Shown: positions 1 through 64,000, counted from the first letter of the stretch. The stretch: 64,000 nucleotides of DNA from Hyalangium ruber (GCF_034259325.1 NZ_JAXIVS010000008.1:62001-126000), one strand, 5' to 3'. Made by a program: numbers and translations. The notes: generated from the letters alone by a model not told the origin.

Positions 1-206
1 GATGTCTCCTTCTTGGGGGGCCGCTCCCTCCGTGGGGGAGAGTCATTCGTCGCCCTTCCCGTGACGATGACCTCTTCAAGGTACTCCCCCGTGTCGACTT
101 CCTCGGAGGAACTCACGGGCGGAGGGCTGGAACTCTTGGCCGAAGGCCTGCTGGCGCAGCCAGCCCCGAAGACCAGCAGGAGCGCCACCGAGAGGGAGCC
201 CCCCAT
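1..206 (-). CDS. Lipoprotein with EEVIVTG motif, 3' end beyond window
   Basis: Partial gene: the start is inside the window and the frame stays open to the left edge. The first 68 residues show a short lipoprotein signal peptide (hydrophobic LSVALLLVF followed by a GAGC lipobox, Cys17), then a Ser/Pro-rich linker, the motif EEVIVTG near residue 46-52, and a basic Pro/Arg/Lys stretch. The EEVIVTG motif resembles the segment near the N-terminus of TonB-dependent receptors and is also seen in myxobacterial lipoproteins. The start ATG has GGAAG a few bases upstream. It lies on the same strand downstream of the carbonic anhydrase gene across a 187-bp gap. Function of the missing C-terminal part cannot be judged. 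Confidence 0.7.
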   Translation of the reverse strand, partial: MGGSLSVALLLVFGAGCASRPSAKSSSPPPVSSSEEVDTGEYLEEVIVTGRATNDSPPRRERPPKKET

Positions 207-393
207 GCGCTTCCATGAGGAGCGGGGAGGCCGAGGGTGAAGGGAAGTGTGCGACATGCATCCTCCGTGCTTCCGGTCAGCGCCAACCGGTACACGAAGA
301 AGGTCGCACGGATCGCCGCTGGGAGCCTCCAGGCAGCCTCATCTCTTCTTCACGGTTTGCTCATGCGGGCCTGCTTGCTTCCCCGCGCGCGGC

Positions 394-1008
394 TCAGGAC
401 TCGAAGAAGTCCACCTCGCCGCTCTCCAGGCTGTACTCCGCTCCGACGACGCGCAGCCCGTCCTCCAGCACCAGCTTCTCGAGCATGCGCGAGCCGTGCC
501 GCAGGTGGTTGACCGAGGCACGCACGTTGGCACGCACCGCCTCGCGAATGAGACGGGAGCGGTCCTTCGCCAGCTCGGTATGCACCAGGCTCTCGATGGA
601 GGGCCGGACGCGGTCCACGATGGACAGCAGGTTGGGTGAGCGCGGAGCTTGGGGGTTCTCGATGACGTCGAGGGTGACGTCGATGGCGCCACAGGAGGTG
701 TGACCCATCACCACCACGAGCCGGGTGCCGAAGGCCTCGGCGGCGAACTCGACGCTGCCCACCTGGGAGGGGGCCACGATGTTGCCCGCCACGCGGATGA
801 CGAAGAGGTCTCCCAACCCCTGGTCGAAGACGATCTCCGCGGGCACCCGCGAGTCCGAGCAGCCCAGGACGATGGCGAAGGGCTTCTGGCCCTTCACCAG
901 CTCGCCCCGGCGCAGCTGGCTTAGCAACACCTCGGCGCTCCGCAGGTGATTGACGAACCGCCGGTTGCCTTCCTTGAGCCGCTCCAACGCCGCCTGCGCG
1001 TTATCCAT
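394..1008 (-). CDS. Beta-class carbonic anhydrase
   Basis: 204 residues, normal length for a beta-carbonic anhydrase, the zinc enzyme interconverting CO2 and bicarbonate in the cytoplasm. The zinc-site signature is complete: Cys50-Ser-Asp52-Ser-Arg54 (motif GCSDSR), then His103 and Cys106 in GHTSCGAI, so Cys50/His103/Cys106 bind zinc with the Asp52-Arg54 dyad. No signal peptide is visible. It stands alone between an edge lipoprotein gene downstream and the divergent NADAR gene upstream. Family assignment is secure; a role in supplying bicarbonate to biosynthesis is the usual one and is inferred. Confidence 0.95.
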   Translation of the reverse strand: MDNAQAALERLKEGNRRFVNHLRSAEVLLSQLRRGELVKGQKPFAIVLGCSDSRVPAEIVFDQGLGDLFVIRVAGNIVAPSQVGSVEFAAEAFGTRLVVVMGHTSCGAIDVTLDVIENPQAPRSPNLLSIVDRVRPSIESLVHTELAKDRSRLIREAVRANVRASVNHLRHGSRMLEKLVLEDGLRVVGAEYSLESGEVDFFES

Positions 1009-1115
1009 GCGGCCCCTCTACCTTACGGGCCGCGCGCTCACCATGCTCTCCGTCAGGTTCGCGGAAATTCTCCGTCATGGGTGTTCAATCTACACTAACC
1101 CCCGGGAGCAAGCCC

Positions 1116-1607
1116 ATGGCTGATGAGCAGCGCAGGTTCACCTTCTTCTGGCGCTCGGAGTCCCCCTTCTCTCAGTGGTACCCGTCGCGGTTCGTGGTGG
1201 AGGGCAAGCCGTTCATGTGCGCTGAGCAGTACATGATGCATGGCAAGGCGGTGTTGTTCGGAGACCTGGAGGTGGCCAGGCGCATCCTGGCCAGCGAGTC
1301 TCCTAAGACGCACAAGGCGCTGGGACGCAAGGTGCGAGGCTTCGATGACCAGGTGTGGAAGCGCGAGCGGGAGCGCATCGTCTATGAAGGCAACCACGCC
1401 AAGTTTACCCAGAGTGACGAGCTGCTGAAGGCGCTGCTGGCCACGGCGGGCACGGAGTTGGTGGAGGCCAGCCCCCTGGATCGCATCTGGGGTGTGGGGC
1501 TCTCGGCGGAGGATCCTCGCATTCAGGATCCCTCGCTTTGGCGGGGGCAGAACCTGCTGGGGAAGGTGCTCACGCGTCTGCGGGAGGACCTTCAGGGCAA
1601 AGCCTAG
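1116..1607 (+). CDS. NADAR / YbiA-like protein
   Basis: 163 residues from the ATG at 1116, chosen because GGGAGCA lies about 8 bases upstream; an in-frame ATG at 1077 lacks a ribosome site. It matches the NADAR family throughout: an aromatic N-terminus with FTFFW and PFSQWYP, the AEQYMM motif, and the C-terminal IWGVGLS and LGKVL signatures. Members such as YbiA remove toxic riboflavin-pathway intermediates by N-glycosidase action or act on ADP-ribose derivatives; which reaction applies here is not visible. Its stop TAG overlaps the stop of the convergent lytic transglycosylase within one CTAG. Confidence 0.93.
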   Translation: MADEQRRFTFFWRSESPFSQWYPSRFVVEGKPFMCAEQYMMHGKAVLFGDLEVARRILASESPKTHKALGRKVRGFDDQVWKRERERIVYEGNHAKFTQSDELLKALLATAGTELVEASPLDRIWGVGLSAEDPRIQDPSLWRGQNLLGKVLTRLREDLQGKA

Positions 1608-3508
1608 GGAGGGCAGCGCCCCTTCTGGGTCTTGGCCGAGGCGCCCGAGCTCCAGAAGTGCTCCATCGGCAGCGGCTTCGTGTCGATGACCCGCGATGAG
1701 TACCAGTAGTGGTTGCGGATGATCTGGGACACGTAGTCGCGCGTTTCCCGAACCGGCAGGGCTTCGATGAAGTCGATGAGCTCGTCTTGGACGAGGCCCT
1801 GCTTCCTCCAGTTGGCGACCTTCCTCATGCCGGCGTTGTAGCCCGCGAGCGCGAGGGCGCGGTTGCCGCAGAAATGGTTGAGCAGCTTGCGCAGGTACTT
1901 CGTCCCGACCCGGATATTGGGCTCCACCTGCGAGAGCTGCTTGCCGATTCCCTTCTCCATCTCCTCGGCGGTGCTCGGCAAGAGCTGCATCAGCCCGACG
2001 GCTCCTTGATCGGACACCGCCGTGGGCCTGAAGGAGGACTCCTGCTTCATCACGCTCAGCACGAGGGCGGGTTCCAGCTGGTGCTCGGTCGCGTACTTCT
2101 GGACCAGCTCCAGGTGCCTCGGCGGGAACAGCAGCCGAAGCGTGAAGGGCGTGAGCGCGCTGGGGTGCTTGCGTCGGAGCAACTCCGACACGGCCAGGAA
2201 CGTCACCGGGTCATCGCCAGCCTCCGAGTGCAGCATCGCGAGATACAGCAGAAAGGAGGAGCCGAACCGTGCCACTTCGCGGGTCGCCAGCCCCTGGAGC
2301 TCCTCCGCGGCGGAGGTCCCCATTCCCTCGCTCAGGAAGTGCTCGGCTCGCTCCACGCGTGTGAACTCGCACTGCGTGAGGACGGGATCGCGCGTCGACG
2401 CCTTCGGAGTGAGAGAGGCAATCCTGGCTTGCAGGTCCTCACCCGAGGCCAGCGCCGCCAGCAGGCCGTAATAGGTGAGCGGCGCGTCCTCCACGAGCGC
2501 CTGGAAGACCTGCTTGGCCTCCTTGGGCTTCTTGCTTTGGGCGAGCGAGCGGCCTCGCCAGTAGCGGGAGCGAAGGACGTGAGGCGACGTGGGGTAGGTC
2601 TCCGGCAACGCCTGGAATGCGGAGGAGGCCTGCTCGAATTTCCGGGCGCGGTAGAGGTCCATCGCCTGCGCGAACGCCTGGGTGTCCAGGGCCGCGCTGG
2701 GGGCGGGTGTCCGCGCCGAGGCGGGCGGGCGGAGGTCTCCGAGTGCCTTGAGGGCGACGTGTTTCGCGATCGCCTGGGCCTTGGGCGAGCTCTGCCCCTC
2801 CAACTGGACGAACCGGCGCAGCCACTCCAGGCAGGACGGAGACAGCGCCACGCCCCGTGTCTTTGAGGGTGGCACCTGCCGGGCGCAGGCCTCCGCATAG
2901 CGACCGAGCGTCTCCGGGAGGAAGCTCTTCAGCAACCCGCTGGCTGCGAAGTGGGCGAACGCGCTCTCGTAAGTCCGCTGCGCTTCGGCCCATTGCTGCT
3001 GCCCGTGGTAGGCCTCTCCGGCCACGGACTGGGTGCGTCCGAGTTCCTCGGGCAGCTTTCTCACCGCGAGTGGGGACGGACAGTTATCGGAGGCCCGCTG
3101 GAAGAGCGTGAGCGCCTTCTGCGCGGCCTCCAGCGCCTCTGCGTGTTTGCCCAGGAGGATGAATTCCCTCGCCGAGGTGCGCGAGTTCGCGGCCTCCAGT
3201 TGCAAGCCATAAGGGGCGAAGAGCGGGTCTTGCTGAAGGAGTACCGCCAACCGCAGCGTCTCCGCGGGCTGGCGGGGTGTGGCCTCGATCGCCAGGCGAA
3301 GCTGCTGGGCGGCCGGAGAGCGACGTCCCTGCAGCGCGATTCGCAGGTCCTCGATGGAGCGCTCCTGGGTGTGTACGTCCACGCCCCCATCAGAGGGGGA
3401 GGGGGATTGCGCCCACGCGGAAGGTGGAGCGCCCCATGGGCCGAGCATCCCCAAGAGGAGGAGCCAGAGTATGTACCCCGCGAGCTTGACCCTGCGCCTG
3501 TTCCGCAT
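1604..3508 (-). CDS. Soluble-type lytic transglycosylase with TPR region
   Basis: 634 residues. The start at 3508 gives a proper signal peptide (MRNRRRVKLAGYILWLLLLG, processing after AWA-Q); the open frame extends upstream but without secretion features. Residues about 60-450 are alpha-helical and repeat-rich, as in the superhelical ring of Slt70. The C-terminal SLT domain carries catalytic Glu490 in KQESSF, followed by GLMQL and the AGYNAG motif. The enzyme should cleave the MurNAc-GlcNAc bond of peptidoglycan with 1,6-anhydro ring formation in the periplasm. The length and order match Slt proteins. Its stop overlaps that of the convergent NADAR gene. Confidence 0.95.
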   Translation of the reverse strand: MRNRRRVKLAGYILWLLLLGMLGPWGAPPSAWAQSPSPSDGGVDVHTQERSIEDLRIALQGRRSPAAQQLRLAIEATPRQPAETLRLAVLLQQDPLFAPYGLQLEAANSRTSAREFILLGKHAEALEAAQKALTLFQRASDNCPSPLAVRKLPEELGRTQSVAGEAYHGQQQWAEAQRTYESAFAHFAASGLLKSFLPETLGRYAEACARQVPPSKTRGVALSPSCLEWLRRFVQLEGQSSPKAQAIAKHVALKALGDLRPPASARTPAPSAALDTQAFAQAMDLYRARKFEQASSAFQALPETYPTSPHVLRSRYWRGRSLAQSKKPKEAKQVFQALVEDAPLTYYGLLAALASGEDLQARIASLTPKASTRDPVLTQCEFTRVERAEHFLSEGMGTSAAEELQGLATREVARFGSSFLLYLAMLHSEAGDDPVTFLAVSELLRRKHPSALTPFTLRLLFPPRHLELVQKYATEHQLEPALVLSVMKQESSFRPTAVSDQGAVGLMQLLPSTAEEMEKGIGKQLSQVEPNIRVGTKYLRKLLNHFCGNRALALAGYNAGMRKVANWRKQGLVQDELIDFIEALPVRETRDYVSQIIRNHYWYSSRVIDTKPLPMEHFWSSGASAKTQKGRCPP

Positions 3509-3543
3509 CGCGGCCGAGCATAGCTCGCACCCGTCGCGGGCGG

Positions 3544-5439
3544 TCAGGGGGCGTGGCGCGCTCGCAGCAGCTTCGTGCGCGCGGTGCCGGCGCCGCCGGT
3601 GCTGAAGTCGATGAAGCCCCGAAGCTTGAGCAGCCACAGCGTTCCGTCCGGCAGGTAGTGCGAGGCGAGCGCCACCGTCGAGGGCCCGAGCGCGTAGTCG
3701 GGTGGGGAGTCCGTCATCCAGGGCGCCTGCTGGGTCTCGAGGATCGGGTGTGTGGCACCGGGGATCGGTCCCCAGTTCTGTCCGTCGTGCCGGTAGCCGC
3801 TCAGCGAGACGTAGATGTTGGGCGTATATCCACTATAGGGATCTCCCGGATCGTTGACCGTCGAGCCGTTCTGGTCGTAGCGCACGGTGAAGATGACGGG
3901 AGCGCCGCTCGGGTCGGTGGTCAAGGAGGTGATGCGCTCGTTGGCGCCGCCCAGCGCCTCCCAACTCGAAGCGCCACGGCGATACACCAGGGTAGGGATG
4001 GCGCTGCCGGGCAGCACACCCGTGACGAAGGCCTGACCGGCCGTGTTGTAGGTCAGCGTCTCGAGCTGCGGCACCGCCTGGCCGGGCGCGATGTCCAGTG
4101 GCGAGAGCGCGCCGCTCTCCTCCACGCGTCGCAGGAAGGTGCGCAGCTGGCCATTGACGGACTCCTGCCAGCCGACCACGACGTCCCCGGTCCGCCCGCC
4201 ACCCAGGCCCAGGGTGTACTGCGCCGAGCCATCATTGAGCCTGTCGGACAGGCTGTCCCACTGCGTGCCGTTCCAGCGCAGCAGCTTGAGGGTGGTGGCG
4301 CTCGGCTCGCTGACCGTCACCAGGACCACCGGGCGGCCTTGGGGGTCGATCCGCAGCGAGGGGATGATGGGTTGGTTGATGGTGGTCGTGAGCACCCCGC
4401 CGAGGTCCGCCACTGCCCCGCCGTCCCAGCGTTGCACGCGCAGCTCGCGCACGATCCGCGTGGTGCCTGTCTCGGGGACGTAGACGTTGGTGATGGTGTT
4501 CTGCGCCACCACGGGAGCGCCTCCCAGCTCGAGGTCGTAGTCCTGTTCGTAGTCCGGGCTCCACGTCGCCACGGAGGTCCACTCGAGGCCGTCCAGCCTC
4601 CAGGCCGTGCCCTTGGCCAGGTGATAGAGCCTGCCCTGCGAGTCACGGCGGAGCCGGTCCTGAGAGCCCAGCGTCACGTAATCGCGCAGGTCAGGGCCGT
4701 TGCTGAAGAAGGACCGGCTGGCGGTGAGGGTCTTCACGCAGCGGTTGCCTGGCGCGTCGCGCACGCCGTCGATCTTCAAGGTGAGCAGGGCAGGGGCGCC
4801 AAAGTTTCCCGCGATGGTGAGGGTGCGGTCGTTCAGGGTCAGGGTGGTTTCCACGGGCTCGGTGCGCGTGTCGCTCCTGTTGGGGCCGGTCTGCACGGTC
4901 CGCGTCAGTTGCACGGTGCTTGCGTTGATGCTCGAGGCGAGCACCGGCTTGAGGAAGAGGACCTTGAGGGTGTTGCCCGAAGTGGGGATGAGGAGCGCCG
5001 TCAGCGGCTGTGCGTCGAGGGTGAACGACAGCCGCTCGCTGGTGAGCTCCTCCGCCGGCACGCCGTCGTCCTGCCTGGGGGTGAGGAAGCCCTGGACCTC
5101 GAAGGTGCCGGAGGGCAGATCATCAAAGGTCAACGTGCAGGTCTCACGGCACTGCCCGGTGCGCAGCGGCGTGCTCGGCATGCTGCGGGTGAAGACCCGG
5201 ATGGAGGCGTCTTCGACTTCACCCGTCAGTTCGAGCTTCGCCGTCATCGACGCGCCCACCTCTCCCGCGGCCGGGTCGAGAACGGTGAGCCGCACCGAGG
5301 GGGCCTCTGGCTCACACGCAAATAGCGGCAGCAGCAACCCGAGCAGCAACGAACCGAGCGCGGACCGACCGTTCAAGAATGACCTCGCATTGCCAGTACG
5401 CGGAGGGAGCGGATCAGGCGTACGGAGAGTGGGGGTCAT
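3544..5439 (-). CDS. Large lipoprotein of unknown function
   Basis: 631 residues with a lipoprotein signal: hydrophobic LLLGLLLPLF and a lipobox ending at Cys42. The first third (about 50-240) looks like Ig/fibronectin-type beta-sandwich material, including a segment resembling Big-like domains that compare extreme values of a variable. The rest (about 250-620) contains repeats of short strands with Trp/Gly turns (WRLDGLEW, RWNGTQWDS, RHDGQNWG), suggesting a propeller of exported type. It is on the same strand 35 bases upstream of the lytic transglycosylase start and may be co-transcribed with it. No enzymatic motif was recognised. Confidence 0.88.
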   Translation of the reverse strand: MTPTLRTPDPLPPRTGNARSFLNGRSALGSLLLGLLLPLFACEPEAPSVRLTVLDPAAGEVGASMTAKLELTGEVEDASIRVFTRSMPSTPLRTGQCRETCTLTFDDLPSGTFEVQGFLTPRQDDGVPAEELTSERLSFTLDAQPLTALLIPTSGNTLKVLFLKPVLASSINASTVQLTRTVQTGPNRSDTRTEPVETTLTLNDRTLTIAGNFGAPALLTLKIDGVRDAPGNRCVKTLTASRSFFSNGPDLRDYVTLGSQDRLRRDSQGRLYHLAKGTAWRLDGLEWTSVATWSPDYEQDYDLELGGAPVVAQNTITNVYVPETGTTRIVRELRVQRWDGGAVADLGGVLTTTINQPIIPSLRIDPQGRPVVLVTVSEPSATTLKLLRWNGTQWDSLSDRLNDGSAQYTLGLGGGRTGDVVVGWQESVNGQLRTFLRRVEESGALSPLDIAPGQAVPQLETLTYNTAGQAFVTGVLPGSAIPTLVYRRGASSWEALGGANERITSLTTDPSGAPVIFTVRYDQNGSTVNDPGDPYSGYTPNIYVSLSGYRHDGQNWGPIPGATHPILETQQAPWMTDSPPDYALGPSTVALASHYLPDGTLWLLKLRGFIDFSTGGAGTARTKLLRARHAP

Positions 5440-5589
5440 GGCAGCAAGCCGGAAATGTTGTCAACGGACGCTGCTCCGGTCCTCCGTGGCCTGGGTGGAG
5501 GGAGCGGCCGAGGGAGCCCCTGAAGGGCTGCGCGCGAACGTGGCAATGCCCCCTACCGCCCAGAGAGGGGGCGCCACCATCGTTTCCTC

Positions 5590-6765
5590 ATGGCCACCGC
5601 ACAAGGAGCCCGGCGGGTCTTCGTCGGGCTCATCCTCCTATCCATTGCTCTGGTATTGCTGGTCATCTCGCCCTTCTTCGAGGCCTTCTTCCTGGCCGCG
5701 GTGCTGGCCGGAGCCTTCCATGGCCTGCAGACGCGGCTGACACGGCGCTTGCGTGGGAGGGGAGGGGTGGCCGCCGGCCTCATCTGCCTCGGCATCGTCC
5801 TGGCGCTGCTGGTGCCGCTGGCGGCCCTCACCACCTTCATCGTGTCCCAGATCATCGAAGGGGTGAACTTCATCTCCACCACGGTGCAGCAACGAGGGCT
5901 GGAGGGACTGGTGACCTACGTCCCGGGCCCCTTGAAGGGCCATGCCTCCCGGATGCTGGAGAGCTTCCAGGCGGGGAGCGCCGGCATGTGGCAGACCGTG
6001 CAGGAGCAGTTGAGCTCCCGAGGTGCCACCGCCGCCCAGACGGTGGGCGGAGTGATGGCGGCCACTGGCTCGTTGATCTTCCAGACCGTGATGATGCTCA
6101 TCGCGCTCTACTTCCTGCTGCTGGACGGACCGCGGCTCGTCAAGTGGCTGGAGAGCGTGTCTCCCCTCAAGCGGGGGCAGACGACGGAGTTGCTGCTCGA
6201 GTTCCGCAGCGTCACCCGGTCGGTGCTGGTGTCCAGCATCGCCACCGCGGGAGTGCAGGCTGTGGCCGCGCTGGCGGGCTATCTCATCGCCCGCGTGCCC
6301 GTACCCATCTTCTTCGCGGCCATCACCTTCGTCTTCGCGCTCATCCCCGCCGTGGGCGCCGCGGTGGTGTGCCTGGCCGCCTCCCTGTTGCTGCTCGCCA
6401 CCGGCCACCCCGTGGCGGCCATCTTCCTGGCGGCCTGGGGCATCATCGTGGTGGGGCTCTCGGACAACGTGGTCAAGCCGCTGCTGGTCAAGCGTGGCAT
6501 GCACATGCACGGGGTCATCATCTTCTTCGCCCTGCTGGGAGGCCTGGCCATCTTCGGTCCCATCGGACTGCTCCTAGGGCCGCTCAGCGTGGCCTTCTTC
6601 CTCGCCGTGCTGCGCATCTACGAGCGCGACTACGGCCGTTCCTCTCCCCGCCCAGGAGACCCTGCCACGCCGCCGCAGAACCAGCCCACCGTGGACAAGG
6701 GCGAGGGATGGGAGCCCTCTGGCATCATTCTGGATTCACGAGGTGAGGAGCGGCACTCCCATTAG
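5590..6765 (+). CDS. AI-2E family (PerM-type) transporter
   Basis: 391 residues with about eight hydrophobic segments and the layout of the AI-2E/PerM permease family: two N-terminal helices, a pair at about 60-90, a long polar loop (about 100-160), then four to five helices ending near residue 345, followed by a charged cytoplasmic tail. Members export or exchange small molecules or ions; TqsA was linked to autoinducer-2, others to Na+/H+ exchange, so the substrate here is open. There is no clear Shine-Dalgarno before the ATG. The gene is divergent from the 631-residue lipoprotein across 150 bases. Confidence 0.93.
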   Translation: MATAQGARRVFVGLILLSIALVLLVISPFFEAFFLAAVLAGAFHGLQTRLTRRLRGRGGVAAGLICLGIVLALLVPLAALTTFIVSQIIEGVNFISTTVQQRGLEGLVTYVPGPLKGHASRMLESFQAGSAGMWQTVQEQLSSRGATAAQTVGGVMAATGSLIFQTVMMLIALYFLLLDGPRLVKWLESVSPLKRGQTTELLLEFRSVTRSVLVSSIATAGVQAVAALAGYLIARVPVPIFFAAITFVFALIPAVGAAVVCLAASLLLLATGHPVAAIFLAAWGIIVVGLSDNVVKPLLVKRGMHMHGVIIFFALLGGLAIFGPIGLLLGPLSVAFFLAVLRIYERDYGRSSPRPGDPATPPQNQPTVDKGEGWEPSGIILDSRGEERHSH

Positions 6766-6809
6766 CGTGGGAGGGGCGGTACCATGGGCAGGAGCCACGA
6801 CGTGAGCCC

Positions 6810-6953
6810 ATGGAGCAACCCCCCGTCACCAGCGCCTACCAAGGTTCACTGCGTCCGCCCGCAGGGGCCTGGTCGGACTCCGCGATGGACTATGGCGCCC
6901 GGCGCCGCTACCTGGCGGCGAACGCCCGCCGCGTGCCCGTGAAGCTCGAGTAG
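6810..6953 (+). CDS. Possible small ORF, 47 residues
   Basis: A short open frame in the gap between the AI-2E transporter and the TetR gene. It ends just before the convergent TetR stop codon at 6956. Nearly all codons end in G or C, as in the surrounding true genes, which favours coding. The peptide is Pro-rich at the N-terminus and Arg/Ala-rich toward the end (DYGARRRYLAANARRVPV). An AGGAG at 6790-6794 is rather far from the ATG. No homologue is recognised; it could also be the tail of a lost gene. Confidence 0.4.
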   Translation: MEQPPVTSAYQGSLRPPAGAWSDSAMDYGARRRYLAANARRVPVKLE

Positions 6954-6955
6954 GC

Positions 6956-7600
6956 TCACGTCGTGGTACGGCCTCCCAGCATTCGGAGTGCCAGCTCGGC
7001 ATGGAGGTCGGCGAGGGCGTTGATGTCGAGCGCGTCACTGGGCTCGAACCAGTACGGGATGCGCAGTCCCATCGCGGCGATCGCCACCGCGGTAACGACA
7101 GAGTGCGGCGGGGCAAACACACCCTGTTCTTCTCCTCGCGCGATGACCTCGAGCAGGAGCGCGGAGGACTGGTCCCGCAGTGCCAGCGCGGGTGCGGCGA
7201 GCTCGGGAGCCAGCGCGTAGAGCTCTTCGTTCACCACCACGGCCATCTGCGGATACGTCGCATGGAGATGGGTGTGAGCCCGAACGAGCGCTCGCACCTG
7301 ATCGGCCGGATGGCTGCCCGCGCTCAACAGCGCCGTGCGCAGCGCGGCGTGCAGCGCCTCATGACCAATCCGAACGAGCTCCGCGAGGACATGGTCCTTG
7401 GACGGGAAGTGCGCGTAGAGCGCGCTCGGCTGTAGCTCCAGCTCCTTGGCGAGATCCCGAACCGACGTGTCGTGAAACCCCCGGCTGGCGAAGAGCTGCA
7501 ACCCCACCTCCAGGATTCGTCGCCGGGTGCCCTCGGGCACCGTCGTGTGAGGAAAAGTCGCCTTCTGAAGGCGCAGCCGTAACCGGGGCGGGGTTTTCAT
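6956..7600 (-). CDS. TetR family transcriptional regulator
   Basis: 214 residues. The N-terminal helix-turn-helix domain (about 22-75) is typical: TRRRILEVGLQLFASRGF, then TSVRDLAKEL and ALYAHFPSKDHVLAEL. The C-terminal ligand/dimer domain is variable, as usual. It is divergent from the alpha/beta hydrolase gene; the 122-bp gap holds a palindrome 12 bases before this ATG and a second half-matching copy before the hydrolase, so autorepression and control of the hydrolase/esterase pair are likely (inference). The effector is unknown; a lipid or ester-related compound would fit the neighbouring enzymes. Confidence 0.94.
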   Translation of the reverse strand: MKTPPRLRLRLQKATFPHTTVPEGTRRRILEVGLQLFASRGFHDTSVRDLAKELELQPSALYAHFPSKDHVLAELVRIGHEALHAALRTALLSAGSHPADQVRALVRAHTHLHATYPQMAVVVNEELYALAPELAAPALALRDQSSALLLEVIARGEEQGVFAPPHSVVTAVAIAAMGLRIPYWFEPSDALDINALADLHAELALRMLGGRTTT

Positions 7601-7611
7601 GAGCGTTGTTG

Positions 7612-7631
7612 CTGAACGATCGTTCGTTCAG
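7612..7631. promoter_or_regulatory. Probable TetR operator 1
   Basis: Inverted repeat TGAACGA-4 bp-TCGTTCA (7613-7630), which also contains the perfect 12-mer GAACGATCGTTC (7614-7625). It lies 12 bases upstream of the TetR start codon in the divergent gap, where a TetR dimer would block both promoters. Confidence 0.7.
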
Positions 7632-7675
7632 GTATTCTTCCTGGCATGTAGCGACCGCACTGTTCAAGCGATCAG

Positions 7676-7695
7676 GGGATGAGCGTTCGTTCAGG
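7676..7695. promoter_or_regulatory. Probable TetR operator 2, degenerate copy
   Basis: The 11 bases GTTCGTTCAGG at 7685-7695 repeat those at 7622-7632 of operator 1. The left half-site is only partly conserved (4 of 7). It sits 28 bases before the hydrolase start, close enough to block its promoter or initiation. Confidence 0.5.
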
Positions 7696-7722
7696 CGCCC
7701 ACCCTATCCCGAGGCCTCGACC

Positions 7723-8523
7723 ATGCCCACGCTCTCGCTGGATGGACTGTCCCTTCACTTCGAGGAGGCTGGCGAGGGAACTCCCGTGCTGCTCCTGCAC
7801 GGACTCGGTTCCTCCGGGCGCGATTGGGAGTTCGTCGCGCCTCGGCTCGCCGCCCACCACCGTGTCATCGTTCCTGACACCCGAGGCCATGGGCGCAGCG
7901 ACAAGCCAGCGGGGGCCTATGGCGTGCCGCTCTTTGCCCGGGACATCGCCGCGTTGTGTGACCGCCTGGGCCTCGCCCGTGTCCACGTCGTCGGCCTCTC
8001 GATGGGAGGGATGATCGGCTTTCAGCTCTCGGTGGATCGGCCGGAGCTCGTGCGCAGCCTGGTCATCGTCAACAGTGGGCCGGAGGTGGTCGCCCGGACG
8101 TTGCGCATGAAGCTCTCCTTCGCGACGCGGTTGGCGTTGCTGAAGCTCCTCGGGCCGAAGAGCCTGGCGAAGGTGCTCGCTCCGAAGCTCTTCCCCAAGC
8201 CCGAGCAGGAGGAGCTCCGGCGGAGGGTGGTGGAGGGCATCGGCGCCAACGACCCGGATGCCTATCTACGGGCGACGCGGGGACTCGTTGGCTGGAGCGT
8301 CCGGGAACGCTTGAAGGACGTCTCCTGTCCTGTCCTGGTGCTCTCCTCCGAGCGCGATTACACGCCGCTGGCCACGAAGAAGGCATACGTCGCTCTCATG
8401 AGGGACGCTCGCCTCCAGGAGCTGAAGGACTCTGGCCATGCCGCGCCGCTCGATCAGCCCGAGCAGGTCGCCGAGGCGGCGAAAGGCTTCCTTCGCGAGC
8501 TCGAAGCACAACGCCCGAACTGA
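7723..8523 (+). CDS. Alpha/beta fold hydrolase
   Basis: 266 residues from the ATG at 7723; the open frame runs back through the operator region but that part is not coding in character. The oxyanion motif HGLGSSG follows strand 3, the nucleophile is Ser93 in GLSMGG, an acid is expected in SSERDYTP, and the His in DSGHAAPLDQPE completes the triad. The sequence resembles 3-oxoadipate enol-lactonase or esterase-like members of the family. It is the first gene of a likely two-gene unit with the secreted esterase 33 bases downstream, under divergent TetR control. Substrate is not known. Confidence 0.93.
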   Translation: MPTLSLDGLSLHFEEAGEGTPVLLLHGLGSSGRDWEFVAPRLAAHHRVIVPDTRGHGRSDKPAGAYGVPLFARDIAALCDRLGLARVHVVGLSMGGMIGFQLSVDRPELVRSLVIVNSGPEVVARTLRMKLSFATRLALLKLLGPKSLAKVLAPKLFPKPEQEELRRRVVEGIGANDPDAYLRATRGLVGWSVRERLKDVSCPVLVLSSERDYTPLATKKAYVALMRDARLQELKDSGHAAPLDQPEQVAEAAKGFLRELEAQRPN

Positions 8524-8556
8524 GCTTCCCCCAAAGCAGAAGACAAGGAGATGTCC

Positions 8557-9552
8557 ATGAAGCGGAATGCTGGCGCTTTCGCGCGTACCGGTGTGTTGCT
8601 GCTCGTGCTCTTCACACTCGTGGGAGGAGTCCCGGCCTACGCGGGCTCATGGGTCCACGGTACCTATACGAACATCTGGGGCACTCGCGGCTTCCAGCTC
8701 TGGGTACCGACCGGATATCAGCCGGGGCAGGCGCTCCCGCTCGTGGTGGGTCTGCACGGCTGTCTCCAGAATCCCGATCAGTTCGCCGGCCTCTCGCGAC
8801 TGAATCAAAAAGCGGACGCCGAGAAGTTCCTGGTCCTCTATCCGAACCAGTCGACGCTGGCCAATGGCACGCAGTGTTGGAACTTCATGCTCTCCAGCAA
8901 CCAGGAGCGTGGCATTGGTGAGCCCTCCATCATCGTGGGCATGGTGGGCTGGGTGAAGAGTCACTACTCGGTGGATTCGCGCCGTGTGTATGTCGGAGGG
9001 GTCTCCGCGGGCGCGGTCATGACCAGCATCCTGCTGGCCTGTCACTCGGATGTATTCGCCGCCGGCATGGTAGGGGCGGGGGCGATGTACAAGGCGGCCA
9101 CCACCGCCTCCGGCAGTGTCTATGCGATGGCCTTCGGCAGCATCTACGACCCGGATGATCGCGGCTATGACGCCTGGTCGTGCTCGGGCCGGCAGCGCCG
9201 GCAGGTGCCCGTGCTCGTCATCCACGGCACCGAGGACAGCGTCGTCAACCCGATCAACGGTGAGCAGACGGTGCAGCAGTTCCTGCGGACCAATGACTAC
9301 GGGGACGACGGCTCCGACAACGACAGCGTGCGCTACGCGGCGACCCGCGTCGGATATGGCAGCGTGCCGGGTGGTCGCAACTACATCGTCAAGGACTACG
9401 TCTATGGCGGGAAGTTGCTCGTCCAGCAGTACGAGATCCACGGGATGGATCACGCATGGCCCGGGGGCGATGCCGCCTACCCGTTCGCGGATCCCTCGGG
9501 TCCCGACGCCACGACGATCATGTGGGACTTCCTCAAGCAGCACTCGCGCTGA
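8557..9552 (+). CDS. Secreted PHB depolymerase/feruloyl-esterase-like enzyme
   Basis: 331 residues. The second ATG (8557) is preferred because AAGGAG directly abuts the first one (8551) and is properly spaced for the second. A signal peptide (LLLVLFTLVGG, cut after AYA) is followed by the LpqC/PHB-depolymerase-type hydrolase fold: oxyanion motif GLHGCLQ, then YPNQ, nucleophile Ser150 in GVSAGA, VIHGTED for the acid region and GMDHAWPGG for the catalytic His. Members hydrolyse polyhydroxybutyrate, acetylxylan or feruloyl esters outside the cell. A role in scavenging polymers fits a saprophytic predator; the actual substrate is open. Confidence 0.92.
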   Translation: MKRNAGAFARTGVLLLVLFTLVGGVPAYAGSWVHGTYTNIWGTRGFQLWVPTGYQPGQALPLVVGLHGCLQNPDQFAGLSRLNQKADAEKFLVLYPNQSTLANGTQCWNFMLSSNQERGIGEPSIIVGMVGWVKSHYSVDSRRVYVGGVSAGAVMTSILLACHSDVFAAGMVGAGAMYKAATTASGSVYAMAFGSIYDPDDRGYDAWSCSGRQRRQVPVLVIHGTEDSVVNPINGEQTVQQFLRTNDYGDDGSDNDSVRYAATRVGYGSVPGGRNYIVKDYVYGGKLLVQQYEIHGMDHAWPGGDAAYPFADPSGPDATTIMWDFLKQHSR

Positions 9553-9569
9553 GGCCGGAGTGTCGGAGG

Positions 9570-10024
9570 GGCTCTGTCATGAAGCGTGCCGCCGGAGTGG
9601 TAGCGGATGCGCAGCCGCAGCCCCAGCGCGATCGATGGATCGAGCGTGACCTTGAGACAGGCGGCGTCGAACTTCGCGATGTCGGTGTTGATGAAGGAGA
9701 GGTGCTCGACCTTGCCCGCATACGCGCCGCTCGACGGGTCGAGGACGGCGTCCCCGGTTCGCTTCCAGTAGCCGCTCTGCGGGTCGTAGTACCAGAAGCG
9801 GGCGGCTGGGGAGCTCGGCGCGTGCTCCCTCATCGATGGGACGACTGGCAGCGAGAGCTGGCCGCTCTGGCCGGGACGCAGCTGGTACACGGTGGATCAG
9901 CGTCCAGCGACTGGCCGCGCTGGTCGACGACGCGGCCAGAGAACACCGCCTCCTGCGAGCCCGTCGTTTTTCCACGCGTGAACCAGCACCCGCCGATTGC
10001 GAAAAGACAGATTAGGTCCATCAA
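9570..10024 (-). pseudogene. Decayed gene: remnant of carboxypeptidase-regulatory-like surface protein
   Basis: Two adjoining reading frames make one protein-like sequence. The first (10024 down to about 9910) starts with a hydrophobic segment and GGC, then FSGRVVDQRGQSL, the start of a carboxypeptidase regulatory-like domain. After a frame change near 9900 the sequence continues with YQLRPGQSG, FWYYDPQSGYWKRTGDA and KVEHLSFINTD, then ends abruptly near 9580. The second part resembles the WWFDLDAGIWRKEGAG region of the neighbouring double-propeller lipoprotein, including the following HLSF/HHFTWW stretch. I read this as a frameshifted and truncated relative of that gene. Exact ends are uncertain. 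Confidence 0.55.
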
Positions 10025-10155
10025 AACGAGAGCAAGGGTTCACCGTTGAGTCGGGCCAGGAGTGCAATCTGAGAGAGATTGAGCCGAGAGCATCCATCAA
10101 AAGTCAGAATTGGATCAATGTGCCGAAAGGGCTGGGTAATGGGCAGTTCCGCACG

Positions 10156-13100
10156 TCAGAGCGTGGGGTCGAGCTTCACGAGGAAGATGCCCCCTTCGAC
10201 CGGCATGGGGCCCGTCTCGAAGTCCACGTTCCCGAAATACTCTCCCGTGAAGAGGACGTGCCCCTGTGGGTCGGTCGCCGCGGCCCTCCCCATGGCGACG
10301 GCGTACTGTCCGTTGTTGCTCCAGCCACCGAAGACCCGCTCCGTGCGCAGCTGGCCATCCGCGCCATACCAGGCCACGAAGGCACCGGGCAGCCCCTGAG
10401 GCATCGTCTCCCCCGCGATCAACGCGTTGCCCTGGGCATCGATGGTCAGGCTCAGGTGAGACATCAAGAAACCCTGCGTGTCCACGCGCTTGCTCCAGAG
10501 GGTTTCGCCATTCGGCTCGAGCTTCATCAGTTGGGAGACGCCCGTCTGGCTGCCCCACGTCAGGAACAGCACGTTGCCAGCGCCATCCGCCGCCACCTGC
10601 TTCCCATACTCGTACACGCCCGCGTTGAAGTCGTAGTTGCTGATCCTCCGGCTCCAGAGCCTGCCTCCGGTGCCGCCGTCGAGCTTCACGGCGAAGGCAT
10701 CCCCATAGATGCCCTCGTTGCTGATCAGCGCTCCATCGATGTCGAGGGTTCCAGAGAAGGAGCCCGCAAGGAGCACGTTGCCCGAGGGATCCACGGCCAC
10801 GGCCTCGCTCTGCCCTTGTCCCCCGTTCCCCGCGGCCTGGTAACGCTTGCTCCAGAGTGGCTGGCCCGTGCTCCCATCGAGCTTCATCACGTAGATGGCC
10901 TGGCCCGTGGCGGAGTGTTCCGTGGTGCCGATGCGGAAGTTGCCCCGGAACCTCCCCGTGACGAGCACGTGCCCCGCGCCGTCCGTGGCGATGCCCGCCG
11001 CCCAGGCCATGGCCGGAGCGTCCCCGCCAAAGCTCTGAACCCAGAGCAGGGCGCCATCCGGGGACAGCTTCGCCACGAAGATGCTGGAGTGGCCCGCGCT
11101 GGTGAGCGTCTGACCGCCCACCTGGAGCGAGCCCGTGAAGCTTCCGGCGAGCAACACGTGATCCTCGCCGTCCACGGCCAGGAAGTCCTGTTCCGTCTCC
11201 GCGGACTCGCGCTGGATGAGCTGGCTCCACACGTGCAGGCCGGTGGGGCTGAACTTCGCCACGAAGAAGTCGTTCGCGTCTCCCGTGAGCGAAGCGTCTC
11301 CCAGATGGAGGGTGCCCGCGAAGGAGCCCGTCATGAGCGCATTGCCCCAACGGTCCATGGCGAGGCGGCTCGCTTTCTGGCTCGGTGCGCTGGCGTCACT
11401 CAGGGTCCGAGCCCACTCGGGCAGCGGGACACATGTCGTCGAGCCATCGCAGTCGTCGTCTTCCGGTGTCGAGCACCGCTCCCGCACCGGCGCATGCTGC
11501 CCCTGGCAGACGACATTGCCGAACGCATCACAGCGGATGATGCCTTCATGGCAGAGGCCCACCCCCTGTGTACTGGGAGGACCCCCGTAGCAGGATTGGC
11601 CTTCGCTCGCGGAGCAGCTGCAGGTCTCGTTGATCACCCCGTCACAGTCCTCGTCGAAAGGAAGCTCGCAGGTCTCGTCCTGGGGCACCGTCTCCCCCTG
11701 GCAGGTGCTCCACTGGGTCCCGAGGGTGTTGCACCGCTTCCCGCCGACCCGACACAAGCCCTGGCCTCGTGTCCCCGCGGGTCCCGAGTAGGGGCAGGGA
11801 ATGAAAGCGCCCGGGGTACAGATGCGCGGAGGCGGCGAGAGAAGGACGGTCGTATAGACACCCCCCACGCAGGAGGTGGCCTCGTCCGGCCCCGTGATGT
11901 ACGCGATACCGGTGATGGGCGTGGTGCTGGAGCCGCCGAAGACCTTGGCGGTGCCTCCCCGCTTGATCTCGGTGAAGGCACTGCCATCGGGTCCTGTGTA
12001 GACGGTGTCGCTGATGCCCGCGTAGCTGATCCCCTGGGCATTCACCGGGACGTTGGCGACCGGTTGTCCGTCATTGTCCAGGACTTGGACCTTGACGCAG
12101 TTCTTCTCCCACCAGGGGTTGTCGCAGTTCCACCAGGTGAAGTGATGCACCTGGGTGACCCAGGACAGCTTGCCGGGATGGGAGGCAGAGGCCTGGAGCG
12201 TGCCCGCGCCCTCCTTGCGCCAGATGCCGGCATCCAGATCGAACCACCATGCGGGAATGGTCTCCCCCGCCTGGAAACGACTGGCCACGGCATCCGGGAG
12301 GATGAACTCCAGCGTGGCGGAGGCTTCCGGCGCGAGCTGGGCCGGGGCCCCGTCGTGCCACAGGCTCACCTCGGCCATGAAGAGGCTCTCGAGCTCCACG
12401 GGCTCACCGTGGGAGGACGCGCCCTTCAGCGGGCCAGGAGCGAGGGGAAGCTGGGTGGTGGGATCGATCGGGTTGAGGGTGACCTCGACGGTGCCGGAGA
12501 CAGGTTGCCCCAGTGCATCCACGACGGCGCCCGGCGGGACGGTGACGCGGACGCTCTCCGTTTCGATGATGCCGCCCTGTTCGGCCTGGAAGGTGGCGGC
12601 GGAGGTCCGGGCGTGCAGCGTCACCTGGTAGCCGACCTTCGCGCCCTCTCGAAGTTGCAACACCGCCGAGGCAGAGGTGAAGCCGAGCGCATCCACGCGG
12701 GCGAGGAAGCGTCCCGCGGGCAGGTTCTCGAAGAGCAGGTGCCCAGAGCTGTCCGTGGGAAACAGCGCGCCCCCCGAGGAGACCGCGGCCGCTGGAATCG
12801 GAGCTCCAGAGGTGTCGATGACCTGCAGCAAGAGGCTGGTCCCCTGTGGCTCGGTGGGGACTTCCGGGGTGCTGGAAGCGGGGAGGTAGAGTTCGGAGGA
12901 GGCCTGATCCCCGGTGCTGAAGCCGCCCGCGACGAGGACTCGGTCATTCGTCAGCAGGGTTGCCGTGTGGAGGTAGCGGCGGTTCGTCATGGCTCCCGCG
13001 GGGCGCCATGAGGCGTTGGAGGCGTCATACACCTCGGCCTCGGCGAGGGTGCCGGTGTACTCGTGGAAGCCACCCGCGACGAGCACGAGTCCCGTGGGCA

Positions 13101-14022
13101 GGAGCGTCGCCGAGTGGTAGCGGCGAGGCTTCGTCATGCCGGCGCTGGCCGTCCAGGAGTCACTGCTGGGATCGAACACCTCCACGGAGGCACTGCTCTC
13201 CCAGTCGGAACCGCCACCGCCCGCGACGAGCACCTTGCCGTTCGGCAGCAGCGTGGCCGAGTGGTAGGCGCGGGCCATGGCCATGTTCGCCACCGGGCGC
13301 CAAGTTCCGTTGGCCGGATCGTACACCTCGGCGGAGCGCTGGAGCGTCCCTCCGCCATCGTTGCCGCCGATGACCAGGACCTTGCCGTCCGGCAGGCGGG
13401 TGGCGGTGTGGTTTCGGCGGGCCATCGTCATGGATCCGGCGGGGGTCCAGCCGCCGCGCGTCGGGTCATAGAGCTCGGCCGACGCCAGCACGCTGCCGCC
13501 GTACTCACCGTCTGCTCCGCCCACCACGAGCACCCGGCCGTCCAGCAGCAGGGTGGCGGTGTGGTGGAAGCGCGGGGTCGCCAGGCTTCCCGTCGCGGTC
13601 CAGGTGCTTGTCGCGGAGTCGTAGAGGGCCGCGGAGATACCGCTGTCCCATTCGGGGCCCCCCGCCCCCGCGACGAGCACCTGGCCGTTCTGAAGGAGCG
13701 TGGCCGTGGCCCTGCGGTGGGTGTTGAGGGTATCGGCCGTGCGGCTCCAGGCCCCGGTGGTCGGATCATAGAGTTCCGCCGAGCGGTTGTAGCCGCCCAT
13801 GGCGAGGACCCGTCCATCCGGCAATCGGGTCGCCATGTGCAGCAATCGCCCCGCGCCCATGCGGCCCGTGGCGCTCCAGGTGCCCTCGTCGCCGGAGGAG
13901 ACGGACCGCGGCAAGGCGCTGAGCGCCTCGGGCGCGCCAACGGGGGCGTTCGTGCATCCCGCCAGGATGGCCAGCAGGGTGGTGGCGATGCGCAGAGACC
14001 TCCCCGGTGAATCGTGGTGCAT
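10156..14022 (-). CDS. Lipoprotein with two seven-bladed propellers and MopE-type Cys motifs
   Basis: 1288 residues from the ATG at 14022, which has AAGGGGG upstream and begins a lipoprotein signal (ATTLLAILAGC). Domains in order: seven kelch repeats (about 48-375, each with a LPDGRVLVxGG core); a carboxypeptidase regulatory-like domain (about 394-455); a beta-rich region with PPGAVVDALGQPVSGTV and WWFDLDAGIW (about 467-634); Cys-rich MopE-type motifs such as DEDCDGVINETC and EDDDCDG (about 734-864); and seven SBBP repeats (about 867-1288, pattern DxxGNVLLAGSFSG). It should sit on the cell surface or outer membrane and bind ligands or metal. No catalytic site was seen. A frameshifted relative lies just downstream. 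Confidence 0.92.
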   Translation of the reverse strand: MHHDSPGRSLRIATTLLAILAGCTNAPVGAPEALSALPRSVSSGDEGTWSATGRMGAGRLLHMATRLPDGRVLAMGGYNRSAELYDPTTGAWSRTADTLNTHRRATATLLQNGQVLVAGAGGPEWDSGISAALYDSATSTWTATGSLATPRFHHTATLLLDGRVLVVGGADGEYGGSVLASAELYDPTRGGWTPAGSMTMARRNHTATRLPDGKVLVIGGNDGGGTLQRSAEVYDPANGTWRPVANMAMARAYHSATLLPNGKVLVAGGGGSDWESSASVEVFDPSSDSWTASAGMTKPRRYHSATLLPTGLVLVAGGFHEYTGTLAEAEVYDASNASWRPAGAMTNRRYLHTATLLTNDRVLVAGGFSTGDQASSELYLPASSTPEVPTEPQGTSLLLQVIDTSGAPIPAAAVSSGGALFPTDSSGHLLFENLPAGRFLARVDALGFTSASAVLQLREGAKVGYQVTLHARTSAATFQAEQGGIIETESVRVTVPPGAVVDALGQPVSGTVEVTLNPIDPTTQLPLAPGPLKGASSHGEPVELESLFMAEVSLWHDGAPAQLAPEASATLEFILPDAVASRFQAGETIPAWWFDLDAGIWRKEGAGTLQASASHPGKLSWVTQVHHFTWWNCDNPWWEKNCVKVQVLDNDGQPVANVPVNAQGISYAGISDTVYTGPDGSAFTEIKRGGTAKVFGGSSTTPITGIAYITGPDEATSCVGGVYTTVLLSPPPRICTPGAFIPCPYSGPAGTRGQGLCRVGGKRCNTLGTQWSTCQGETVPQDETCELPFDEDCDGVINETCSCSASEGQSCYGGPPSTQGVGLCHEGIIRCDAFGNVVCQGQHAPVRERCSTPEDDDCDGSTTCVPLPEWARTLSDASAPSQKASRLAMDRWGNALMTGSFAGTLHLGDASLTGDANDFFVAKFSPTGLHVWSQLIQRESAETEQDFLAVDGEDHVLLAGSFTGSLQVGGQTLTSAGHSSIFVAKLSPDGALLWVQSFGGDAPAMAWAAGIATDGAGHVLVTGRFRGNFRIGTTEHSATGQAIYVMKLDGSTGQPLWSKRYQAAGNGGQGQSEAVAVDPSGNVLLAGSFSGTLDIDGALISNEGIYGDAFAVKLDGGTGGRLWSRRISNYDFNAGVYEYGKQVAADGAGNVLFLTWGSQTGVSQLMKLEPNGETLWSKRVDTQGFLMSHLSLTIDAQGNALIAGETMPQGLPGAFVAWYGADGQLRTERVFGGWSNNGQYAVAMGRAAATDPQGHVLFTGEYFGNVDFETGPMPVEGGIFLVKLDPTL

Positions 14023-14312
14023 GGTTCCCCCTTCGCAGACACTCTCGAGCAGTGAGCGGGCAGCGTCGCCGTGGGGGGCATGCCTCGCCCGCGGCTTCGT
14101 CCCAGGCACAAGGACGCAGAGCGGCGAATTTCTTACCTGGAGTCGTAGGGCCCGACGTTCTGATCGCTTGAGGGCGCGCCCGCCCATCTGATTGGCTGTA
14201 CGGTCAGCGCACGAGCCTGTGCGGCTTGTATCCGAGCCAACGCAGGAGGTAGGCTCGATCGAGTGTGACGTGAAGAATCGGGCGACGCTGCGTCGCTGGT
14301 GGGGGCTGAGCC

Positions 14313-14912
14313 ATGGTGAAGAACAGGGATGACTTCAAGGATTACCAGGTACTCGGGGCGAACCTGCAGAACATCATGGGAGGGTTCGGCTCGTTCACGC
14401 TGATCGCCAGCAAGTTCCTCCTGGAGGAGGGCATTGGCACCGCGGACGAGATGATGATGGTGCAGTTCAAGCCGGACGGGTGGTACCCGTTGGATCGCTT
14501 CCTGCGCGTGTTCGACCGCATCCACGCGGAGTTCGGCAACTTCACCTTGCGTCAGGTGGGCGTCCACGTCCCGAAGAACGCGGTGTTTCCGCCGCAGGTC
14601 ACCGACCTGCTCTCCGCCTTCAAGACCATGGACATGGGCTACTACATGAACCACGGCTACAAGGGGCAGCCCCTGTTCAACCCGGACACCGGGGAGATGA
14701 AGGAGGGCATCGGCCACTACAAGCCCACGGTCGGCGCAGTCGCCAACCGCATCACCGTGGAGTCCACCACGTCCTACCCGTGTCCGTTCGAAGAGGGCAT
14801 GGTGACCGCGCTCGCGCAGCGCTTCAAACCCACGGCGATCGTCACCCACGACAAGTCCAACTGCCGCAGCCGCAATGGCTCGAGCTGCGTCTACAGCGTG
14901 AGCTGGAAGTAG
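14313..14912 (+). CDS. Conserved protein with V4R/HNOB-like C-terminus
   Basis: 199 residues, cytoplasmic in appearance, preceded by GGTGGGGGCTGAGCC. The C-terminal part has a Tyr-Pro-Cys-Pro motif, then Cys-Arg-Ser-Arg-Asn-Gly-Ser-Ser-Cys near the end, the arrangement seen in 4-vinyl-reductase (V4R) and related heme-NO-binding-like small-molecule domains. The N-terminus (LGANLQNIMGGFGSFTL, about 14-30) is not assigned. It is divergent from the double-propeller lipoprotein gene. Family membership is a motif-level guess; coding status is firm from codon bias. Confidence 0.85.
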   Translation: MVKNRDDFKDYQVLGANLQNIMGGFGSFTLIASKFLLEEGIGTADEMMMVQFKPDGWYPLDRFLRVFDRIHAEFGNFTLRQVGVHVPKNAVFPPQVTDLLSAFKTMDMGYYMNHGYKGQPLFNPDTGEMKEGIGHYKPTVGAVANRITVESTTSYPCPFEEGMVTALAQRFKPTAIVTHDKSNCRSRNGSSCVYSVSWK

Positions 14913-15044
14913 GGGAGGGGTGCGTACATTGGCCTACCTCTATGCCTGAGTGGGCCGAATGGAAGTATCTGCACACAAAGTACGCAACAAAGTCCGCTCG
15001 TTTGAGAGAATACCTTTGTAGAGTGATTCCCGAGGAGCGGACCT

Positions 15045-15440
15045 GTGCCCCTTCACATTGCTCGAACCTTCTCTCCCTCGACCCGGACCGCCACCTCGGA
15101 CAAGGGGGCAGTGAAGGGCCCTGATGGGAAGAACACCGAGCGAGGCCGTGGGTCCGTGGACCGGGAGCGGTCCGAATTCGGCATCGCCTTCCTCGCCCGC
15201 GAGGCGAACCGCAACGGCGCTACCCGGCCCGTGCTGCCGGACGGCCTGGCCATGCCGCGGTTCGAGGAGCGGCTGTTGCGGCTCACGCTGCAGGGTGAGC
15301 CCAGGGCCCTCGAGCTTCTCGAGCACCTCCAGGCCAGCCCCTTCCCTCGGGACCAGGGCGTCTTCGACCGCGTCAGGAAGGCCGAGAAGGAACGCTCCGG
15401 CATCATCAAGCGGCTGCTGGGTGATCCCTGCGTGAAGTAG
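15045..15440 (+). CDS. Conserved hypothetical protein, 131 residues
   Basis: GTG start at 15045, supported by GAGGAG seven bases upstream. The first about 40 residues are polar and low-complexity; from about residue 45 (FGIAFLAREANRNG) to the end the chain is predicted helical and charged, with LALELLEHLQ-type amphipathic character. No signal peptide or membrane segment. The 132 bases before it are unusually AT-rich for the window, as expected of a promoter region. It precedes the FHA-sigma-54 activator by 23 bases and may be co-transcribed. I do not recognise the family. Confidence 0.7.
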   Translation: MPLHIARTFSPSTRTATSDKGAVKGPDGKNTERGRGSVDRERSEFGIAFLAREANRNGATRPVLPDGLAMPRFEERLLRLTLQGEPRALELLEHLQASPFPRDQGVFDRVRKAEKERSGIIKRLLGDPCVK

Positions 15441-15463
15441 CGTAGGGGCTTGTCTCGCGGAGG

Positions 15464-16849
15464 ATGCCGGGCGCACGGCGTGTGCTAGCATCCGGCCGCT
15501 TGGCACCCGTGCCTCCAGAGGAAGATGAGGAGCTCGAGGCGGTTGACACCACTCCTCTGCAGCAGGTGCGCGTCCCCACGCGGGTCCGTCTGAAGCTCCT
15601 GGTGCTCTCCGGGCCGGATGTGGGCCGCAGTGTCCCGCTCGAACCGGGGGAGTACCGGATTGGCAGTGCCCCCTCCTGCGAGATCGTCTTGAGCGACAAG
15701 GCCGTCTCGCGCCAGCACCTGCGGCTCGAGGTGCGCGAGGACGGCGTGCGGGCCGTGGATGCGGGCTCGCGCAATGGCTCCTTCTGCGAGCAGATGCGCT
15801 TCTCCGAGCTGGAGGTCCGCGTGGGGGCGGTGCTCCAGGTGGGCACCACCGAGTTCAAGCTGGTGCCGGAGGAGTCCCGCGAGCGCATCGTTCCTCCGTC
15901 CTCGCGCGAGTCCTTTGGGGCGCTGGTGGGCAACAGCCGGCCCATGCGCGAGCTGTTCACCCTGCTGGAGCGACTGGCGGCGGGGGACTCGGATGTGCTG
16001 GTGCAGGGCGAGACGGGCACGGGCAAGGAGCTGTGCGCCGAGGCCATTCACCAGCAGAGCCGGCGCAGCCAGGGCCCGTTCGTCATTGTCGATCTGGCCG
16101 GCGTGGCGCCCTCTCTGATCGAGTCCGAGCTGTTCGGCCATGTGAAGGGGGCCTTCACCGGGGCGCACGGTGACAGGGCCGGGGCCTTCGAGCGTGCCAA
16201 CGGGGGCACCGTCTTCCTGGATGAGGTGGGGGAGCTGCCGCTGGAGCTTCAGCCCCGGCTCCTGCGGGCGCTGGAGCGGCGCCAGGTGAAGCGGGTGGGC
16301 GCCAACGACTACCGCACCGTGGCCATGCGGGTGGTCGCGGCCACGCATGTGGACCTGGAGAGTGCGGTGAAGGCCGGCAAGTTCCGCCGGGACTTGTTCC
16401 ACCGGCTGGCCGTGCTGCGCGTCACCCTGCCGCCTCTGCGTGAGCGGCCCGAGGACATCCCCCTACTGGTGGACACCGTGCTGCGGCGGATGGACAAGCA
16501 GCCGGGCGCGCTGTCGGAGCAGACGCGGGCGCTGCTGGCCCAGTACCCGTGGCCTGGCAACGTGCGCGAGCTGCGCAACGTGGTGGAGCAGGTGGTGAAC
16601 CTGGGCGAGGAGTCGCTGCCCGAGATGACAGCGGACCCGCTGGCACCCGCTGTCGGCGCAAGCGCGGCCGATCTGGATCTGCCCTTCAAGGAGGCCAAGG
16701 AGCGGCTTCTGGAGGGCTTCGAGCGCGACTATCTCCGAAGCCTGATGGAGCGGTGCGAGGGCAACGTCTCTCGCGCCTCGCGCGAGGCGGGCATCGACCG
16801 GTTCTACCTGCGCAAGCTGCTGAAGAAGCACGAGCTGGACGGGCACTGA
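15464..16849 (+). CDS. FHA-domain sigma-54-dependent transcriptional activator
   Basis: 461 residues. An N-terminal FHA domain (about 45-125; EYRIGSAPSCEIVL, VSRQHL, SRNGSF) should bind a phosphothreonine protein in place of a receiver domain. The AAA+ domain (about 145-375) has Walker A GETGTGKE, the sigma-54-contacting loop GAFTGA (intact, near residue 229), Walker B GGTVFLDEVGEL and the PPLRERPEDI arginine finger region. A C-terminal Fis-type HTH (about 420-458) ends in REAGIDRFYLRKLLKKH. A sigma-54 promoter lies 145 bases downstream, in front of the repeat protein gene. Start is uncertain: GGAGG abuts the ATG, and GTG codons at 15482 or 15509 are alternatives. Confidence 0.96.
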   Translation: MPGARRVLASGRLAPVPPEEDEELEAVDTTPLQQVRVPTRVRLKLLVLSGPDVGRSVPLEPGEYRIGSAPSCEIVLSDKAVSRQHLRLEVREDGVRAVDAGSRNGSFCEQMRFSELEVRVGAVLQVGTTEFKLVPEESRERIVPPSSRESFGALVGNSRPMRELFTLLERLAAGDSDVLVQGETGTGKELCAEAIHQQSRRSQGPFVIVDLAGVAPSLIESELFGHVKGAFTGAHGDRAGAFERANGGTVFLDEVGELPLELQPRLLRALERRQVKRVGANDYRTVAMRVVAATHVDLESAVKAGKFRRDLFHRLAVLRVTLPPLRERPEDIPLLVDTVLRRMDKQPGALSEQTRALLAQYPWPGNVRELRNVVEQVVNLGEESLPEMTADPLAPAVGASAADLDLPFKEAKERLLEGFERDYLRSLMERCEGNVSRASREAGIDRFYLRKLLKKHELDGH

Positions 16850-16857
16850 GCTGGGGG

Positions 16858-16875
16858 TGGCGACTCCTGTCGCCA
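16858..16875 (+). terminator. Possible stem-loop terminator after the activator gene
   Basis: Perfect 7-bp stem TGGCGAC/GTCGCCA with a TCCT loop, nine bases after the activator stop codon. There is no U-tract, and TGGCGAC recurs at 16878-16884, so it may form alternative structures. Confidence 0.35.
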
Positions 16876-16993
16876 GGTGGCGACGGGACTCGCCGGGGGC
16901 AGCACCTGCCTCCAGCGCCTGTGTGCGGTGCTCCCATTCGCTAAACCCCTGAAAAGACGAGACACACCTTGTGCCGCAAGTCGGTTGGGTGTG

Positions 16994-17009
16994 TGGCACG
17001 CCCCTAGCA
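16994..17009 (+). promoter_or_regulatory. Sigma-54 (-24/-12) promoter
   Basis: TGGCACG-CCCC-TAGCA matches the sigma-54 consensus (TGGCACG-N4-TTGCA) at all but one position, with the GG and GC doublets at the required ten-base spacing. The predicted transcription start falls near 17020, leaving about a 60-base leader before the ATG at 17080. The adjacent FHA-type sigma-54 activator is the obvious candidate regulator. Confidence 0.8.
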
Positions 17010-17079
17010 GTAGGCAAGGTCACACAACAGCGCCCCTCCGGACGCTGCACCCACCCGCTGCTTCATAAGGAAGAAAACC

Positions 17080-17625
17080 ATGCGCGCGATCGGCTCTGCC
17101 TCCTCCTCCCCGGCCTCCAACATCACCCGTCGCCTGAGCAACCAGGCCCAGCGGATCCAGCGGGGCATGGCGGACGGCACCCTCACCACCGAGGAGGCCA
17201 AGGGTCTGTCGGCGAAGCAGGCCCAGATCGGGGAGGCGGCGAGCCGCGCGCTGGCCGACGGCTCGATCGACAAGAAGGAGCGCAAGGAGCTGCGGCAGAT
17301 GCAGCGGGGCGCCAGCCGCGACATCTTCGAGCAGCGGCACAATGCCTCCGAGAGCCCCGTGACGGCCGAGGAGCGGGCTCCCCGCATCGAGCATCACCAG
17401 AAGAACATGAGCAACCGGATCGAGAAGGGCATCAGCGATGGCTCCCTCACCTCCGAGGAGGCCAAGACCCTGAAGGACCAGCAGGCCCGCATCGAGGAGG
17501 CGAAGAGCAACGCCATGTCCGACGGCACGATGGACGAGACGGAGTACAACCAGCTGCGCGAGCTGCAGCGGGAGGCCAGCCGCGCCATCTTCAGCGCGCG
17601 GCACAACGGCGGCACCCGGGCCTAG
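17080..17625 (+). CDS. Tandem-duplicated EF-hand-like repeat protein
   Basis: 181 residues made of two homologous halves (about 16-88 and 100-176). Each contains a pair of DG-x-[LIM]-[TD]-x-x-E segments: DGTLTTEEAKGL and DGSIDKKERKEL in the first, DGSLTSEEAKTL and DGTMDETEYNQL in the second. Each half ends in a matching RxASRxIFxxRHN. The loops resemble EF-hand positions 5-12 but lack the acidic residues expected at positions 1 and 3, so calcium binding is doubtful. The same RI-G-DG-LT-EA pattern occurs in small unknown proteins of other proteobacteria. There is no signal peptide. The gene follows a near-consensus sigma-54 promoter. Confidence 0.92.
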   Translation: MRAIGSASSSPASNITRRLSNQAQRIQRGMADGTLTTEEAKGLSAKQAQIGEAASRALADGSIDKKERKELRQMQRGASRDIFEQRHNASESPVTAEERAPRIEHHQKNMSNRIEKGISDGSLTSEEAKTLKDQQARIEEAKSNAMSDGTMDETEYNQLRELQREASRAIFSARHNGGTRA

Positions 17626-17655
17626 CCGCTGTGTCGCGAGAGGTCCGGGCCTTCT

Positions 17656-20430
17656 TCAGGGGCCCCGGGCTCTTCCGCTTCGGAGTTCCAGCCAGGCGCT
17701 GATCTCCGCCACCTTCTTCTGCTGGTCCAGCGCCGTGTAGCGCTCCCGCGCGCGTCGTGCTTCTTCGCGGGCCTGCTCCGGCGCCTGGCCCCCGGCCCAC
17801 AGCGCCTGGGCCAGGGTGAAGCCCGTCTGCGCCAGGAGCTCCGGGTCCGTGTTCTCGTAGGCGAGCGTCTGCCGGAGCGGCTCGAGGGCCTCGGCGGGGC
17901 GGCCCTGGGCCAGGAGCGTCCTGCCCACGCCGTCCAGGGAATGGGCGAGGTTCGGGTGGTCCGCTCCGAACACCCTGCGCTTGAGGGCCTCGGCGTCGCG
18001 GAAGGACTTCAGGGCCTCGTCATGGCGCTTCAGCAGCAGGAAGCACTCGCCCAGCTCATCCAGGTCGTCCGCCACGGACGGGTGCTCCGGCCCCAGCGCG
18101 GCCTGGCGTACCGCGAGCGCCTTCTGGGCGTGCTCGAGTGCTTGAGCGGGCGCATCGCTCTCCCGATAGGCCGTGGCCAGCATGCTCTGGCGGATGGCGA
18201 CGTCGGGGTGCCGCGGCCCCTTCAATTCCTCCGTGCGCCGCAGCGACTCGCTGAGCAAGGCGATGGCCTTGGGAAGGTCTCCCAGGCGCAGCGCCGCCAG
18301 GCCCAGGGCGTGGCTCACCTTGGCCCGTCGAGAGTCCTCGGGGGAAAGTGCTCCCTCCAACGCGCGGGCCTTGGAGAAGGAGTCCCACGCCTCCTGGTAG
18401 CGCCCGGCGAAGAGGGCGGTGTAGCCGAGGTTGACGTTCAGATCGAAGGACACCAGCGGCTCGTTGCCGACCCGCTCGAGCACGCCCTGCGCCAGGTCCC
18501 CCCATCGGCGCGCCTCCTCGGGATGGCCGTTGTTGGCCAGCGCGTAGATGAAGCGGGTGAGCACCTCCAGACGCCGTCGGTCCGCGCGGCTCGCCTCGGC
18601 ATCCTGAAGGGCCCGCTCGAACTGGCCTAGGCTCTGCTCCACCTCGCCTTGCTGGTGAAGGAGCCATGCGAGCAGGTAGCTCAGCTCGGCCTGGAGCGGC
18701 CGGTATGACGTGAGAGCCGCCTGGGGCTCCAGCTTTCGCGCCAGCTCCAGCCCCTGGGCGTAGCGGCCCGCATCGAGCAGCGCGCGGACCTGGGCGAGCT
18801 GCTCGCCGAGCTGCTCGACGGACGCGCGGCGCTCGGGGTCGTCGGGCAGCGCGGGTTGCTCGGCCAGGGACTCGATGTCGCGGCAGTCCGCGAGCCCGGG
18901 CAGCGCGGAGGCGGCATCCACGGAGCGCTCCACCACCTTGCCGTCCGCTCCGGTGAACAAGCCCACCAGCGCACCCAGGCTCTTGCGGCGACGCTCCAGG
19001 CACACCATCCGCAAGGACAGCAGCGCCTCCGTCTGCTCACCGCGCACGCGGGTGGCCTCGCAGGCCTCGGTGTGCTGGCGGGCCCACTGGCCGGCATAGG
19101 CATCCAGCAGCCGCGTCACCCGTTGGGCGCTCTCCTCGGCGAAGGACCTGCCCGTGGCGCTGAAGGCGGTCGCCAGCTTCTGGCGCTCGGTGGGGCCCCA
19201 CACGGAGGCCACGAGGGAGTTCGCCCCCGCGCACACCTGATTCTGGTGGTGGACGAAGAGGCCGGTGCCGGCCGTGGCCGCCCCCATCAGGCCCAGGGCC
19301 GCGAGGACTCCGCGGCGGGTGCCCCGGCGCTGCTCCCACGAGAGCTCCTCCAGCAGCGCCTCCATGGAAGGGAAGCGATCCTCCGGGTGCAGGGACAGGC
19401 CTCGCATCACCGCGCGTCGCACGCGGGCGGGGACATGGACATCCGTGGGAGGTGCCTTCACGGTGCCGTGCGGCAGCAGCCGCCAGGTTTCCGTGCCAGG
19501 GGGCGCCTTGCCCTGGCGGTGCGCCGCCTCGGTGGCCGCCTCGACCATGAGGCGGGGCTCCACGGCGTGCTTGCGGTACAGCGCCCAGAACAATGAAGCG
19601 CAGAAGCTGAACTGGTCCGAGCGTGCGTCCGCGCCGCTGCCGCTGCCCAGGTACTGCTCGGGCGGCATGAACTTTGGTGTGCCCCGCACGAGCCCTGCCT
19701 GTGTCAGCGCCGTGGCGAGTTCGAGCGCGCTCGACCGACTCAGTGGCTCCTGCTCCTGAACCGGTGTCTCCGCCTCGTCGCTGGCCAGGGGAGTGAGCCG
19801 CGCCAGGCCGAAGTCCGTCACGCAGACGCGGCCGTTCTGGCCCAGGAGGACATTGGCGGGCTTGAAGTCCCGGTGTACCAGCCCTGCCTGGTGCGCCGCG
19901 CGTAGGCCTTGTCCCGCCTGGTGGAACAGGCGCAGCACTTCTTTCGGCGAGGGGGGAGGTTTCTGGCGGAGCCACTCATGGAGGTTCTGGCCTTGGATGA
20001 ACTCCATGGCGATGAAGACCCGTTCGCCCACCGTCCCCACGTCATGCACGGTGATGACATTGGGGTGGGAGATACGGGCCATGGCCTGGGCCTCGCGCAA
20101 CAGCCCGGCCGCTTCCTCCGAGCCGCCGGGGGCCGGGTCCTTGTCCGGGCGCAGCAGCTTGAGGGCCACCTTGCGATCCAGCTCCGGATCATAGGCGGCA
20201 TAGACCACGCCCATGCCGCCCTGTCCCACGGGCTTGAGGATGACGTAGCGCTCGACGCGGGTGCCTCGCTCCATCGTGAGCCCGGCGTCCTTGGCGGGAG
20301 GAGACGAGGCCGGGGGGAGAGGTGTGCTGAGGGGTGGCTCCTGGCGTTTCTTCTCGGGCGGCGGGCTGGCCTCCGTTACTCCCTCCTCGCCAAGGCGGGC
20401 TTCGTCTTCAGCGGGAGGAGGGTTGCTCAT
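17656..20430 (-). CDS. Serine/threonine protein kinase with TPR C-terminus
   Basis: 924 residues. A Pro-rich N-terminus leads to a Hanks-type kinase domain (about 60-345) with glycine loop GQGGMGVVY, the VALKLL lysine, catalytic motif HRDFKPAN and DFG. A single membrane helix follows (GVLAALGLMGAATAGTGL, about 358-378). The outer part has a region with repeated Cys (about 390-530) and then a TPR array (about 560-900) with repeats such as YREALEL-type helices. This is a common myxobacterial layout in which extracytoplasmic TPRs sense or dock a partner. It converges on the sigma-54-driven repeat protein gene with 30 bases between stops. Its Thr-phosphorylated targets could include ligands of the nearby FHA activator (inference). 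Confidence 0.95.
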   Translation of the reverse strand: MSNPPPAEDEARLGEEGVTEASPPPEKKRQEPPLSTPLPPASSPPAKDAGLTMERGTRVERYVILKPVGQGGMGVVYAAYDPELDRKVALKLLRPDKDPAPGGSEEAAGLLREAQAMARISHPNVITVHDVGTVGERVFIAMEFIQGQNLHEWLRQKPPPSPKEVLRLFHQAGQGLRAAHQAGLVHRDFKPANVLLGQNGRVCVTDFGLARLTPLASDEAETPVQEQEPLSRSSALELATALTQAGLVRGTPKFMPPEQYLGSGSGADARSDQFSFCASLFWALYRKHAVEPRLMVEAATEAAHRQGKAPPGTETWRLLPHGTVKAPPTDVHVPARVRRAVMRGLSLHPEDRFPSMEALLEELSWEQRRGTRRGVLAALGLMGAATAGTGLFVHHQNQVCAGANSLVASVWGPTERQKLATAFSATGRSFAEESAQRVTRLLDAYAGQWARQHTEACEATRVRGEQTEALLSLRMVCLERRRKSLGALVGLFTGADGKVVERSVDAASALPGLADCRDIESLAEQPALPDDPERRASVEQLGEQLAQVRALLDAGRYAQGLELARKLEPQAALTSYRPLQAELSYLLAWLLHQQGEVEQSLGQFERALQDAEASRADRRRLEVLTRFIYALANNGHPEEARRWGDLAQGVLERVGNEPLVSFDLNVNLGYTALFAGRYQEAWDSFSKARALEGALSPEDSRRAKVSHALGLAALRLGDLPKAIALLSESLRRTEELKGPRHPDVAIRQSMLATAYRESDAPAQALEHAQKALAVRQAALGPEHPSVADDLDELGECFLLLKRHDEALKSFRDAEALKRRVFGADHPNLAHSLDGVGRTLLAQGRPAEALEPLRQTLAYENTDPELLAQTGFTLAQALWAGGQAPEQAREEARRARERYTALDQQKKVAEISAWLELRSGRARGP

Positions 20431-20574
20431 GGCGCCAAAGTATAGACGTGCCCGAGCAGGCAGAGATGTTGGCGATCGCGATGCTCAGCGGCGTCGCGCG
20501 GTGATGACGACGGAGCCCATGCTGCGCGACGCGCTCGCCGAGGAAGAAGAAGGCCGTCCGCGCTCGCCGTTGAG

Positions 20575-20648
20575 GCAATTTTCCGAGGCGGAGCCCCCTG
20601 ACCCTCAAGAATCTGAGGGGGCTGGCTTCCTGGCTCCCAGGAAATTGC
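20575..20648 (+). promoter_or_regulatory. Structured 5' leader of the I9-like lipoprotein gene
   Basis: An outer stem is formed by GCAATTTTCC (20575-20584) and GGAAATTGC (20640-20648) with one bulged base. Inside are two mutually exclusive pairings: AGCCCCCT (20592-20599) with AGGGGGCT (20616-20623), or CCCTCA (20602-20607) with TGAGGG (20614-20619). Such switching is typical of attenuators. It ends 77 bases before the ATG at 20726. The rest of the 295-base gap shows nothing I can name. Confidence 0.4.
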
Positions 20649-20725
20649 GCGAAGTTCTCTCGGCGAACGGCCGGCCCGGGCTTTGCTCCCTGAGAGCGCA
20701 CCCTGGGACGTACAGGAGAGAACGC

Positions 20726-21109
20726 ATGCGACACCTGAAGCGATTCGGACTGGCACTGGCCTCCTGCCTGGTACTCACGGCTTGCGGAATGGGCATCACT
20801 TCATCACCCCAGGAGACGGATGCGCGGCTGGCCCTGTACGTCTCTCCCTGTGATTCCCCCGCGCCGCTCAAGCTCCATGCCGGCGAGAAGGTCCCGGACT
20901 CATACATCATCGTGTTCGATGAGGATCTGGATGACCCCTTCGCGCGGATAGAGCAGCTCGAGAGGAAGCACGGCTTCACCGCGAGCTCCCGCTGGGAGGC
21001 AGCCCTCAAGGGCTTCGCCGCCACGCTCAGCCCCGAGACCGTGGGCTCCCTCCGCTGCGAGGATGACGTGGACTACATCAACGAGAACGGTTACGTCCAG
21101 GTGGACTGA
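20726..21109 (+). CDS. Lipoprotein related to peptidase inhibitor I9
   Basis: 127 residues from the ATG at 20726 (AGGAG seven to eight bases upstream). Signal peptide with lipobox LTAC, Cys20. The mature part matches the inhibitor I9/subtilisin-propeptide fold: PDSYIIVFDEDL, a helix with ARIEQLERKHGF, then ALKGFAATLSPETV and the closing VDYINENGYVQVD. Normally this domain precedes a subtilisin; here it stands alone as a secreted lipoprotein, so it could act as an inhibitor or chaperone for a protease made elsewhere. The open frame continues upstream but lacks coding or signal features before 20726. Confidence 0.9.
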   Translation: MRHLKRFGLALASCLVLTACGMGITSSPQETDARLALYVSPCDSPAPLKLHAGEKVPDSYIIVFDEDLDDPFARIEQLERKHGFTASSRWEAALKGFAATLSPETVGSLRCEDDVDYINENGYVQVD

Positions 21110-21168
21110 AGCTCACGGCCGTCCTGCTTTGGCACGAGGCTCCGCGCCCCGTGCCGAGGGGCTCCGCG

Positions 21169-21489
21169 TCAACGGGAGAGGCAGACCACCCGGGCGGGAT
21201 AGGACTTGAGGATCGCGCACTCGCCCTGGCCGCACTCGAGCTGATTGCAGAGGTTCTGCTCGTTCACGCACAGCGCCTCCGCCTGCGCGCCTTCGAGCTC
21301 CACAACCACACAGGACAGCCCCGAGGCGCACTGCGCCATGTCGACGCCGCACCGCTGCGCCCCATCGAACGACTCTCCGGACTTCAGCCGGACCTTGGAC
21401 TCCGTCAGGTCCTGATCGTCTCCGCTGTTGTCACAGCCCGCCATCACAGTTGCCGCGGCGAGCAGGACTGCCACAAGAACACGCTTCAT
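21169..21489 (-). CDS. Small Cys-rich lipoprotein
   Basis: 106 residues from the ATG at 21489 (GAGGAG seven bases upstream). Signal peptide VLVAVLLAAATVMAGC with the lipid-attached Cys near residue 22. The mature part has eight further Cys residues in an EGF/Kazal-like spacing (QRCGVDMAQC, SGLSCVV, LCNQLECGQGEC, VVCLSR), suggesting disulfide-stabilised loops. No family is recognised. It is convergent with the I9-like lipoprotein gene. Function unknown. Confidence 0.85.
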   Translation of the reverse strand: MKRVLVAVLLAAATVMAGCDNSGDDQDLTESKVRLKSGESFDGAQRCGVDMAQCASGLSCVVVELEGAQAEALCVNEQNLCNQLECGQGECAILKSYPARVVCLSR

Positions 21490-21732
21490 GAGGTTGCTCC
21501 TCGATTGAGTGGGAAAGGCTCCGGTCAGCGTGGCCATGGCGCCTGCAAGCCACTGGCCACAATTTGCCTCCGCTGCAACCGGGGCCATCCGCTTCGGGTC
21601 GTAGTTGTCATGGCCCTCCCGAAGACGGTTCCCAGAGAATGCTCGACCGTTCACCGGCGGGAACGCGCCGCTCAGCCCTGTGGGCCCCGCGTCGAGGCTC
21701 CTCCCAGCACATCATCCGGAACTGGAGGATGC

Positions 21733-22116
21733 ATGAACATCTTGGTGGGAGCAGGGAAGGGCGCGTCACTCGGGATTCTGTACGCAGTCGTCGCCACGCC
21801 GCCGTTCGCGCTGGTGTACTTCAAGGGGTGGATGTCCGAGCTGCTGCAGTTGGTCGCACTGTGCGCGGTGCCGGCGGGCGCGTTGGTGGGAATCTCGGTC
21901 ATCGTCACTGGCGCGTACCAGCGGGGCGGGGCATGGCGGGCGCAGCTCGGAATGCTCGGTGTCTACGCGCTCACGGGCATCGTGTTCTTCCACGGCCTGC
22001 ACGAAGGGTTGGGAGCAGCGGTGATGTTCGCACCGGTCTTCCTTCCATTGGCGATGCTGGCCACGTGGGTCGCTGTCCTGTGGATTCGCAAGAGCGGCCG
22101 GCTCTTGAAGTCCTGA
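21733..22116 (+). CDS. Four-helix membrane protein of unknown function
   Basis: 127 residues from the ATG at 21733, which follows CTGGAGGATGC. Four strongly hydrophobic segments: about 13-30, 38-60, 72-92 and 95-118. Short basic tail (WIRKSGRLLKS) suggests a cytoplasmic C-terminus. No motif is recognised. It lies divergent from the Cys-rich lipoprotein gene across 243 bases and upstream of an unrelated soluble protein gene. Confidence 0.75.
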   Translation: MNILVGAGKGASLGILYAVVATPPFALVYFKGWMSELLQLVALCAVPAGALVGISVIVTGAYQRGGAWRAQLGMLGVYALTGIVFFHGLHEGLGAAVMFAPVFLPLAMLATWVAVLWIRKSGRLLKS

Positions 22117-22228
22117 GCGGTGGCACTTGGGGGAAGCCCTTCTCGGCCCCTCTGCTTCGTCCCCCTCAACAAGAGCTGCCATGCCTCCTATGCTCGATGT
22201 CGAGTCTCACAGTGGAGGAAGTGCTGCG

Positions 22229-22759
22229 ATGGAAAAGCACGACATCAACGAGGCCGAGCCAGCGCTGCGCGCGAGGCTCGAGGGACTCGGGGCGAAGCAC
22301 TGGACGGAGCTGGCTGGGGTGCGGCTGGCGTGGGTACGCAGCGGGGTGTGGTTGGCGCTCGGTGAGAGGTTCGTGCCAGCACCGCGATCCGTCGAGGAGC
22401 TGAGCGAGGCGCTGCGAGGATCGCAGGCGGAACTGGACTCGGAGACGAGCCTCGAGGAGGTGATGGAACTGGTGGAACTGACGACCGATGCGCGGGTGGT
22501 TCGCACGGAGGAGGACCTGAGCTACCTCACGTTGGACCAGCCAGGGCCAGAGGTGATCAGCAGCGGCACCATTGGGGAGCGCGGGCTGGCGCGCTGGGAG
22601 GCGCCGCACAGGGATCCGCAGGGGCTGGTGTTCTACGCCAACCTGCGGCGAGAAGGCGGCGCGGATTTCGTGCGCATGCAGGTGGATCGAGCCACACGAT
22701 CGATCTCGGTCGAGGTGGTCGACGGCGGATGGTTCGAGATCGCGGCGATCCTGGGATGA
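22229..22759 (+). CDS. Soluble hypothetical protein, 176 residues
   Basis: The ATG at 22229 follows GGAGG by about ten bases; further upstream in-frame ATGs lack this. The chain is acidic at residues 55-90, with a mix of helix and strand, Trp and Glu-rich, and no signal peptide. Segments WTELAGVRLAWVRSGVWLAL and LVFYANLRREGGADF look like strand pairs. No known family is recognised. It follows the four-helix membrane protein by 112 bases. Confidence 0.8.
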   Translation: MEKHDINEAEPALRARLEGLGAKHWTELAGVRLAWVRSGVWLALGERFVPAPRSVEELSEALRGSQAELDSETSLEEVMELVELTTDARVVRTEEDLSYLTLDQPGPEVISSGTIGERGLARWEAPHRDPQGLVFYANLRREGGADFVRMQVDRATRSISVEVVDGGWFEIAAILG

Positions 22760-22818
22760 AGCGCACTCAGATGGAAGCCGCAGATACCGTGCATATCTGT
22801 GGTCGCCAGAAGTGAATT

Positions 22819-22841
22819 GATTCACATCGTTCATGTGAATC
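22819..22841. promoter_or_regulatory. Perfect 9-bp inverted repeat in protease gene leader
   Basis: GATTCACAT-CGTTC-ATGTGAATC, perfect over nine pairs. The overlapping 13-mer CACATCGTTCATG recurs as CACATCGTTCGTG at 22846-22858. It may be an operator or a stem-loop ending the preceding gene; no U-tract follows. Confidence 0.5.
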
Positions 22842-22884
22842 GGCGCACATCGTTCGTGCATGGCAATGCGTAGTGTTCGTGAAG

Positions 22885-22907
22885 TCAGGGCTCATTGAAA
22901 GCCCTGA
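22885..22907 (+). promoter_or_regulatory. Second hairpin in protease gene leader
   Basis: TCAGGGCT-CATTGAA-AGCCCTGA, a perfect 8-bp stem with a 7-base loop, 54 bases before the protease ATG at 22961. It may regulate translation or mark the transcript start. Confidence 0.45.
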
Positions 22908-22960
22908 TCAGAGACATGATCGCTGTTGTCATGTCCTGCTTCCAGAGAGGAGAGCGGACC

Positions 22961-24232
22961 ATGCATGCATTGCTGAGTCGTATCTGGTGCGGTGGGCTGA
23001 TGGTACTGGCGATGAGCACAGCCGGATGCACGGATGACGTCAACCTGACTTCGTCCGGTCCTACGCTGACAATTGATGAGGAGTTCACCCGAATCGCGCA
23101 GGAGGTGCCGGGCTTCGGCGGGTACTACTACGATGATTCGGGTGCCCTGAATGTGGTGCTGACGCAGCCCTCGCTCCAGCTCGACGCCGCCCGTGAGTTG
23201 CTCTCCGCACGCAGGGTCGAAGGCAGTGGATCGATGGTCGTACAGCAGGGGCAGTACGACTTCGTGGAACTGAGCCGGTGGCGTGACCGGTTGGATGCAG
23301 AGATGCTCTCCAGCCTGATCTTCACCGACGTGGACGAGGTGCGGAACCGGGTCGCGGTGGGAGTGTCACCCGCCGTCCGAGCGGAGTTGGAGGCAGCACT
23401 GGCCCGGCTCCTGATTCCGGCAGCGGCGGTGATCATCCAGGAGTCCGAGCCGGTCCAGGAGCACCAGACGGCCTACACCTATCTGCATTATCGCAACCGA
23501 CCCCTCGCGGGCGGTCTCCAGATCAAACGCTACTCCGGGGGCTATTGCACCCTTGGTTTCAACGTGCGGAGGAATGGCAAGCTCGGTTTCTTCACCAACA
23601 CACACTGCACCAACCTCAATACCGTACTCTATCAGGGACCCTGGGTGAGTGACCGACTCGGTGCGACCACGGAGGATCCTGCCTTCTGGACGGGGGGCAG
23701 CGTCGTCTACAACGGTTCGACCTATACCTGCCCGCAGGGCAACTATTGCCGCTTCAGTGATGCGGCGTACACGGACTATGACGACGCCGTGCAGTCCGAG
23801 GCCCATCTCGGCTACATCTTCCGGACCGAACAGGAGAACGCTTACACGGGCGGCGATCCCGTGGGCGTTGCACACCTTCAGATCGACAATGACAAGCCGT
23901 TCTTCCGGATCGTGGGCAAGGCGTACCACGTAGCGGTCGGAGAGCGGGTCCACAAGGTGGGCCAGAGGACCGGGTGGACGTCTGGGAAGGTCACGGCGAC
24001 TTGTGCCAATTCCCAGAATGGCAATACCCGGCTCTTCTGCCAGATGTGGGGAGGTGGGGCAGGGTACAGCGGGGACAGTGGCTCGCCGGTTTTTCGCCGG
24101 GTGCCGGGGTCCGACTCGGACGTGGAACTGGTCGGGATCTATTGGGGATCGGCGATGAGCCCGATCGGCAGCATTGAACAGGATTTCGGGACGCTGGACG
24201 TCGCGGCGGAGTCGGCCAGCAGCGGCCCTTGA
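22961..24232 (+). CDS. Secreted trypsin-like serine protease (S1 type), lipoprotein
   Basis: 423 residues. The ATG at 22961 has GAGAGGAGAG upstream and starts a signal peptide with lipobox STAGC; the frame remains open further upstream. An N-terminal pro-region (about 25-180) resembles the alpha-lytic protease propeptide type. The catalytic triad is visible: His215 in TNTHCT, Asp in YTDYDDAV (272-275 region) and Ser373 in GYSGDSGSPV. The Cys residues are consistent with disulfides. The enzyme likely acts outside the cell in prey degradation (inference). A hairpin terminator follows at 24286-24314. Confidence 0.94.
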   Translation: MHALLSRIWCGGLMVLAMSTAGCTDDVNLTSSGPTLTIDEEFTRIAQEVPGFGGYYYDDSGALNVVLTQPSLQLDAARELLSARRVEGSGSMVVQQGQYDFVELSRWRDRLDAEMLSSLIFTDVDEVRNRVAVGVSPAVRAELEAALARLLIPAAAVIIQESEPVQEHQTAYTYLHYRNRPLAGGLQIKRYSGGYCTLGFNVRRNGKLGFFTNTHCTNLNTVLYQGPWVSDRLGATTEDPAFWTGGSVVYNGSTYTCPQGNYCRFSDAAYTDYDDAVQSEAHLGYIFRTEQENAYTGGDPVGVAHLQIDNDKPFFRIVGKAYHVAVGERVHKVGQRTGWTSGKVTATCANSQNGNTRLFCQMWGGGAGYSGDSGSPVFRRVPGSDSDVELVGIYWGSAMSPIGSIEQDFGTLDVAAESASSGP

Positions 24233-24285
24233 GCCAGTGTCTGGCTGGAGGGGTGTTGAGCGCCCAACGACAGAGGTCCCCAGCA

Positions 24286-24314
24286 AGAGGGCGGATGCTC
24301 CGAATCCGCCCTCT
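24286..24314 (+). terminator. Intrinsic-type terminator after the protease gene
   Basis: Perfect 11-bp stem AGAGGGCGGAT/ATCCGCCCTCT with a 7-base loop, 54 bases after the protease stop. The following stretch GTCTGCTCATTCACTC is moderately T-rich. Strongest terminator in the window. Confidence 0.7.
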
Positions 24315-24409
24315 GTCTGCTCATTCACTCTCCCGGCACTCTCCGGATGGGCCTGTTCCCAGGGAGTGACAGCATACCCCCGGGGCTTGGTGCCCATGGG
24401 GGGAGAAAC

Positions 24410-24502
24410 ATGAGAAAGCTGCTGGCTGTCGGTGTGCTCGTCTTCGCAACTCTGGGTTGGCCGCGCTGGAGTAGCTCCCAGCGCGCGGCGCGCTCATCCT
24501 AG
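24410..24502 (+). CDS. Possible truncated signal-peptide ORF, 30 residues
   Basis: Small ORF in the 405-base gap between the protease and VWA lipoprotein genes. GGGGGGAG is well spaced before the ATG and the peptide starts like an export signal (MRKLLAVGVLVFATLGW). It stops after 30 residues, so it is either a tiny secreted peptide or the 5' stub of a broken gene. Apart from this and the terminator, nothing else was found in the gap. Confidence 0.35.
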   Translation: MRKLLAVGVLVFATLGWPRWSSSQRAARSS

Positions 24503-24637
24503 CCCTACCCATGAAGATTCGAGGTGGCTCGGGCGGGCCCTTGCGGATCGTCGCGGTGCTACCACCCGCCTCGACTCGGTGAGGTGGCTTCCGTGGAGTG
24601 TTAAGGTGCCGGCTCTCATTCTGCGCGAGGTGTACAC

Positions 24638-25732
24638 ATGAAGTGCCAGCCACCAAGGTGGTGTGGAGGTCTTCTCCTGGGAGTGCTGCTGGCGCTGGCG
24701 TCGGCCTGCTCGAATCCGGAGCAGCCCCCTGCAGGCGCGGACGCGGGGATGGACGCAGGACTCCCGGACACGGACGCGGGGATGGACGCGGGACTCCCGG
24801 ACGCGGACGCGGGGATGGATGCAGGACTGCCGGGCGCGGACGGAGGCATCCCCGAGCCGGATGGAGGCACCGCCTCGCGCAAGCCCTATGTGGTGTTCGT
24901 GGTAGATCGCTCCGCTACCCTGATTTTCCCTGTCGACGCGAACGACCCGGATTGCCAGATGGCCGATAACAGCTTGTGCGGCACGCAGGGACAGGACAAC
25001 TGCAATCCCGCGCTGTGTCCCACGCGCCTGGGCACCCTGAAGGCCGAACTGGAGCAATTCCTGTCCAGCCATGCGACCCAGGCTCGTTACGGCCTGGCGT
25101 TCTTCCCCGCCACCACGACCGGCAGCTCGACACTCGAGGAGGCTTGCAGCTCTTCCTCTCAGATGAAGGTCTCTCCGCCCACGGGAGATGAGCCCGAGGA
25201 CCTTCAGCTCTCGGCGGACGCGGTGCTGCAGGCGATCCAGAACCTCCCCGCTCCCGCGGGCAGCAGCCCCCTGGGCGACACGCTGGAGATGGTGGCGCGA
25301 GAGACACCCCTCGGCTCCGCCGCCGCCATGGCCGGGGACCTGGTGGTGATCGTCACGGATGGTCCTCCCAACTGCAACGCCGACAACGTCAACGATAGCT
25401 CCAACCCCGCCCTGTGCCGCTGCACCGCGTTTTCATGCATGGGGCAGTTGACGCGCCTCGGCTGCCTGGACCTGGACGTCCCGGTGTCCCTGCTGAACGG
25501 CCTGCGCTCTCGGGGCGTGCGTACGTACGTCCTGGCGGTGGGGGATGATACTTGGATGGGTCAGCTTCCCGAGGTCTTCAATTCGCTGGCCACGGCCGGC
25601 GATACCGCTCGCGCCTGTCCTCAGGGCACGAGCGCGGAGTGTGGTGACTCCGACTTCTGCAATCCCTCCACGCTCCTGTGTGGCAGAAGATTCCTGAGGT
25701 CCGGTGAGCTCAACCGCATCCTCGCTCCTTGA
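24638..25732 (+). CDS. VWA-domain lipoprotein with DAG repeat linker
   Basis: 364 residues. Lipoprotein signal ending at Cys24 (LALASAC). A linker of three exact-style 11-residue repeats (DAGMDAGLPD-x, residues 35-67) leads to a von Willebrand factor A-type domain (about 85-330): VVFVVDRSAT replaces the usual DxSxS metal site, and VVIVTDGPPNC gives the following strand. Many Cys suggest disulfides. The protein should be surface anchored and may bind a partner, with metal binding doubtful given the altered first motif. It is convergent with the metallo-beta-lactamase gene. Confidence 0.9.
   Translation: MKCQPPRWCGGLLLGVLLALASACSNPEQPPAGADAGMDAGLPDTDAGMDAGLPDADAGMDAGLPGADGGIPEPDGGTASRKPYVVFVVDRSATLIFPVDANDPDCQMADNSLCGTQGQDNCNPALCPTRLGTLKAELEQFLSSHATQARYGLAFFPATTTGSSTLEEACSSSSQMKVSPPTGDEPEDLQLSADAVLQAIQNLPAPAGSSPLGDTLEMVARETPLGSAAAMAGDLVVIVTDGPPNCNADNVNDSSNPALCRCTAFSCMGQLTRLGCLDLDVPVSLLNGLRSRGVRTYVLAVGDDTWMGQLPEVFNSLATAGDTARACPQGTSAECGDSDFCNPSTLLCGRRFLRSGELNRILAP
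24740..24838 (+). repeat. Three 33-bp tandem repeats
   Basis: In-frame repeats encoding DAGMDAGLPD plus a variable residue, followed by a partial fourth unit. They form the spacer between the lipid anchor and the VWA domain; copy number could vary between strains. Confidence 0.85.
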
Positions 25733-25845
25733 GCCCTCGCTCCCGCCTCCCCTCACCGCGCTAGCTCAAGGAATCGTTGTTCCGTCGAAACGTTGGAGCG
25801 TAGAGCGTACCTTGGGGTGGGAGGGGCATGGCGGTGCCGGGAACA

Positions 25846-27114
25846 TCAGTCGTGATGGATCGGGGCGTTCTGGTAGGCGTTGACGTTAGCCCTGGCGCAG
25901 GCCACGGAGAACCGATGTGTCCCCATCGGCAAAACCCCTGTCACCGGTTGCAGGGACTGAGCAGCCGTGACGGAGAGGACGATGTGGCCCTCTTCCACCC
26001 CGGCCCCTGCGTCGTACAGCCCTCCCCAGCAGCCCGCCACGACTGCCTTGGCGGTATAGGCCGCCGCCATATTGGGCGCGACCGCGGGTAGGGTGTTCCG
26101 GCCTACCCGTGTGCGGAACTTCTGATCGTTGCGATCGGCGGTCAGGTAGTAGTTCTGGAGCTGACCGCAGTTCTGCAGGTTCTGGAGCACCGCTGGGCGC
26201 GGATGGTGGTGGGTATTGTTGTAGCCGCACGAGATGAATGCAGCGCTCGGGCGCAGGCGATTGACGAAGGTCCCCAGGGTTGAACGATCGCTGCCGTGGT
26301 GACTGACCTTCATGGCCAGCACACGCCCATTGGCGTTGTTGGCGGGGTTCAGCTGCTGGGCGATTTGGGTCTCTTGGGTGGATTCGATATCGCCGCCCAT
26401 GTAGTAGCGGAAGTTGTTGAAGCGCACGAGCAGGGCAATGCTCTTCTCATTCTTGGGGTCGACGGCCATGCCCGACTGGAATGGCCCCCCAGCGCCGTGG
26501 ACATATTGATTGACGGCGATGCAGGTGATCGTTGGCGCACCCACCGGTGGCGCGGCACCATGCCAGAGGAGTTCCTGACCCAGGAGCCAGTCCGGATCCT
26601 CCCACCCCGCCCCCTGCATGAGAAGGTTCGTGGTGGAGACGCTCACGTTGGCTGTGACCCGAGTGCGCGCACCGCGGCTGGCAATGGCGGTCAGGTAGTC
26701 GTTGTAGTCCCGTTCCCGCCCAATGATGTTCTGGACGTAGCCTCCTGGACCTCGACTCCTCTTCACGCTGAGCTGCCCAGGCTCTCCTTGATCGAAGATG
26801 AGCGCATTGTCGTACTCAGGAGTGGCGAGAGAGAGAATGCGGCGCAGCCCGCCGAAGTGGTCCGCATCGTAGTGAGTGGCCACGATGACATCGACCTGAT
26901 TGAGGTTGGCGTCGTTGGTGATGTAGTCGTGGACATCATCGCCCTTGCCGAGAGTCCCTCCATCCACCAAGGCGGCTCGCACTTGCGCGACGGCGCCCAC
27001 TCCGACGCCATCGTCTTCCGCGATGATCAGCGTGGAGTCGCCCTGCCCGATGTCGAGGTGATGGATCTCCAGACTCCAGGCCACGGGTTTCCCTCCACCA
27101 GGTGCCTCGACCAT
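25846..27114 (-). CDS. ComEC/Rec2-like metallo-beta-lactamase-fold hydrolase
   Basis: 422 residues without signal peptide. The metallo-beta-lactamase fold is clear: IHHLDIGQGDSTLI at the start, the metal motif HYDADH (in THYDADHFGG), the GGD turn (YYMGGDIES) and SHHGSD. This order matches the C-terminal hydrolase domain of ComEC and stand-alone relatives, which are mostly nucleases or phosphodiesterases, some in defence or DNA uptake. No membrane channel domain is attached. The last about 90 residues are extra. Substrate not deducible. It is convergent with the VWA lipoprotein gene and divergent from OsmC. Confidence 0.9.
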   Translation of the reverse strand: MVEAPGGGKPVAWSLEIHHLDIGQGDSTLIIAEDDGVGVGAVAQVRAALVDGGTLGKGDDVHDYITNDANLNQVDVIVATHYDADHFGGLRRILSLATPEYDNALIFDQGEPGQLSVKRSRGPGGYVQNIIGRERDYNDYLTAIASRGARTRVTANVSVSTTNLLMQGAGWEDPDWLLGQELLWHGAAPPVGAPTITCIAVNQYVHGAGGPFQSGMAVDPKNEKSIALLVRFNNFRYYMGGDIESTQETQIAQQLNPANNANGRVLAMKVSHHGSDRSTLGTFVNRLRPSAAFISCGYNNTHHHPRPAVLQNLQNCGQLQNYYLTADRNDQKFRTRVGRNTLPAVAPNMAAAYTAKAVVAGCWGGLYDAGAGVEEGHIVLSVTAAQSLQPVTGVLPMGTHRFSVACARANVNAYQNAPIHHD

Positions 27115-27290
27115 CTCACCGCCCGTGGGAAGGGGCCAGAAATCTCAAGCCGGACCGCCCGTGTGCGGAGGTGAACCCTCTGGAGGGGAAGGCTCCAGAG
27201 TCTCAGTGACAAGCAGCACTGGGGCTCTACCCTGCGCGAGCACCCGAGGGGCGGGCTCACCGCTCCATCTCTTCATGGGAGACGCAAGAC

Positions 27291-27716
27291 ATGGGAATCA
27301 GCAAGGGCAGCGCGCAGTGGAACGGCGGCCTCAAGGACGGCAAGGGCGTGATGAAGCCCGCCCACGCTCCCGAGGCGCCTTTTTCTCTCGGCACCCGTTT
27401 CGAGGGACAGCAGGGGAGCAACCCCGAGGAGCTCATCGGCGCGGCGCTCTCCGGGTGCTTCTCCATGGCCCTGTCCCTCGGGCTCGAGACGGCGGGCCAC
27501 AAGCCCACGAGCATCAAGACTTCCGCGGACGTGAACCTCGAGAAGCAGGGCGCTGGCTTCGCCATCACCACCATCACGCTCACCTGTGAAGCGAGCGTCC
27601 CCGGTATCAGCGACGATCAGTTCCAGAAGATCGCCGAGGAGACGAAGAAGGGCTGCCCCGTGTCCAAGGCGCTCGCGGGCGTCAACATCACCCTCAAGGC
27701 GTCGCTCGCACGCTGA
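27291..27716 (+). CDS. OsmC/Ohr family peroxidase
   Basis: 141 residues, the usual OsmC length. Both redox cysteines are present: Cys56 in GCFSMAL and Cys122 in KKGCPVSKAL. The family reduces organic hydroperoxides with thiol cofactors in the cytoplasm. The sequence is nearer the OsmC branch (LKDGKGVM, SLGTRFEG) than Ohr. A single gene, divergent from the metallo-beta-lactamase gene and followed by the amidohydrolase operon. Confidence 0.95.
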   Translation: MGISKGSAQWNGGLKDGKGVMKPAHAPEAPFSLGTRFEGQQGSNPEELIGAALSGCFSMALSLGLETAGHKPTSIKTSADVNLEKQGAGFAITTITLTCEASVPGISDDQFQKIAEETKKGCPVSKALAGVNITLKASLAR

Positions 27717-27869
27717 GCCTCTGAAGGGCTGAGACCCGGCGCCGCGTCCTCGACGGGATTCAAACCCGTGGGGGAGGGGTGCCGGGGAGGGATGCATCAC
27801 CCACCGCATGGCCAGTCCACCCGGTGGGGCTCGGGCCTGATATGCTGGGGCGAGTTCTCTGCCACCGCC

Positions 27870-28676
27870 ATGACCGATCCCGTGCCCCACCGCTGGCTGG
27901 AGCCAGACGAGTCCCCTTCCTTCAGCGCGCACAACCTCGACGGCGCATCCCCCTGCGTGCTGCTGTGTGATCATGCGAGCAACCGCGTCCCTCGGCGTCT
28001 GGCCGAGCTGGGGTTGCCTGCCTCGGAGCTCGGGCGCCACATCGCCTGGGATCTCGGCGCGAAAGGCGTGGCGCTCGAGCTGTCCCGGTTGCTCGATGCG
28101 CCGCTGCTCATGAGCGGCTACTCCCGGCTGGTCATCGACTGCAACCGCCCCCTGGCCGCGCGTGGCTCCATCCCCGAGACCAGTGACGGCACCGTCATCA
28201 CCGCCAACCAGGCCCTGCCTGCCGAGGAGCGCGCCGCGCGCGCGGCGGCGCTCTTCCACCCGTACCATGATGCCATCCGCGCACTGCTCGACCGACGCCA
28301 GGCCGAGGCGCGTCCCACCCTGCTCGTCAGCGTCCACAGCTTCACCGATCGCTTCGGCGGCAAGAGCCGCCCCTGGCACGTGGGCCTCGCCTATCACCGA
28401 GACAGGCAGGTGGGTCCCGCCCTGATCCGCGCGCTCCGTCGCGAGCCTGAATTGTGCGTCGGCGACAACGAGCCCTATGCCGTCAGTGATGACTCCGACT
28501 ACTCCATTCCCGTGCATGGGGAGCGTCGCGGCCTGCCCTGCACCCTGATCGAGATGCGCCAGGACCTTCTCGGCGACGAGCACGCCCAGCACCGCTGGGC
28601 CCAGCGGCTCGCGGACGCGCTGCGCGCGGTGCTTCCGGAAGTGTTGGCCCCTCCTGCCAGAGAGAGTGCCTCATGA
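27870..28676 (+). CDS. N-formylglutamate amidohydrolase family protein
   Basis: 268 residues from the ATG at 27870; the open frame upstream lacks a ribosome site and good codon use. Family motifs: LLCDHASNRVP, SRLVIDCNRPL, SVHSFTDRF and the C-terminal EMRQDLL. The founding enzyme releases formate from N-formyl-L-glutamate in histidine breakdown. No other histidine-utilisation gene is nearby, so the substrate may be another N-acyl or amide compound. It starts an operon: its stop overlaps the isochorismatase start by four bases (ATGA). Confidence 0.92.
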   Translation: MTDPVPHRWLEPDESPSFSAHNLDGASPCVLLCDHASNRVPRRLAELGLPASELGRHIAWDLGAKGVALELSRLLDAPLLMSGYSRLVIDCNRPLAARGSIPETSDGTVITANQALPAEERAARAAALFHPYHDAIRALLDRRQAEARPTLLVSVHSFTDRFGGKSRPWHVGLAYHRDRQVGPALIRALRREPELCVGDNEPYAVSDDSDYSIPVHGERRGLPCTLIEMRQDLLGDEHAQHRWAQRLADALRAVLPEVLAPPARESAS

Positions 28677-29371
28677 AGCCCGTGTACCTGCCTCCCATTG
28701 ACGCCGAGGGTGGGGCCTACCGCGAGCGCTCCATCGAACCGCGCCGCACGGCACTGCTCAACATCGACATGCAGAACATGGAGGTGTCGCGGGAGATTCG
28801 CGACCGCGCCCGGCAGCCGGGGACTCCCGAGAGCCGCAAGGCCAGCTACTACGAGCGCGTCGAGCGCCTGGTCATCCCCAACCAGCAGCGCCTGCAGGCG
28901 GCGGCTCGCAAGGCGGGCCTCGAGGTCATCTTCACGACGATCGAGAGCCTGACGCGCGATGGGCGTGATCGCAGCCTCGATCATAAGATCTCCCGGCTGC
29001 ACGCTCCCAAGGGCTCTTGGGAGGGGAGGGTGATCGACGAGGTAGCGCCCGTCGGAGACGAGATCATCATCCCCAAGACGTCCTCCGGCATCTTCAACTC
29101 GACCAACATCGAGTACGTGCTGCGCAACCTCGGCATCGAGTACCTGATCGTCTATGGGGTGCTGACGGACCAATGCGTCGAGTCCGCCATCCGAGACGCC
29201 GCGGACCGAGGTTTCATGGTCACGCAGATCGAGGACTGCTGCGCCAGCTATACGCCCGAGCAGCACGAGCACTCGATCCACGCGATGAAGGGCCACTACT
29301 GCCGGACCCGGAGCACCGACGAGATGATCGCGGAGTTGGAACGACTGACAACAGGCGCGCAGGTCGCCTGA
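28673..29371 (+). CDS. Isochorismatase-type cysteine hydrolase
   Basis: 232 residues. The catalytic triad of the family is visible: Asp32 (LLNIDMQNM), Lys135 (IIPKTSSGIF) and Cys168 (LTDQCVESA). Such enzymes cleave amides like nicotinamide, N-carbamoylsarcosine, biuret or ureidoacrylate, or the ester of isochorismate. Middle gene of the three-gene operon, overlapping the amidohydrolase by ATGA and 15 bases before the ligase. The neighbours suggest amide or formamide catabolism (inference). Confidence 0.94.
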   Translation: MKPVYLPPIDAEGGAYRERSIEPRRTALLNIDMQNMEVSREIRDRARQPGTPESRKASYYERVERLVIPNQQRLQAAARKAGLEVIFTTIESLTRDGRDRSLDHKISRLHAPKGSWEGRVIDEVAPVGDEIIIPKTSSGIFNSTNIEYVLRNLGIEYLIVYGVLTDQCVESAIRDAADRGFMVTQIEDCCASYTPEQHEHSIHAMKGHYCRTRSTDEMIAELERLTTGAQVA

Positions 29372-29386
29372 GAGGCAGGGACGATC

Positions 29387-30721
29387 ATGATCACCGAGCT
29401 CAAGCTCACCCCCGGCGAGCCCTTGCTCATGCTGGCGTGCAACGATCTCAGCGGAGTCACCCGAGGTCGCGCGGTTCCAGCCTCCGAGCGTGACGCCTAT
29501 CTGGAGAAGGGGGTGGGCTGGGTGCCAGCGGATCAGGCGCTCACGCCCTTCGACGTCATCGCCGACCCGAACCCCTGGGGCTCGGAGGGGGACCTGCGCC
29601 TCAAGCCCGACCCTGCCGCGGAGGTCCGGGTCTCGCTGTGGCCGGATGCCACCCCGCTGCACTACATGCTGTGCGACATCGTCCACACGGACGGCTCCGC
29701 CTGGGACTCGTGCGCACGGACCTACCTGCGGCGAGCGCTCGCGGAGCTGGAGTCCGTGGCGGGGCTCAGGCTCAAGGTCGCCTTCGAGCACGAGTTCATG
29801 CTGGTGGACCAGGCGCCTCCTGGGCCGGCGTTCTCCCTGCGTGCGCTGAGGGCAGAGGATGCGCTGGGCAGCCAGATCATCGCGGCGCTTTACCAGGCCC
29901 AGCAACAACCCGAGATGTTCCTGCCCGAGTACGGGGCGGGCCAGTTCGAGGTGCTGTGCCGCCCAGCCGAGGCCCTCGCGGCAGCGGACCGGGCTGTCTT
30001 CGTGCGCGACATCTGCCGCGAGGTCGCCGCACGCCTGGGCAAGCGCATTACCTTTGCCCCCAAGCTCAACCCCCAGGGGGTGGGTAACGGCGTGCATATC
30101 CACTTCAGTCTGTGGAACCGGGAAGGCCAGCCGGTGAGCTACGAGGCGAAGGGGCCTGGTGGACTGAGCACGGTGGCGGGCCGCTTCGCCGCGGGTGTGC
30201 TGGCGCACTTGCCTGCGCTGTGCGCGCTGACCGCGCCGAGTGTTGCCTCCTACCTGCGCCTGATGCCGCACCACTGGAGCGCGGCGTACACGTGCCTGGG
30301 CTACCGCAACCGGGAGGCCGCGGTGCGCATCTGCCCGGTGGAGGATCGTCCGGGCGTCGATGTGTCACGCCAGTTCAACCTGGAGTACCGGCCGGCGGAT
30401 GCGACCGCCTGCCCGTACATCGCGCTGGGGGCCCTGGTGTACGCGGGGCTGGATGGGATTCGACGCGAGCTGGCGGTGCCCCCGCTCGTCAACGGCGATC
30501 CCTCTGAGCTGACCGAGGCCGAGCGCGAGCGCGTGGGTGCCCGTCGGCTGCCCGCCTCGCTGCCCGAGGCGCTCTCGGCCCTGGAGGCTGATGCGACGCT
30601 GAGCAACAGCTTCTCCAGGGATCTGCTGGCCTGCTACCTGTCGCTCAAGCGCACCGAGCTGAAGGCCGTGGCGGGGCTGGAGCCCGCGGCGCTCTGTCGG
30701 CGCTACGCTGACGTCTATTGA
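29387..30721 (+). CDS. Glutamine synthetase family ligase (GlnA-like/PuuA-like)
   Basis: 444 residues. The N-terminal beta-grasp part is shorter than in GlnA; the catalytic domain has AFEHEFML, the nucleotide-binding GNGVHIHFS segment, then RLMPHHWSAAY and FNLEYRPADATACPY. This pattern fits the gamma-glutamylamine ligases or GS-like proteins rather than housekeeping glutamine synthetase; the adenylylation Tyr loop is not seen. It likely joins glutamate to an amine with ATP. Last gene of the operon with amidohydrolase and isochorismatase. Confidence 0.9.
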   Translation: MITELKLTPGEPLLMLACNDLSGVTRGRAVPASERDAYLEKGVGWVPADQALTPFDVIADPNPWGSEGDLRLKPDPAAEVRVSLWPDATPLHYMLCDIVHTDGSAWDSCARTYLRRALAELESVAGLRLKVAFEHEFMLVDQAPPGPAFSLRALRAEDALGSQIIAALYQAQQQPEMFLPEYGAGQFEVLCRPAEALAAADRAVFVRDICREVAARLGKRITFAPKLNPQGVGNGVHIHFSLWNREGQPVSYEAKGPGGLSTVAGRFAAGVLAHLPALCALTAPSVASYLRLMPHHWSAAYTCLGYRNREAAVRICPVEDRPGVDVSRQFNLEYRPADATACPYIALGALVYAGLDGIRRELAVPPLVNGDPSELTEAERERVGARRLPASLPEALSALEADATLSNSFSRDLLACYLSLKRTELKAVAGLEPAALCRRYADVY

Positions 30722-30774
30722 GAGCGCAGCAGAAGCGTTGCCGCGCCGCATTCTGGAGAAGGGGGAGTGGTGTC

Positions 30775-31575
30775 ATGCGTTCAATCGTCGTGCTTCTGGG
30801 GCTGCTGGTCCTGGTTGGATCCTCCCAGGCCGAGGCTGGGAACCCCGTCGCGCTCATCTGGAAGGGGGCGAAGAGCAAGGCAGAGGCCGAGGCCCAGAGG
30901 TCCGCCTGGGACGGCATTAACAACCTGCTCGCCAAGACGGGCTTCGTCCTCGCGGAGGGCCATCCCCGGCTCATCGAGAGCAAGACGTTGCCCGGACTCA
31001 AGCCCGGCTTCTGGGTGTGGCTCCTCGGCGTCTGCCCCTCCGACGAGGCGGGCTCGCTCCTGGAGCAGATCAAGGTGCTCTCCCCGGAGACCTACTCGCG
31101 CGAGGTGAAGGTCTCCGCGAAGATGCTGGCGTGTCCCAGTAAGGAAGGTCCTGCGCTGGAGGCCCGGAACGAGCGCCTCAAGCTGCCCGACGGCGCCACC
31201 CTGCGCGTCATCACCCACGAGGAGAGCCACACGCCCGAAGAGGACGAGGGCGGGGACTCCTATACGCGGACCCAGTACTACTTCGTCCTGGTGGGCAAGG
31301 GTGGAGACGTGCTCGGTTGGGACAACGTGGTGGGCGAGGAGGACGTCACCGGGGATCCGCGCAATGGCCCCATGGCCTTCCGCTGCGAGGTTACCGGCAT
31401 CAAGGCCTCGGGCGGCAGCACGCTGGTGTTGACCCGCCAGTGTAGAGCGGGCGTCGCGGAGTGCGGCTCGGTCGTGGGGGCGGATGAGGTCACCCCCGTG
31501 ACGGTGAAGGGAACGTCTGTCTCCGCCGGCACCACGAAGCGTGAGAACGAGGAGCGCGAGGACTGCTCCGAATGA
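30775..31575 (+). CDS. Secreted hypothetical protein
   Basis: 266 residues from the ATG at 30775 (GGGGGAG upstream). Signal peptide SIVVLLGLLVLVGSSQAEA. The mature part begins with a domain like SPOR or cell-envelope repeats (VALIWKGAKSKAEAEAQRSAWDG) and continues with an unassigned beta-rich region; Cys residues are present in CRAGVAECGS. Function unknown. Its stop overlaps the start of the DUF1304 gene by four bases, so these two and the P450 are probably one transcript. Confidence 0.85.
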   Translation: MRSIVVLLGLLVLVGSSQAEAGNPVALIWKGAKSKAEAEAQRSAWDGINNLLAKTGFVLAEGHPRLIESKTLPGLKPGFWVWLLGVCPSDEAGSLLEQIKVLSPETYSREVKVSAKMLACPSKEGPALEARNERLKLPDGATLRVITHEESHTPEEDEGGDSYTRTQYYFVLVGKGGDVLGWDNVVGEEDVTGDPRNGPMAFRCEVTGIKASGGSTLVLTRQCRAGVAECGSVVGADEVTPVTVKGTSVSAGTTKRENEEREDCSE

Positions 31576-31973
31576 GCGGGACGATGATGAGAATCCTCCT
31601 CAACGTGCTCACGGGCGTGATTGCCCTGCTGCACCTCTGGTTCCTGACCCTGGAGATGTTCCTCTGGCAGACGCCCTTGGGGCTGAGGACCTTCCAACGC
31701 ACGCCGGAGCAGGCTCGGGACGCGGCGGTACTGGCCGCCAATCAAGGTCTCTACAATGGCTTCCTCGCCGCCGGGCTGATCTGGAGCTTGCTCATTGGCG
31801 AGGTGCGCTGGGCCCTCCGTGTGCGCGCCTTCTTCCTGGGCTGCGTGCTCGTGGCTGGCATTTATGGAGGCGTGACGGCCCAGCGCACCATCCTGGTGGT
31901 GCAGGCGCTGCCAGCGCTCGTGGCCCTCATCGTTCTGGTGGTTCATCAGCGCACCGTCTCGCGGGAAGGCTGA
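31572..31973 (+). CDS. DUF1304 family membrane protein
   Basis: 133 residues with four hydrophobic helices and the family signatures LHLWFLTLEMFLWQTP and NQGLYNGFLAAGL. Function of DUF1304 proteins is not established. Overlaps the preceding gene (ATGA) and is one base from the P450 ATG. Confidence 0.93.
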   Translation: MSGTMMRILLNVLTGVIALLHLWFLTLEMFLWQTPLGLRTFQRTPEQARDAAVLAANQGLYNGFLAAGLIWSLLIGEVRWALRVRAFFLGCVLVAGIYGGVTAQRTILVVQALPALVALIVLVVHQRTVSREG

Positions 31974-31974
31974 G

Positions 31975-33384
31975 ATGCCCGACTCCACGATGGGGACTCC
32001 AGGCGTCGGACAGCGGCTGCCGCCCCGAGTGCCTGGGCTGCCACTGGTGGGGAACCTCCCCAGGCTGCTCGCGCAGCGCTTCGACTTCCTGGAGGAGGCA
32101 CGGCGTCAGGCCGGCGAGCTCTTCCTCCTGGACCTGGGCCTCGGCAAGGCCGTCGCCCTGTGCCATCCCCGGCACGCCCAGCACGTCCTCGTGGATCGCG
32201 CGCGCAACTACACCAAGGGCGGTCCCATGTGGGACTCCATCCGGAGCTTTCTGGGCAATGGCCTGCCCGTGAGCGAGGGGGAGTTCTGGAAGCGTCAGCG
32301 GCGGATGATCCAGCCCGCGTTTCATCACCAGCGGCTCGTCTCGCTCATCGGGGAGATGGTCGAGGCCATCGATGCTTGCCTCGAGGAGGCGTGGGAGCCA
32401 GCAGCCAGAACGGGGGAACCCTTCGATGCCGCGAAGGCCTTCACCCGCGTGACGATGAACGTGCTGGTGCGCGCCCTCTTCGGCAGCGGTCTGGAGCCAA
32501 GGGAGACGGAGCAGGTGGCGCAGGCGTTCACCTACGTGAACGCCTACATGATGAAGGGGCTGGTGACGAACTCCCTTCCCCCGTGGGTCCCCGTTCCGGG
32601 CCGCGCCCGGTACCGCGAGGCCATTCGCACCATCGACGAGATTGTCTTCCAGGTTCTGGCTCGCGGGCGGCGGAGCGCCGATACGGGCGACAGCCTGATC
32701 TCCCTGCTGCTCCATGCGACGGATGAGGAGACCGGCAAGCAGATGACGGACGCGCAGCTGCGCGATGAGGCGGTGGCGCTCTTCGTCGCGGGGTACGAGA
32801 CCACCGCCGCGAGCATGGCGTGGGCGTTCCACTTCCTCTCCGTGCAGCCTGAGACCGCACAGCGGCTCCATGCCGAGGTGGATGCGGTGCTCGGTTCGCG
32901 CAAGCCTGGGTTCGAAGACCTGCGGCAGCTGACCTACACGCGGGGCGTGCTTCAGGAGGCCCTGCGCATGTACCCACCCTCGTACTGGATCCCCCGCACC
33001 GCCGAGGAGGACGACGAGCTCGACGGCTACCGGATCCCCGCTGGCACTCAGATGGCGGTGCTCACCTACGTGCTGCACCACCACCCGGAGATCTGGGAAT
33101 CACCCCAGCGCTTCGAGCCAGAGCGCTTCACTCCCGAGCGCTCCGCCGGGCGCCACAAGCACGCCTGGATTCCGTTCGGCTCGGGGCAACGGCAGTGCAT
33201 CGGCAAGGAGTTCTCGCTCATGGAGGGCCAGCTCATCCTCGCCCGGGTGGCCCAGCGCTTCCAGGCCTCGGCCATTGCCGGGCGAATGCCTCAGGTGCAG
33301 CTTGGCGGCAGCCTCAACACCCGGAATGGCGTCTGGGTGCGGCTGAAGCAGCGCCAGGCGAGAGTATCCGTCCCGCTCGACTAG
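31975..33384 (+). CDS. Cytochrome P450 (CYP4/CYP102-like)
   Basis: 469 residues. Oxygen-binding I helix AGYETT, ExxR motif in LQEALRMYPP, PERF, and the heme loop FGSGQRQCIG with Cys408 as axial ligand. The proline-rich hinge PPRVPGLPLVGN after the start is as in eukaryotic-type microsomal P450s, but no membrane anchor is seen. Likely a fatty-acid or terpenoid hydroxylase. No redox partner is adjacent. The TAG stop overlaps the stop of the convergent TerB gene in one CTAG. Confidence 0.96.
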   Translation: MPDSTMGTPGVGQRLPPRVPGLPLVGNLPRLLAQRFDFLEEARRQAGELFLLDLGLGKAVALCHPRHAQHVLVDRARNYTKGGPMWDSIRSFLGNGLPVSEGEFWKRQRRMIQPAFHHQRLVSLIGEMVEAIDACLEEAWEPAARTGEPFDAAKAFTRVTMNVLVRALFGSGLEPRETEQVAQAFTYVNAYMMKGLVTNSLPPWVPVPGRARYREAIRTIDEIVFQVLARGRRSADTGDSLISLLLHATDEETGKQMTDAQLRDEAVALFVAGYETTAASMAWAFHFLSVQPETAQRLHAEVDAVLGSRKPGFEDLRQLTYTRGVLQEALRMYPPSYWIPRTAEEDDELDGYRIPAGTQMAVLTYVLHHHPEIWESPQRFEPERFTPERSAGRHKHAWIPFGSGQRQCIGKEFSLMEGQLILARVAQRFQASAIAGRMPQVQLGGSLNTRNGVWVRLKQRQARVSVPLD

Positions 33385-33809
33385 CTCAGTTTCTCCATGA
33401 TCTCGCGCTCGCGCTGCTCGAGCTTGATCGAGGCGAGCGTCCAGTCGATGAGTTCGTCGGCGACCGACACGTCGATCCCGAAGGCGCTGGCGGCCTCCTT
33501 GACCGACGCGCGCTCCTGGGGCGCGATCTCGCCGTCGGCGCACGCCACCTCGACGAGCATGCGAAGCAGGGAGACGCGCAGCTCGCGGATCTCGATCTTG
33601 CTGACGATGTCGGTGAGGCGGCTGGGCTTCTGGAACTCCTTCTCGATGAGTGCGGCGACATGCTCGTCGCGGGGCGACAGGCCGACGCCCGCCACCACGT
33701 CATCGAGCTGCTGGCGCTCATCCTCGGTGATGCGGCCATCGCTCGCCGCTACGTTGGCCATGGCCTGCACGAACGCCAGCAATTGCTCCTGGGGGTACTC
33801 GCGCGACAT
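33381..33809 (-). CDS. TerB-like tellurite resistance domain protein
   Basis: 142 residues, all-helical. Two homologous helical units, each with an acidic metal-site segment: ANVAASDGRITEDERQQL and EVACADGEIAPQERASV. This is the TerB/DjlA N-terminal domain pattern (DGxI--E). Function is often metal-linked stress response; no other ter genes are nearby. Single gene with no visible partner. Confidence 0.92.
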   Translation of the reverse strand: MSREYPQEQLLAFVQAMANVAASDGRITEDERQQLDDVVAGVGLSPRDEHVAALIEKEFQKPSRLTDIVSKIEIRELRVSLLRMLVEVACADGEIAPQERASVKEAASAFGIDVSVADELIDWTLASIKLEQREREIMEKLS

Positions 33810-33920
33810 ATCGTCTCCTGGGCGGGCTGCTCGGTGGCGCAGGATAGTGGGCGCTCGCGAGGACCGGAAACGGTTTCCTCCGGGTGCGCTCCCCGAGTAC
33901 GCCGCGCGACAACTTCACGC

Positions 33921-34847
33921 TCACGGCGCTGCCTGAGCGTCTGCTGTGCGAGCCCAGGTCCGCACCACCTCGATGAAACGTCGCAGCCGCGCTGGGTAGA
34001 AGTGGGCGTGCGGGTACACCAGCCACACGGGCAGCGCCTGCGCATGCCAGTCCGGCACCAGATGCACCAGGCGGCCTTCGGCAAGGTCATCGGCCACCAG
34101 CCAGGACGACATGATGCAGGCCCCGGTGCCTTCCAGCGCGGCGGTGCGCATCGCGTAGAGGCTGTCGGTGGCAAGGCGCGGGCGGATGGGCAGCACCTGC
34201 CGCCGGCCGTCCAGGTGGGTGAGGGCCACCTCGTCGCGGTAGAAGGTGCTGAGCGCCAGCCACGGCAGGCTCGCCAATGCCGAAGGTTCTTCGGGCGCCT
34301 TGCGTCGGCCGAGCAATGCAGGCGAGGCCACGACGATGCGTGGAATCTCCGACAACCTCCAGGCCACCAGCGAGGCATCGCGCAGCTCGCCGACCTGGAT
34401 CGCGCAGTCGACACCCGCCCCGATGAAGTCGTGAAACTCGTCACGCAGCAGCCATTCGATCGAAACCTTCGGATGCTCGCGCAAGTAGCGAGCCATCGGC
34501 GCGCATAGCCGCACCTGCCCGAGCGCATGCGGCACCACCACACGAAGCAGGCCTTCAGGCTCGTCCTTCGTGCCCCGGACGTCCGCCTCGAACGCGGCCC
34601 AGCCTTCCAGCAACGCCTTGGCGCGGTCGTAGCAGCGTTCACCGTCCTTGGTGAGCTTCATCTCGTGGGTGGAGCGCTGCAGCAGCCGCACGCCGAAGAA
34701 GTGCTCCAACGCCTGCAGCCGGCGGCTGATCGTCGGCTGCGTCGTGTGCAACTGGACCGCCGCGGCGGACAAGCTGCCGGCCTCGACGATGCGCACGAAG
34801 GTCTGCATCAGCGCGATCCGGTCGGTTGAGGCGGATTCTCGTCCCAT
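33921..34847 (-). CDS. LysR family transcriptional regulator
   Basis: 308 residues from the ATG at 34847; another ATG at 34865 is possible. N-terminal winged HTH (about 10-66) with VRIVEAGSLSAAAVQLHTTQPTIS in character, and the substrate-binding domain after about 95. It is divergent from an MFS gene, the usual layout for LysR with its target. A 15-bp ATAC-N7-GTAT box overlaps the start codon, which suggests autoregulation. The gene and its MFS neighbour look closer to beta/gamma-proteobacterial forms than the surroundings (inference from sequence character). Confidence 0.94.
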   Translation of the reverse strand: MGRESASTDRIALMQTFVRIVEAGSLSAAAVQLHTTQPTISRRLQALEHFFGVRLLQRSTHEMKLTKDGERCYDRAKALLEGWAAFEADVRGTKDEPEGLLRVVVPHALGQVRLCAPMARYLREHPKVSIEWLLRDEFHDFIGAGVDCAIQVGELRDASLVAWRLSEIPRIVVASPALLGRRKAPEEPSALASLPWLALSTFYRDEVALTHLDGRRQVLPIRPRLATDSLYAMRTAALEGTGACIMSSWLVADDLAEGRLVHLVPDWHAQALPVWLVYPHAHFYPARLRRFIEVVRTWARTADAQAAP

Positions 34848-34860
34848 ACGGACCGCGTAT
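34846..34860. promoter_or_regulatory. LysR-type binding box
   Basis: ATAC-N7-GTAT, a perfect 15-bp interrupted palindrome with the T-N11-A core of LysR sites. It overlaps the LysR start codon and lies in the gap to the divergent MFS gene. Confidence 0.65.
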
Positions 34861-34946
34861 AGCAATTGTGCGGACCGGACCTCTACAGGAGCGGATGGGC
34901 ACTGAGCACACTGAGGCTACGTCTGGATGCCTGCCAGGAGCCGCAC

Positions 34947-36161
34947 ATGTCCCCAAGCTACTCGCTGACCCCCACCGCCGCACCGCACGCCACTCGACTC
35001 GCCACCCTGAGCCCACCGCTGCTCGGCACACTGGCCGCGAGCACCGGACTGGCGGTCGCCTCGATCTATTACGCGCAGCCGATGCTCGCGCTGCTGTCCG
35101 AGGCGCTGCACACTTCGCCGTCGGCGGTGGGACTGGTGCCGACGCTGACGCAGCTCGGTTACGCGCTGGGGATCCTGCTGCTGACTCCGCTGGGAGACCG
35201 CTTCGACCGTCGGCGGGTCATCATCGTGAAGACACTGCTGCTGGTGGCCGCGCTGCTGGCCAGCGCCCTGGCGCCGAACCTGCCGTTGCTGGTGGTGGCG
35301 AGCTTCGCCGTGGGGCTGCTCGCAACGGTGGCCCAGGACATCGTGCCCGCCGTCGCAACGCTGGCCCCCTCCGCGCACCGGGGCAGCGCCGTTGGCACCG
35401 TGATGACCGGGCTGCTGCTCGGCATCCTGCTTTCGCGAGTGGTCAGCGGCACCGTGGCGGGCCAGTGGGGCTGGCGCTGGATGTTCGCGCTCGCCGCCGT
35501 GGGGATGGCGGGAGTGGCCGTACTGCTACGCTGGCGCCTGCCGCGCTTCGCGCCGACCACGTCGCTGCCCTACACCGCGCTGGTGGGCTCGCTGCTGACC
35601 CTGTGGCGGCGTCATTCGGCGCTGCGGCGCGCTGCCTTCGCGCAAGGTCTGCTGTCAGTAGCGTTCAGCGCGTTCTGGTCGACGCTGGCGGTGTGGCTGC
35701 ACGCCGAACCGTTCCACCTGGGCAGTGCGGCGGCCGGCGCCTTCGGTCTGGCCGGCGCAGCCGGAGCGCTGGCCGCGCCGCTGGCCGGGCGGCTGTCCGA
35801 CCGCCGAGGCCCGGGGGGCGTTGCCCGCCTTGGCGCGGTGCTGGTGCTCGGGTCGTTCGTCGCGCTGCTCGCGATGCCTTACCTTGGTCGCTCCGCCGCG
35901 CTGTGGCTCATCGGCCTGGCCGCGGTGGTCTTCGATCTCGGCGCGCAGACTTCGCTGATCGCGCACCAGACCATCGTCTACGGCCTCGACCCTGAAGCTC
36001 ACAGCCGGCTCAATGCCAGCTTCTTCACCGTGGTCTTCATCGGCATGGCCAGCGGCTCGGTGTTGGGAGGCATCGTGCTCGAGCACGTCGGGGTGCAGGC
36101 GGTGTTCGGACTGGCTGCTGCCTCGGCGGCGGTGGCGCTGATGGTGCGCAGAGGGCAATGA
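34947..36161 (+). CDS. MFS transporter, drug/sugar efflux type
   Basis: 404 residues from the ATG at 34947 (CAGGAG upstream; the open frame before it has no coding features). Twelve hydrophobic segments in two halves. The loop after TM2 has GDRFDRRRVI, the MFS motif A region (GxLaDrxGrr type). It is most like the DHA1-type or sugar-efflux members. LysR-controlled export of a toxic compound is the likely job. Looks imported together with the LysR gene. Confidence 0.93.
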   Translation: MSPSYSLTPTAAPHATRLATLSPPLLGTLAASTGLAVASIYYAQPMLALLSEALHTSPSAVGLVPTLTQLGYALGILLLTPLGDRFDRRRVIIVKTLLLVAALLASALAPNLPLLVVASFAVGLLATVAQDIVPAVATLAPSAHRGSAVGTVMTGLLLGILLSRVVSGTVAGQWGWRWMFALAAVGMAGVAVLLRWRLPRFAPTTSLPYTALVGSLLTLWRRHSALRRAAFAQGLLSVAFSAFWSTLAVWLHAEPFHLGSAAAGAFGLAGAAGALAAPLAGRLSDRRGPGGVARLGAVLVLGSFVALLAMPYLGRSAALWLIGLAAVVFDLGAQTSLIAHQTIVYGLDPEAHSRLNASFFTVVFIGMASGSVLGGIVLEHVGVQAVFGLAAASAAVALMVRRGQ

Positions 36162-36243
36162 TTCCCCCCATGTTGACGGCTCCTCCGCGCCGCTTGCTCC
36201 GCACCGAGATGATAAGGAGGGGCGCGGATCGAGGAGGAGCACG

Positions 36244-37113
36244 GTGAGCGCCCATATCCCTGAAGGTGAAGTCCACCCCCCGAAGTCACATCCTCCCGAG
36301 GAACGAGCGGAAGCCTGGAGCAGCGCCGCGGAGGCCTATGATGACTTCGCCGAGGGAGCCACCCGCCACTTCGCCGAGGACGCGGTGCGCCTAGTGCGTT
36401 TACGCCCGGGCTCTCGCGTCCTCGACGTCGCCGCCGGCACGGGGGTCTTCACCTTCGCGGCCGCGCGCCGCGGCGCCGAGGTACTCGCCACGGACTTTTC
36501 CGCCGGGATGATCGAGGCGATCGGGCGCAAGTGCGCGGCTCAGGGACTCACCACGGTGAAGACCGCGGTCATGGACGGGCAGGCCCTCACGGTGGAGGAC
36601 GCCTCCTTCGACGTCGCGGCATCCCTCTTTGGGCTCATGTTCTTCCCCGAGCACGACCGGGGTCTGAGGGAGTTGCTGCGCGTTCTGAAGCCCGGCGGAC
36701 AAGCGGTGGTTACCACGTGGGCGCCGCCGAGCCGGGGAGAGATGTTCCGGCTCATTGGAAGCGCGGTGATGAAGGCTCTTCCCAACCTGCCCCCTCCGAG
36801 CAAGCCACCGCATTGGGCGGCGCTCGGGGATGCCGATGACCTGCGGCGGCGCTTGCTCTCCGTGGGGTTCGCACGGGCCCATGTGGTGTCGGTGACGCAC
36901 GTGTGGACCTTCGAGAGCCCGGAGTGGTTGGAGCAACGCCTGTCCTCGATGTCGCCAGCGTCGGCCGGGCTCTTCGAGGCGATGAACGCCGCACAGCGGG
37001 AGACCTTCCGCCGGGCGCTCATCGATGATCTACGGGAGAGACAGGGCGAGGGCCCCTTCGCGGTGACCAATGAAGGGCTCATCGCGGTGGGCACGAAATC
37101 CTCCGGGACCTGA
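36244..37113 (+). CDS. SAM-dependent class I methyltransferase
   Basis: 289 residues from a GTG start (AGGAGGAG upstream). The SAM-binding motif I is VLDVAAGTGVFTF (about 58-70), with the acidic motif II ATDFSAGMIE and a post-core motif LLRVLKPGGQAVVTTW, as in the UbiE/Methyltransf_11 group. C-terminal half is divergent and sets the substrate. It follows the MFS gene and is convergent with a P450; a tailoring role with the P450 is possible but unproven. Confidence 0.94.
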   Translation: MSAHIPEGEVHPPKSHPPEERAEAWSSAAEAYDDFAEGATRHFAEDAVRLVRLRPGSRVLDVAAGTGVFTFAAARRGAEVLATDFSAGMIEAIGRKCAAQGLTTVKTAVMDGQALTVEDASFDVAASLFGLMFFPEHDRGLRELLRVLKPGGQAVVTTWAPPSRGEMFRLIGSAVMKALPNLPPPSKPPHWAALGDADDLRRRLLSVGFARAHVVSVTHVWTFESPEWLEQRLSSMSPASAGLFEAMNAAQRETFRRALIDDLRERQGEGPFAVTNEGLIAVGTKSSGT

Positions 37114-37143
37114 GTGTCAGATCCGCCGTCCGGAGGTCTCCTC

Positions 37144-38385
37144 TCAGGTCGCGGGATCGAGGACCACCGGCAGAGACAGGAGCCCGCGGAAGCCCACGTT
37201 GTCCGCCCACTCTGGCACGGCCCCTGGCGCCACCTGAATTCGTGGGAAGCGGCGCAGCAACGCAGCGAACGTCTCCTGTGCCTCCACGCGTGCCAGCGCC
37301 GCTCCCACGCAGTAGTGCGGGCCCATGCCGAAGCTCTGGTGTCGCAGCTCCTTGCGCCGCACGTCCAGCCGGTCCGGATTCGAGAACTGCACCGGATCCC
37401 GGTTCGCCGCCGCGATCATCAGCATCACCCGGTCCCCCTTCCGGAAGGTGTGGCCTCCGAGCTCCAGGTCCACGGCCGCCACGCGGTTCGTGAACTGCAC
37501 CGGCGAGTCGTAGCGCAGCAGCTCCTCCACCGCGTCCGGCAGCAGCTCCGGCGCGCCCCGCAGCAGCTCCCACTGCTCTGGGTGGCGCAGCAGCGCCAGC
37601 AGCCCGTTGCCAATCAAGTTCGTGGTCGTCTCATGTCCCGCGAAGAGCACCAGGGTGCAGGTGGACAGCACCTCCTGTTCGCTCAGCAGGTTGCCGTGCT
37701 CCTCCGCCTGTACCAGCGCGCTCAACAGGTCACTGCCCGGCTGGGTTCGCCGCTGGGCGAGGAGCGGCCGGAAGTAGTCCTCGAATTCGAGGATGGCTCC
37801 CAATGCCCCCTCCACCTCCGCCAGCGTCGGACGGCCCGTGCCGATGAGGCTGGCCAGCTTGTCCGACCACTGCTTGAGCCGGTACCGGTCCTCCCGCGGC
37901 AACCCCAACATCTCGCCAATGACGATGACGGGCAGCGAGTTGGCAAGCTCGGAGATGACCTCCATTTGCTCCTTGCTCCTCCTCGCGTCCAGCAGCTCCT
38001 CCACCAGCGCCTGGATGCGGGGACGCAGCGCCTCCACCATGCGCGGCGTGAAGGCCTTGTTGATGAGCGAGCGCAGGCGCGTGTGCGAGGGCGCATCATG
38101 GAAGAGCAGCCAGGAGGCCATGTTGCGGTTCATCGGCGCCAGCTTCCGGACGACCTCCTCGGACATCCCCTGGGAGAACATGCCCGTGCGGACCGAGGAC
38201 AGGCGCATGTCGCGGAAGCCCGCATTCACATCCGCGTGGCGCGTCACCACCCAGGCTCCCCATGGCTCGCTGAAGTGTACGGGCGCCTCCCGCAGCAGCC
38301 GGGCGTAGAAGGGGTAGGGGTTCTGCCTCCGCTCGGGGCTCAGCAGCCCGTAGGGATCGGTCACTTCCATCGGCATGCCCATCAT
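37144..38385 (-). CDS. Cytochrome P450, bacterial soluble type
   Basis: 413 residues, the length of soluble bacterial P450s (CYP107-like). I-helix motif FAGHETT, ExxR in VEELLRYDSPVQF, and the heme loop FGMGPHYCVGA with Cys359. The heme loop has Met-Gly-Pro instead of the more usual Gly-x-Gly, common in this group. Such enzymes often hydroxylate macrolides or lipids. No ferredoxin gene is adjacent. Convergent with the methyltransferase with 30 bases between stops. Confidence 0.96.
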   Translation of the reverse strand: MMGMPMEVTDPYGLLSPERRQNPYPFYARLLREAPVHFSEPWGAWVVTRHADVNAGFRDMRLSSVRTGMFSQGMSEEVVRKLAPMNRNMASWLLFHDAPSHTRLRSLINKAFTPRMVEALRPRIQALVEELLDARRSKEQMEVISELANSLPVIVIGEMLGLPREDRYRLKQWSDKLASLIGTGRPTLAEVEGALGAILEFEDYFRPLLAQRRTQPGSDLLSALVQAEEHGNLLSEQEVLSTCTLVLFAGHETTTNLIGNGLLALLRHPEQWELLRGAPELLPDAVEELLRYDSPVQFTNRVAAVDLELGGHTFRKGDRVMLMIAAANRDPVQFSNPDRLDVRRKELRHQSFGMGPHYCVGAALARVEAQETFAALLRRFPRIQVAPGAVPEWADNVGFRGLLSLPVVLDPAT

Positions 38386-38461
38386 GGTTCCTCGTGCAAG
38401 GGTTCACCGGCGCCTCGGGATGAAGAGGCGGACCCCGCGGATTCTCTTCCTAACGCTGTTG

Positions 38462-38699
38462 TATCCGACGTATTTCAGCTCGGCGGGAAGGCTCGTCCAA
38501 CAAGTTCTGGGAGGTTCGGACCGACGGCGCCACGTCGGACAGTCTCGGGGAGCTCACGCTTCAATACTCATTGGAGGAGCAGGCCCGCGAGGAGCTCCCC
38601 GATGTGGTGGCGCGGGTGAAGGAGCGCTTCCCCCGGCTCCGCGTGCTTACCGTCAGGGACGCCGACTCCTTCGAGGAGACCGTCCATCTCGATGAATAG
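38462..38699 (+). pseudogene. Decayed WGR-domain gene
   Basis: In one frame the sequence reads REGSSNKFWEVRTDG, the start of a WGR domain, then jumps to a C-terminal tail (LTLQYSLEEQAREELPDVV, LRVLTVRDADSF, ending LDE and a stop). The part normally carrying the core of the domain is missing. Upstream, the frame is broken near 38451-38480; a neighbouring frame gives FQL where an intact gene would read FEL. WGR proteins are common in myxobacteria. This fills the 328-base gap between the P450 and ferritin-like genes; nothing else is seen there. Confidence 0.5.
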
Positions 38700-38713
38700 C
38701 GAGCGGCACTTCG

Positions 38714-39703
38714 CTATGCGATCAGGGGCTGGAGCCCTCGCAGGAGGTGGAGAGCGGCGTCGCGCGAAGGCAGGCCCGCCTGCTGGATCAATACGTCCTC
38801 CAACGCCTGTTCCGCCAAGAGGCGCTCCAACTCGTGGAACGCCTCGATGCGGGCGGTCCGCACGCGCTGGCGCTCCGCGGGAGTGAGCTGCTCCGCCGCC
38901 CAGGCATCCACGGCCCAGGCCAGCTCGGCATGGCGCAGCTCATCCTCGGCAATCCGGCCGAGCTCCTCTCGCACCTGCGCATCCTGGGCATGCCGCGCCT
39001 GCCAGGCGGCCACCACGGCGCCAAAGGTCTCCCGGACACAGCCCTCCCTCGCGTTCTCCAACACCATGTCCTCCAGCGAGCGCGAGGAGAACGGACGGAG
39101 CTCCACTTCGGGCACCGAAGCGCCGTGCCGCCGGGCCAGCGCCCCCGCGACGCGCGTGTGGCGGACCTCATCCCCCGCCGAGCGCCGCGCCGCGCGGACC
39201 AGCCCCTCGGGAGCACCGTGCGCCTTCAGCTCGTCCGCGAGCCGGAGGAAGGCGGGCACGGAGGCGGCCTCCATCCAGGCCACCTGGGCGAAGTGGGCGC
39301 CCAGGGCGCAATGCGCTTCCACTCGCGGCTCCAGGAGCCCCTCTGGCAAGCGTCCGTCCGAAGCACACCCCCCCGGACTGTAGTAGTGGCAGTAGGTCGT
39401 GGTGCTCACGCCCTGACCGCCATCCAGGTAGGTCGCTGGCGATGTTTGCACCTCGCAGCGCTCAGTGTTGGTCCACCTCCGCAGGCACACCTCCATGCAG
39501 TTCTCGTTCGTGGGCACTCCCCCATCCAACAAGGTCTCATAGGAGCCCCCACGTGCTGGGCCTCCGTCATACGGGATGCAGCCCCCGTCATCTCCGCTGG
39601 GACAGCCCGTGAGCGACAGCGCGGGGACGGCGACCAGCAGGCGGGCCACGGTCCGCCGGAGCCGGCGGTTTCGGGGAGGCAAGGAGTTCCGGCGGCTGTG
39701 CAT
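38714..39703 (-). CDS. Ferritin-like domain lipoprotein
   Basis: 329 residues. Lipoprotein signal with lipobox LTGC (Cys34), a Cys-containing linker (about 35-125), then a four-helix ferritin-like domain (about 130-300). Carboxylate/His ligands are visible as EAHCALGAH, WMEAAS, GDEVRHTRVA and EDELRHAELAWA, i.e. the ExxH type. Such a di-iron domain could be an oxidase or iron store on the cell surface; activity is not known for this family. Same strand as the 995-residue lipoprotein upstream, gap 39 bases. Confidence 0.92.
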   Translation of the reverse strand: MHSRRNSLPPRNRRLRRTVARLLVAVPALSLTGCPSGDDGGCIPYDGGPARGGSYETLLDGGVPTNENCMEVCLRRWTNTERCEVQTSPATYLDGGQGVSTTTYCHYYSPGGCASDGRLPEGLLEPRVEAHCALGAHFAQVAWMEAASVPAFLRLADELKAHGAPEGLVRAARRSAGDEVRHTRVAGALARRHGASVPEVELRPFSSRSLEDMVLENAREGCVRETFGAVVAAWQARHAQDAQVREELGRIAEDELRHAELAWAVDAWAAEQLTPAERQRVRTARIEAFHELERLLAEQALEDVLIQQAGLPSRDAALHLLRGLQPLIA

Positions 39704-39742
39704 GGCATCCTCTCGGCGTGCAGGGGGCTTCGGAAGGTGAGC

Positions 39743-42730
39743 CTACGGTAGGCGCAGTTGGACGAGGAGCTGGCGGAAGGGCTCCTGGATCGTCGCCACG
39801 TCGTAGTCGACAGTCCCTTGGTGTCGGACGGCGACCCAGAAGCTGCCCGCTTCGAGATCGCTGTCCGCCAGGAAGGGGGTGGCCTTGTTGCCCGTGAGGT
39901 CTCCCGCATAGTTGAAGAGGTAGCCCGGATCCGTCACCCGGCCGACCATGAGGCCCCCTCGGTTGTTCGGCCCGGCGAAGATCGGCCCCGAGGGCGCGGG
40001 GGCCAGGTAGCTGGCGCCCTGCCACAAGGGCAGCACCCTCGCGGTGATGTAGCGGCCGTCCTGGCCGTACTCGGCATAGTAGGTGCTGTTGCTGCCCTGT
40101 CCGGCGATGGGCCCTCCGCCCAGGTTGATCGAGTTCTGGAACGTTCTCCAGAGGGAGAGGGTTCGATCCCCGGTCTGGCTCACCGTCACGACGGTCGCAT
40201 CCTGTACCGAGCGGGTGGCCACGACGTTGCTTCCATCGAAGCTCAATTGGAAGTCGTCATTGAGGACCACGGCGGCGCGCCCTGCCGCCAGGGAAGTCTG
40301 CCCATCGTTCGTCACGGTCTGGGTCTGCGCCAGCCCCCGCAGGGTGACGGTGCCCGTGGGGCTCCGGTAGACGAGCAGGGAGTATTCGGGGAAGCCCAGT
40401 CCGCCGAACCCGGAGAAGTTCGAGAGCACCGCGGCTGCCGCGTCGTCATCCCCCACCGTCCCGGTGTCAACGGCGAAGCTGGTGCCCTGAGGCAGCTCGG
40501 CGAGGCGCTCTATCCCCTGGAAGCTCCCATTGGCGTAGTGGGCGAGGATGAGCACGGGCGCGGTGTGGCTGCCCACCGTGCCGCTGGGGAAGTTGAACTC
40601 GCGGTTGGCCAGGAACATCGCGGACACGCTGCCGTCGGACCTGAAGCCCAGGGCTTCGGGCGTCGTGGGCAGCGCCGCGCCCCACACCCGCCCATCGCTC
40701 TCGCGCACCCCCAGCAGTTCCTGCGCGGAGGCTACCTCCACCACGCTGGGGCCCATGGGCAGCTTTCCGTTCGTGGTGGTGGCCGAGATCGCCACGCGTC
40801 CCCCCCGCGCCGCGAGCCGCTTCACCATCGAGCTGCCATCGGCGGCGCCCACCGGGAGCAGGGAGCTGACCGGCGACTCGCGGAACTTCACGGTCACCTG
40901 CTGGGAAGCGCCCGGGAAGATGTCCAACCAGCAGTACCCGTACAGGGCGAAGTACCCCGAGCCACACGTCAACTGCTCCCAAGCGTTGCCGGGCTCCGGC
41001 TCGAAGAAGAGCTGGTAGCGCGCGCCGATGGGGACCTCGACATTGCAAGTCTCCGTGCAGTTGATGGTCCCGTCGGACGAGCGGACCCGACCGCGGCCCC
41101 GGCCCTCGAGCTTGAGGGTGAGCGTGGTGCGCGCGGGTGTGCGCTGGGCCTCGGGCGGGCGGATGTAGACGCGGTTGCCGTCCCAGGCCGCGGCCACGGT
41201 CCCGTCGGCGCCTATGGCCGCCGAGGGGTTGTAGTAGGGCTCCGGGCTGTTGCCCTGACCAAAGGAGGGCTCCAGCGAGAGCAGCTCCGAGCGCAGGCTG
41301 CCGTCCGCGGCGAGCTCGGTCAGCGCGAGCGCCGGCTTGGCGGCCTTCTCGATCGCATGCACGACGCGCCAGGGCCCCTCGGGTCGCGTGATGATGCGCG
41401 GGTAGGCCATGGGTCCCATTTCGTGCAAGGCCCACGCGGTGCCGTCATACACGCCATAGATGCCTCTGCCGTTGATGACCCGGCCGCCCACGCCGCTCGC
41501 GTTGTCGCCGATCAGGCTGTAGGTGTAGACCACGTGGACGCGGCCGCTCGTGTCGGTGGTCACCCCGCCGCCGAAGCCCGTCATCACGGCCCTCGGCACG
41601 GGGATCAACTCGAAGCCCGACGCGCGCTCGTAGGCCAGCTGGTGGCTCGACTCCAGGAGCAGCACGAGCCGGCCCTCGCGATCCAGCGTGGCATCCGCCA
41701 TTTGTCCCGCCAGGGGACTGCCATTGGCCAGGAGCGTGGGCACGAGGGTCCAGCCCCCCGCGTCCCGGCGGTAGAGTTCGATCACCCCGTTGGTGCGGCT
41801 CACCAGCAGCAGCGGCTGGCCGCCCTTCAGCAACAGGCGCATCTGGAACACGGGGTAGCCCTGGGGCGCGACCTGCTCCTCGGTCCAGTCTCCGCGCAGA
41901 TCCAGCGGACGGTACCGGTAGAAGAGCAGGGCCTCCCGGCTGACGTCAGACGCAGAGAGGGACGCGTAGGCGAAGTGGACCGTGCGCTCGTCGGTGATCA
42001 TCGCGGAGGAGCGGAACGAGGGCAGCGGGTCGAGGCCCGGGCCGCACGCGCTGGCGAAGTGGCTGTAGGTGGGCTGTGCGAACTTTCCCGGGGCGCACGT
42101 AGGGGGTTCCGGCCTGCCGAGCACGGAGCTGGCCGCGTGGACACCGCCCTGTGCGTCGACCGCCAGGGAGGTGGCCCCCGAGAAGTAGGTGTTGCAGATC
42201 TGCCCCGCCACGTCGAAGGAGCCGTGGGGCTGGGCCGAGGGGCACCGGGCGGAGAAGGAGAAGCTCCGGCTCCCCGTGGTGGAGTTGGTGGACTGGAGCC
42301 CCAGCGTGCGCTGGGCCTCGAGGGACACGATGCGCGTGCGCTGCTGGGTGCCGGGCGTCGCGTTGAGATCGCGGATGACCGTCTGGAGCAGCTCTCCGTC
42401 CTTCACCTCGAAGGTGGCGAGCTGGACGGGCTCCGACAGGAAGTTTCGGGGGCCTTGGTAGACGGCGGACACATCGCCCGTGGCCTCCTCGGGTTTGATG
42501 GGCAGCACCCGGGCGGCCTCCGCCTGGGGGACGAAGCCGAAGACGGTCACGTTCCCGCTCTGCGCATCGGTGTGCGTCCACCAGCCGTACAGATCCGACG
42601 GCTTCGCGTCCGAGGGATCGATGATCTCACTGCCGCCGTTGCAATCGCAGCCGCCAGCGGCGGTGACGAGCAGCAGGCCGAGAATGAGCGCGCAGAGGCG
42701 CTTCAATGAATGAGGATGGAAGGTAGGCAC
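39743..42730 (-). CDS. Large lipoprotein with Flg_new_2-like repeat
   Basis: 995 residues. Lipoprotein signal with Cys28 (VTAAGGC). Much of the chain (about 160-540) is beta-rich with propeller-like repeats (e.g. MADATLDREGRLVLLLES, IGADGTVAAAWDGNRV). A Cys-stabilised segment at about 543-620 has the GxGRVRSSDGxxxC-xxxC pattern of the Bacterial repeat (Flg_new_2) domain. The C-terminal third (about 640-990) is further beta structure. No catalytic motif. Likely surface exposed; function unknown. Probably co-transcribed with the ferritin-like lipoprotein. Confidence 0.88.
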   Translation of the reverse strand: MPTFHPHSLKRLCALILGLLLVTAAGGCDCNGGSEIIDPSDAKPSDLYGWWTHTDAQSGNVTVFGFVPQAEAARVLPIKPEEATGDVSAVYQGPRNFLSEPVQLATFEVKDGELLQTVIRDLNATPGTQQRTRIVSLEAQRTLGLQSTNSTTGSRSFSFSARCPSAQPHGSFDVAGQICNTYFSGATSLAVDAQGGVHAASSVLGRPEPPTCAPGKFAQPTYSHFASACGPGLDPLPSFRSSAMITDERTVHFAYASLSASDVSREALLFYRYRPLDLRGDWTEEQVAPQGYPVFQMRLLLKGGQPLLLVSRTNGVIELYRRDAGGWTLVPTLLANGSPLAGQMADATLDREGRLVLLLESSHQLAYERASGFELIPVPRAVMTGFGGGVTTDTSGRVHVVYTYSLIGDNASGVGGRVINGRGIYGVYDGTAWALHEMGPMAYPRIITRPEGPWRVVHAIEKAAKPALALTELAADGSLRSELLSLEPSFGQGNSPEPYYNPSAAIGADGTVAAAWDGNRVYIRPPEAQRTPARTTLTLKLEGRGRGRVRSSDGTINCTETCNVEVPIGARYQLFFEPEPGNAWEQLTCGSGYFALYGYCWLDIFPGASQQVTVKFRESPVSSLLPVGAADGSSMVKRLAARGGRVAISATTTNGKLPMGPSVVEVASAQELLGVRESDGRVWGAALPTTPEALGFRSDGSVSAMFLANREFNFPSGTVGSHTAPVLILAHYANGSFQGIERLAELPQGTSFAVDTGTVGDDDAAAAVLSNFSGFGGLGFPEYSLLVYRSPTGTVTLRGLAQTQTVTNDGQTSLAAGRAAVVLNDDFQLSFDGSNVVATRSVQDATVVTVSQTGDRTLSLWRTFQNSINLGGGPIAGQGSNSTYYAEYGQDGRYITARVLPLWQGASYLAPAPSGPIFAGPNNRGGLMVGRVTDPGYLFNYAGDLTGNKATPFLADSDLEAGSFWVAVRHQGTVDYDVATIQEPFRQLLVQLRLP

Positions 42731-42911
42731 AGCCGCTCCTGAAGGCTCGACGTGTCAGGTCGACGTAGCACCGGGCACGAAAGACTGTCCACCGGAGGGG
42801 CCTGAAAGCACCGGGGCCGGAAACCGCTGTGTACTCAGCAGCTTCCAGCCCCGATGGAGTGGCCCTGACGGGGGTTGGACCCGTCGGAGCCGTGAATCCC
42901 TGCCGCGGACC

Positions 42912-43496
42912 TTAGAAGCGGCCGCCCAGCGTGAACGAGGCGTCGAAGAGGCCGCCCTGCGGGTTGCCCAGCGACACGTCGTTGGCGACGTTCTCATCCA
43001 CCAGCAGTCGGTACGTGGCCCGCAAGCCCGCCGTCACCGCGCCGCTGTTGAACTCGATGCCCGCCGCCACCGGCACCTCTTCCACGATGTCCGAGTCGTA
43101 GAGCCCCGCGCCCCCGTCCACCGAGATGTACGAGACGCCCAGGCCCGCGCCCACGAAGGGCTTCACCTTCTCAAGGAGCGGCGGAGCCAGCTTCACCAGG
43201 CCCGTGCCGCCGTGCCGCGTGAACGAGGCATCCGGCAGCAGGTCATTGTTCACGTCGTTCTTCGAGCCGTCGTAGCCCAGCTCGAAGCCCAGGATGCGCG
43301 TGGGCTGCACGTTCACCGCCAGACCCCACGCGGGCCCCGTGCTCACGTCGTCCCCCAGGTCGCCCGTGTAGTCACTCACGCCGCCTTTGAGGAATACGTT
43401 GAGATCCCCCTGCTTGTTGTTGTTCTGGGCGACGGCTGTTCCCGCCACGCCCAACCCCAATGCCAGCGCCGCGATCTGGATCCCTCTCCGAATCAT
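42912..43496 (-). CDS. Outer membrane beta-barrel protein
   Basis: 194 residues from the ATG at 43496. Signal peptide QIAALALGLGVAGTAVAQ. The mature chain has alternating strands ending in an aromatic terminus (LGGRF), as in eight-stranded OmpA/OmpW-like barrels, with VGAGLGVSYISVDGG in the middle. Aromatic C-terminal residue fits recognition by the Bam machinery. No further hint of function. A TetR-like palindrome lies 88 bases upstream. The 181-base gap between this stop and the upstream end of the 995-residue gene holds no gene. Confidence 0.9.
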   Translation of the reverse strand: MIRRGIQIAALALGLGVAGTAVAQNNNKQGDLNVFLKGGVSDYTGDLGDDVSTGPAWGLAVNVQPTRILGFELGYDGSKNDVNNDLLPDASFTRHGGTGLVKLAPPLLEKVKPFVGAGLGVSYISVDGGAGLYDSDIVEEVPVAAGIEFNSGAVTAGLRATYRLLVDENVANDVSLGNPQGGLFDASFTLGGRF

Positions 43497-43583
43497 TCCA
43501 GCCTCCTTGTCGGGTGGTGCACTCAAGCTGGGCACTCGGCCGTCTCCGCGCGCCCTCCCAGGCAGGGAGGCAAGCGCTTGTCT

Positions 43584-43599
43584 GAACGCGTGTTCAGGA
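43584..43599. promoter_or_regulatory. Palindrome, TetR-type operator candidate
   Basis: CTGAAC-GCGT-GTTCAG, a perfect 6-bp inverted repeat (core TGAAC-GCGT-GTTCA) in the divergent gap between the barrel and recJ genes. The TGAAC/GTTCA arms resemble the TetR operator at 7612. Confidence 0.4.
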
Positions 43600-43714
43600 A
43601 GGGAAGTGTCGCCCCCGCAGGTCGGGCTGTGCTGGTCAGACGCTTAGGGTAATGTGTGGTCACTCGGTGCTGGCACTCGGTGGCCACCCCCTACCGGGTA
43701 GAGGAGACAGGCGA

Positions 43715-45427
43715 GTGCGGTGGTTGTTACCCGAGTCGGTGGATCAGCAGGTGGCTTCCCTTGCCGGGGAGCTGGGCCTTCACCCGCTGCCTGCCCGCAT
43801 CCTCCTTCATCGCGGGTACAAAACCCCCGAGGCCGCCTCGGCCTTCCTCTCGGACAAGCTGGCCGACCTGCCGGATCCCTTCCGCATGAAGGGCATGGCC
43901 CCCGCCGTCGAGCGCCTCACCCGGGCGCTCCGCCAGGGCGAGAAGATCACCCTCTACGGTGACTATGACGTCGACGGGGTGTGCTCCACCTCGCTGCTGG
44001 CCCTGTTCCTGCGCGAGCTGGGCGCCCGACCCGCCACGTATATCCCACACCGGATCGGGGAGGGTTACGGCCTCAACATCCAGGCCGTGGAGCGCATCGC
44101 CTCCGAGGGAACCCGGGTGCTGGTGACGCTGGATTGTGGCGTCTCCGCCGTGGCCGAGATCTCCCGCGCGAGAGACTTGGGCGTCGACGTCGTCGTCGTG
44201 GATCACCACACGGTACCTGCCACGTTGCCTCCCGCCGTGGCCTTGCTCAACCCGCACCAGCCCGGCTGCGACTACCCCACCAAGACGCTGTGCGCCGCGG
44301 GCGTGGCCTTCAACCTCTGCATGGGCCTGCGCAAGCGCCTGCGCGAGGACGGCTTCTTCGCCACCCGCAAGGAGCCCAACCTCAAGGCCCTGATGGACCT
44401 GGTGGCCATGGCCACCGTGGCCGATGTGGTGCCCCTGACTGGCGCCAATCGAATCCTCGTCGCCCATGGGCTGCAGGAACTCACCGCTGCCCGCCGCCCC
44501 GGCGTTCGCGCCCTCAAGGAGGTCGCGGGCATGGAGCCGGAGGCCCCCGTCACCGCCGGTCAGGTGGGCTTCCGCCTCGGGCCTCGCATCAACGCCGCTG
44601 GCCGCCTGCATGACGCGTCGCTCGGGCTCCAGTTGCTCACCTCCGAGTCGACCGAGGAGGCCCGGCGCCTAGCGGGGGTGCTCGACAGCGCCAACTCCGA
44701 GCGCCAGGGCATCGAGAGCACCATTCTCACCGAGGCCCTCAAGCAGGCCGAGACCCGCAAGGACTCGCGCGGCTTCGTCCTCTACTCCGAGGGGTGGCAC
44801 CCGGGCGTCATCGGCATCGTCGCCTCGCGCGTGGTGGAGCGCTTCCACCGCCCCACCGTCATGGTCGGTGTCACCGACGGGGTGGGGAAGGGCTCGGCGC
44901 GCAGCATCGAGGGCTTCCACTTGTTCGACGCGCTCAACGGGTGCTCGGACCTGTTCGTGCGCTTCGGCGGCCACAAGTACGCCGCTGGCCTCACCATCGA
45001 GGCGGACCGGCTGCCTGCCTTCCGCGAGGCCTTCGAGCGCATCGCCACCGAGCGCCTCACCCCCGAGGACCTGGTCCCCCGCTGCAAGGTGGACGCGGTG
45101 GTGACTCCCAGGGACCTGGACGAGCGCGCGGTGGAGGCGCTGCAGAAGCTGGGGCCCTTCGGCCAGGGCAACCCCGAGCCGGTGCTCGTGCTGCGCCGGC
45201 AGATGGCCCGCCCCCGCGTGCTGACGCCCAAGACGGGCTATGGCTCGGCCCATCTGAAGCTGGCTCTCGTGGATGCTCCCGAGGTGGACGCCATCGGCTT
45301 CGGCATGGGCGATCGGCTCTCGCTCGTCGAGGGGCCCGTGGACCTGGCCTTCCAGGTCGGCATGGATACCTTCCGGGGCCAGCGCCGCGTGTCCCTGCGG
45401 CTCAAGGACCTACGCATCGCCGCGTAA
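43715..45427 (+). CDS. recJ: Single-stranded-DNA-specific exonuclease RecJ
   Basis: 570 residues from the GTG at 43715, eight bases after GAGGAG. The DHH-family motifs are complete: YGDYDVDGVCS, the DCGVSAV Asp, DHH (VVVDHHTVP), and the DHHA1 segment with GGHKYAAGL. It is a 5'-3' exonuclease in mismatch repair and recombination, Mn2+/Mg2+ dependent. Length and order match RecJ, with the C-terminal OB-like domain. It is divergent from the barrel gene and convergent with the FUSC gene. Confidence 0.97.
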   Translation: MRWLLPESVDQQVASLAGELGLHPLPARILLHRGYKTPEAASAFLSDKLADLPDPFRMKGMAPAVERLTRALRQGEKITLYGDYDVDGVCSTSLLALFLRELGARPATYIPHRIGEGYGLNIQAVERIASEGTRVLVTLDCGVSAVAEISRARDLGVDVVVVDHHTVPATLPPAVALLNPHQPGCDYPTKTLCAAGVAFNLCMGLRKRLREDGFFATRKEPNLKALMDLVAMATVADVVPLTGANRILVAHGLQELTAARRPGVRALKEVAGMEPEAPVTAGQVGFRLGPRINAAGRLHDASLGLQLLTSESTEEARRLAGVLDSANSERQGIESTILTEALKQAETRKDSRGFVLYSEGWHPGVIGIVASRVVERFHRPTVMVGVTDGVGKGSARSIEGFHLFDALNGCSDLFVRFGGHKYAAGLTIEADRLPAFREAFERIATERLTPEDLVPRCKVDAVVTPRDLDERAVEALQKLGPFGQGNPEPVLVLRRQMARPRVLTPKTGYGSAHLKLALVDAPEVDAIGFGMGDRLSLVEGPVDLAFQVGMDTFRGQRRVSLRLKDLRIAA

Positions 45428-45437
45428 GTCCGTGCCT

Positions 45438-47513
45438 TCAGCGCGCCAGGCGCCGGGGGCCGATGACGCTCAGCAACTCGCGGATCTCGACGAGCGCATC
45501 ATCCATTCGCTTGAGCCAGTGGAGCACCAGCGGGGAGGTCCTCGTGTCTCCGTGCTCGCTTCGAGGCAGGCGTTCGGGGGTGACCTGGGGAGGCTCGGTA
45601 GGCGCTAGCGCCGCACCGGATTGCTCGCCCTCGAGCGTCGCGGCCAGGCTGCGTGCGCTCTCCGCCAGTTGAACCTCCAACTGGTGGACCCGCTCCGCGT
45701 CTGCCTGGCGCCGTGAGCAGGCGTGGGCGAGCTGCCTCGCGAAGAAGACGACCGAGGCCAGGGCATGCACCAGCCGGAGCGTTTCCCGCTCCACCAGTGA
45801 GACACGTGTGCTGAGTGGGCGGGCGGCCTCGCGCACTTCGCGCAGCTTCGCGTCGATCTTCCGTACCCGCTCCACGATCGCGGCGCCCCCGTTCTGCCTG
45901 GGTAGGGTCGCGGCGGCATCGAGGAAGGAGGCGACGTCTCGTAAGGTCTCCGCGGCGGCCTTTCGGACGCGGACGCCCGTACGAGAGGGAAAGAGCACCA
46001 CCGAGACCAGCGCGCCGAAGCCGGCGCCCACCAGCGTCTCCCAGAGCCGCAGGTACAGCAGGTCCGGGCTGTAGCGGCCCAGCAGGCTGTAGAGCGCCGC
46101 CATGAGCGTGGTGAGCCAGAAGGCCATCCACGCGTAGGAGACGCGCATCATGTAGAAGCTCAGGAAGACACAGCCGAAGATGAGCAGGAGTTCGAGGTTG
46201 GGGTGGCCGCTTACCGCCGTGGCCACGAGCAGGCCGGCCACCACGCCCACCACGGTCCCCAGGATGCGCTGCCACGCGTTCAGCAGGATGTCCCCCTGGG
46301 TGGAGGCGCGGTTGAAGACCACGAACGCGGCGATGACCGCCCAGTACCAGCGCGTGCTGGAGACCATGTGCCCCACGATGATGGCGAGCCCGGAGGCCAC
46401 GGTCGCCTGGATGGCTTGACGGGTGCTGGGGTGGAGCCCCTCCAGGACGGGCTTCTCGCTCTCCTTTGGAGGTTGCTCGGTCGCGGCGGCCAGAGGCACA
46501 CCGGAAGAGGAGCGCAGAGGCCGCGCGTATACGCGCTGGAACTCGACCAGCGCGGCTTCGACCGCGGTGGTGGCGGAAGCAGCGGGACCGGAAAGAGAAG
46601 GGGAGGGCGCGTGGTTGTCTCGCACCTGGCGCCGGGCCGTGGCCAGCTTCGCACGGAGGTTCTGGCAGTCCTCGGGCGAGAGGGTGTCCCAGTCCAGGAG
46701 CCTGTAGAGGGTGGACGCGAGCCGCTCAGCGGAGAGTTCCAGCTCGAGCAGGTGTTCTCGCAGCTCCTCCTTCCGGAGTCCGGGCGCGAGGGTGGCCGGG
46801 TCCGCCTGTTCGATGTTCCGTTCCACTTCCATCGCTCCATCGTGAAGCCGCCGCAGCGAGTGCCGGATGATCCACTCCCAGCGACGGCTGCCCGACACCT
46901 GGAGCGCGCTGGAGAGATCGGCCAGCAGCAAAGGGAGCGTGCGCCGGAAGATGGTGAACGTGCGGCGAAGGGAGGCGTTGGAGCCATCCGGGACGAGCCA
47001 GAACCGGACCGCATAGGCGATCGCGCCTCCGATGCCGATGCTGGCGAGCATCCAGGGAAGTTGCGCGACGCTCGCGTGGAAGAAGAGCGCGAAGAAGAAA
47101 GTCATGAAGGTGATCATCCCCAGCGCCATTCCACGAGGGCCGAAGCGCCGGGCGAACACCGCCAGGAAGATCACTCCCAGGAACAGGAGCGCGCTCGCCA
47201 CCTCGTGCGCCGAGGACAAGGCGCCCAGGCACACCGCTACCGCGGCGACGAGCGGCATGCAGAGCTGGGTCACGCGCTGCTGAGGGAGCAGCGGGTCCTG
47301 CACGCTGATCGCCGCCATCATCCCCACGTTCACCCCCACCAGCCCGAGGGCGGTGGGTTGGTGGAGGAGCCGGCCCGCCACGGTGATCGCCCCGAGGCTC
47401 AGGCCCATCCCCAATACCGCGCGCAGTCCCATCTTCAGCCGGGCCAGGTCCGGGTCCGAGGCGACGAACCGGTTCCACCAATACGATGTGCGCAGGCCTT
47501 CACCCCGGAGCAT
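45438..47513 (-). CDS. FUSC family inner-membrane protein
   Basis: 691 residues. Two membrane blocks of about five to six helices each (about 28-170 and 375-495), separated by a charged helical cytoplasmic region (about 180-340), with a C-terminal helical cytoplasmic domain. This is the FUSC/YccS/AaeB layout, thought to work in aromatic-acid or toxic-compound efflux. No membrane-fusion partner is adjacent. Convergent with recJ with a ten-base gap. Confidence 0.92.
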   Translation of the reverse strand: MLRGEGLRTSYWWNRFVASDPDLARLKMGLRAVLGMGLSLGAITVAGRLLHQPTALGLVGVNVGMMAAISVQDPLLPQQRVTQLCMPLVAAVAVCLGALSSAHEVASALLFLGVIFLAVFARRFGPRGMALGMITFMTFFFALFFHASVAQLPWMLASIGIGGAIAYAVRFWLVPDGSNASLRRTFTIFRRTLPLLLADLSSALQVSGSRRWEWIIRHSLRRLHDGAMEVERNIEQADPATLAPGLRKEELREHLLELELSAERLASTLYRLLDWDTLSPEDCQNLRAKLATARRQVRDNHAPSPSLSGPAASATTAVEAALVEFQRVYARPLRSSSGVPLAAATEQPPKESEKPVLEGLHPSTRQAIQATVASGLAIIVGHMVSSTRWYWAVIAAFVVFNRASTQGDILLNAWQRILGTVVGVVAGLLVATAVSGHPNLELLLIFGCVFLSFYMMRVSYAWMAFWLTTLMAALYSLLGRYSPDLLYLRLWETLVGAGFGALVSVVLFPSRTGVRVRKAAAETLRDVASFLDAAATLPRQNGGAAIVERVRKIDAKLREVREAARPLSTRVSLVERETLRLVHALASVVFFARQLAHACSRRQADAERVHQLEVQLAESARSLAATLEGEQSGAALAPTEPPQVTPERLPRSEHGDTRTSPLVLHWLKRMDDALVEIRELLSVIGPRRLAR

Positions 47514-47644
47514 CCGGTCCCTCCTCTGGCAGAGAAGGTGAGGATGGGCGCCCGTCCGTGCGTGCCCCCAAGGCCCGGCCGCAGGTCACAGGGCGAGGGG
47601 AGCGCCTGCTCACCGGCTTGCTTCACGGCCGACCCGACAGCGCA

Positions 47645-48670
47645 TCAGGGGCGGGGCAGCTCGAAGTCGGCCCGAACGGCGGCGTGGTCCGAGCCCCCGA
47701 GCCCGCTGACCGCAGTGTCGCCGACCACCCGGAACGAGCCCGGCACGTACCGGCCCGCCGCGTCGCGGGCCTGGTAGAGGTGATCGATGGGCTCGCGCAC
47801 ACCCCGGTACCACACCGTTCCGGTCTCCTCCGGGGGGCGGTCGCTGGAGACGCGATGCAGCGCTCCGTCCTGCTCTAGCGCTTCGAGGGGCGCCGAGCCC
47901 GGAACGTCGTTGAGATCGCCTCCGAGCACCACGAGCGCGCCGGGCCGTTCGGCCGCCACGGCGGTGATGATCTCTCGCGCCGCCTCGGCCTCCGCATACC
48001 GGCGGCCGGGATCGTCGTCCACCTTGGAGCGGAAGTGCGAGGCGAAGACGATGGTCTCCGTGCCCTCCACGTCCAGGCGGACCTCGAGCAGCTCGCGGGA
48101 GAACCGCGTGGTCGTTCCATCCGGGCGCGTCAGTGGATGACTTGCCCGGTGGCTGCGCACCTCGCGCACGGGAAAGCGCGCCAGGACGGCCACGTCCACC
48201 GAGGCCGGCGTGCCCAGCTCGCCCAGCACCGCCGAGGAGAACCCCGGCAGTCGCGTCTGGATCGCGTCCAGGCACGGCTGGGTCTCCACCTCCGCGAGCA
48301 GCACCACGCCCGCCTTCAGCGAGGTGATGGCTCGGGCGAGCCTGTCGGCTTTCGAGGCGAAGGCCTCGGGCGAGGGCAGCTCCTCATAGGCCGTGCCTCC
48401 GCAGGTGCCCGACTGGCAGACGGTGTCGAAGAAGCGATGCACGTTGAAGGCGGCGATGCGCACCGTGCCAGCGGCGGGCGCCTCCTGCTCCTGCCCGTCC
48501 GGGTTCGGAGTCGGACCTCCATCCGAGGACGAGGGCGGGGGCACGGAGCCTCCCGGAGACTCCTCCACGAAGCTCTGGCCCTGGATGCACCCAGCCACCC
48601 CCGCCAGTAGAAGCAGCCATGCCAGGAGCAGGCGAGCGGGAGCGAGAGCGGCGGCGCGGTGAATGGACAT
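47645..48670 (-). CDS. Endonuclease/exonuclease/phosphatase lipoprotein
   Basis: 341 residues. Lipoprotein signal with lipobox VAGC (Cys28) and a Pro/Ser linker. The EEP fold follows (about 65-340) with the family motifs IAAFNVHRFF, LLAEVE, GGDLNDV and the closing GSDHAAV, giving the metal and His/Asp active-site residues. Substrate could be DNA, phospholipid or phosphoester outside the cell. It sits downstream of the YHS gene on the same strand with a 25-base gap. Confidence 0.93.
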   Translation of the reverse strand: MSIHRAAALAPARLLLAWLLLLAGVAGCIQGQSFVEESPGGSVPPPSSSDGGPTPNPDGQEQEAPAAGTVRIAAFNVHRFFDTVCQSGTCGGTAYEELPSPEAFASKADRLARAITSLKAGVVLLAEVETQPCLDAIQTRLPGFSSAVLGELGTPASVDVAVLARFPVREVRSHRASHPLTRPDGTTTRFSRELLEVRLDVEGTETIVFASHFRSKVDDDPGRRYAEAEAAREIITAVAAERPGALVVLGGDLNDVPGSAPLEALEQDGALHRVSSDRPPEETGTVWYRGVREPIDHLYQARDAAGRYVPGSFRVVGDTAVSGLGGSDHAAVRADFELPRP

Positions 48671-48695
48671 GGAGAGGCGGTCGCCTCTCTCTAGC

Positions 48696-48917
48696 TCAGG
48701 AGATGCCCCAACGCACCCGGCCCGGCGTCAGCAGCGCGCCCGCGCGTGCCAGGTCGTTCAGCCGGAAGCGCTCCGCCTGCTTCTCGAAGGCGGTGCGGCA
48801 CCGCTCCGAGCAGAAGAAGTAGCGGCGCTTTTTGTACTCCGCTGTGGGTCGACCCTCCGGTCCTTCCAAGTGTCTACCGCAGACCGGATCCAGATGACGG
48901 CTCTGCACGCCTCTCAT
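48696..48917 (-). CDS. YHS-domain protein
   Basis: 73 residues from the ATG at 48917, which has GGGAGG eight bases upstream; the open frame is longer but the start gives an exact YHS domain. Signature DPVCGRHLEG at the start and FFCSERCRTAFEK with its Cys pair: a small metal (Cu or heavy metal) binding fold. May be soluble and cytoplasmic. Upstream of the endonuclease lipoprotein on the same strand. The 215 bases beyond its start show nothing notable. Confidence 0.85.
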   Translation of the reverse strand: MRGVQSRHLDPVCGRHLEGPEGRPTAEYKKRRYFFCSERCRTAFEKQAERFRLNDLARAGALLTPGRVRWGIS

Positions 48918-49131
48918 CACGCTCGCCTCCCACCTCGGGACGCCAGCCCTCGCGCGGACCGTGCGTCCCCATCCACGCGGAGGCCATAGCAGGAGCCATG
49001 CCATGGTCCGACTCCAAGGATGGCGGCTACATGCGAGGCAGACCCGGCGGGTCGGGAGAGGAGGGCGGAACCCTCACAGGGAAAAAGTTTCCGCTCCTCT
49101 TTCCATGCGGTGAGAAAGCCGCGAGCGGCCG

Positions 49132-49896
49132 CTAGAAGGCGGTGCCCGCGCTGGCTCCCACGAAGGTGTCATCCATATAACCGCGGCGGAAGCGCATCAG
49201 CTCCACGCGGAAGGTGAGCGCCATGCGCTCCGAGAGCCGGGGCCGGCCCCGGAAGCCCACGCCGTACTGGATGAGGGGCTTGGTGCCCTTGATGGGGGTG
49301 GCCTCCTCGTTCACGGTGATGGAGGTGGACTGGTAGGCCATGCCGGCGCCCAGCTGCCCGAAGATGCCGTACGTCTTCTCCGGGCCGAAGGTGAACTCGT
49401 AGGCAGGCGCCACCGCGAAGTAGTGGATGCGCGTGCTGCCGACGACGAGCTCCGTGCCCTCGCTGCGGCCGGCCATCGTCCAGCGCACGTCCAGCCAGAG
49501 CGCCTCGCGCAGCGGCTCCGCGTCGAGGATGCGGCCGAACTCCCAGGTGAAGCGCAGGCCGAGCCCGAAGGCTGGATCCGCGAAGCGGCCCCGCGAGCTG
49601 TCCAGTAACATGGTGCCGAGGATGAGCTCGCCGGCCAGCCCCTTGTTCGGATCATCCGAGCCGTACATGCGCTCGAAGTCGCCCTCCGCCTCCTCCTCGT
49701 CGGCCATCCGGTCGAAGTCGGCGGTGGGATCGCTGCTGCGGCGCGGGAGCTTGCGCGGCGCGTCCTCCTCCTCTTCTTCGTCCGGGTAGGCCAGGGGGGC
49801 GTCTTCGTCCTCGTCCTGCGCGAGGGCGGGAGTGGAGAGGGCGAGTGCCCCCAGAAGGAAGGGCAGGAGCCGAGCGTGCAAGGTGAAGGTCCTCAT
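49132..49896 (-). CDS. Outer membrane protein with acidic N-terminus
   Basis: 254 residues. Signal peptide LPFLLGALALSTPALAQ, then a strongly acidic stretch (DEDEDAPLAYPDEEEEED), then a segment with repeated strands (FGLGLRFTWEFGRI, IHYFAVAPAYEFTFG, LIQYGVGFRGRP) and a C-terminal aromatic GTAF, as in outer-membrane barrels. The start is three bases after the metallopeptidase stop, so they form an operon. Confidence 0.85.
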   Translation of the reverse strand: MRTFTLHARLLPFLLGALALSTPALAQDEDEDAPLAYPDEEEEEDAPRKLPRRSSDPTADFDRMADEEEAEGDFERMYGSDDPNKGLAGELILGTMLLDSSRGRFADPAFGLGLRFTWEFGRILDAEPLREALWLDVRWTMAGRSEGTELVVGSTRIHYFAVAPAYEFTFGPEKTYGIFGQLGAGMAYQSTSITVNEEATPIKGTKPLIQYGVGFRGRPRLSERMALTFRVELMRFRRGYMDDTFVGASAGTAF

Positions 49897-49899
49897 GAC

Positions 49900-51165
49900 T
49901 CAGGGATTCGGAAGCCGGGGGCAGGTATTGCCGCCCTGCGCGGAGGGCGGGCACACCGTCGACAGCGCCGAGGCAGGGATTGCCAGATGGTCGATGAACT
50001 CGTTGCACACCGCCGTCTTCAGCGGCAGGTCGGTGATGTGGTTGATGATCACCGCGGAGGCGGAGATGAGGTTGAAGTTGGTCTGATCGCCCAGGGTGAG
50101 GTTGACCAGCTGCGCCAGGCCCGGGTTGTTGGGCGTGGTGTCCGAGTAGGCGGAGACGAGGGCGCGCTGGAGCGTCTTGTGCTGCGCCAGCCCGCCGGCC
50201 TGGCCCGCCTGGTAGAGCGCGCTGGCGAGGATGGAGCCCACCACGTACTCGCGGCCGGCGCCGCCGAACGTGCTGAGGTTGTCCTGGTTGAGGCTGGTGC
50301 GCAGGAAGACGTCCATGCACCGGTCCGACTTGGCCAGATCGCGATCGTTGCTGAACTTGTCGTCGAACGAGGTGCGCAGGAAGCGCGTGTCGCAGCCGGT
50401 GGGGCTGTCACAGGTGGTGCCGAAGCCGTGGTAGTCGGCCAGGCCCTCGTCCAGGGACTTGAGCAGGTTGGCGCCGGGGCTGGCGGCGAAGCCGCTCCAC
50501 TGGATGAGCGCCTCGGGCAGCCGCCGCCCGCCGTACACCTTCTTGTTGAAGATGAGGTGCGAGTACTCGTGCGCCATGATGCCCGCGTTGATGGCCAGCG
50601 GCGCCCGCTGCAGCTCGTCGAAGGGCAGCACCATGAAGGCCTGCACCGGCGGGAAGTACAGCGCGTTGTCCTTGAGCGCCTCGCCGCTGGTGTCGGCCAG
50701 GATGAACTCGGGGAAGTAGTAGACGGTGATGGGGTCGCCGAAGTCCGCCAGGGGGATGTTGCCTACGGTGCGGAAGTAGTCGAAGGCCTTCTCGAAGTTG
50801 TAGTAGGCGGTGACCATGTTCCAGGTGTGGAAGTCGGCCGGCCACAGCACCCCATCGTGGGTGATGAAGCTGGCGGTGACGTCCCGGCCTCCGCCCTTGA
50901 TCATCGCGTTGCCGAACGCCTCCTCGGTGGGAGCGTTGATCAGCTCCGGATCCTGGGAGTCCGAGCGGATGCGCGCCCCGCCCACCAGCTTGGCGACCAC
51001 GCCCTCCATGCTGACGACGTTGGTGACGGTGGTGAGCTGGACCTCTTGCGGCACGTAGGTGCCACTGTTGGTGAGCACCAGGGCGCTGACGCGGACCGGG
51101 GCCTCGGGCTCGGGAGCGCACGCGGCCAGCGAGGCGAGCGCGGCGACGATGAGGGTTCGATGCAT
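49900..51165 (-). CDS. Lipoprotein with HExxH metallopeptidase motif
   Basis: 421 residues from the ATG at 51165. Lipoprotein signal LIVAALASLAAC. The zinc motif HEYSH (His199, Glu200, His203) is followed by Glu240 in DEGLADYHG, the pattern of a gluzincin-type metallopeptidase. Disulfide candidates occur toward the C-terminus. No known peptidase family is fully matched. It is the first gene of an operon with the acidic outer-membrane protein. Cell-surface proteolysis is the inference. Confidence 0.88.
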   Translation of the reverse strand: MHRTLIVAALASLAACAPEPEAPVRVSALVLTNSGTYVPQEVQLTTVTNVVSMEGVVAKLVGGARIRSDSQDPELINAPTEEAFGNAMIKGGGRDVTASFITHDGVLWPADFHTWNMVTAYYNFEKAFDYFRTVGNIPLADFGDPITVYYFPEFILADTSGEALKDNALYFPPVQAFMVLPFDELQRAPLAINAGIMAHEYSHLIFNKKVYGGRRLPEALIQWSGFAASPGANLLKSLDEGLADYHGFGTTCDSPTGCDTRFLRTSFDDKFSNDRDLAKSDRCMDVFLRTSLNQDNLSTFGGAGREYVVGSILASALYQAGQAGGLAQHKTLQRALVSAYSDTTPNNPGLAQLVNLTLGDQTNFNLISASAVIINHITDLPLKTAVCNEFIDHLAIPASALSTVCPPSAQGGNTCPRLPNP

Positions 51166-51305
51166 ACCCCGCGTTTTACTACGGTCCCGGCCGCATTCAG
51201 AAGCGCCCGGCGGAGTCAAGGTGGCGGCGCGGGCCGGGGGGCGCCCAGCAGCAGCAGCAGCCCGAGGCCCCAGGTGGGGAGCGAGCAGGCCGCCCTCCGG
51301 ATTCC

Positions 51306-51335
51306 TTGACGCATCGTTTCCACGCTCCGTATGGT
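51306..51335 (+). promoter_or_regulatory. Housekeeping promoter candidate for aspS
   Basis: TTGACG, 18-base spacer, TATGGT: close to the sigma-70 consensus TTGACA/TATAAT. The transcription start would be near 51342, leaving a leader of about 37 bases before the ATG at 51379. Confidence 0.5.
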
Positions 51336-51378
51336 GCCGCCCCTTCGTTCACGAACGTCCTTCAACGCAGGCGGTGTC

Positions 51379-53199
<1,821 letters not shown>

Positions 53200-53220
53200 G
53201 CCCCTCCCTCCTGGGGTGGG

Positions 53221-53257
53221 AGTGAGTTTCTAGGGAGAAGTGAACTAGAAACTCACT
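53221..53257 (+). promoter_or_regulatory. Perfect 13-bp inverted repeat before the SBP/kinase operon
   Basis: AGTGAGTTTCTAG and CTAGAAACTCACT separated by 11 bases that contain GGGAGAAG. The right arm ends three bases before the ATG at 53261. It may be an operator overlapping the start region or an RNA hairpin holding the Shine-Dalgarno in its loop; it also follows aspS by 21 bases and could terminate that transcript, though no U-tract follows. Confidence 0.75.
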
Positions 53258-53260
53258 GTC

Positions 53261-54220
53261 ATGCAACGACACGGCAGGACGAGGCTGGCGCTCCTGGCGC
53301 TGGCGCTGGCGGCGTGCTCCTCGGCACCTCAGCCCCCCCTGGTGGTGGGCACCGTGCCGTGGGTGGGCACGGAGCCGCTGTTCCTGGCGCGTGAGCTGGG
53401 CCTGTACCCGGCCGGGCAGATCCACCTGGCCGAGTACATGAACACGCCCCAGCGGCTCCAGGCCTTCCGCAATGGCGTCATCGACGCGGTGACGCTGACG
53501 CTCGATGACGTGATGATCCTCGACCACTTCGGGCAGGAGGTCCGGGTGGTGCTCGTGCTCGATGCCTCCCACGGGGCCGACTGCCTGATGGCGCGGCGGG
53601 AGGTGAAGTCGCTGGCGGACCTCAAGGGCCTGCGCGTGGCCTCCGAGGACATGACGCTGCCGACCTACATGCTCCACCGGGCCCTGGAGGAGGTGAAGCT
53701 GCGGGGCGAGGACGTGCAGCGGGTGTTCCACAACCCCGAGGAGCAGGAGACGGTCTTCCAGCGTGGCACGGTGGACGCCGTGGTGAGCTACGAGCCTTAC
53801 TGCACCCGGCTGGAAGCGGCGGGCGCGCACCGGCTCTTCGACAGCGCGCGGATCCCTGGGGAGATCATCGACGTGCTGGTGGTGCGCGAGAGCCACCTGC
53901 GGACGCGCCCGGAGCAGGTGGACATGTTGCTGCGCGGGTGGTTCGCCGCCCTCGCGCGCTTCCAGGCCGCTCCCTCCGAGAGCGCTCGCCGGATGGCGCC
54001 TCGGCTCGGGCTGGAAGCGCCGTGGTTCCTCGAGAGCATGGCGGGGGTTCGCCACCCGAGCGCGCGGGAGCAGCACGCGCTGCTCGCGGGCGAGGAGCCC
54101 CGCCTCGTGGAGACCATCGACCGGGTGGGCGCCGTCATGGTGCAACAGCAGCTCCTGCCCACCGCACCCTCCGCGCGCCGCCTGCTCGACTCCGGCCCTT
54201 TGCTTCGGGTGGCGCCGTGA
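53261..54220 (+). CDS. Solute-binding lipoprotein, NMT1/ABC type
   Basis: 319 residues. Lipoprotein signal LLALALAAC. The mature chain is a periplasmic binding protein of the NMT1/THI5-like class: VVGTVPWVGTEPLFLARELG, then AFRNGVIDAVTLTLDD, LADLKGLRVA, and a Tyr-Glu-Pro-Tyr motif in the second lobe. Usual ligands are taurine, pyrimidine precursors or nitrate-like compounds. No ABC permease or ATPase is nearby. Its stop overlaps the histidine kinase GTG start, so it is probably a sensor component for that kinase (inference). Preceded by the 13-bp inverted repeat. Confidence 0.92.
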   Translation: MQRHGRTRLALLALALAACSSAPQPPLVVGTVPWVGTEPLFLARELGLYPAGQIHLAEYMNTPQRLQAFRNGVIDAVTLTLDDVMILDHFGQEVRVVLVLDASHGADCLMARREVKSLADLKGLRVASEDMTLPTYMLHRALEEVKLRGEDVQRVFHNPEEQETVFQRGTVDAVVSYEPYCTRLEAAGAHRLFDSARIPGEIIDVLVVRESHLRTRPEQVDMLLRGWFAALARFQAAPSESARRMAPRLGLEAPWFLESMAGVRHPSAREQHALLAGEEPRLVETIDRVGAVMVQQQLLPTAPSARRLLDSGPLLRVAP

Positions 54221-56088
54221 GCCCCACTCCGCGCCACAGGTGGCAGCGGACCGCCGGCATCCCGCTGTTGCTCGTGCTCATCTATGCCGTCTGTTTCGGC
54301 CTCTACTCGCTGCGCCGCGAGACCCAGACCAGCGTGCGGAACGACGAGCGCTTCACGCTTCGGAAGGTCACCGTGGAGATGGCGCAGCTCCAGAGCACCC
54401 TGGAGACCTTCCTGAGGGAAGGGAAGCTCACGGTGGCGCGCGAGCTGGTGGCGGGCATGAGCTCCAACCCCCACCTGCAGGTGGGGCTGCTCATCGACGA
54501 CCGGCAGACGGTGGTGGCCTCAACGCGGCTGGCGCTGCTGGATCGGAAGGTGTCCGAAGCCTGGCCGGAGCTGCTGCGCCTCGAACATGCCGAGCGGATG
54601 GGGCGGGCCCGCAGGCACATGACCGGAATCGTGGAGGTCAGCGCCGACGGTCAGCGCGTGGTCGGCTACTACCCGGTCTTCTTGAGCTTCGACAGGCTCC
54701 CGGAGAAGGTGGGCTTCCTCTACTTCCAGCACGACCTCGCGACGCTCAAGGCCGCCAGCCTCTACGAGGTGCAGCGCTCGGTGCTCCGCTCGAGCCTGAT
54801 GTTGCTGCTCATCGCCGGGACGATGGGGCTCGTCATCCAGCTCACCCTGGGCCGGCGCATCCAGCGCCTGACCGAGGCCGCGCGAGAGGTGGTAGCGGGC
54901 AAGCCCGGCGTGGCGAGCACCGAGGAGAGCGACGACGCGCTGGGGAGGCTGGGGCAGGCGGTCAGCCAGATGGCCGAGCAGATCGGCCGCAACCAACAGG
55001 AGCTCGAGGAGAACGAGGCGCGGTTCCAGACGCTCATCGAGCGCTCGCCGGACGCCACCTTCATCCACTGGGAGGGCAAGGTGGTGTTCCACAACCCGGC
55101 GGCCGCGGCGCTGCTGGGGTACGCGCAGGCCACCGAGCTGCGGGGCCGACAGGTGGCGGAGCTGGTGGCGCCCGAGGACGTGGCGGCGCTCACGGGGCCG
55201 ATGGAGAGCGATACGCCCCGCGAGGTCCGCTGGGTACACCTCGCGGGACGGCAGGTGCTGGGCGAGGTGGTGACATTCCCCCTGGTATTCGAGCGGCAGC
55301 CGATGCGGGTGTCCATCGTGCGGGACATCACCGAGCGGAGGCAGTTCCAGGACAAGCTGAACGCGGCCGACCGCATGGCCTCTCTAGGGACGCTGGCCGC
55401 GGGGGTGGCGCACGAGATCAACAACCCGCTGTCCTTCATGCTCAGCAATGTGCGCTTCGTCAGCGAGGAGTTGCGCGCGCTGTCGGACGGATGGGACGCG
55501 CCCACCCGGGAGCGGCTGCGTGAGGTGCATGCGGCGCTGGAGGAGACGCTCGCGGGAGGAGATCGGGTCCGGGACATCGTCCGGGACTTGAGGACGTTCT
55601 CGCGCAGGGACGAGGGGGCCCGTGGGCCGGTGAATCTCCACTCCGTGTTGGACTTGTGCGGGAACATCGCTCGAGGCCAGTTGAGGCACCGGGCGCAGTT
55701 GGTGAAGGACTATGGCGTGCTGCCGCTCATCCACGGCAGTGAGTCGCGGCTCGGGCAGCTCTTCCTCAACCTCATCGTCAACGCCGCGCAGGCCATCCCC
55801 GAGGGGAGGGATCCGAAGGTGCAGGAGGTGCGCGTCACCACGCGGCGGGAGGGCGCGGACTGGGTGGTGGTGGAGGTGAAGGACACCGGGGTGGGCATCT
55901 CTCCGGAGCACCAGCGCCGGCTGTTCGAGCCGTTCTTCACCACCAAGCCCGAGGGGGTGGGCACGGGGCTGGGCCTGTCCATCTGCCACGGCATCGTGTC
56001 GGCGCTGGGCGGCCGCATCACCGTGGAGAGCGAGCCGGGCCATGGCAGCACCTTCCGGGTCTTCCTGCCGGTGGGGGCCACGGCCTGA
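54217..56088 (+). CDS. PAS-domain sensor histidine kinase
   Basis: 623 residues from the GTG at 54217, overlapping the preceding stop (GTGA). Two membrane helices (about 12-28 and 192-212) flank an extracytoplasmic sensor region. HAMP region follows (about 213-265), then PAS (about 270-385), the HisKA box with phospho-acceptor His399 (VAHEINNP), and the ATPase domain: N box NLIVNAAQAI, G1 DTGVGIS, G2 GTGLGLS. No response regulator is adjacent, so it is an orphan kinase. The co-translated binding lipoprotein is its likely ligand receiver. Confidence 0.96.
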   Translation: MSPTPRHRWQRTAGIPLLLVLIYAVCFGLYSLRRETQTSVRNDERFTLRKVTVEMAQLQSTLETFLREGKLTVARELVAGMSSNPHLQVGLLIDDRQTVVASTRLALLDRKVSEAWPELLRLEHAERMGRARRHMTGIVEVSADGQRVVGYYPVFLSFDRLPEKVGFLYFQHDLATLKAASLYEVQRSVLRSSLMLLLIAGTMGLVIQLTLGRRIQRLTEAAREVVAGKPGVASTEESDDALGRLGQAVSQMAEQIGRNQQELEENEARFQTLIERSPDATFIHWEGKVVFHNPAAAALLGYAQATELRGRQVAELVAPEDVAALTGPMESDTPREVRWVHLAGRQVLGEVVTFPLVFERQPMRVSIVRDITERRQFQDKLNAADRMASLGTLAAGVAHEINNPLSFMLSNVRFVSEELRALSDGWDAPTRERLREVHAALEETLAGGDRVRDIVRDLRTFSRRDEGARGPVNLHSVLDLCGNIARGQLRHRAQLVKDYGVLPLIHGSESRLGQLFLNLIVNAAQAIPEGRDPKVQEVRVTTRREGADWVVVEVKDTGVGISPEHQRRLFEPFFTTKPEGVGTGLGLSICHGIVSALGGRITVESEPGHGSTFRVFLPVGATA

Positions 56089-56095
56089 GCCGGAC

Positions 56096-56806
56096 TCATT
56101 TGGGGTACTTCTGGGCGAAGTTCTTCCTCACCACCTCGAGGGCCAGGGCCTCCGAGGCCCGTTCGGTGTCTTCCTTGGAGGGGGAGACCCAGCTCTCGTA
56201 GCTTCCCAGCGCCTTGGTGAACGTGCGCTTCATGTTGTCCGTCATGTACAAGCCCAGGGATTCCATCAGCCAGCGCACCGCGTCGAAGGCATACCCGTAC
56301 CAGGCGTCCTCGCAGCCGGTCTCCTCGATGACGATGTCGAGCGTCTCGTGTACCGCGATCGTGAGCGCCAGCTGGAGGTCCTGCTCGTCCTCGGGCAGCG
56401 TCACCGAGCGGAAGTACTCATCGAGCCGGCGCAGCCACCGCTGGCTCTTCTGTATCGCCTGGACGATGGCCTGGATGTTGCGCTCCAGCTCCATGCCGGG
56501 GCCCCTGAGCGGGGCCTTCCCCTTGAAGAAATAGCTCGAGACGTAGCCGCCGATGACGGGGTTGCCCAGGAACGAGCCACTGAGCTGGCACCAGGGCCCG
56601 ACGGTGTTGGAGACCAGGGCGCTGACCTCCTGGAACAGGGCGAAGCGCTGGTTCTCGGGGATGTGCGTGGCGTCCCGGGGGATGCGCGAGGAGAGGAACC
56701 GCCGCAGCTCCTCCGCCAGCCGCTCCGGTTGGAAGGCATCGAGGCTGTCTCGGATGCGCTGCCAGTCGCTCCCGTCCTCGCCCTGCTTGCGGTGTTTCTT
56801 GCTCAT
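56096..56806 (-). CDS. Unknown protein encoded downstream of Fic
   Basis: 236 residues from the ATG at 56806, overlapping the Fic stop by four bases. The protein is soluble, charged and mostly helical, with a Lys-rich N-terminus (MSKKHRKQGED), a Gly/Pro-containing middle (FLGNPVIGGYVSSYFF) and an acidic helical end. No family recognised. As partner of Fic it may be an inhibitor, substrate or accessory (inference). It is convergent with the histidine kinase with seven bases between stops. Confidence 0.85.
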   Translation of the reverse strand: MSKKHRKQGEDGSDWQRIRDSLDAFQPERLAEELRRFLSSRIPRDATHIPENQRFALFQEVSALVSNTVGPWCQLSGSFLGNPVIGGYVSSYFFKGKAPLRGPGMELERNIQAIVQAIQKSQRWLRRLDEYFRSVTLPEDEQDLQLALTIAVHETLDIVIEETGCEDAWYGYAFDAVRWLMESLGLYMTDNMKRTFTKALGSYESWVSPSKEDTERASEALALEVVRKNFAQKYPK

Positions 56807-57498
56807 GGGCTCTCCGCGCCGCCGCCTCGCCCCGCGATGCCCCGTGCCGCGAGCCGGACGAACTGCGCGTAGCGGACCACATCTCCGGGGTGCTTGGGGA
56901 GCAGCACCAGCGGGGTGAGGGGGGGGGTGGGCAGTCGCGCCCGGCGCAGGAGGAACTCGAAGCCCAGCCGGGCCGCCCGCGCGTTGCCATCCGGGAACGG
57001 GTGGAAGAAGGCCAGGTCCAGGTACAGCCGCACGGCCTGGACCACCGGGTGGCAGCCGTCCGCCGCGTCCGCCTCCACCTTGCGCGTGAACATCGCCTCC
57101 AGCTCCGGGAAGAAGAGGTAGCGGTGGGCGCCGCCGTGGGCGAACGCATCCCCCGTGCGGAAGGACACGGCGTGTCCGAGGACCCGGGCCTGCACCTCGC
57201 GCAGCCGCTCGTAGGTCAGGGGCGCCTGGGCATCCGCCAGGGCCCGTACATGGGCCAGCGCGTCCCGGAAGCGGGCCTCTCGCGCCGGGTCCTCGTGGGC
57301 CGGCGTGTCCAGCTCCGCCAGGAACCGCTCCTGGGCGTGCGTCTCCTCGAAGGCCCGGGCGCTGGCGGCCTCCAGCTCGGGGCGCAGGTGGGGAAAGGTC
57401 CAGTCCAGGGCGAGGCTGGCCTGGAGGTGGGGCAAGAGCTTCTCGGTGGCCTCCACTGCGCGTGTGGCTCCCTGGGTGATGAGTCGTCCGCCCAGCAT
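56803..57498 (-). CDS. Fic/DOC family protein
   Basis: 231 residues. The Fic active-site motif is HPFPDGNARAAR, with Ala instead of the second Gly of the consensus HPFx[DE]GNGRxxR; the catalytic His is kept. The N-terminal region (about 1-90) is helical. Fic proteins transfer AMP or other nucleotides to target hydroxyls. No inhibitory (S/T)xxxE(G/N) helix is obvious. The downstream 236-residue gene overlaps by ATGA, so the two are co-translated. It is divergent from the lipid kinase gene. Confidence 0.9.
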   Translation of the reverse strand: MLGGRLITQGATRAVEATEKLLPHLQASLALDWTFPHLRPELEAASARAFEETHAQERFLAELDTPAHEDPAREARFRDALAHVRALADAQAPLTYERLREVQARVLGHAVSFRTGDAFAHGGAHRYLFFPELEAMFTRKVEADAADGCHPVVQAVRLYLDLAFFHPFPDGNARAARLGFEFLLRRARLPTPPLTPLVLLPKHPGDVVRYAQFVRLAARGIAGRGGGAESP

Positions 57499-57559
57499 CC
57501 CACGGACAGAGTATGGTACGCCCCCGCCGAACAGGTGGCATTAGGAGGAGAGGGGCTGA

Positions 57560-58483
57560 ATGAAGACGTTCCTCGTGGTCAACCCGCGCAGCGCCGGTGG
57601 TCAGACGGGAAAGCGCTGGGCGGAGCTGTCCGCCCAGGTGTCCCGGAGCATCGGCGAGTTCGGTCACGAGTTCACCGCCGGGGCCATGGACGCGGCGCGC
57701 ATCGCCCGCAAGGCCATCGAGGACGGCTACGAGTGCATCGTCGCGGTGGGCGGGGACGGCACCATCAACGAGGTGGTCAACGGCTTCTTCCGTGACGGCC
57801 AGGTCATCAACCCGAAGGCCGCGCTGGGCGTCATTCCCCGGGGCACGGGTGGCGACTTCCGGCGCGCGTTCGGGTGGGACCTGGAGCTGGACTCGGCGCT
57901 GGCGCGGCTGCGCACCGAGAAGACGGAGCCCTTCGACGTGGGGCTCGTCGAGTACACCACCCGCGAGGGCAAGCGGGAGCAGCGCTTCTTCGCCAACATC
58001 GCCTCCATGGGCGTGAGCGCGGTGGTGGCCAACGAGGTGAACACCAGCAGCAAGGCGCTGGGCGCCAACATGACCTTCGTGCTGGGCACGGTGAAGGGCA
58101 TGTTCCGCTTCGAGCCGCCCACGGTGCGCATCCGCGTGGATGGAGGGCCCCAGGAGTCGGTGCCCATCAACGTGGTGGCGGTGGCCAACGGCCGCTACTT
58201 CGGCAGCGGCATGTGCGTGGCGCCGGACGCGCTCACCCATGATGGGCTCTTCGACGTCACCATCTGGTCCGGCTACACGCTCAGCGACTTCATCTTCAAG
58301 TCCAAGGGCATCTACAGCGGCCAGCACGTGACGTGGAAGGGCACGCGCCAGCTCAAGTGCCGCACCTTCGAGGTGGAGAGCGTCGAAGGTCAGGAGGTGC
58401 TGCTCGAGGTGGACGGCGAGGTGCCCGGCCGGCTGCCCGCGAAGATGACGCTGCAGCCGGCCGCCATCCGCCTCAAGGTGTAG
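57560..58483 (+). CDS. YegS/DAGK-type lipid kinase
   Basis: 307 residues. Diacylglycerol kinase catalytic domain with VAVGGDGTINEVVNG (about 63-77) and GVIPRGTGGDF, as in YegS/Rv2252/BmrU proteins. Phosphorylates diacylglycerol or related lipids with ATP. AGGAGGAG sits close before the ATG. Its end overlaps the end of the convergent DNRLRE gene by 11 bases. Divergent from Fic. Confidence 0.95.
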   Translation: MKTFLVVNPRSAGGQTGKRWAELSAQVSRSIGEFGHEFTAGAMDAARIARKAIEDGYECIVAVGGDGTINEVVNGFFRDGQVINPKAALGVIPRGTGGDFRRAFGWDLELDSALARLRTEKTEPFDVGLVEYTTREGKREQRFFANIASMGVSAVVANEVNTSSKALGANMTFVLGTVKGMFRFEPPTVRIRVDGGPQESVPINVVAVANGRYFGSGMCVAPDALTHDGLFDVTIWSGYTLSDFIFKSKGIYSGQHVTWKGTRQLKCRTFEVESVEGQEVLLEVDGEVPGRLPAKMTLQPAAIRLKV

Positions 58484-60251
58484 TGGCGGGCATGAAGTAG
58501 TAGACGAGCAGCGTGGGCCAGTGGATCTCGGTGTTCGAGGACTCGCGCGAGTAGTAGTGCGTCAGGTACCCGGGCGAGTTCAGGCGGAAGGAGATCAGCC
58601 CATCCGTCTGATGCGCCTGCTTCACGGGGTCCACCAGCAGTGGGTTGGAGTTGATGCCCATCTGGATGCCGTACTTGCCGTTGCCGTTCCACAGCCACCA
58701 GGCGCCGAGGTTGCTGCCGGAGATGGCGGGCTTGTTGTTCCAGGTGATGCCGGTCTCGCTCCAGGTGTCGTTGGGGACCAGGTGCGTGTAGACGCTGCCG
58801 TCATTCCCGTAGGCGTAGCCGCCGTGGGACGTGGTCACCAGGCTGACCGCGGCGATCCGCGCGGTGGCGGGGATGCTGGCGAGGTTGAAGCGCAGGAAGG
58901 TCTCCGAGAGGCCCCGGTCGACGATCAGGGTCGCTCCCGTGCCATGGTTGGTGCCGGGGCTGGCCGACATGACATGCGCGTCCGCCTCGGTGGAGAGGAC
59001 CGCCACCTGGAGGGTCGCCGGCACCGGAGGATAGGCGTAGTGGACGGTGAGCTTCGGGCGCATGGCCGCGTCCGGGTACTCGCGCGAGCGGTAGTGGCCC
59101 AGGGCGCCGACGGAGTTGAGCCGGAAGGAGATCAACTTGTCGGAGTCCAGCGCCCGCTGCACGGGGGCTGACAGCCGCTGGTGTGCGTTGAGGCCCAGCT
59201 GGTTCAGGGGCTTGTTCGGGGCGAACTCCAGCCACCAGGAGCCGAGATCGCTCTGCCCGGGCTCGGCCACGAAGCTCTGGCTCGGTGCGTCTTCGGGCCG
59301 GTTGTGCCAGGTGATGCCGGTCTCGCTCCAGGCGTCATTGGAGACCAGGTACGTGTAGACGCTCCAGTCGTCGATGAGGTTCGAGCCGCTGTAGCCCACG
59401 GCCTGCAGGCTGACCGAGGAGACGGCTGCCCCGGAGGGGATGCCGCCGAGGTTGAAGCGCAGGTAGGCGGAGCGGTCGCCCTTGTCGAGGGTCAGCGTCT
59501 CACTGGTGCCGAAGTTGGTCAGCGCGTTGGCGGTGTCGATGTACGCGTCCGCCTCGGGTTCGAGGACCGCCGGCGCGGCGGGAGGGAAGTAGCGGACGAT
59601 GAGCTTGGGCCGCTCGTCGGGGATGCCGTGTTCGCGCGAGCGGTACAGCGTCTTGTACCCGGGGGAGGCCAGCCGGAAGGAGATCAACCCATCCGAGTCC
59701 AGCGCCTCCTGCACCGGGGCCATCAGCTTCGGGCTCCAATTGGCACCGTACTGAAGCTTCGCGGTGCCTCCGTACCAGAGCCACCAGCCTCCGAGCCGCT
59801 CGGTCGAGGCCGCGGGCCGGGTGTACCAGTTGAGGCCCGTCTCGCTCCACGTGTCGTCGGTGACCAGGTAGGTGTAGACGCTGCCATCGCCGTTGTAGGC
59901 CCAGCCGTCGTAGGCCACGGCCTGCAGCATGACCGAGGCGATGCGGGCGCCGGCGGGGATGCTGGCGAGGTTGAAGCGGACGTAGACCTCCGCGATGCCC
60001 CGGTCGATGGTCATGCTCGACGAGGTGCCGAAGTTCGCCCCGGGCATGTTGGTGGTGACATACGCGTCCGCCACGGCGTCGAGGATCACCTCGGTGGGGG
60101 CCGTGGAGAGAGCGGCCTGGTGCGTCGAGAGCGGGCTCACCGGCTCTTCGGTGAGCTCGCCGCCCGCGTCACAGCCGGTGGCGAGTCCCAGCAGCAGGGA
60201 AGGGAGGACGAGAGAGCGGACGGAACGCTTCCAATGAGGTGCTCGGGACAT
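58473..60251 (-). CDS. Lipoprotein with three DNRLRE domains
   Basis: 592 residues from the ATG at 60251 (AGGAG seven bases upstream). Lipoprotein signal ending at Cys27 (LGLATGC). Three tandem DNRLRE domains of about 165-185 residues (starting near 55, 235 and 410), each with a DAYxxxxxPxxNFGTS-type opening, the YxRFNLASIP core and a TWSETGxxWxxxP strand. The domain is a beta-sandwich found in secreted polysaccharide-acting proteins. No catalytic domain is attached. Surface carbohydrate binding is inferred. Confidence 0.93.
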   Translation of the reverse strand: MSRAPHWKRSVRSLVLPSLLLGLATGCDAGGELTEEPVSPLSTHQAALSTAPTEVILDAVADAYVTTNMPGANFGTSSSMTIDRGIAEVYVRFNLASIPAGARIASVMLQAVAYDGWAYNGDGSVYTYLVTDDTWSETGLNWYTRPAASTERLGGWWLWYGGTAKLQYGANWSPKLMAPVQEALDSDGLISFRLASPGYKTLYRSREHGIPDERPKLIVRYFPPAAPAVLEPEADAYIDTANALTNFGTSETLTLDKGDRSAYLRFNLGGIPSGAAVSSVSLQAVGYSGSNLIDDWSVYTYLVSNDAWSETGITWHNRPEDAPSQSFVAEPGQSDLGSWWLEFAPNKPLNQLGLNAHQRLSAPVQRALDSDKLISFRLNSVGALGHYRSREYPDAAMRPKLTVHYAYPPVPATLQVAVLSTEADAHVMSASPGTNHGTGATLIVDRGLSETFLRFNLASIPATARIAAVSLVTTSHGGYAYGNDGSVYTHLVPNDTWSETGITWNNKPAISGSNLGAWWLWNGNGKYGIQMGINSNPLLVDPVKQAHQTDGLISFRLNSPGYLTHYYSRESSNTEIHWPTLLVYYFMPATTP

Positions 60252-60466
60252 GTGCGGACTCCTGGGGGCTTGCGCGTCGGCCCTTGCCGGCGCGGTCAGC
60301 ACCTCCTTGAGCAAGCGGAGGGCCAGGGTCCGGAGCGTGGGGGTTTGCCCAGGTGTTTCAGGAGCTTGGGCGCCAGCGGGCGCCTGTCAGCCCGGGGCGG
60401 CGGGGCGGAACGTGCCAGAGTTGGCACGCGCGCGTGTTCTCCCTGCGGACGCGCGTGTCCTGGACC

Positions 60467-61174
60467 TCAAGGCGTGAAGGTGAAGCCGTCGAGGACGCCG
60501 TACGCGTAGAGGGCCGCGAAGGCATAGGCCCCCACGAGATAGGACGCGTTGAGCTTGCGCGCCACCCTCGCGTCCTCGGCGCTGTAGCGCCCGTCCGGCC
60601 CCCGCAACGCCAGCGCCGTGCTCAGCGAGGCCGCGGAGACGACGAGGCTCGTACCCTGCGCCACCGCGAGCACGGTGCCTTTCGTCCGGCGGCCGTGCTG
60701 GAAATGGCCGACACCGAACGGGACCAGGTACCAGCCCCGCGAGGGCGGGGTCGCGCCTGGGAGTGCCAGCGCGGGTGAGGGCTCCGGTGCTGGAGGAGGG
60801 GATGGCACGAGGACCGGCGGCCGGCGCTCGGCGGCCAGCGCGGCGATGCGCTCTCGGTGCAGGGTGCGCACGCGCTCCACGAAAGCGACGAAGTCGGGCG
60901 GGTACAAGAGCGGGTCCAGCTTCGCGTCATCGCTGGCGGCGAGCCCCAGCACCGCCTCGTGCTCGGCGCGGGCGGCGTCCTCCTGCGCGTGGTAGGTGGC
61001 GGCCAGCAGCAAGTGGGCCTCTGCCTCCAGCGCCGCTCCGTCCAGCCGCAAGGGATAGAGGAGCGCTTCCAGCTCGGTGCGAGCCTGCGCCAGCTCTCCG
61101 GATTGGTAGGCCGCTCGGGCCGGCTCCAGCGGAGAGGCGAGCGTCAGCACCATGGCCACCACGAGGCCCGTCAT
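60467..61174 (-). CDS. Membrane protein downstream of PEGA kinase
   Basis: 235 residues. Signal peptide or N-terminal helix, then a TPR-like helical region (about 20-95, LAQARTELEALL, HLLLAATYHAQED), a Pro-rich linker (PVLVPSPPPAPEPS), and two C-terminal hydrophobic segments (about 165-185 and 210-230). It overlaps the PEGA kinase stop by four bases (ATGA), the usual myxobacterial partnership. Function unknown. The 215-base gap after its stop to the DNRLRE start holds no gene. Confidence 0.85.
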   Translation of the reverse strand: MTGLVVAMVLTLASPLEPARAAYQSGELAQARTELEALLYPLRLDGAALEAEAHLLLAATYHAQEDAARAEHEAVLGLAASDDAKLDPLLYPPDFVAFVERVRTLHRERIAALAAERRPPVLVPSPPPAPEPSPALALPGATPPSRGWYLVPFGVGHFQHGRRTKGTVLAVAQGTSLVVSAASLSTALALRGPDGRYSAEDARVARKLNASYLVGAYAFAALYAYGVLDGFTFTP

Positions 61175-63000
61175 GGCGTTCCCTCCAGCACCACCTCGAT
61201 GCGCGTTCCCGCCACCACCTCCACCTCGCGCCGCAGGGGCGGCCCTCCCGGCACCCGGGCCGAGATGACGTGCCGTCCGTGCTCGACATATTGGGAGCCC
61301 GAGAGCGGTGCCACGCCCGCCTCCACTCCGTCGATGAAGACGCGGGCGCCGGAGGGCGCGGCGATGTGGACCTCGGCCTTGCGTACCTGGAGCGCCACTT
61401 CGCGCGTCACCGTCTCCCCGGCGGATACCTGAAGGACTTCCTCCACCGTGTCACACAGCGGGTTGACCAGGCGCAGGCGGTGCTCGCCCGGTGAGAGGCT
61501 CACCTCGCGCACGCGCGGCGTGTAGCCCCGGCTCTTGCCGTCCACGAACACCTCGGCCCAGGGTCGCACTGTCACCTTCAGCGTCGCGGGCTTTACGGGC
61601 TCGGCGGGTGGGGGCGCCTCGGTAGGGGAGCCGCTACGGGGGGCTTCGGGGGCGCTGGAGGGCACAGGAGCCGCGCGTGGCGCCGAGGGACGCGCGCTTC
61701 CGGAGCTCTTCTTCTTCGGCTCCGGACGTGAGCCCTCGCGCACAGGCTCTAGACGGGCGACGGGGCTCGGTGTCTCCACCTGGGGCTCCGGGGCCTGAAC
61801 CGCTACGGCTTCGGGCTCCGGGCGCTTCGCCTCCTGAGGGGCCGGCTCGACCTGGACGGAGGGCAATGGCGCGGGCTCGGGTGTGAGCCATCGCGATGCT
61901 CCCCACGCGAGCCCTCCGAGGACGACCGCCAGCGCCACGCCCAGCGCGAGCACCTTCCGTCGTCCGGCCTGCGGACGTTCGCGCAGCAACGCGACCACCT
62001 CGGGCGAGTCCGGTTGGAGCGCCAGGGCGCCGTTGAGCACCTTCGCGGCCCGAGCCCCCTGGCCCTTCGCCAGCAACGCGCGGCCTTCACTCAGCAGTTG
62101 CTGGAACCGGGCCTCGCGGCGCCGCGCGCTGTAGCCCAGCGGATCCTGGAAGAAGGCTCGGGACTCCTCCGCCGGAGACCCAGCGATGCGCCCCACCACC
62201 TCCTCCAGCAGCGGCGCCAGCACCTCGCCGCTCGCGGGCCGGTCGCGGGAGTCCCTCGCGAGGCAGCGCGCGACCAGGGTACTCAGCGGCTCAGGCGTTC
62301 CCGGGACGAGCTCCGTCAGGGGCGGCGCATCCTTCGTCATCACCGAGGCCGCCAGGTGCGCGGCGCCCTTTCCTCCGTGCGGCGTGGTGCCGGTACACAG
62401 CTCGAAGAGCATGACGCCCACCGCGTACACGTCCGAGGCGGGCGAGAAGGCGCCGGTGTCGATGCGCTCGGGCGCCATGTACGGCAGCGAGCCGGTAATG
62501 GCGCCGGTGCTCGTGAGCCGCTCCTGATCCGCCAGCGCGGCGATGCCGAAGTCCGCCAGCTTCAGCGGCCCTCCCCGAGCTACCAGCACGTTCTCCGGCT
62601 TCACGTCTCGGTGTACCACCCCGCGCGCGTGCGCCTCGCCGAGCGCCTCGGCCAATGCCCACCCCAGCACCGCCGCAGCCTCGGGAGGCACGGGAGAGAG
62701 CCGCCGCGCCAGCTCGCGCAGGCTCTCGCCCTGCACCCACTCGCACACCAAGAAGGGCCCGCGCGCCGCGTCCTCGCCGAAGTCGTGAATCTCCAGCACG
62801 TTGGGGTGCTTGAGCGAGGCCACCAGCTCGGCCTCGCGGCGGAAGCGCTCGGTGCGGCTCTCGTCGCCGCCCGGGTGCATCACCTTCACCGCCACCCGGC
62901 GCGCCAGCCGCAGGTCCGTGGCCAGGAAGACGGTGGCCATGCCGCCACGTCCCAGCTCCTGCTCCAACTGGTAGCGGCCGGCCAGCAGTTCACCCGTCAT
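61171..63000 (-). CDS. PEGA-domain serine/threonine protein kinase
   Basis: 609 residues from the ATG at 63000. Kinase domain (about 5-265): GRGGMATVF, VAVKVM, HRDVKPEN, DFG and APE-region ITGSLPYMAPE are all present. A membrane helix follows at about 350-370 (ALGVALAVVLGGLAWG), then a Pro/Glu-rich linker and two PEGA domains (about 475-609). It should sense or bind in the periplasm and phosphorylate Ser/Thr targets inside. Co-translated with the 235-residue membrane protein; upstream genes on the same strand are a Cys-rich lipoprotein and a sigma-54 activator. Confidence 0.96.
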   Translation of the reverse strand: MTGELLAGRYQLEQELGRGGMATVFLATDLRLARRVAVKVMHPGGDESRTERFRREAELVASLKHPNVLEIHDFGEDAARGPFLVCEWVQGESLRELARRLSPVPPEAAAVLGWALAEALGEAHARGVVHRDVKPENVLVARGGPLKLADFGIAALADQERLTSTGAITGSLPYMAPERIDTGAFSPASDVYAVGVMLFELCTGTTPHGGKGAAHLAASVMTKDAPPLTELVPGTPEPLSTLVARCLARDSRDRPASGEVLAPLLEEVVGRIAGSPAEESRAFFQDPLGYSARRREARFQQLLSEGRALLAKGQGARAAKVLNGALALQPDSPEVVALLRERPQAGRRKVLALGVALAVVLGGLAWGASRWLTPEPAPLPSVQVEPAPQEAKRPEPEAVAVQAPEPQVETPSPVARLEPVREGSRPEPKKKSSGSARPSAPRAAPVPSSAPEAPRSGSPTEAPPPAEPVKPATLKVTVRPWAEVFVDGKSRGYTPRVREVSLSPGEHRLRLVNPLCDTVEEVLQVSAGETVTREVALQVRKAEVHIAAPSGARVFIDGVEAGVAPLSGSQYVEHGRHVISARVPGGPPLRREVEVVAGTRIEVVLEGTP

Positions 63001-63047
63001 CTCGCCACATTCTAGAACCCGTCTCCCGGGGAGCAATCTCCGCTGCC

Positions 63048-63623
63048 TCAGAGCAGCCGGCACGCTCGGTGCGTGCCCGAGCCCACCTGCTCACACACGC
63101 CCGGCGCGCCCCCGGGGCAGTCCTCATCGCGCTGGCAGGGCTGGCGGCATTGCTTCGTGCTCCCGGAGCCCACGCAGACGCCGCAGCGGACACAGTCCAT
63201 GGAAGAGCGACAGGTGAGGCCCAGCGTCTCCGGAGGCGTGCCGCCGCACTGCTCGATGCACAGCGAGTCCGGGCTGCACCGGTAGCTGGAAGGACACTCC
63301 AGGTCCGCGCGGCAGGTGTATTCGCAGCGGTGGTACAGCGGGTGGCAGACCGCGAGGCGCTGGCAGTCGAGGCCCTCGCACGTCTCTCCCAGCCGGGGCC
63401 CTTCCTCGCACTTGCCCGCCTCGTTGCAGCGCCAGCCCGCCCGACAGTGCGAGTCCTCGTCGCAGTTGAGGGCCTCGGCGCAGTCGGAGCCCTCGCACGG
63501 CGTCTCCTCCTCGCACGTGGGGTCGTCCTCGCAGCGGACCTGGATGTCGAGCGGACAGCCGAGCCACACCGTGCTGGCGAGTGCGGCGAACAGGACGAGG
63601 CAGGGTCGGCGCATGGGGTTCAT
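63048..63623 (-). CDS. Cys-rich lipoprotein
   Basis: 191 residues. Lipoprotein signal, lipobox WLGC with Cys23. The mature chain has over 30 Cys residues in EGF/TNFR-like spacing (CEDDPTCEEETPCEGSDC, CRAGWRCNEAGKCE, CRSSMDCVRCGVC), a disulfide-bonded extracellular repeat. No known family. Its start overlaps the sigma-54 activator stop by four bases, and the PEGA kinase ATG is 47 bases further, making it the middle of an operon. Confidence 0.88.
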   Translation of the reverse strand: MNPMRRPCLVLFAALASTVWLGCPLDIQVRCEDDPTCEEETPCEGSDCAEALNCDEDSHCRAGWRCNEAGKCEEGPRLGETCEGLDCQRLAVCHPLYHRCEYTCRADLECPSSYRCSPDSLCIEQCGGTPPETLGLTCRSSMDCVRCGVCVGSGSTKQCRQPCQRDEDCPGGAPGVCEQVGSGTHRACRLL

Positions 63624-64000
63624 TCTCCTTCGCCCAGGTAGCGGAACAGCGAGCGCAGGCCGATTCCCAGGGCCTGCGCCGCGTCCTTCTTGCTCCCGCC
63701 ACTGCGGGCGATGGCCTCGCGCACGTACCGCTGCACGAAGGCATCACGCGCCTCCTCCAGCGGCGCCAGCGGGGCGTGCTCTCCACCCAGCTCCAGGTCC
63801 GCCGGGCCGATGAGCTCTCCCGAGGCCAGGATCGCCGCGCGCCGAACCCGCGACACCAGCTCGCGCACATTGCCGGGGAAGGGGTGGCCTCGCAGCGCCT
63901 CGGTGGCCTTCTGGGTGAAGCCCTTGGCGCGGCGGCCCTCCTGGGACAGCACATGGTGAGCGATGAGCAGCACGTCGTCTCCGCGCTCCCGCAAGGGCGG
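63620..64000 (-). CDS. Sigma-54 activator, C-terminal part (continues past window)
   Basis: The open frame enters from the right edge. Visible: the end of the AAA+ domain, with PPLRERGDDVLLIAHHVL (arginine finger and sensor region), a GNVRELVSRVRRA segment, and a Fis-type HTH at the end (SKKDAAQALGIGLRSLFRYL). The regulatory domain is outside the window. As the first gene of an operon with a Cys-rich lipoprotein and PEGA kinase, it may be an FHA or response-regulator type; this cannot be seen. Confidence 0.9.
   Translation of the reverse strand, partial: PPLRERGDDVLLIAHHVLSQEGRRAKGFTQKATEALRGHPFPGNVRELVSRVRRAAILASGELIGPADLELGGEHAPLAPLEEARDAFVQRYVREAIARSGGSKKDAAQALGIGLRSLFRYLGEGE

Follow-up and report, generated by a model that had tools for sequence, protein, structure and literature searches.

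A portable three-gene cassette in Hyalangium ruber predicted to break down amides through gamma-glutamylation

What do three closely packed genes accomplish together when routine annotation would name them an N-formylglutamate amidohydrolase, an isochorismatase and a glutamine synthetase? The trio lies in a 64,000-nucleotide stretch of the Hyalangium ruber genome (NZ_JAXIVS010000008.1:62001-126000; hereafter the window), where a sequence-only reading had proposed that gamma-glutamylation and two amide hydrolyses could form a route, so far undescribed, by which an amine or amide is catabolised. Three open reading frames (ORFs) occupy 27870-30721, as that reading had stated:

27870-28676, plus strand: FGase, a zinc amidohydrolase of the PF05013 FGase family (PF05013, E 4e-47)
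28673-29371, plus strand: isochorismatase-family cysteine hydrolase (PF00857, E 1e-35)
29387-30721, plus strand: glutamine synthetase (GS)-like ligase (PF00120, E 4e-80, plus PF16952)

The start of the hydrolase ORF overlaps the FGase stop by 4 bp and the ligase begins 15 bp past the hydrolase stop, matching the overlap and short spacing claimed earlier; from this spacing we infer that the three genes are co-expressed. An OsmC-like gene lies upstream, and an unknown ORF, a DUF1304 gene and a cytochrome P450 gene lie downstream, with a LysR regulator and an MFS transporter farther along. A BLASTN comparison with the two nearest relative genomes found none of these window neighbours linked to the trio there. 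Also consistent with the earlier reading, the window trio had neither hut nor polyamine genes beside it, urocanase and HutF both being encoded on other contigs. Alcohol and aldehyde dehydrogenases were absent in and beside the trio, and an adjacent transporter, regulator or racemase was lacking both here and at the copies in the two near relatives. Elsewhere in the window, a 33-bp tandem repeat (24736-24842, 3.2 copies) within a lipoprotein-like ORF (24638-25732) encodes a DAGMDAGLPD-type repeat.

The distribution of the trio in its own phylum points to mobility. A strong hydrolase match was present in 3 of the 195 genomes of a phylum sample: the source genome (10.8 Mb, 43 contigs) and two genomes of another genus in the same family, whose hydrolases are 91-92% identical to that of the window. 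BLASTN similarity to these two genomes was confined to window positions 27865-30722, the extent of the three coding sequences, and the flanks differed; in both relatives the trio lies downstream of methylmalonyl-CoA mutase genes, and in one it is upstream of an alpha-2-macroglobulin gene on the opposite strand. Because similarity spans exactly the three coding sequences without any flank, the trio behaves as a portable cassette. The dN/dS values of its copies against the two related genomes (0.06-0.22) indicate purifying selection and therefore that all three are working genes. Outside the phylum, the nearest relatives are found in Alphaproteobacteria, with hydrolase identities of up to 72% (Labrys, Kaistia and Mesorhizobium), suggesting that the trio was transferred from the alphaproteobacterial side.

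We searched genome contigs with the hydrolase alone as seed, which yielded 80 loci, 50 of them with full 10-kb flanks. Within 10 kb of the hydrolase, the ligase was present in 42 of these 50 loci and the FGase also in 42; one or the other was found in 48, and both in 36. The trio is thus conserved, a property on which the sequence-only reading had made its proposal depend. FGase and hydrolase were immediate same-strand neighbours in 51 cases across the 80 loci. The hydrolase was accompanied by a MurR/RpiR regulator in 32 of the 50 full-flank loci and by a Liv-type (branched-chain-type ABC) permease in 37; the substrate-binding protein of this transporter gave only generic branched-chain/amide matches, and APC-type permeases stand in for the ABC transporter in some clusters. 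The trio families, usually with this regulator and transporter, recur across Alpha- and Gammaproteobacteria, and the same gene set is present on annotated plasmids of Roseomonas, Shinella, Ensifer, Sinorhizobium, Nitratireductor, Antarctobacter, Paracoccus, Pantoea and Klebsiella. Labrys-type loci hold two hydrolase copies, and the window hydrolase is closest to the copy that is divergent from the regulator. The window copy is a stripped version, probably acquired horizontally, in which the customary regulator and transporter are missing. The literature that could be searched, largely outside the subscription journals, contained no description of this gene set.

Several of these loci have features of their own. 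Forty-five Klebsiella plasmid records have FGase matches, and the one inspected (L143) carries the trio with an RpiR regulator, an APC permease and a racemase-like gene. An actinobacterial contig (L055, Nocardioides marinus) begins with a complete alphaproteobacterial-type cluster, reflecting recent transfer or contamination. Six loci have a gene of the acetamidase/formamidase family (PF03069) no more than 10 kb from the trio (for example, L071:1340-2275). Proteins of about 1,000 amino acids are encoded beside the trio at L053:10611-13661 and by similar long ORFs in L055, L060, L079, L080 and L044; the L053 protein combines APH kinase, M23 peptidase-like and class-III aminotransferase domains.

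The ligase falls in one clade with PA5508 (PauA7) of Pseudomonas aeruginosa (support 97/94), an enzyme that glutamylates bulky amines and forms a single hexamer ring, and both have E327 changed to W and R355 to N. Residues for metal and for glutamate are retained in the window ligase: in E. coli GlnA numbering, the metal residues E129, E131, E212, E220, H269 and E357 and the arginines R321, R339, R344 and R359 are unchanged. At the ammonia site, D50, Y179 and E327 give way to A, A and W, as in PA5508; the corresponding residues are S, V and Y in PuuA and S, D and F in the ethanolamine-type ligase. The protein reached the cut-off of neither the GlnA profile (TIGR00653, 205.6 bits versus 429.15) nor the PuuA profile (NF045547, 318.2 bits versus 650). 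With the ammonia-site residues lost, glutamine formation from ammonia is not expected, and the enzyme should instead glutamylate a bulkier amine. We therefore predict that it is a GS-like gamma-glutamyl-amine ligase of the PA5508 group; the sequence-only reading had already noted its resemblance to gamma-glutamylamine ligases. The solved structure nearest to it, 4hpp (9e-132), is that of PA5508, for which a preference for bulky catecholamine-like amines is reported (PMC6478659). In P. aeruginosa, PA5506-PA5509 respond jointly to plasmid carriage and were there termed glutamine synthesis genes (PMC6246594). The source genome also encodes a second GS-like protein of about 534 amino acids (G000:C6:355428-356429, L001) with V, G and W at D50, Y179 and E327, which may be another glutamyl-amine ligase.

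The hydrolase has the intact catalytic triad that the earlier reading had reported (D32, K135 and C168), with these residues found in 102-103 of 103 relatives; a GRDRSLDxK motif is also nearly fixed among the 103 copies. An AlphaFold (AF2) model (pLDDT 88) was closest to RutB, maleamate amidase, biuret/triuret hydrolases and N-carbamoylsarcosine amidase (Z 25-26.5), and true isochorismatases scored only slightly lower, so the fold alone is not decisive; the sequence ranking agrees with the amide/urea branch. The enzyme shares fold and Asp-Lys-Cys triad with these amide hydrolases, but it has its own GRDRSLDxK signature and lies below the available equivalog cut-offs for RutB (TIGR03614, 66.4 versus 377.95) and BiuH (NF050097, 82.3 versus 370). 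We class it with the amide/urea hydrolases and predict that it cuts the amide of a gamma-glutamylated compound.

The FGase probably acts after that cut. In a tree of 92 sequences, the trio FGases grouped with the Aminobacter NyZ550 FGase, with Atu2144 (2odf) and with an FGase adjoining eutBC on pRi1724. The AF2 model (pLDDT 94) was closest to 2odf (Z 37.2), followed by 2q7s, annotated as an N-formylglutamate amidohydrolase (Z 22.8), and by 3a9l, a poly-gamma-glutamate hydrolase from a phage (Z 13.3). In the glutamylated-ethanolamine route, hydrolysis of gamma-glutamylglycine has been assigned to a protein of PF05013, a step that is itself predicted (PMC9397018, PMC6529630). The trio FGase is best read as the end-of-route enzyme that removes glutamate, a predicted gamma-glutamyl-amino acid hydrolase, and not as a deformylase. 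Loci without FGase are compatible with this assignment. A PF04909 amidohydrolase lies between ligase and hydrolase in L043 and L056, with a homologue in L039; an AstE/AspA-type zinc enzyme accompanies ligase and hydrolase in Pseudomonas L036, and a class-II amidotransferase-fold protein does so in L093. Such replacement by unrelated hydrolases fits one common task, removal of the glutamyl group, although other FGase-less loci such as L044, L045 and L061 had no evident replacement hydrolase.

Evidence on the substrate comes from a further neighbour. Directly behind the FGase, Ensifer carries a gene annotated as a class-III aminotransferase that matches alpha-amino-epsilon-caprolactam racemase (ACLR) at 4e-223 and 'amino acid amide racemase' 6gio at 2e-142, and GABA aminotransferase at only 1e-65. 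The same racemases rank first for the Klebsiella and Pseudohalocynthiibacter copies. With amide racemases as the best solved relatives, we rejected the idea that this gene encodes an omega-amino-acid transaminase serving beta-alanine or GABA amides. Racemase relatives (about 41% identity or more) occurred in 17 examined loci. In the reverse direction, a trio gene lay 3-7,071 bp from the racemase in each of the 35 plasmid records that encode a close one; this gene was the FGase in every case except one, in which it was the GS, and the 35 records come from few lineages. To our knowledge, amino acid amide racemases have so far been known solely for their industrial use. The substrates known for ACLR are alpha-amino lactams, amino acid amides and homocysteine thiolactone (PMC7431475, PMC11391342). 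Together, the linkage and the known racemase substrates make alpha-amino acid amides our best guess for the food of the pathway, ahead of polyamines or formamides. Close relatives of this racemase (PDB 2zuk, 3dxw, 5m49, 6gio) are present in many trio clusters but absent at the window: no close ACLR was found in the source genome, where the best match has 35% identity, or in the genomes of its two near relatives, so the substrate guess is carried over by relatedness. A racemase-like gene was present in only 12 of the 80 hydrolase-seeded loci, and the substrate may differ between clusters.

The sequences themselves establish which genes are present, their active-site residues, their conservation and portability, and what lies next to them; from these we infer a series of reactions, their order and their substrate. 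The GS-like ligase would use ATP to join the amine of the substrate to the gamma-carboxyl of glutamate; the cysteine hydrolase would then cut the amide of the masked compound, yielding ammonia and a gamma-glutamyl-amino acid; and the FGase-family zinc hydrolase would free glutamate and the amino acid. We give about even credence to the trio being a horizontally spread catabolic cassette for small compounds that carry both a primary amine and an amide, alpha-amino acid amides being the likeliest. Co-occurrence of the genes, a ligase without ammonia-site residues, an amide-type hydrolase, the clade of the FGase, substitution in its slot and the racemase linkage all favour this model. Against it stand the bare surroundings of the trio here and in the two near relatives, with no adjacent transporter, regulator or racemase, and the reported preference of PA5508 for catecholamine-like amines, not amino amides. 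A further point against the model is that free amidases need no ATP to hydrolyse amino amides; we speculate that masking may keep the free amine from being lost, from cyclising or from exerting toxicity. The chemistry proposed in the sequence-only reading, gamma-glutamylation and two amide hydrolyses in amine or amide catabolism, thus gains partial support from conservation, family placement and neighbours; what changes is the part of the FGase, to which the last step now falls, and the candidate substrates, among which polyamines and formamides give way.

In one rival explanation, the trio is a loose assembly whose FGase serves the genome's histidine pathway as its N-formylglutamate deformylase: the source genome encodes urocanase, followed by an imidazolonepropionase-like ORF (judged by eye), and HutF (G000:C3:708712-710079), it gave no match to FTCD, and the trio FGase is its only PF05013 gene. 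The protein nonetheless scored 29.8 bits on the HutG profile TIGR02017 (cut-off 278.75), whereas a control HutG beside HutF in a relative's genome (G028) scored 351.1, and the HutG clade is separated from the trio FGases with support of 100/100; the window FGase also lies away from hut genes. HutF occurs in 82 of 96 family genomes, nearly all without a strong PF05013 gene, such HutG-type genes being found in a handful. The family therefore does not depend on an FGase of this kind, and some other enzyme seems to carry out deformylation in its histidine breakdown. Profile score, tree position, genomic location and occurrence across the family led us to reject the histidine role, to which we would attach very little probability; the sequence-only reading had set its proposal against just such a plain N-formylglutamate activity, which finds no support here. 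Scarcely credible, too, is plain nitrogen salvage, in which ammonia set free by two amidases would be built into glutamine by the GS-like enzyme. Related records do annotate the ligase as a glutamine synthetase, but D50, Y179 and E327 are replaced in the examined trio ligases and retained in another GS of the source genome (at C10), and the score lies far under the GlnA cut-off. Glutamine synthesis was rejected on these active-site residues.

Two further explanations accept glutamylation and change its target. A cassette for aromatic or other biogenic amines, in which the ligase glutamylates, the FGase recycles glutamate and the hydrolase cuts a different amide, would serve detoxification or nitrogen supply. 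The preference reported for PA5508, a member of the same ligase clade (PMC6478659), and the APC-type permeases that replace the ABC transporter in some clusters speak for it. Known amine routes, however, need an oxidising enzyme after glutamylation, and no such enzyme, alcohol and aldehyde dehydrogenases included, was conserved with the trio in the relatives' loci; the explanation also leaves the racemase for amino acid amides without a role, as it does the amide-type hydrolase that is so strictly retained, and we consider it unlikely. A ring compound as substrate is more doubtful still. An alpha-amino lactam or a (thio)lactone, such as alpha-amino-caprolactam or homoserine lactone, would be racemised and glutamylated, the cysteine hydrolase would open the ring, and glutamate would be taken off. 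The racemase family does act on alpha-amino lactams and homocysteine thiolactone (PMC11391342), but the solved relatives of the hydrolase cut linear amides and ureas, and ring opening by that branch was not found.

The amino acid amide model can be set beside characterized or proposed routes with related enzymes. Its closest parallel is the glutamylated-ethanolamine pathway of Chromohalobacter salexigens (a prediction) and Streptomyces coelicolor (GlnA4 SCO1613, SCO1611, SCO1612 and SCO1615). That pathway also places a GS-like ligase first and a PF05013 hydrolase last, its FGases form one supported group with those of the trio, and it is RpiR-linked in Aminobacter, where the NyZ550 cluster consists of RpiR, FGase, GS, ALDH and ADH genes adjoining bhc genes. 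In the trio, by contrast, an isochorismatase-family amide hydrolase takes the middle of the route in place of alcohol and aldehyde dehydrogenases, and the ligase belongs to another clade. Lacking the two dehydrogenases, the trio would be a variant of gamma-glutamylation catabolism and not a member of the glutamylated-ethanolamine pathway. The Puu pathway of E. coli (PuuA, PuuB, PuuC and PuuD) follows the same logic of glutamylating, modifying and removing glutamate, but it oxidises a polyamine and its PuuD belongs to another hydrolase family. A polyamine route was rejected for the trio, as no PuuB, PuuC or PuuD gene adjoins the window copy and the ligase misses the PuuA cut-off. FluG of Aspergillus, an amidohydrolase fused to a PA5508-like ligase, recalls the clusters with a PF04909 amidohydrolase between ligase and hydrolase; it differs in having no isochorismatase domain. 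PA5508 replaces the C-terminal half of FluG (PMC6478659). The PA5508-type ligase and PF04909 amidohydrolase at L043:5861-8965, L056 and L039 resemble the two halves of the fungal protein as separate bacterial genes.

More broadly, and with a confidence that stays tentative, the trio may be the core of a widespread, undescribed pathway for catabolism of D- and L-alpha-amino acid amides by gamma-glutamyl masking, which would provide the first physiological setting for ACLR and amino acid amide racemases, assign PA5508 a role and supply a model for the biochemistry of fungal FluG. If so, glutamine synthetase, N-formylglutamate amidohydrolase and isochorismatase would be misleading routine names for the parts of one testable pathway. 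It would span soil, plant-associated and marine Proteobacteria and Klebsiella plasmids and, by transfer, reach a few genomes related to that of the window; it would also suggest a natural role for amino acid amide racemases and offer testable chemistry for PA5508 and FluG.
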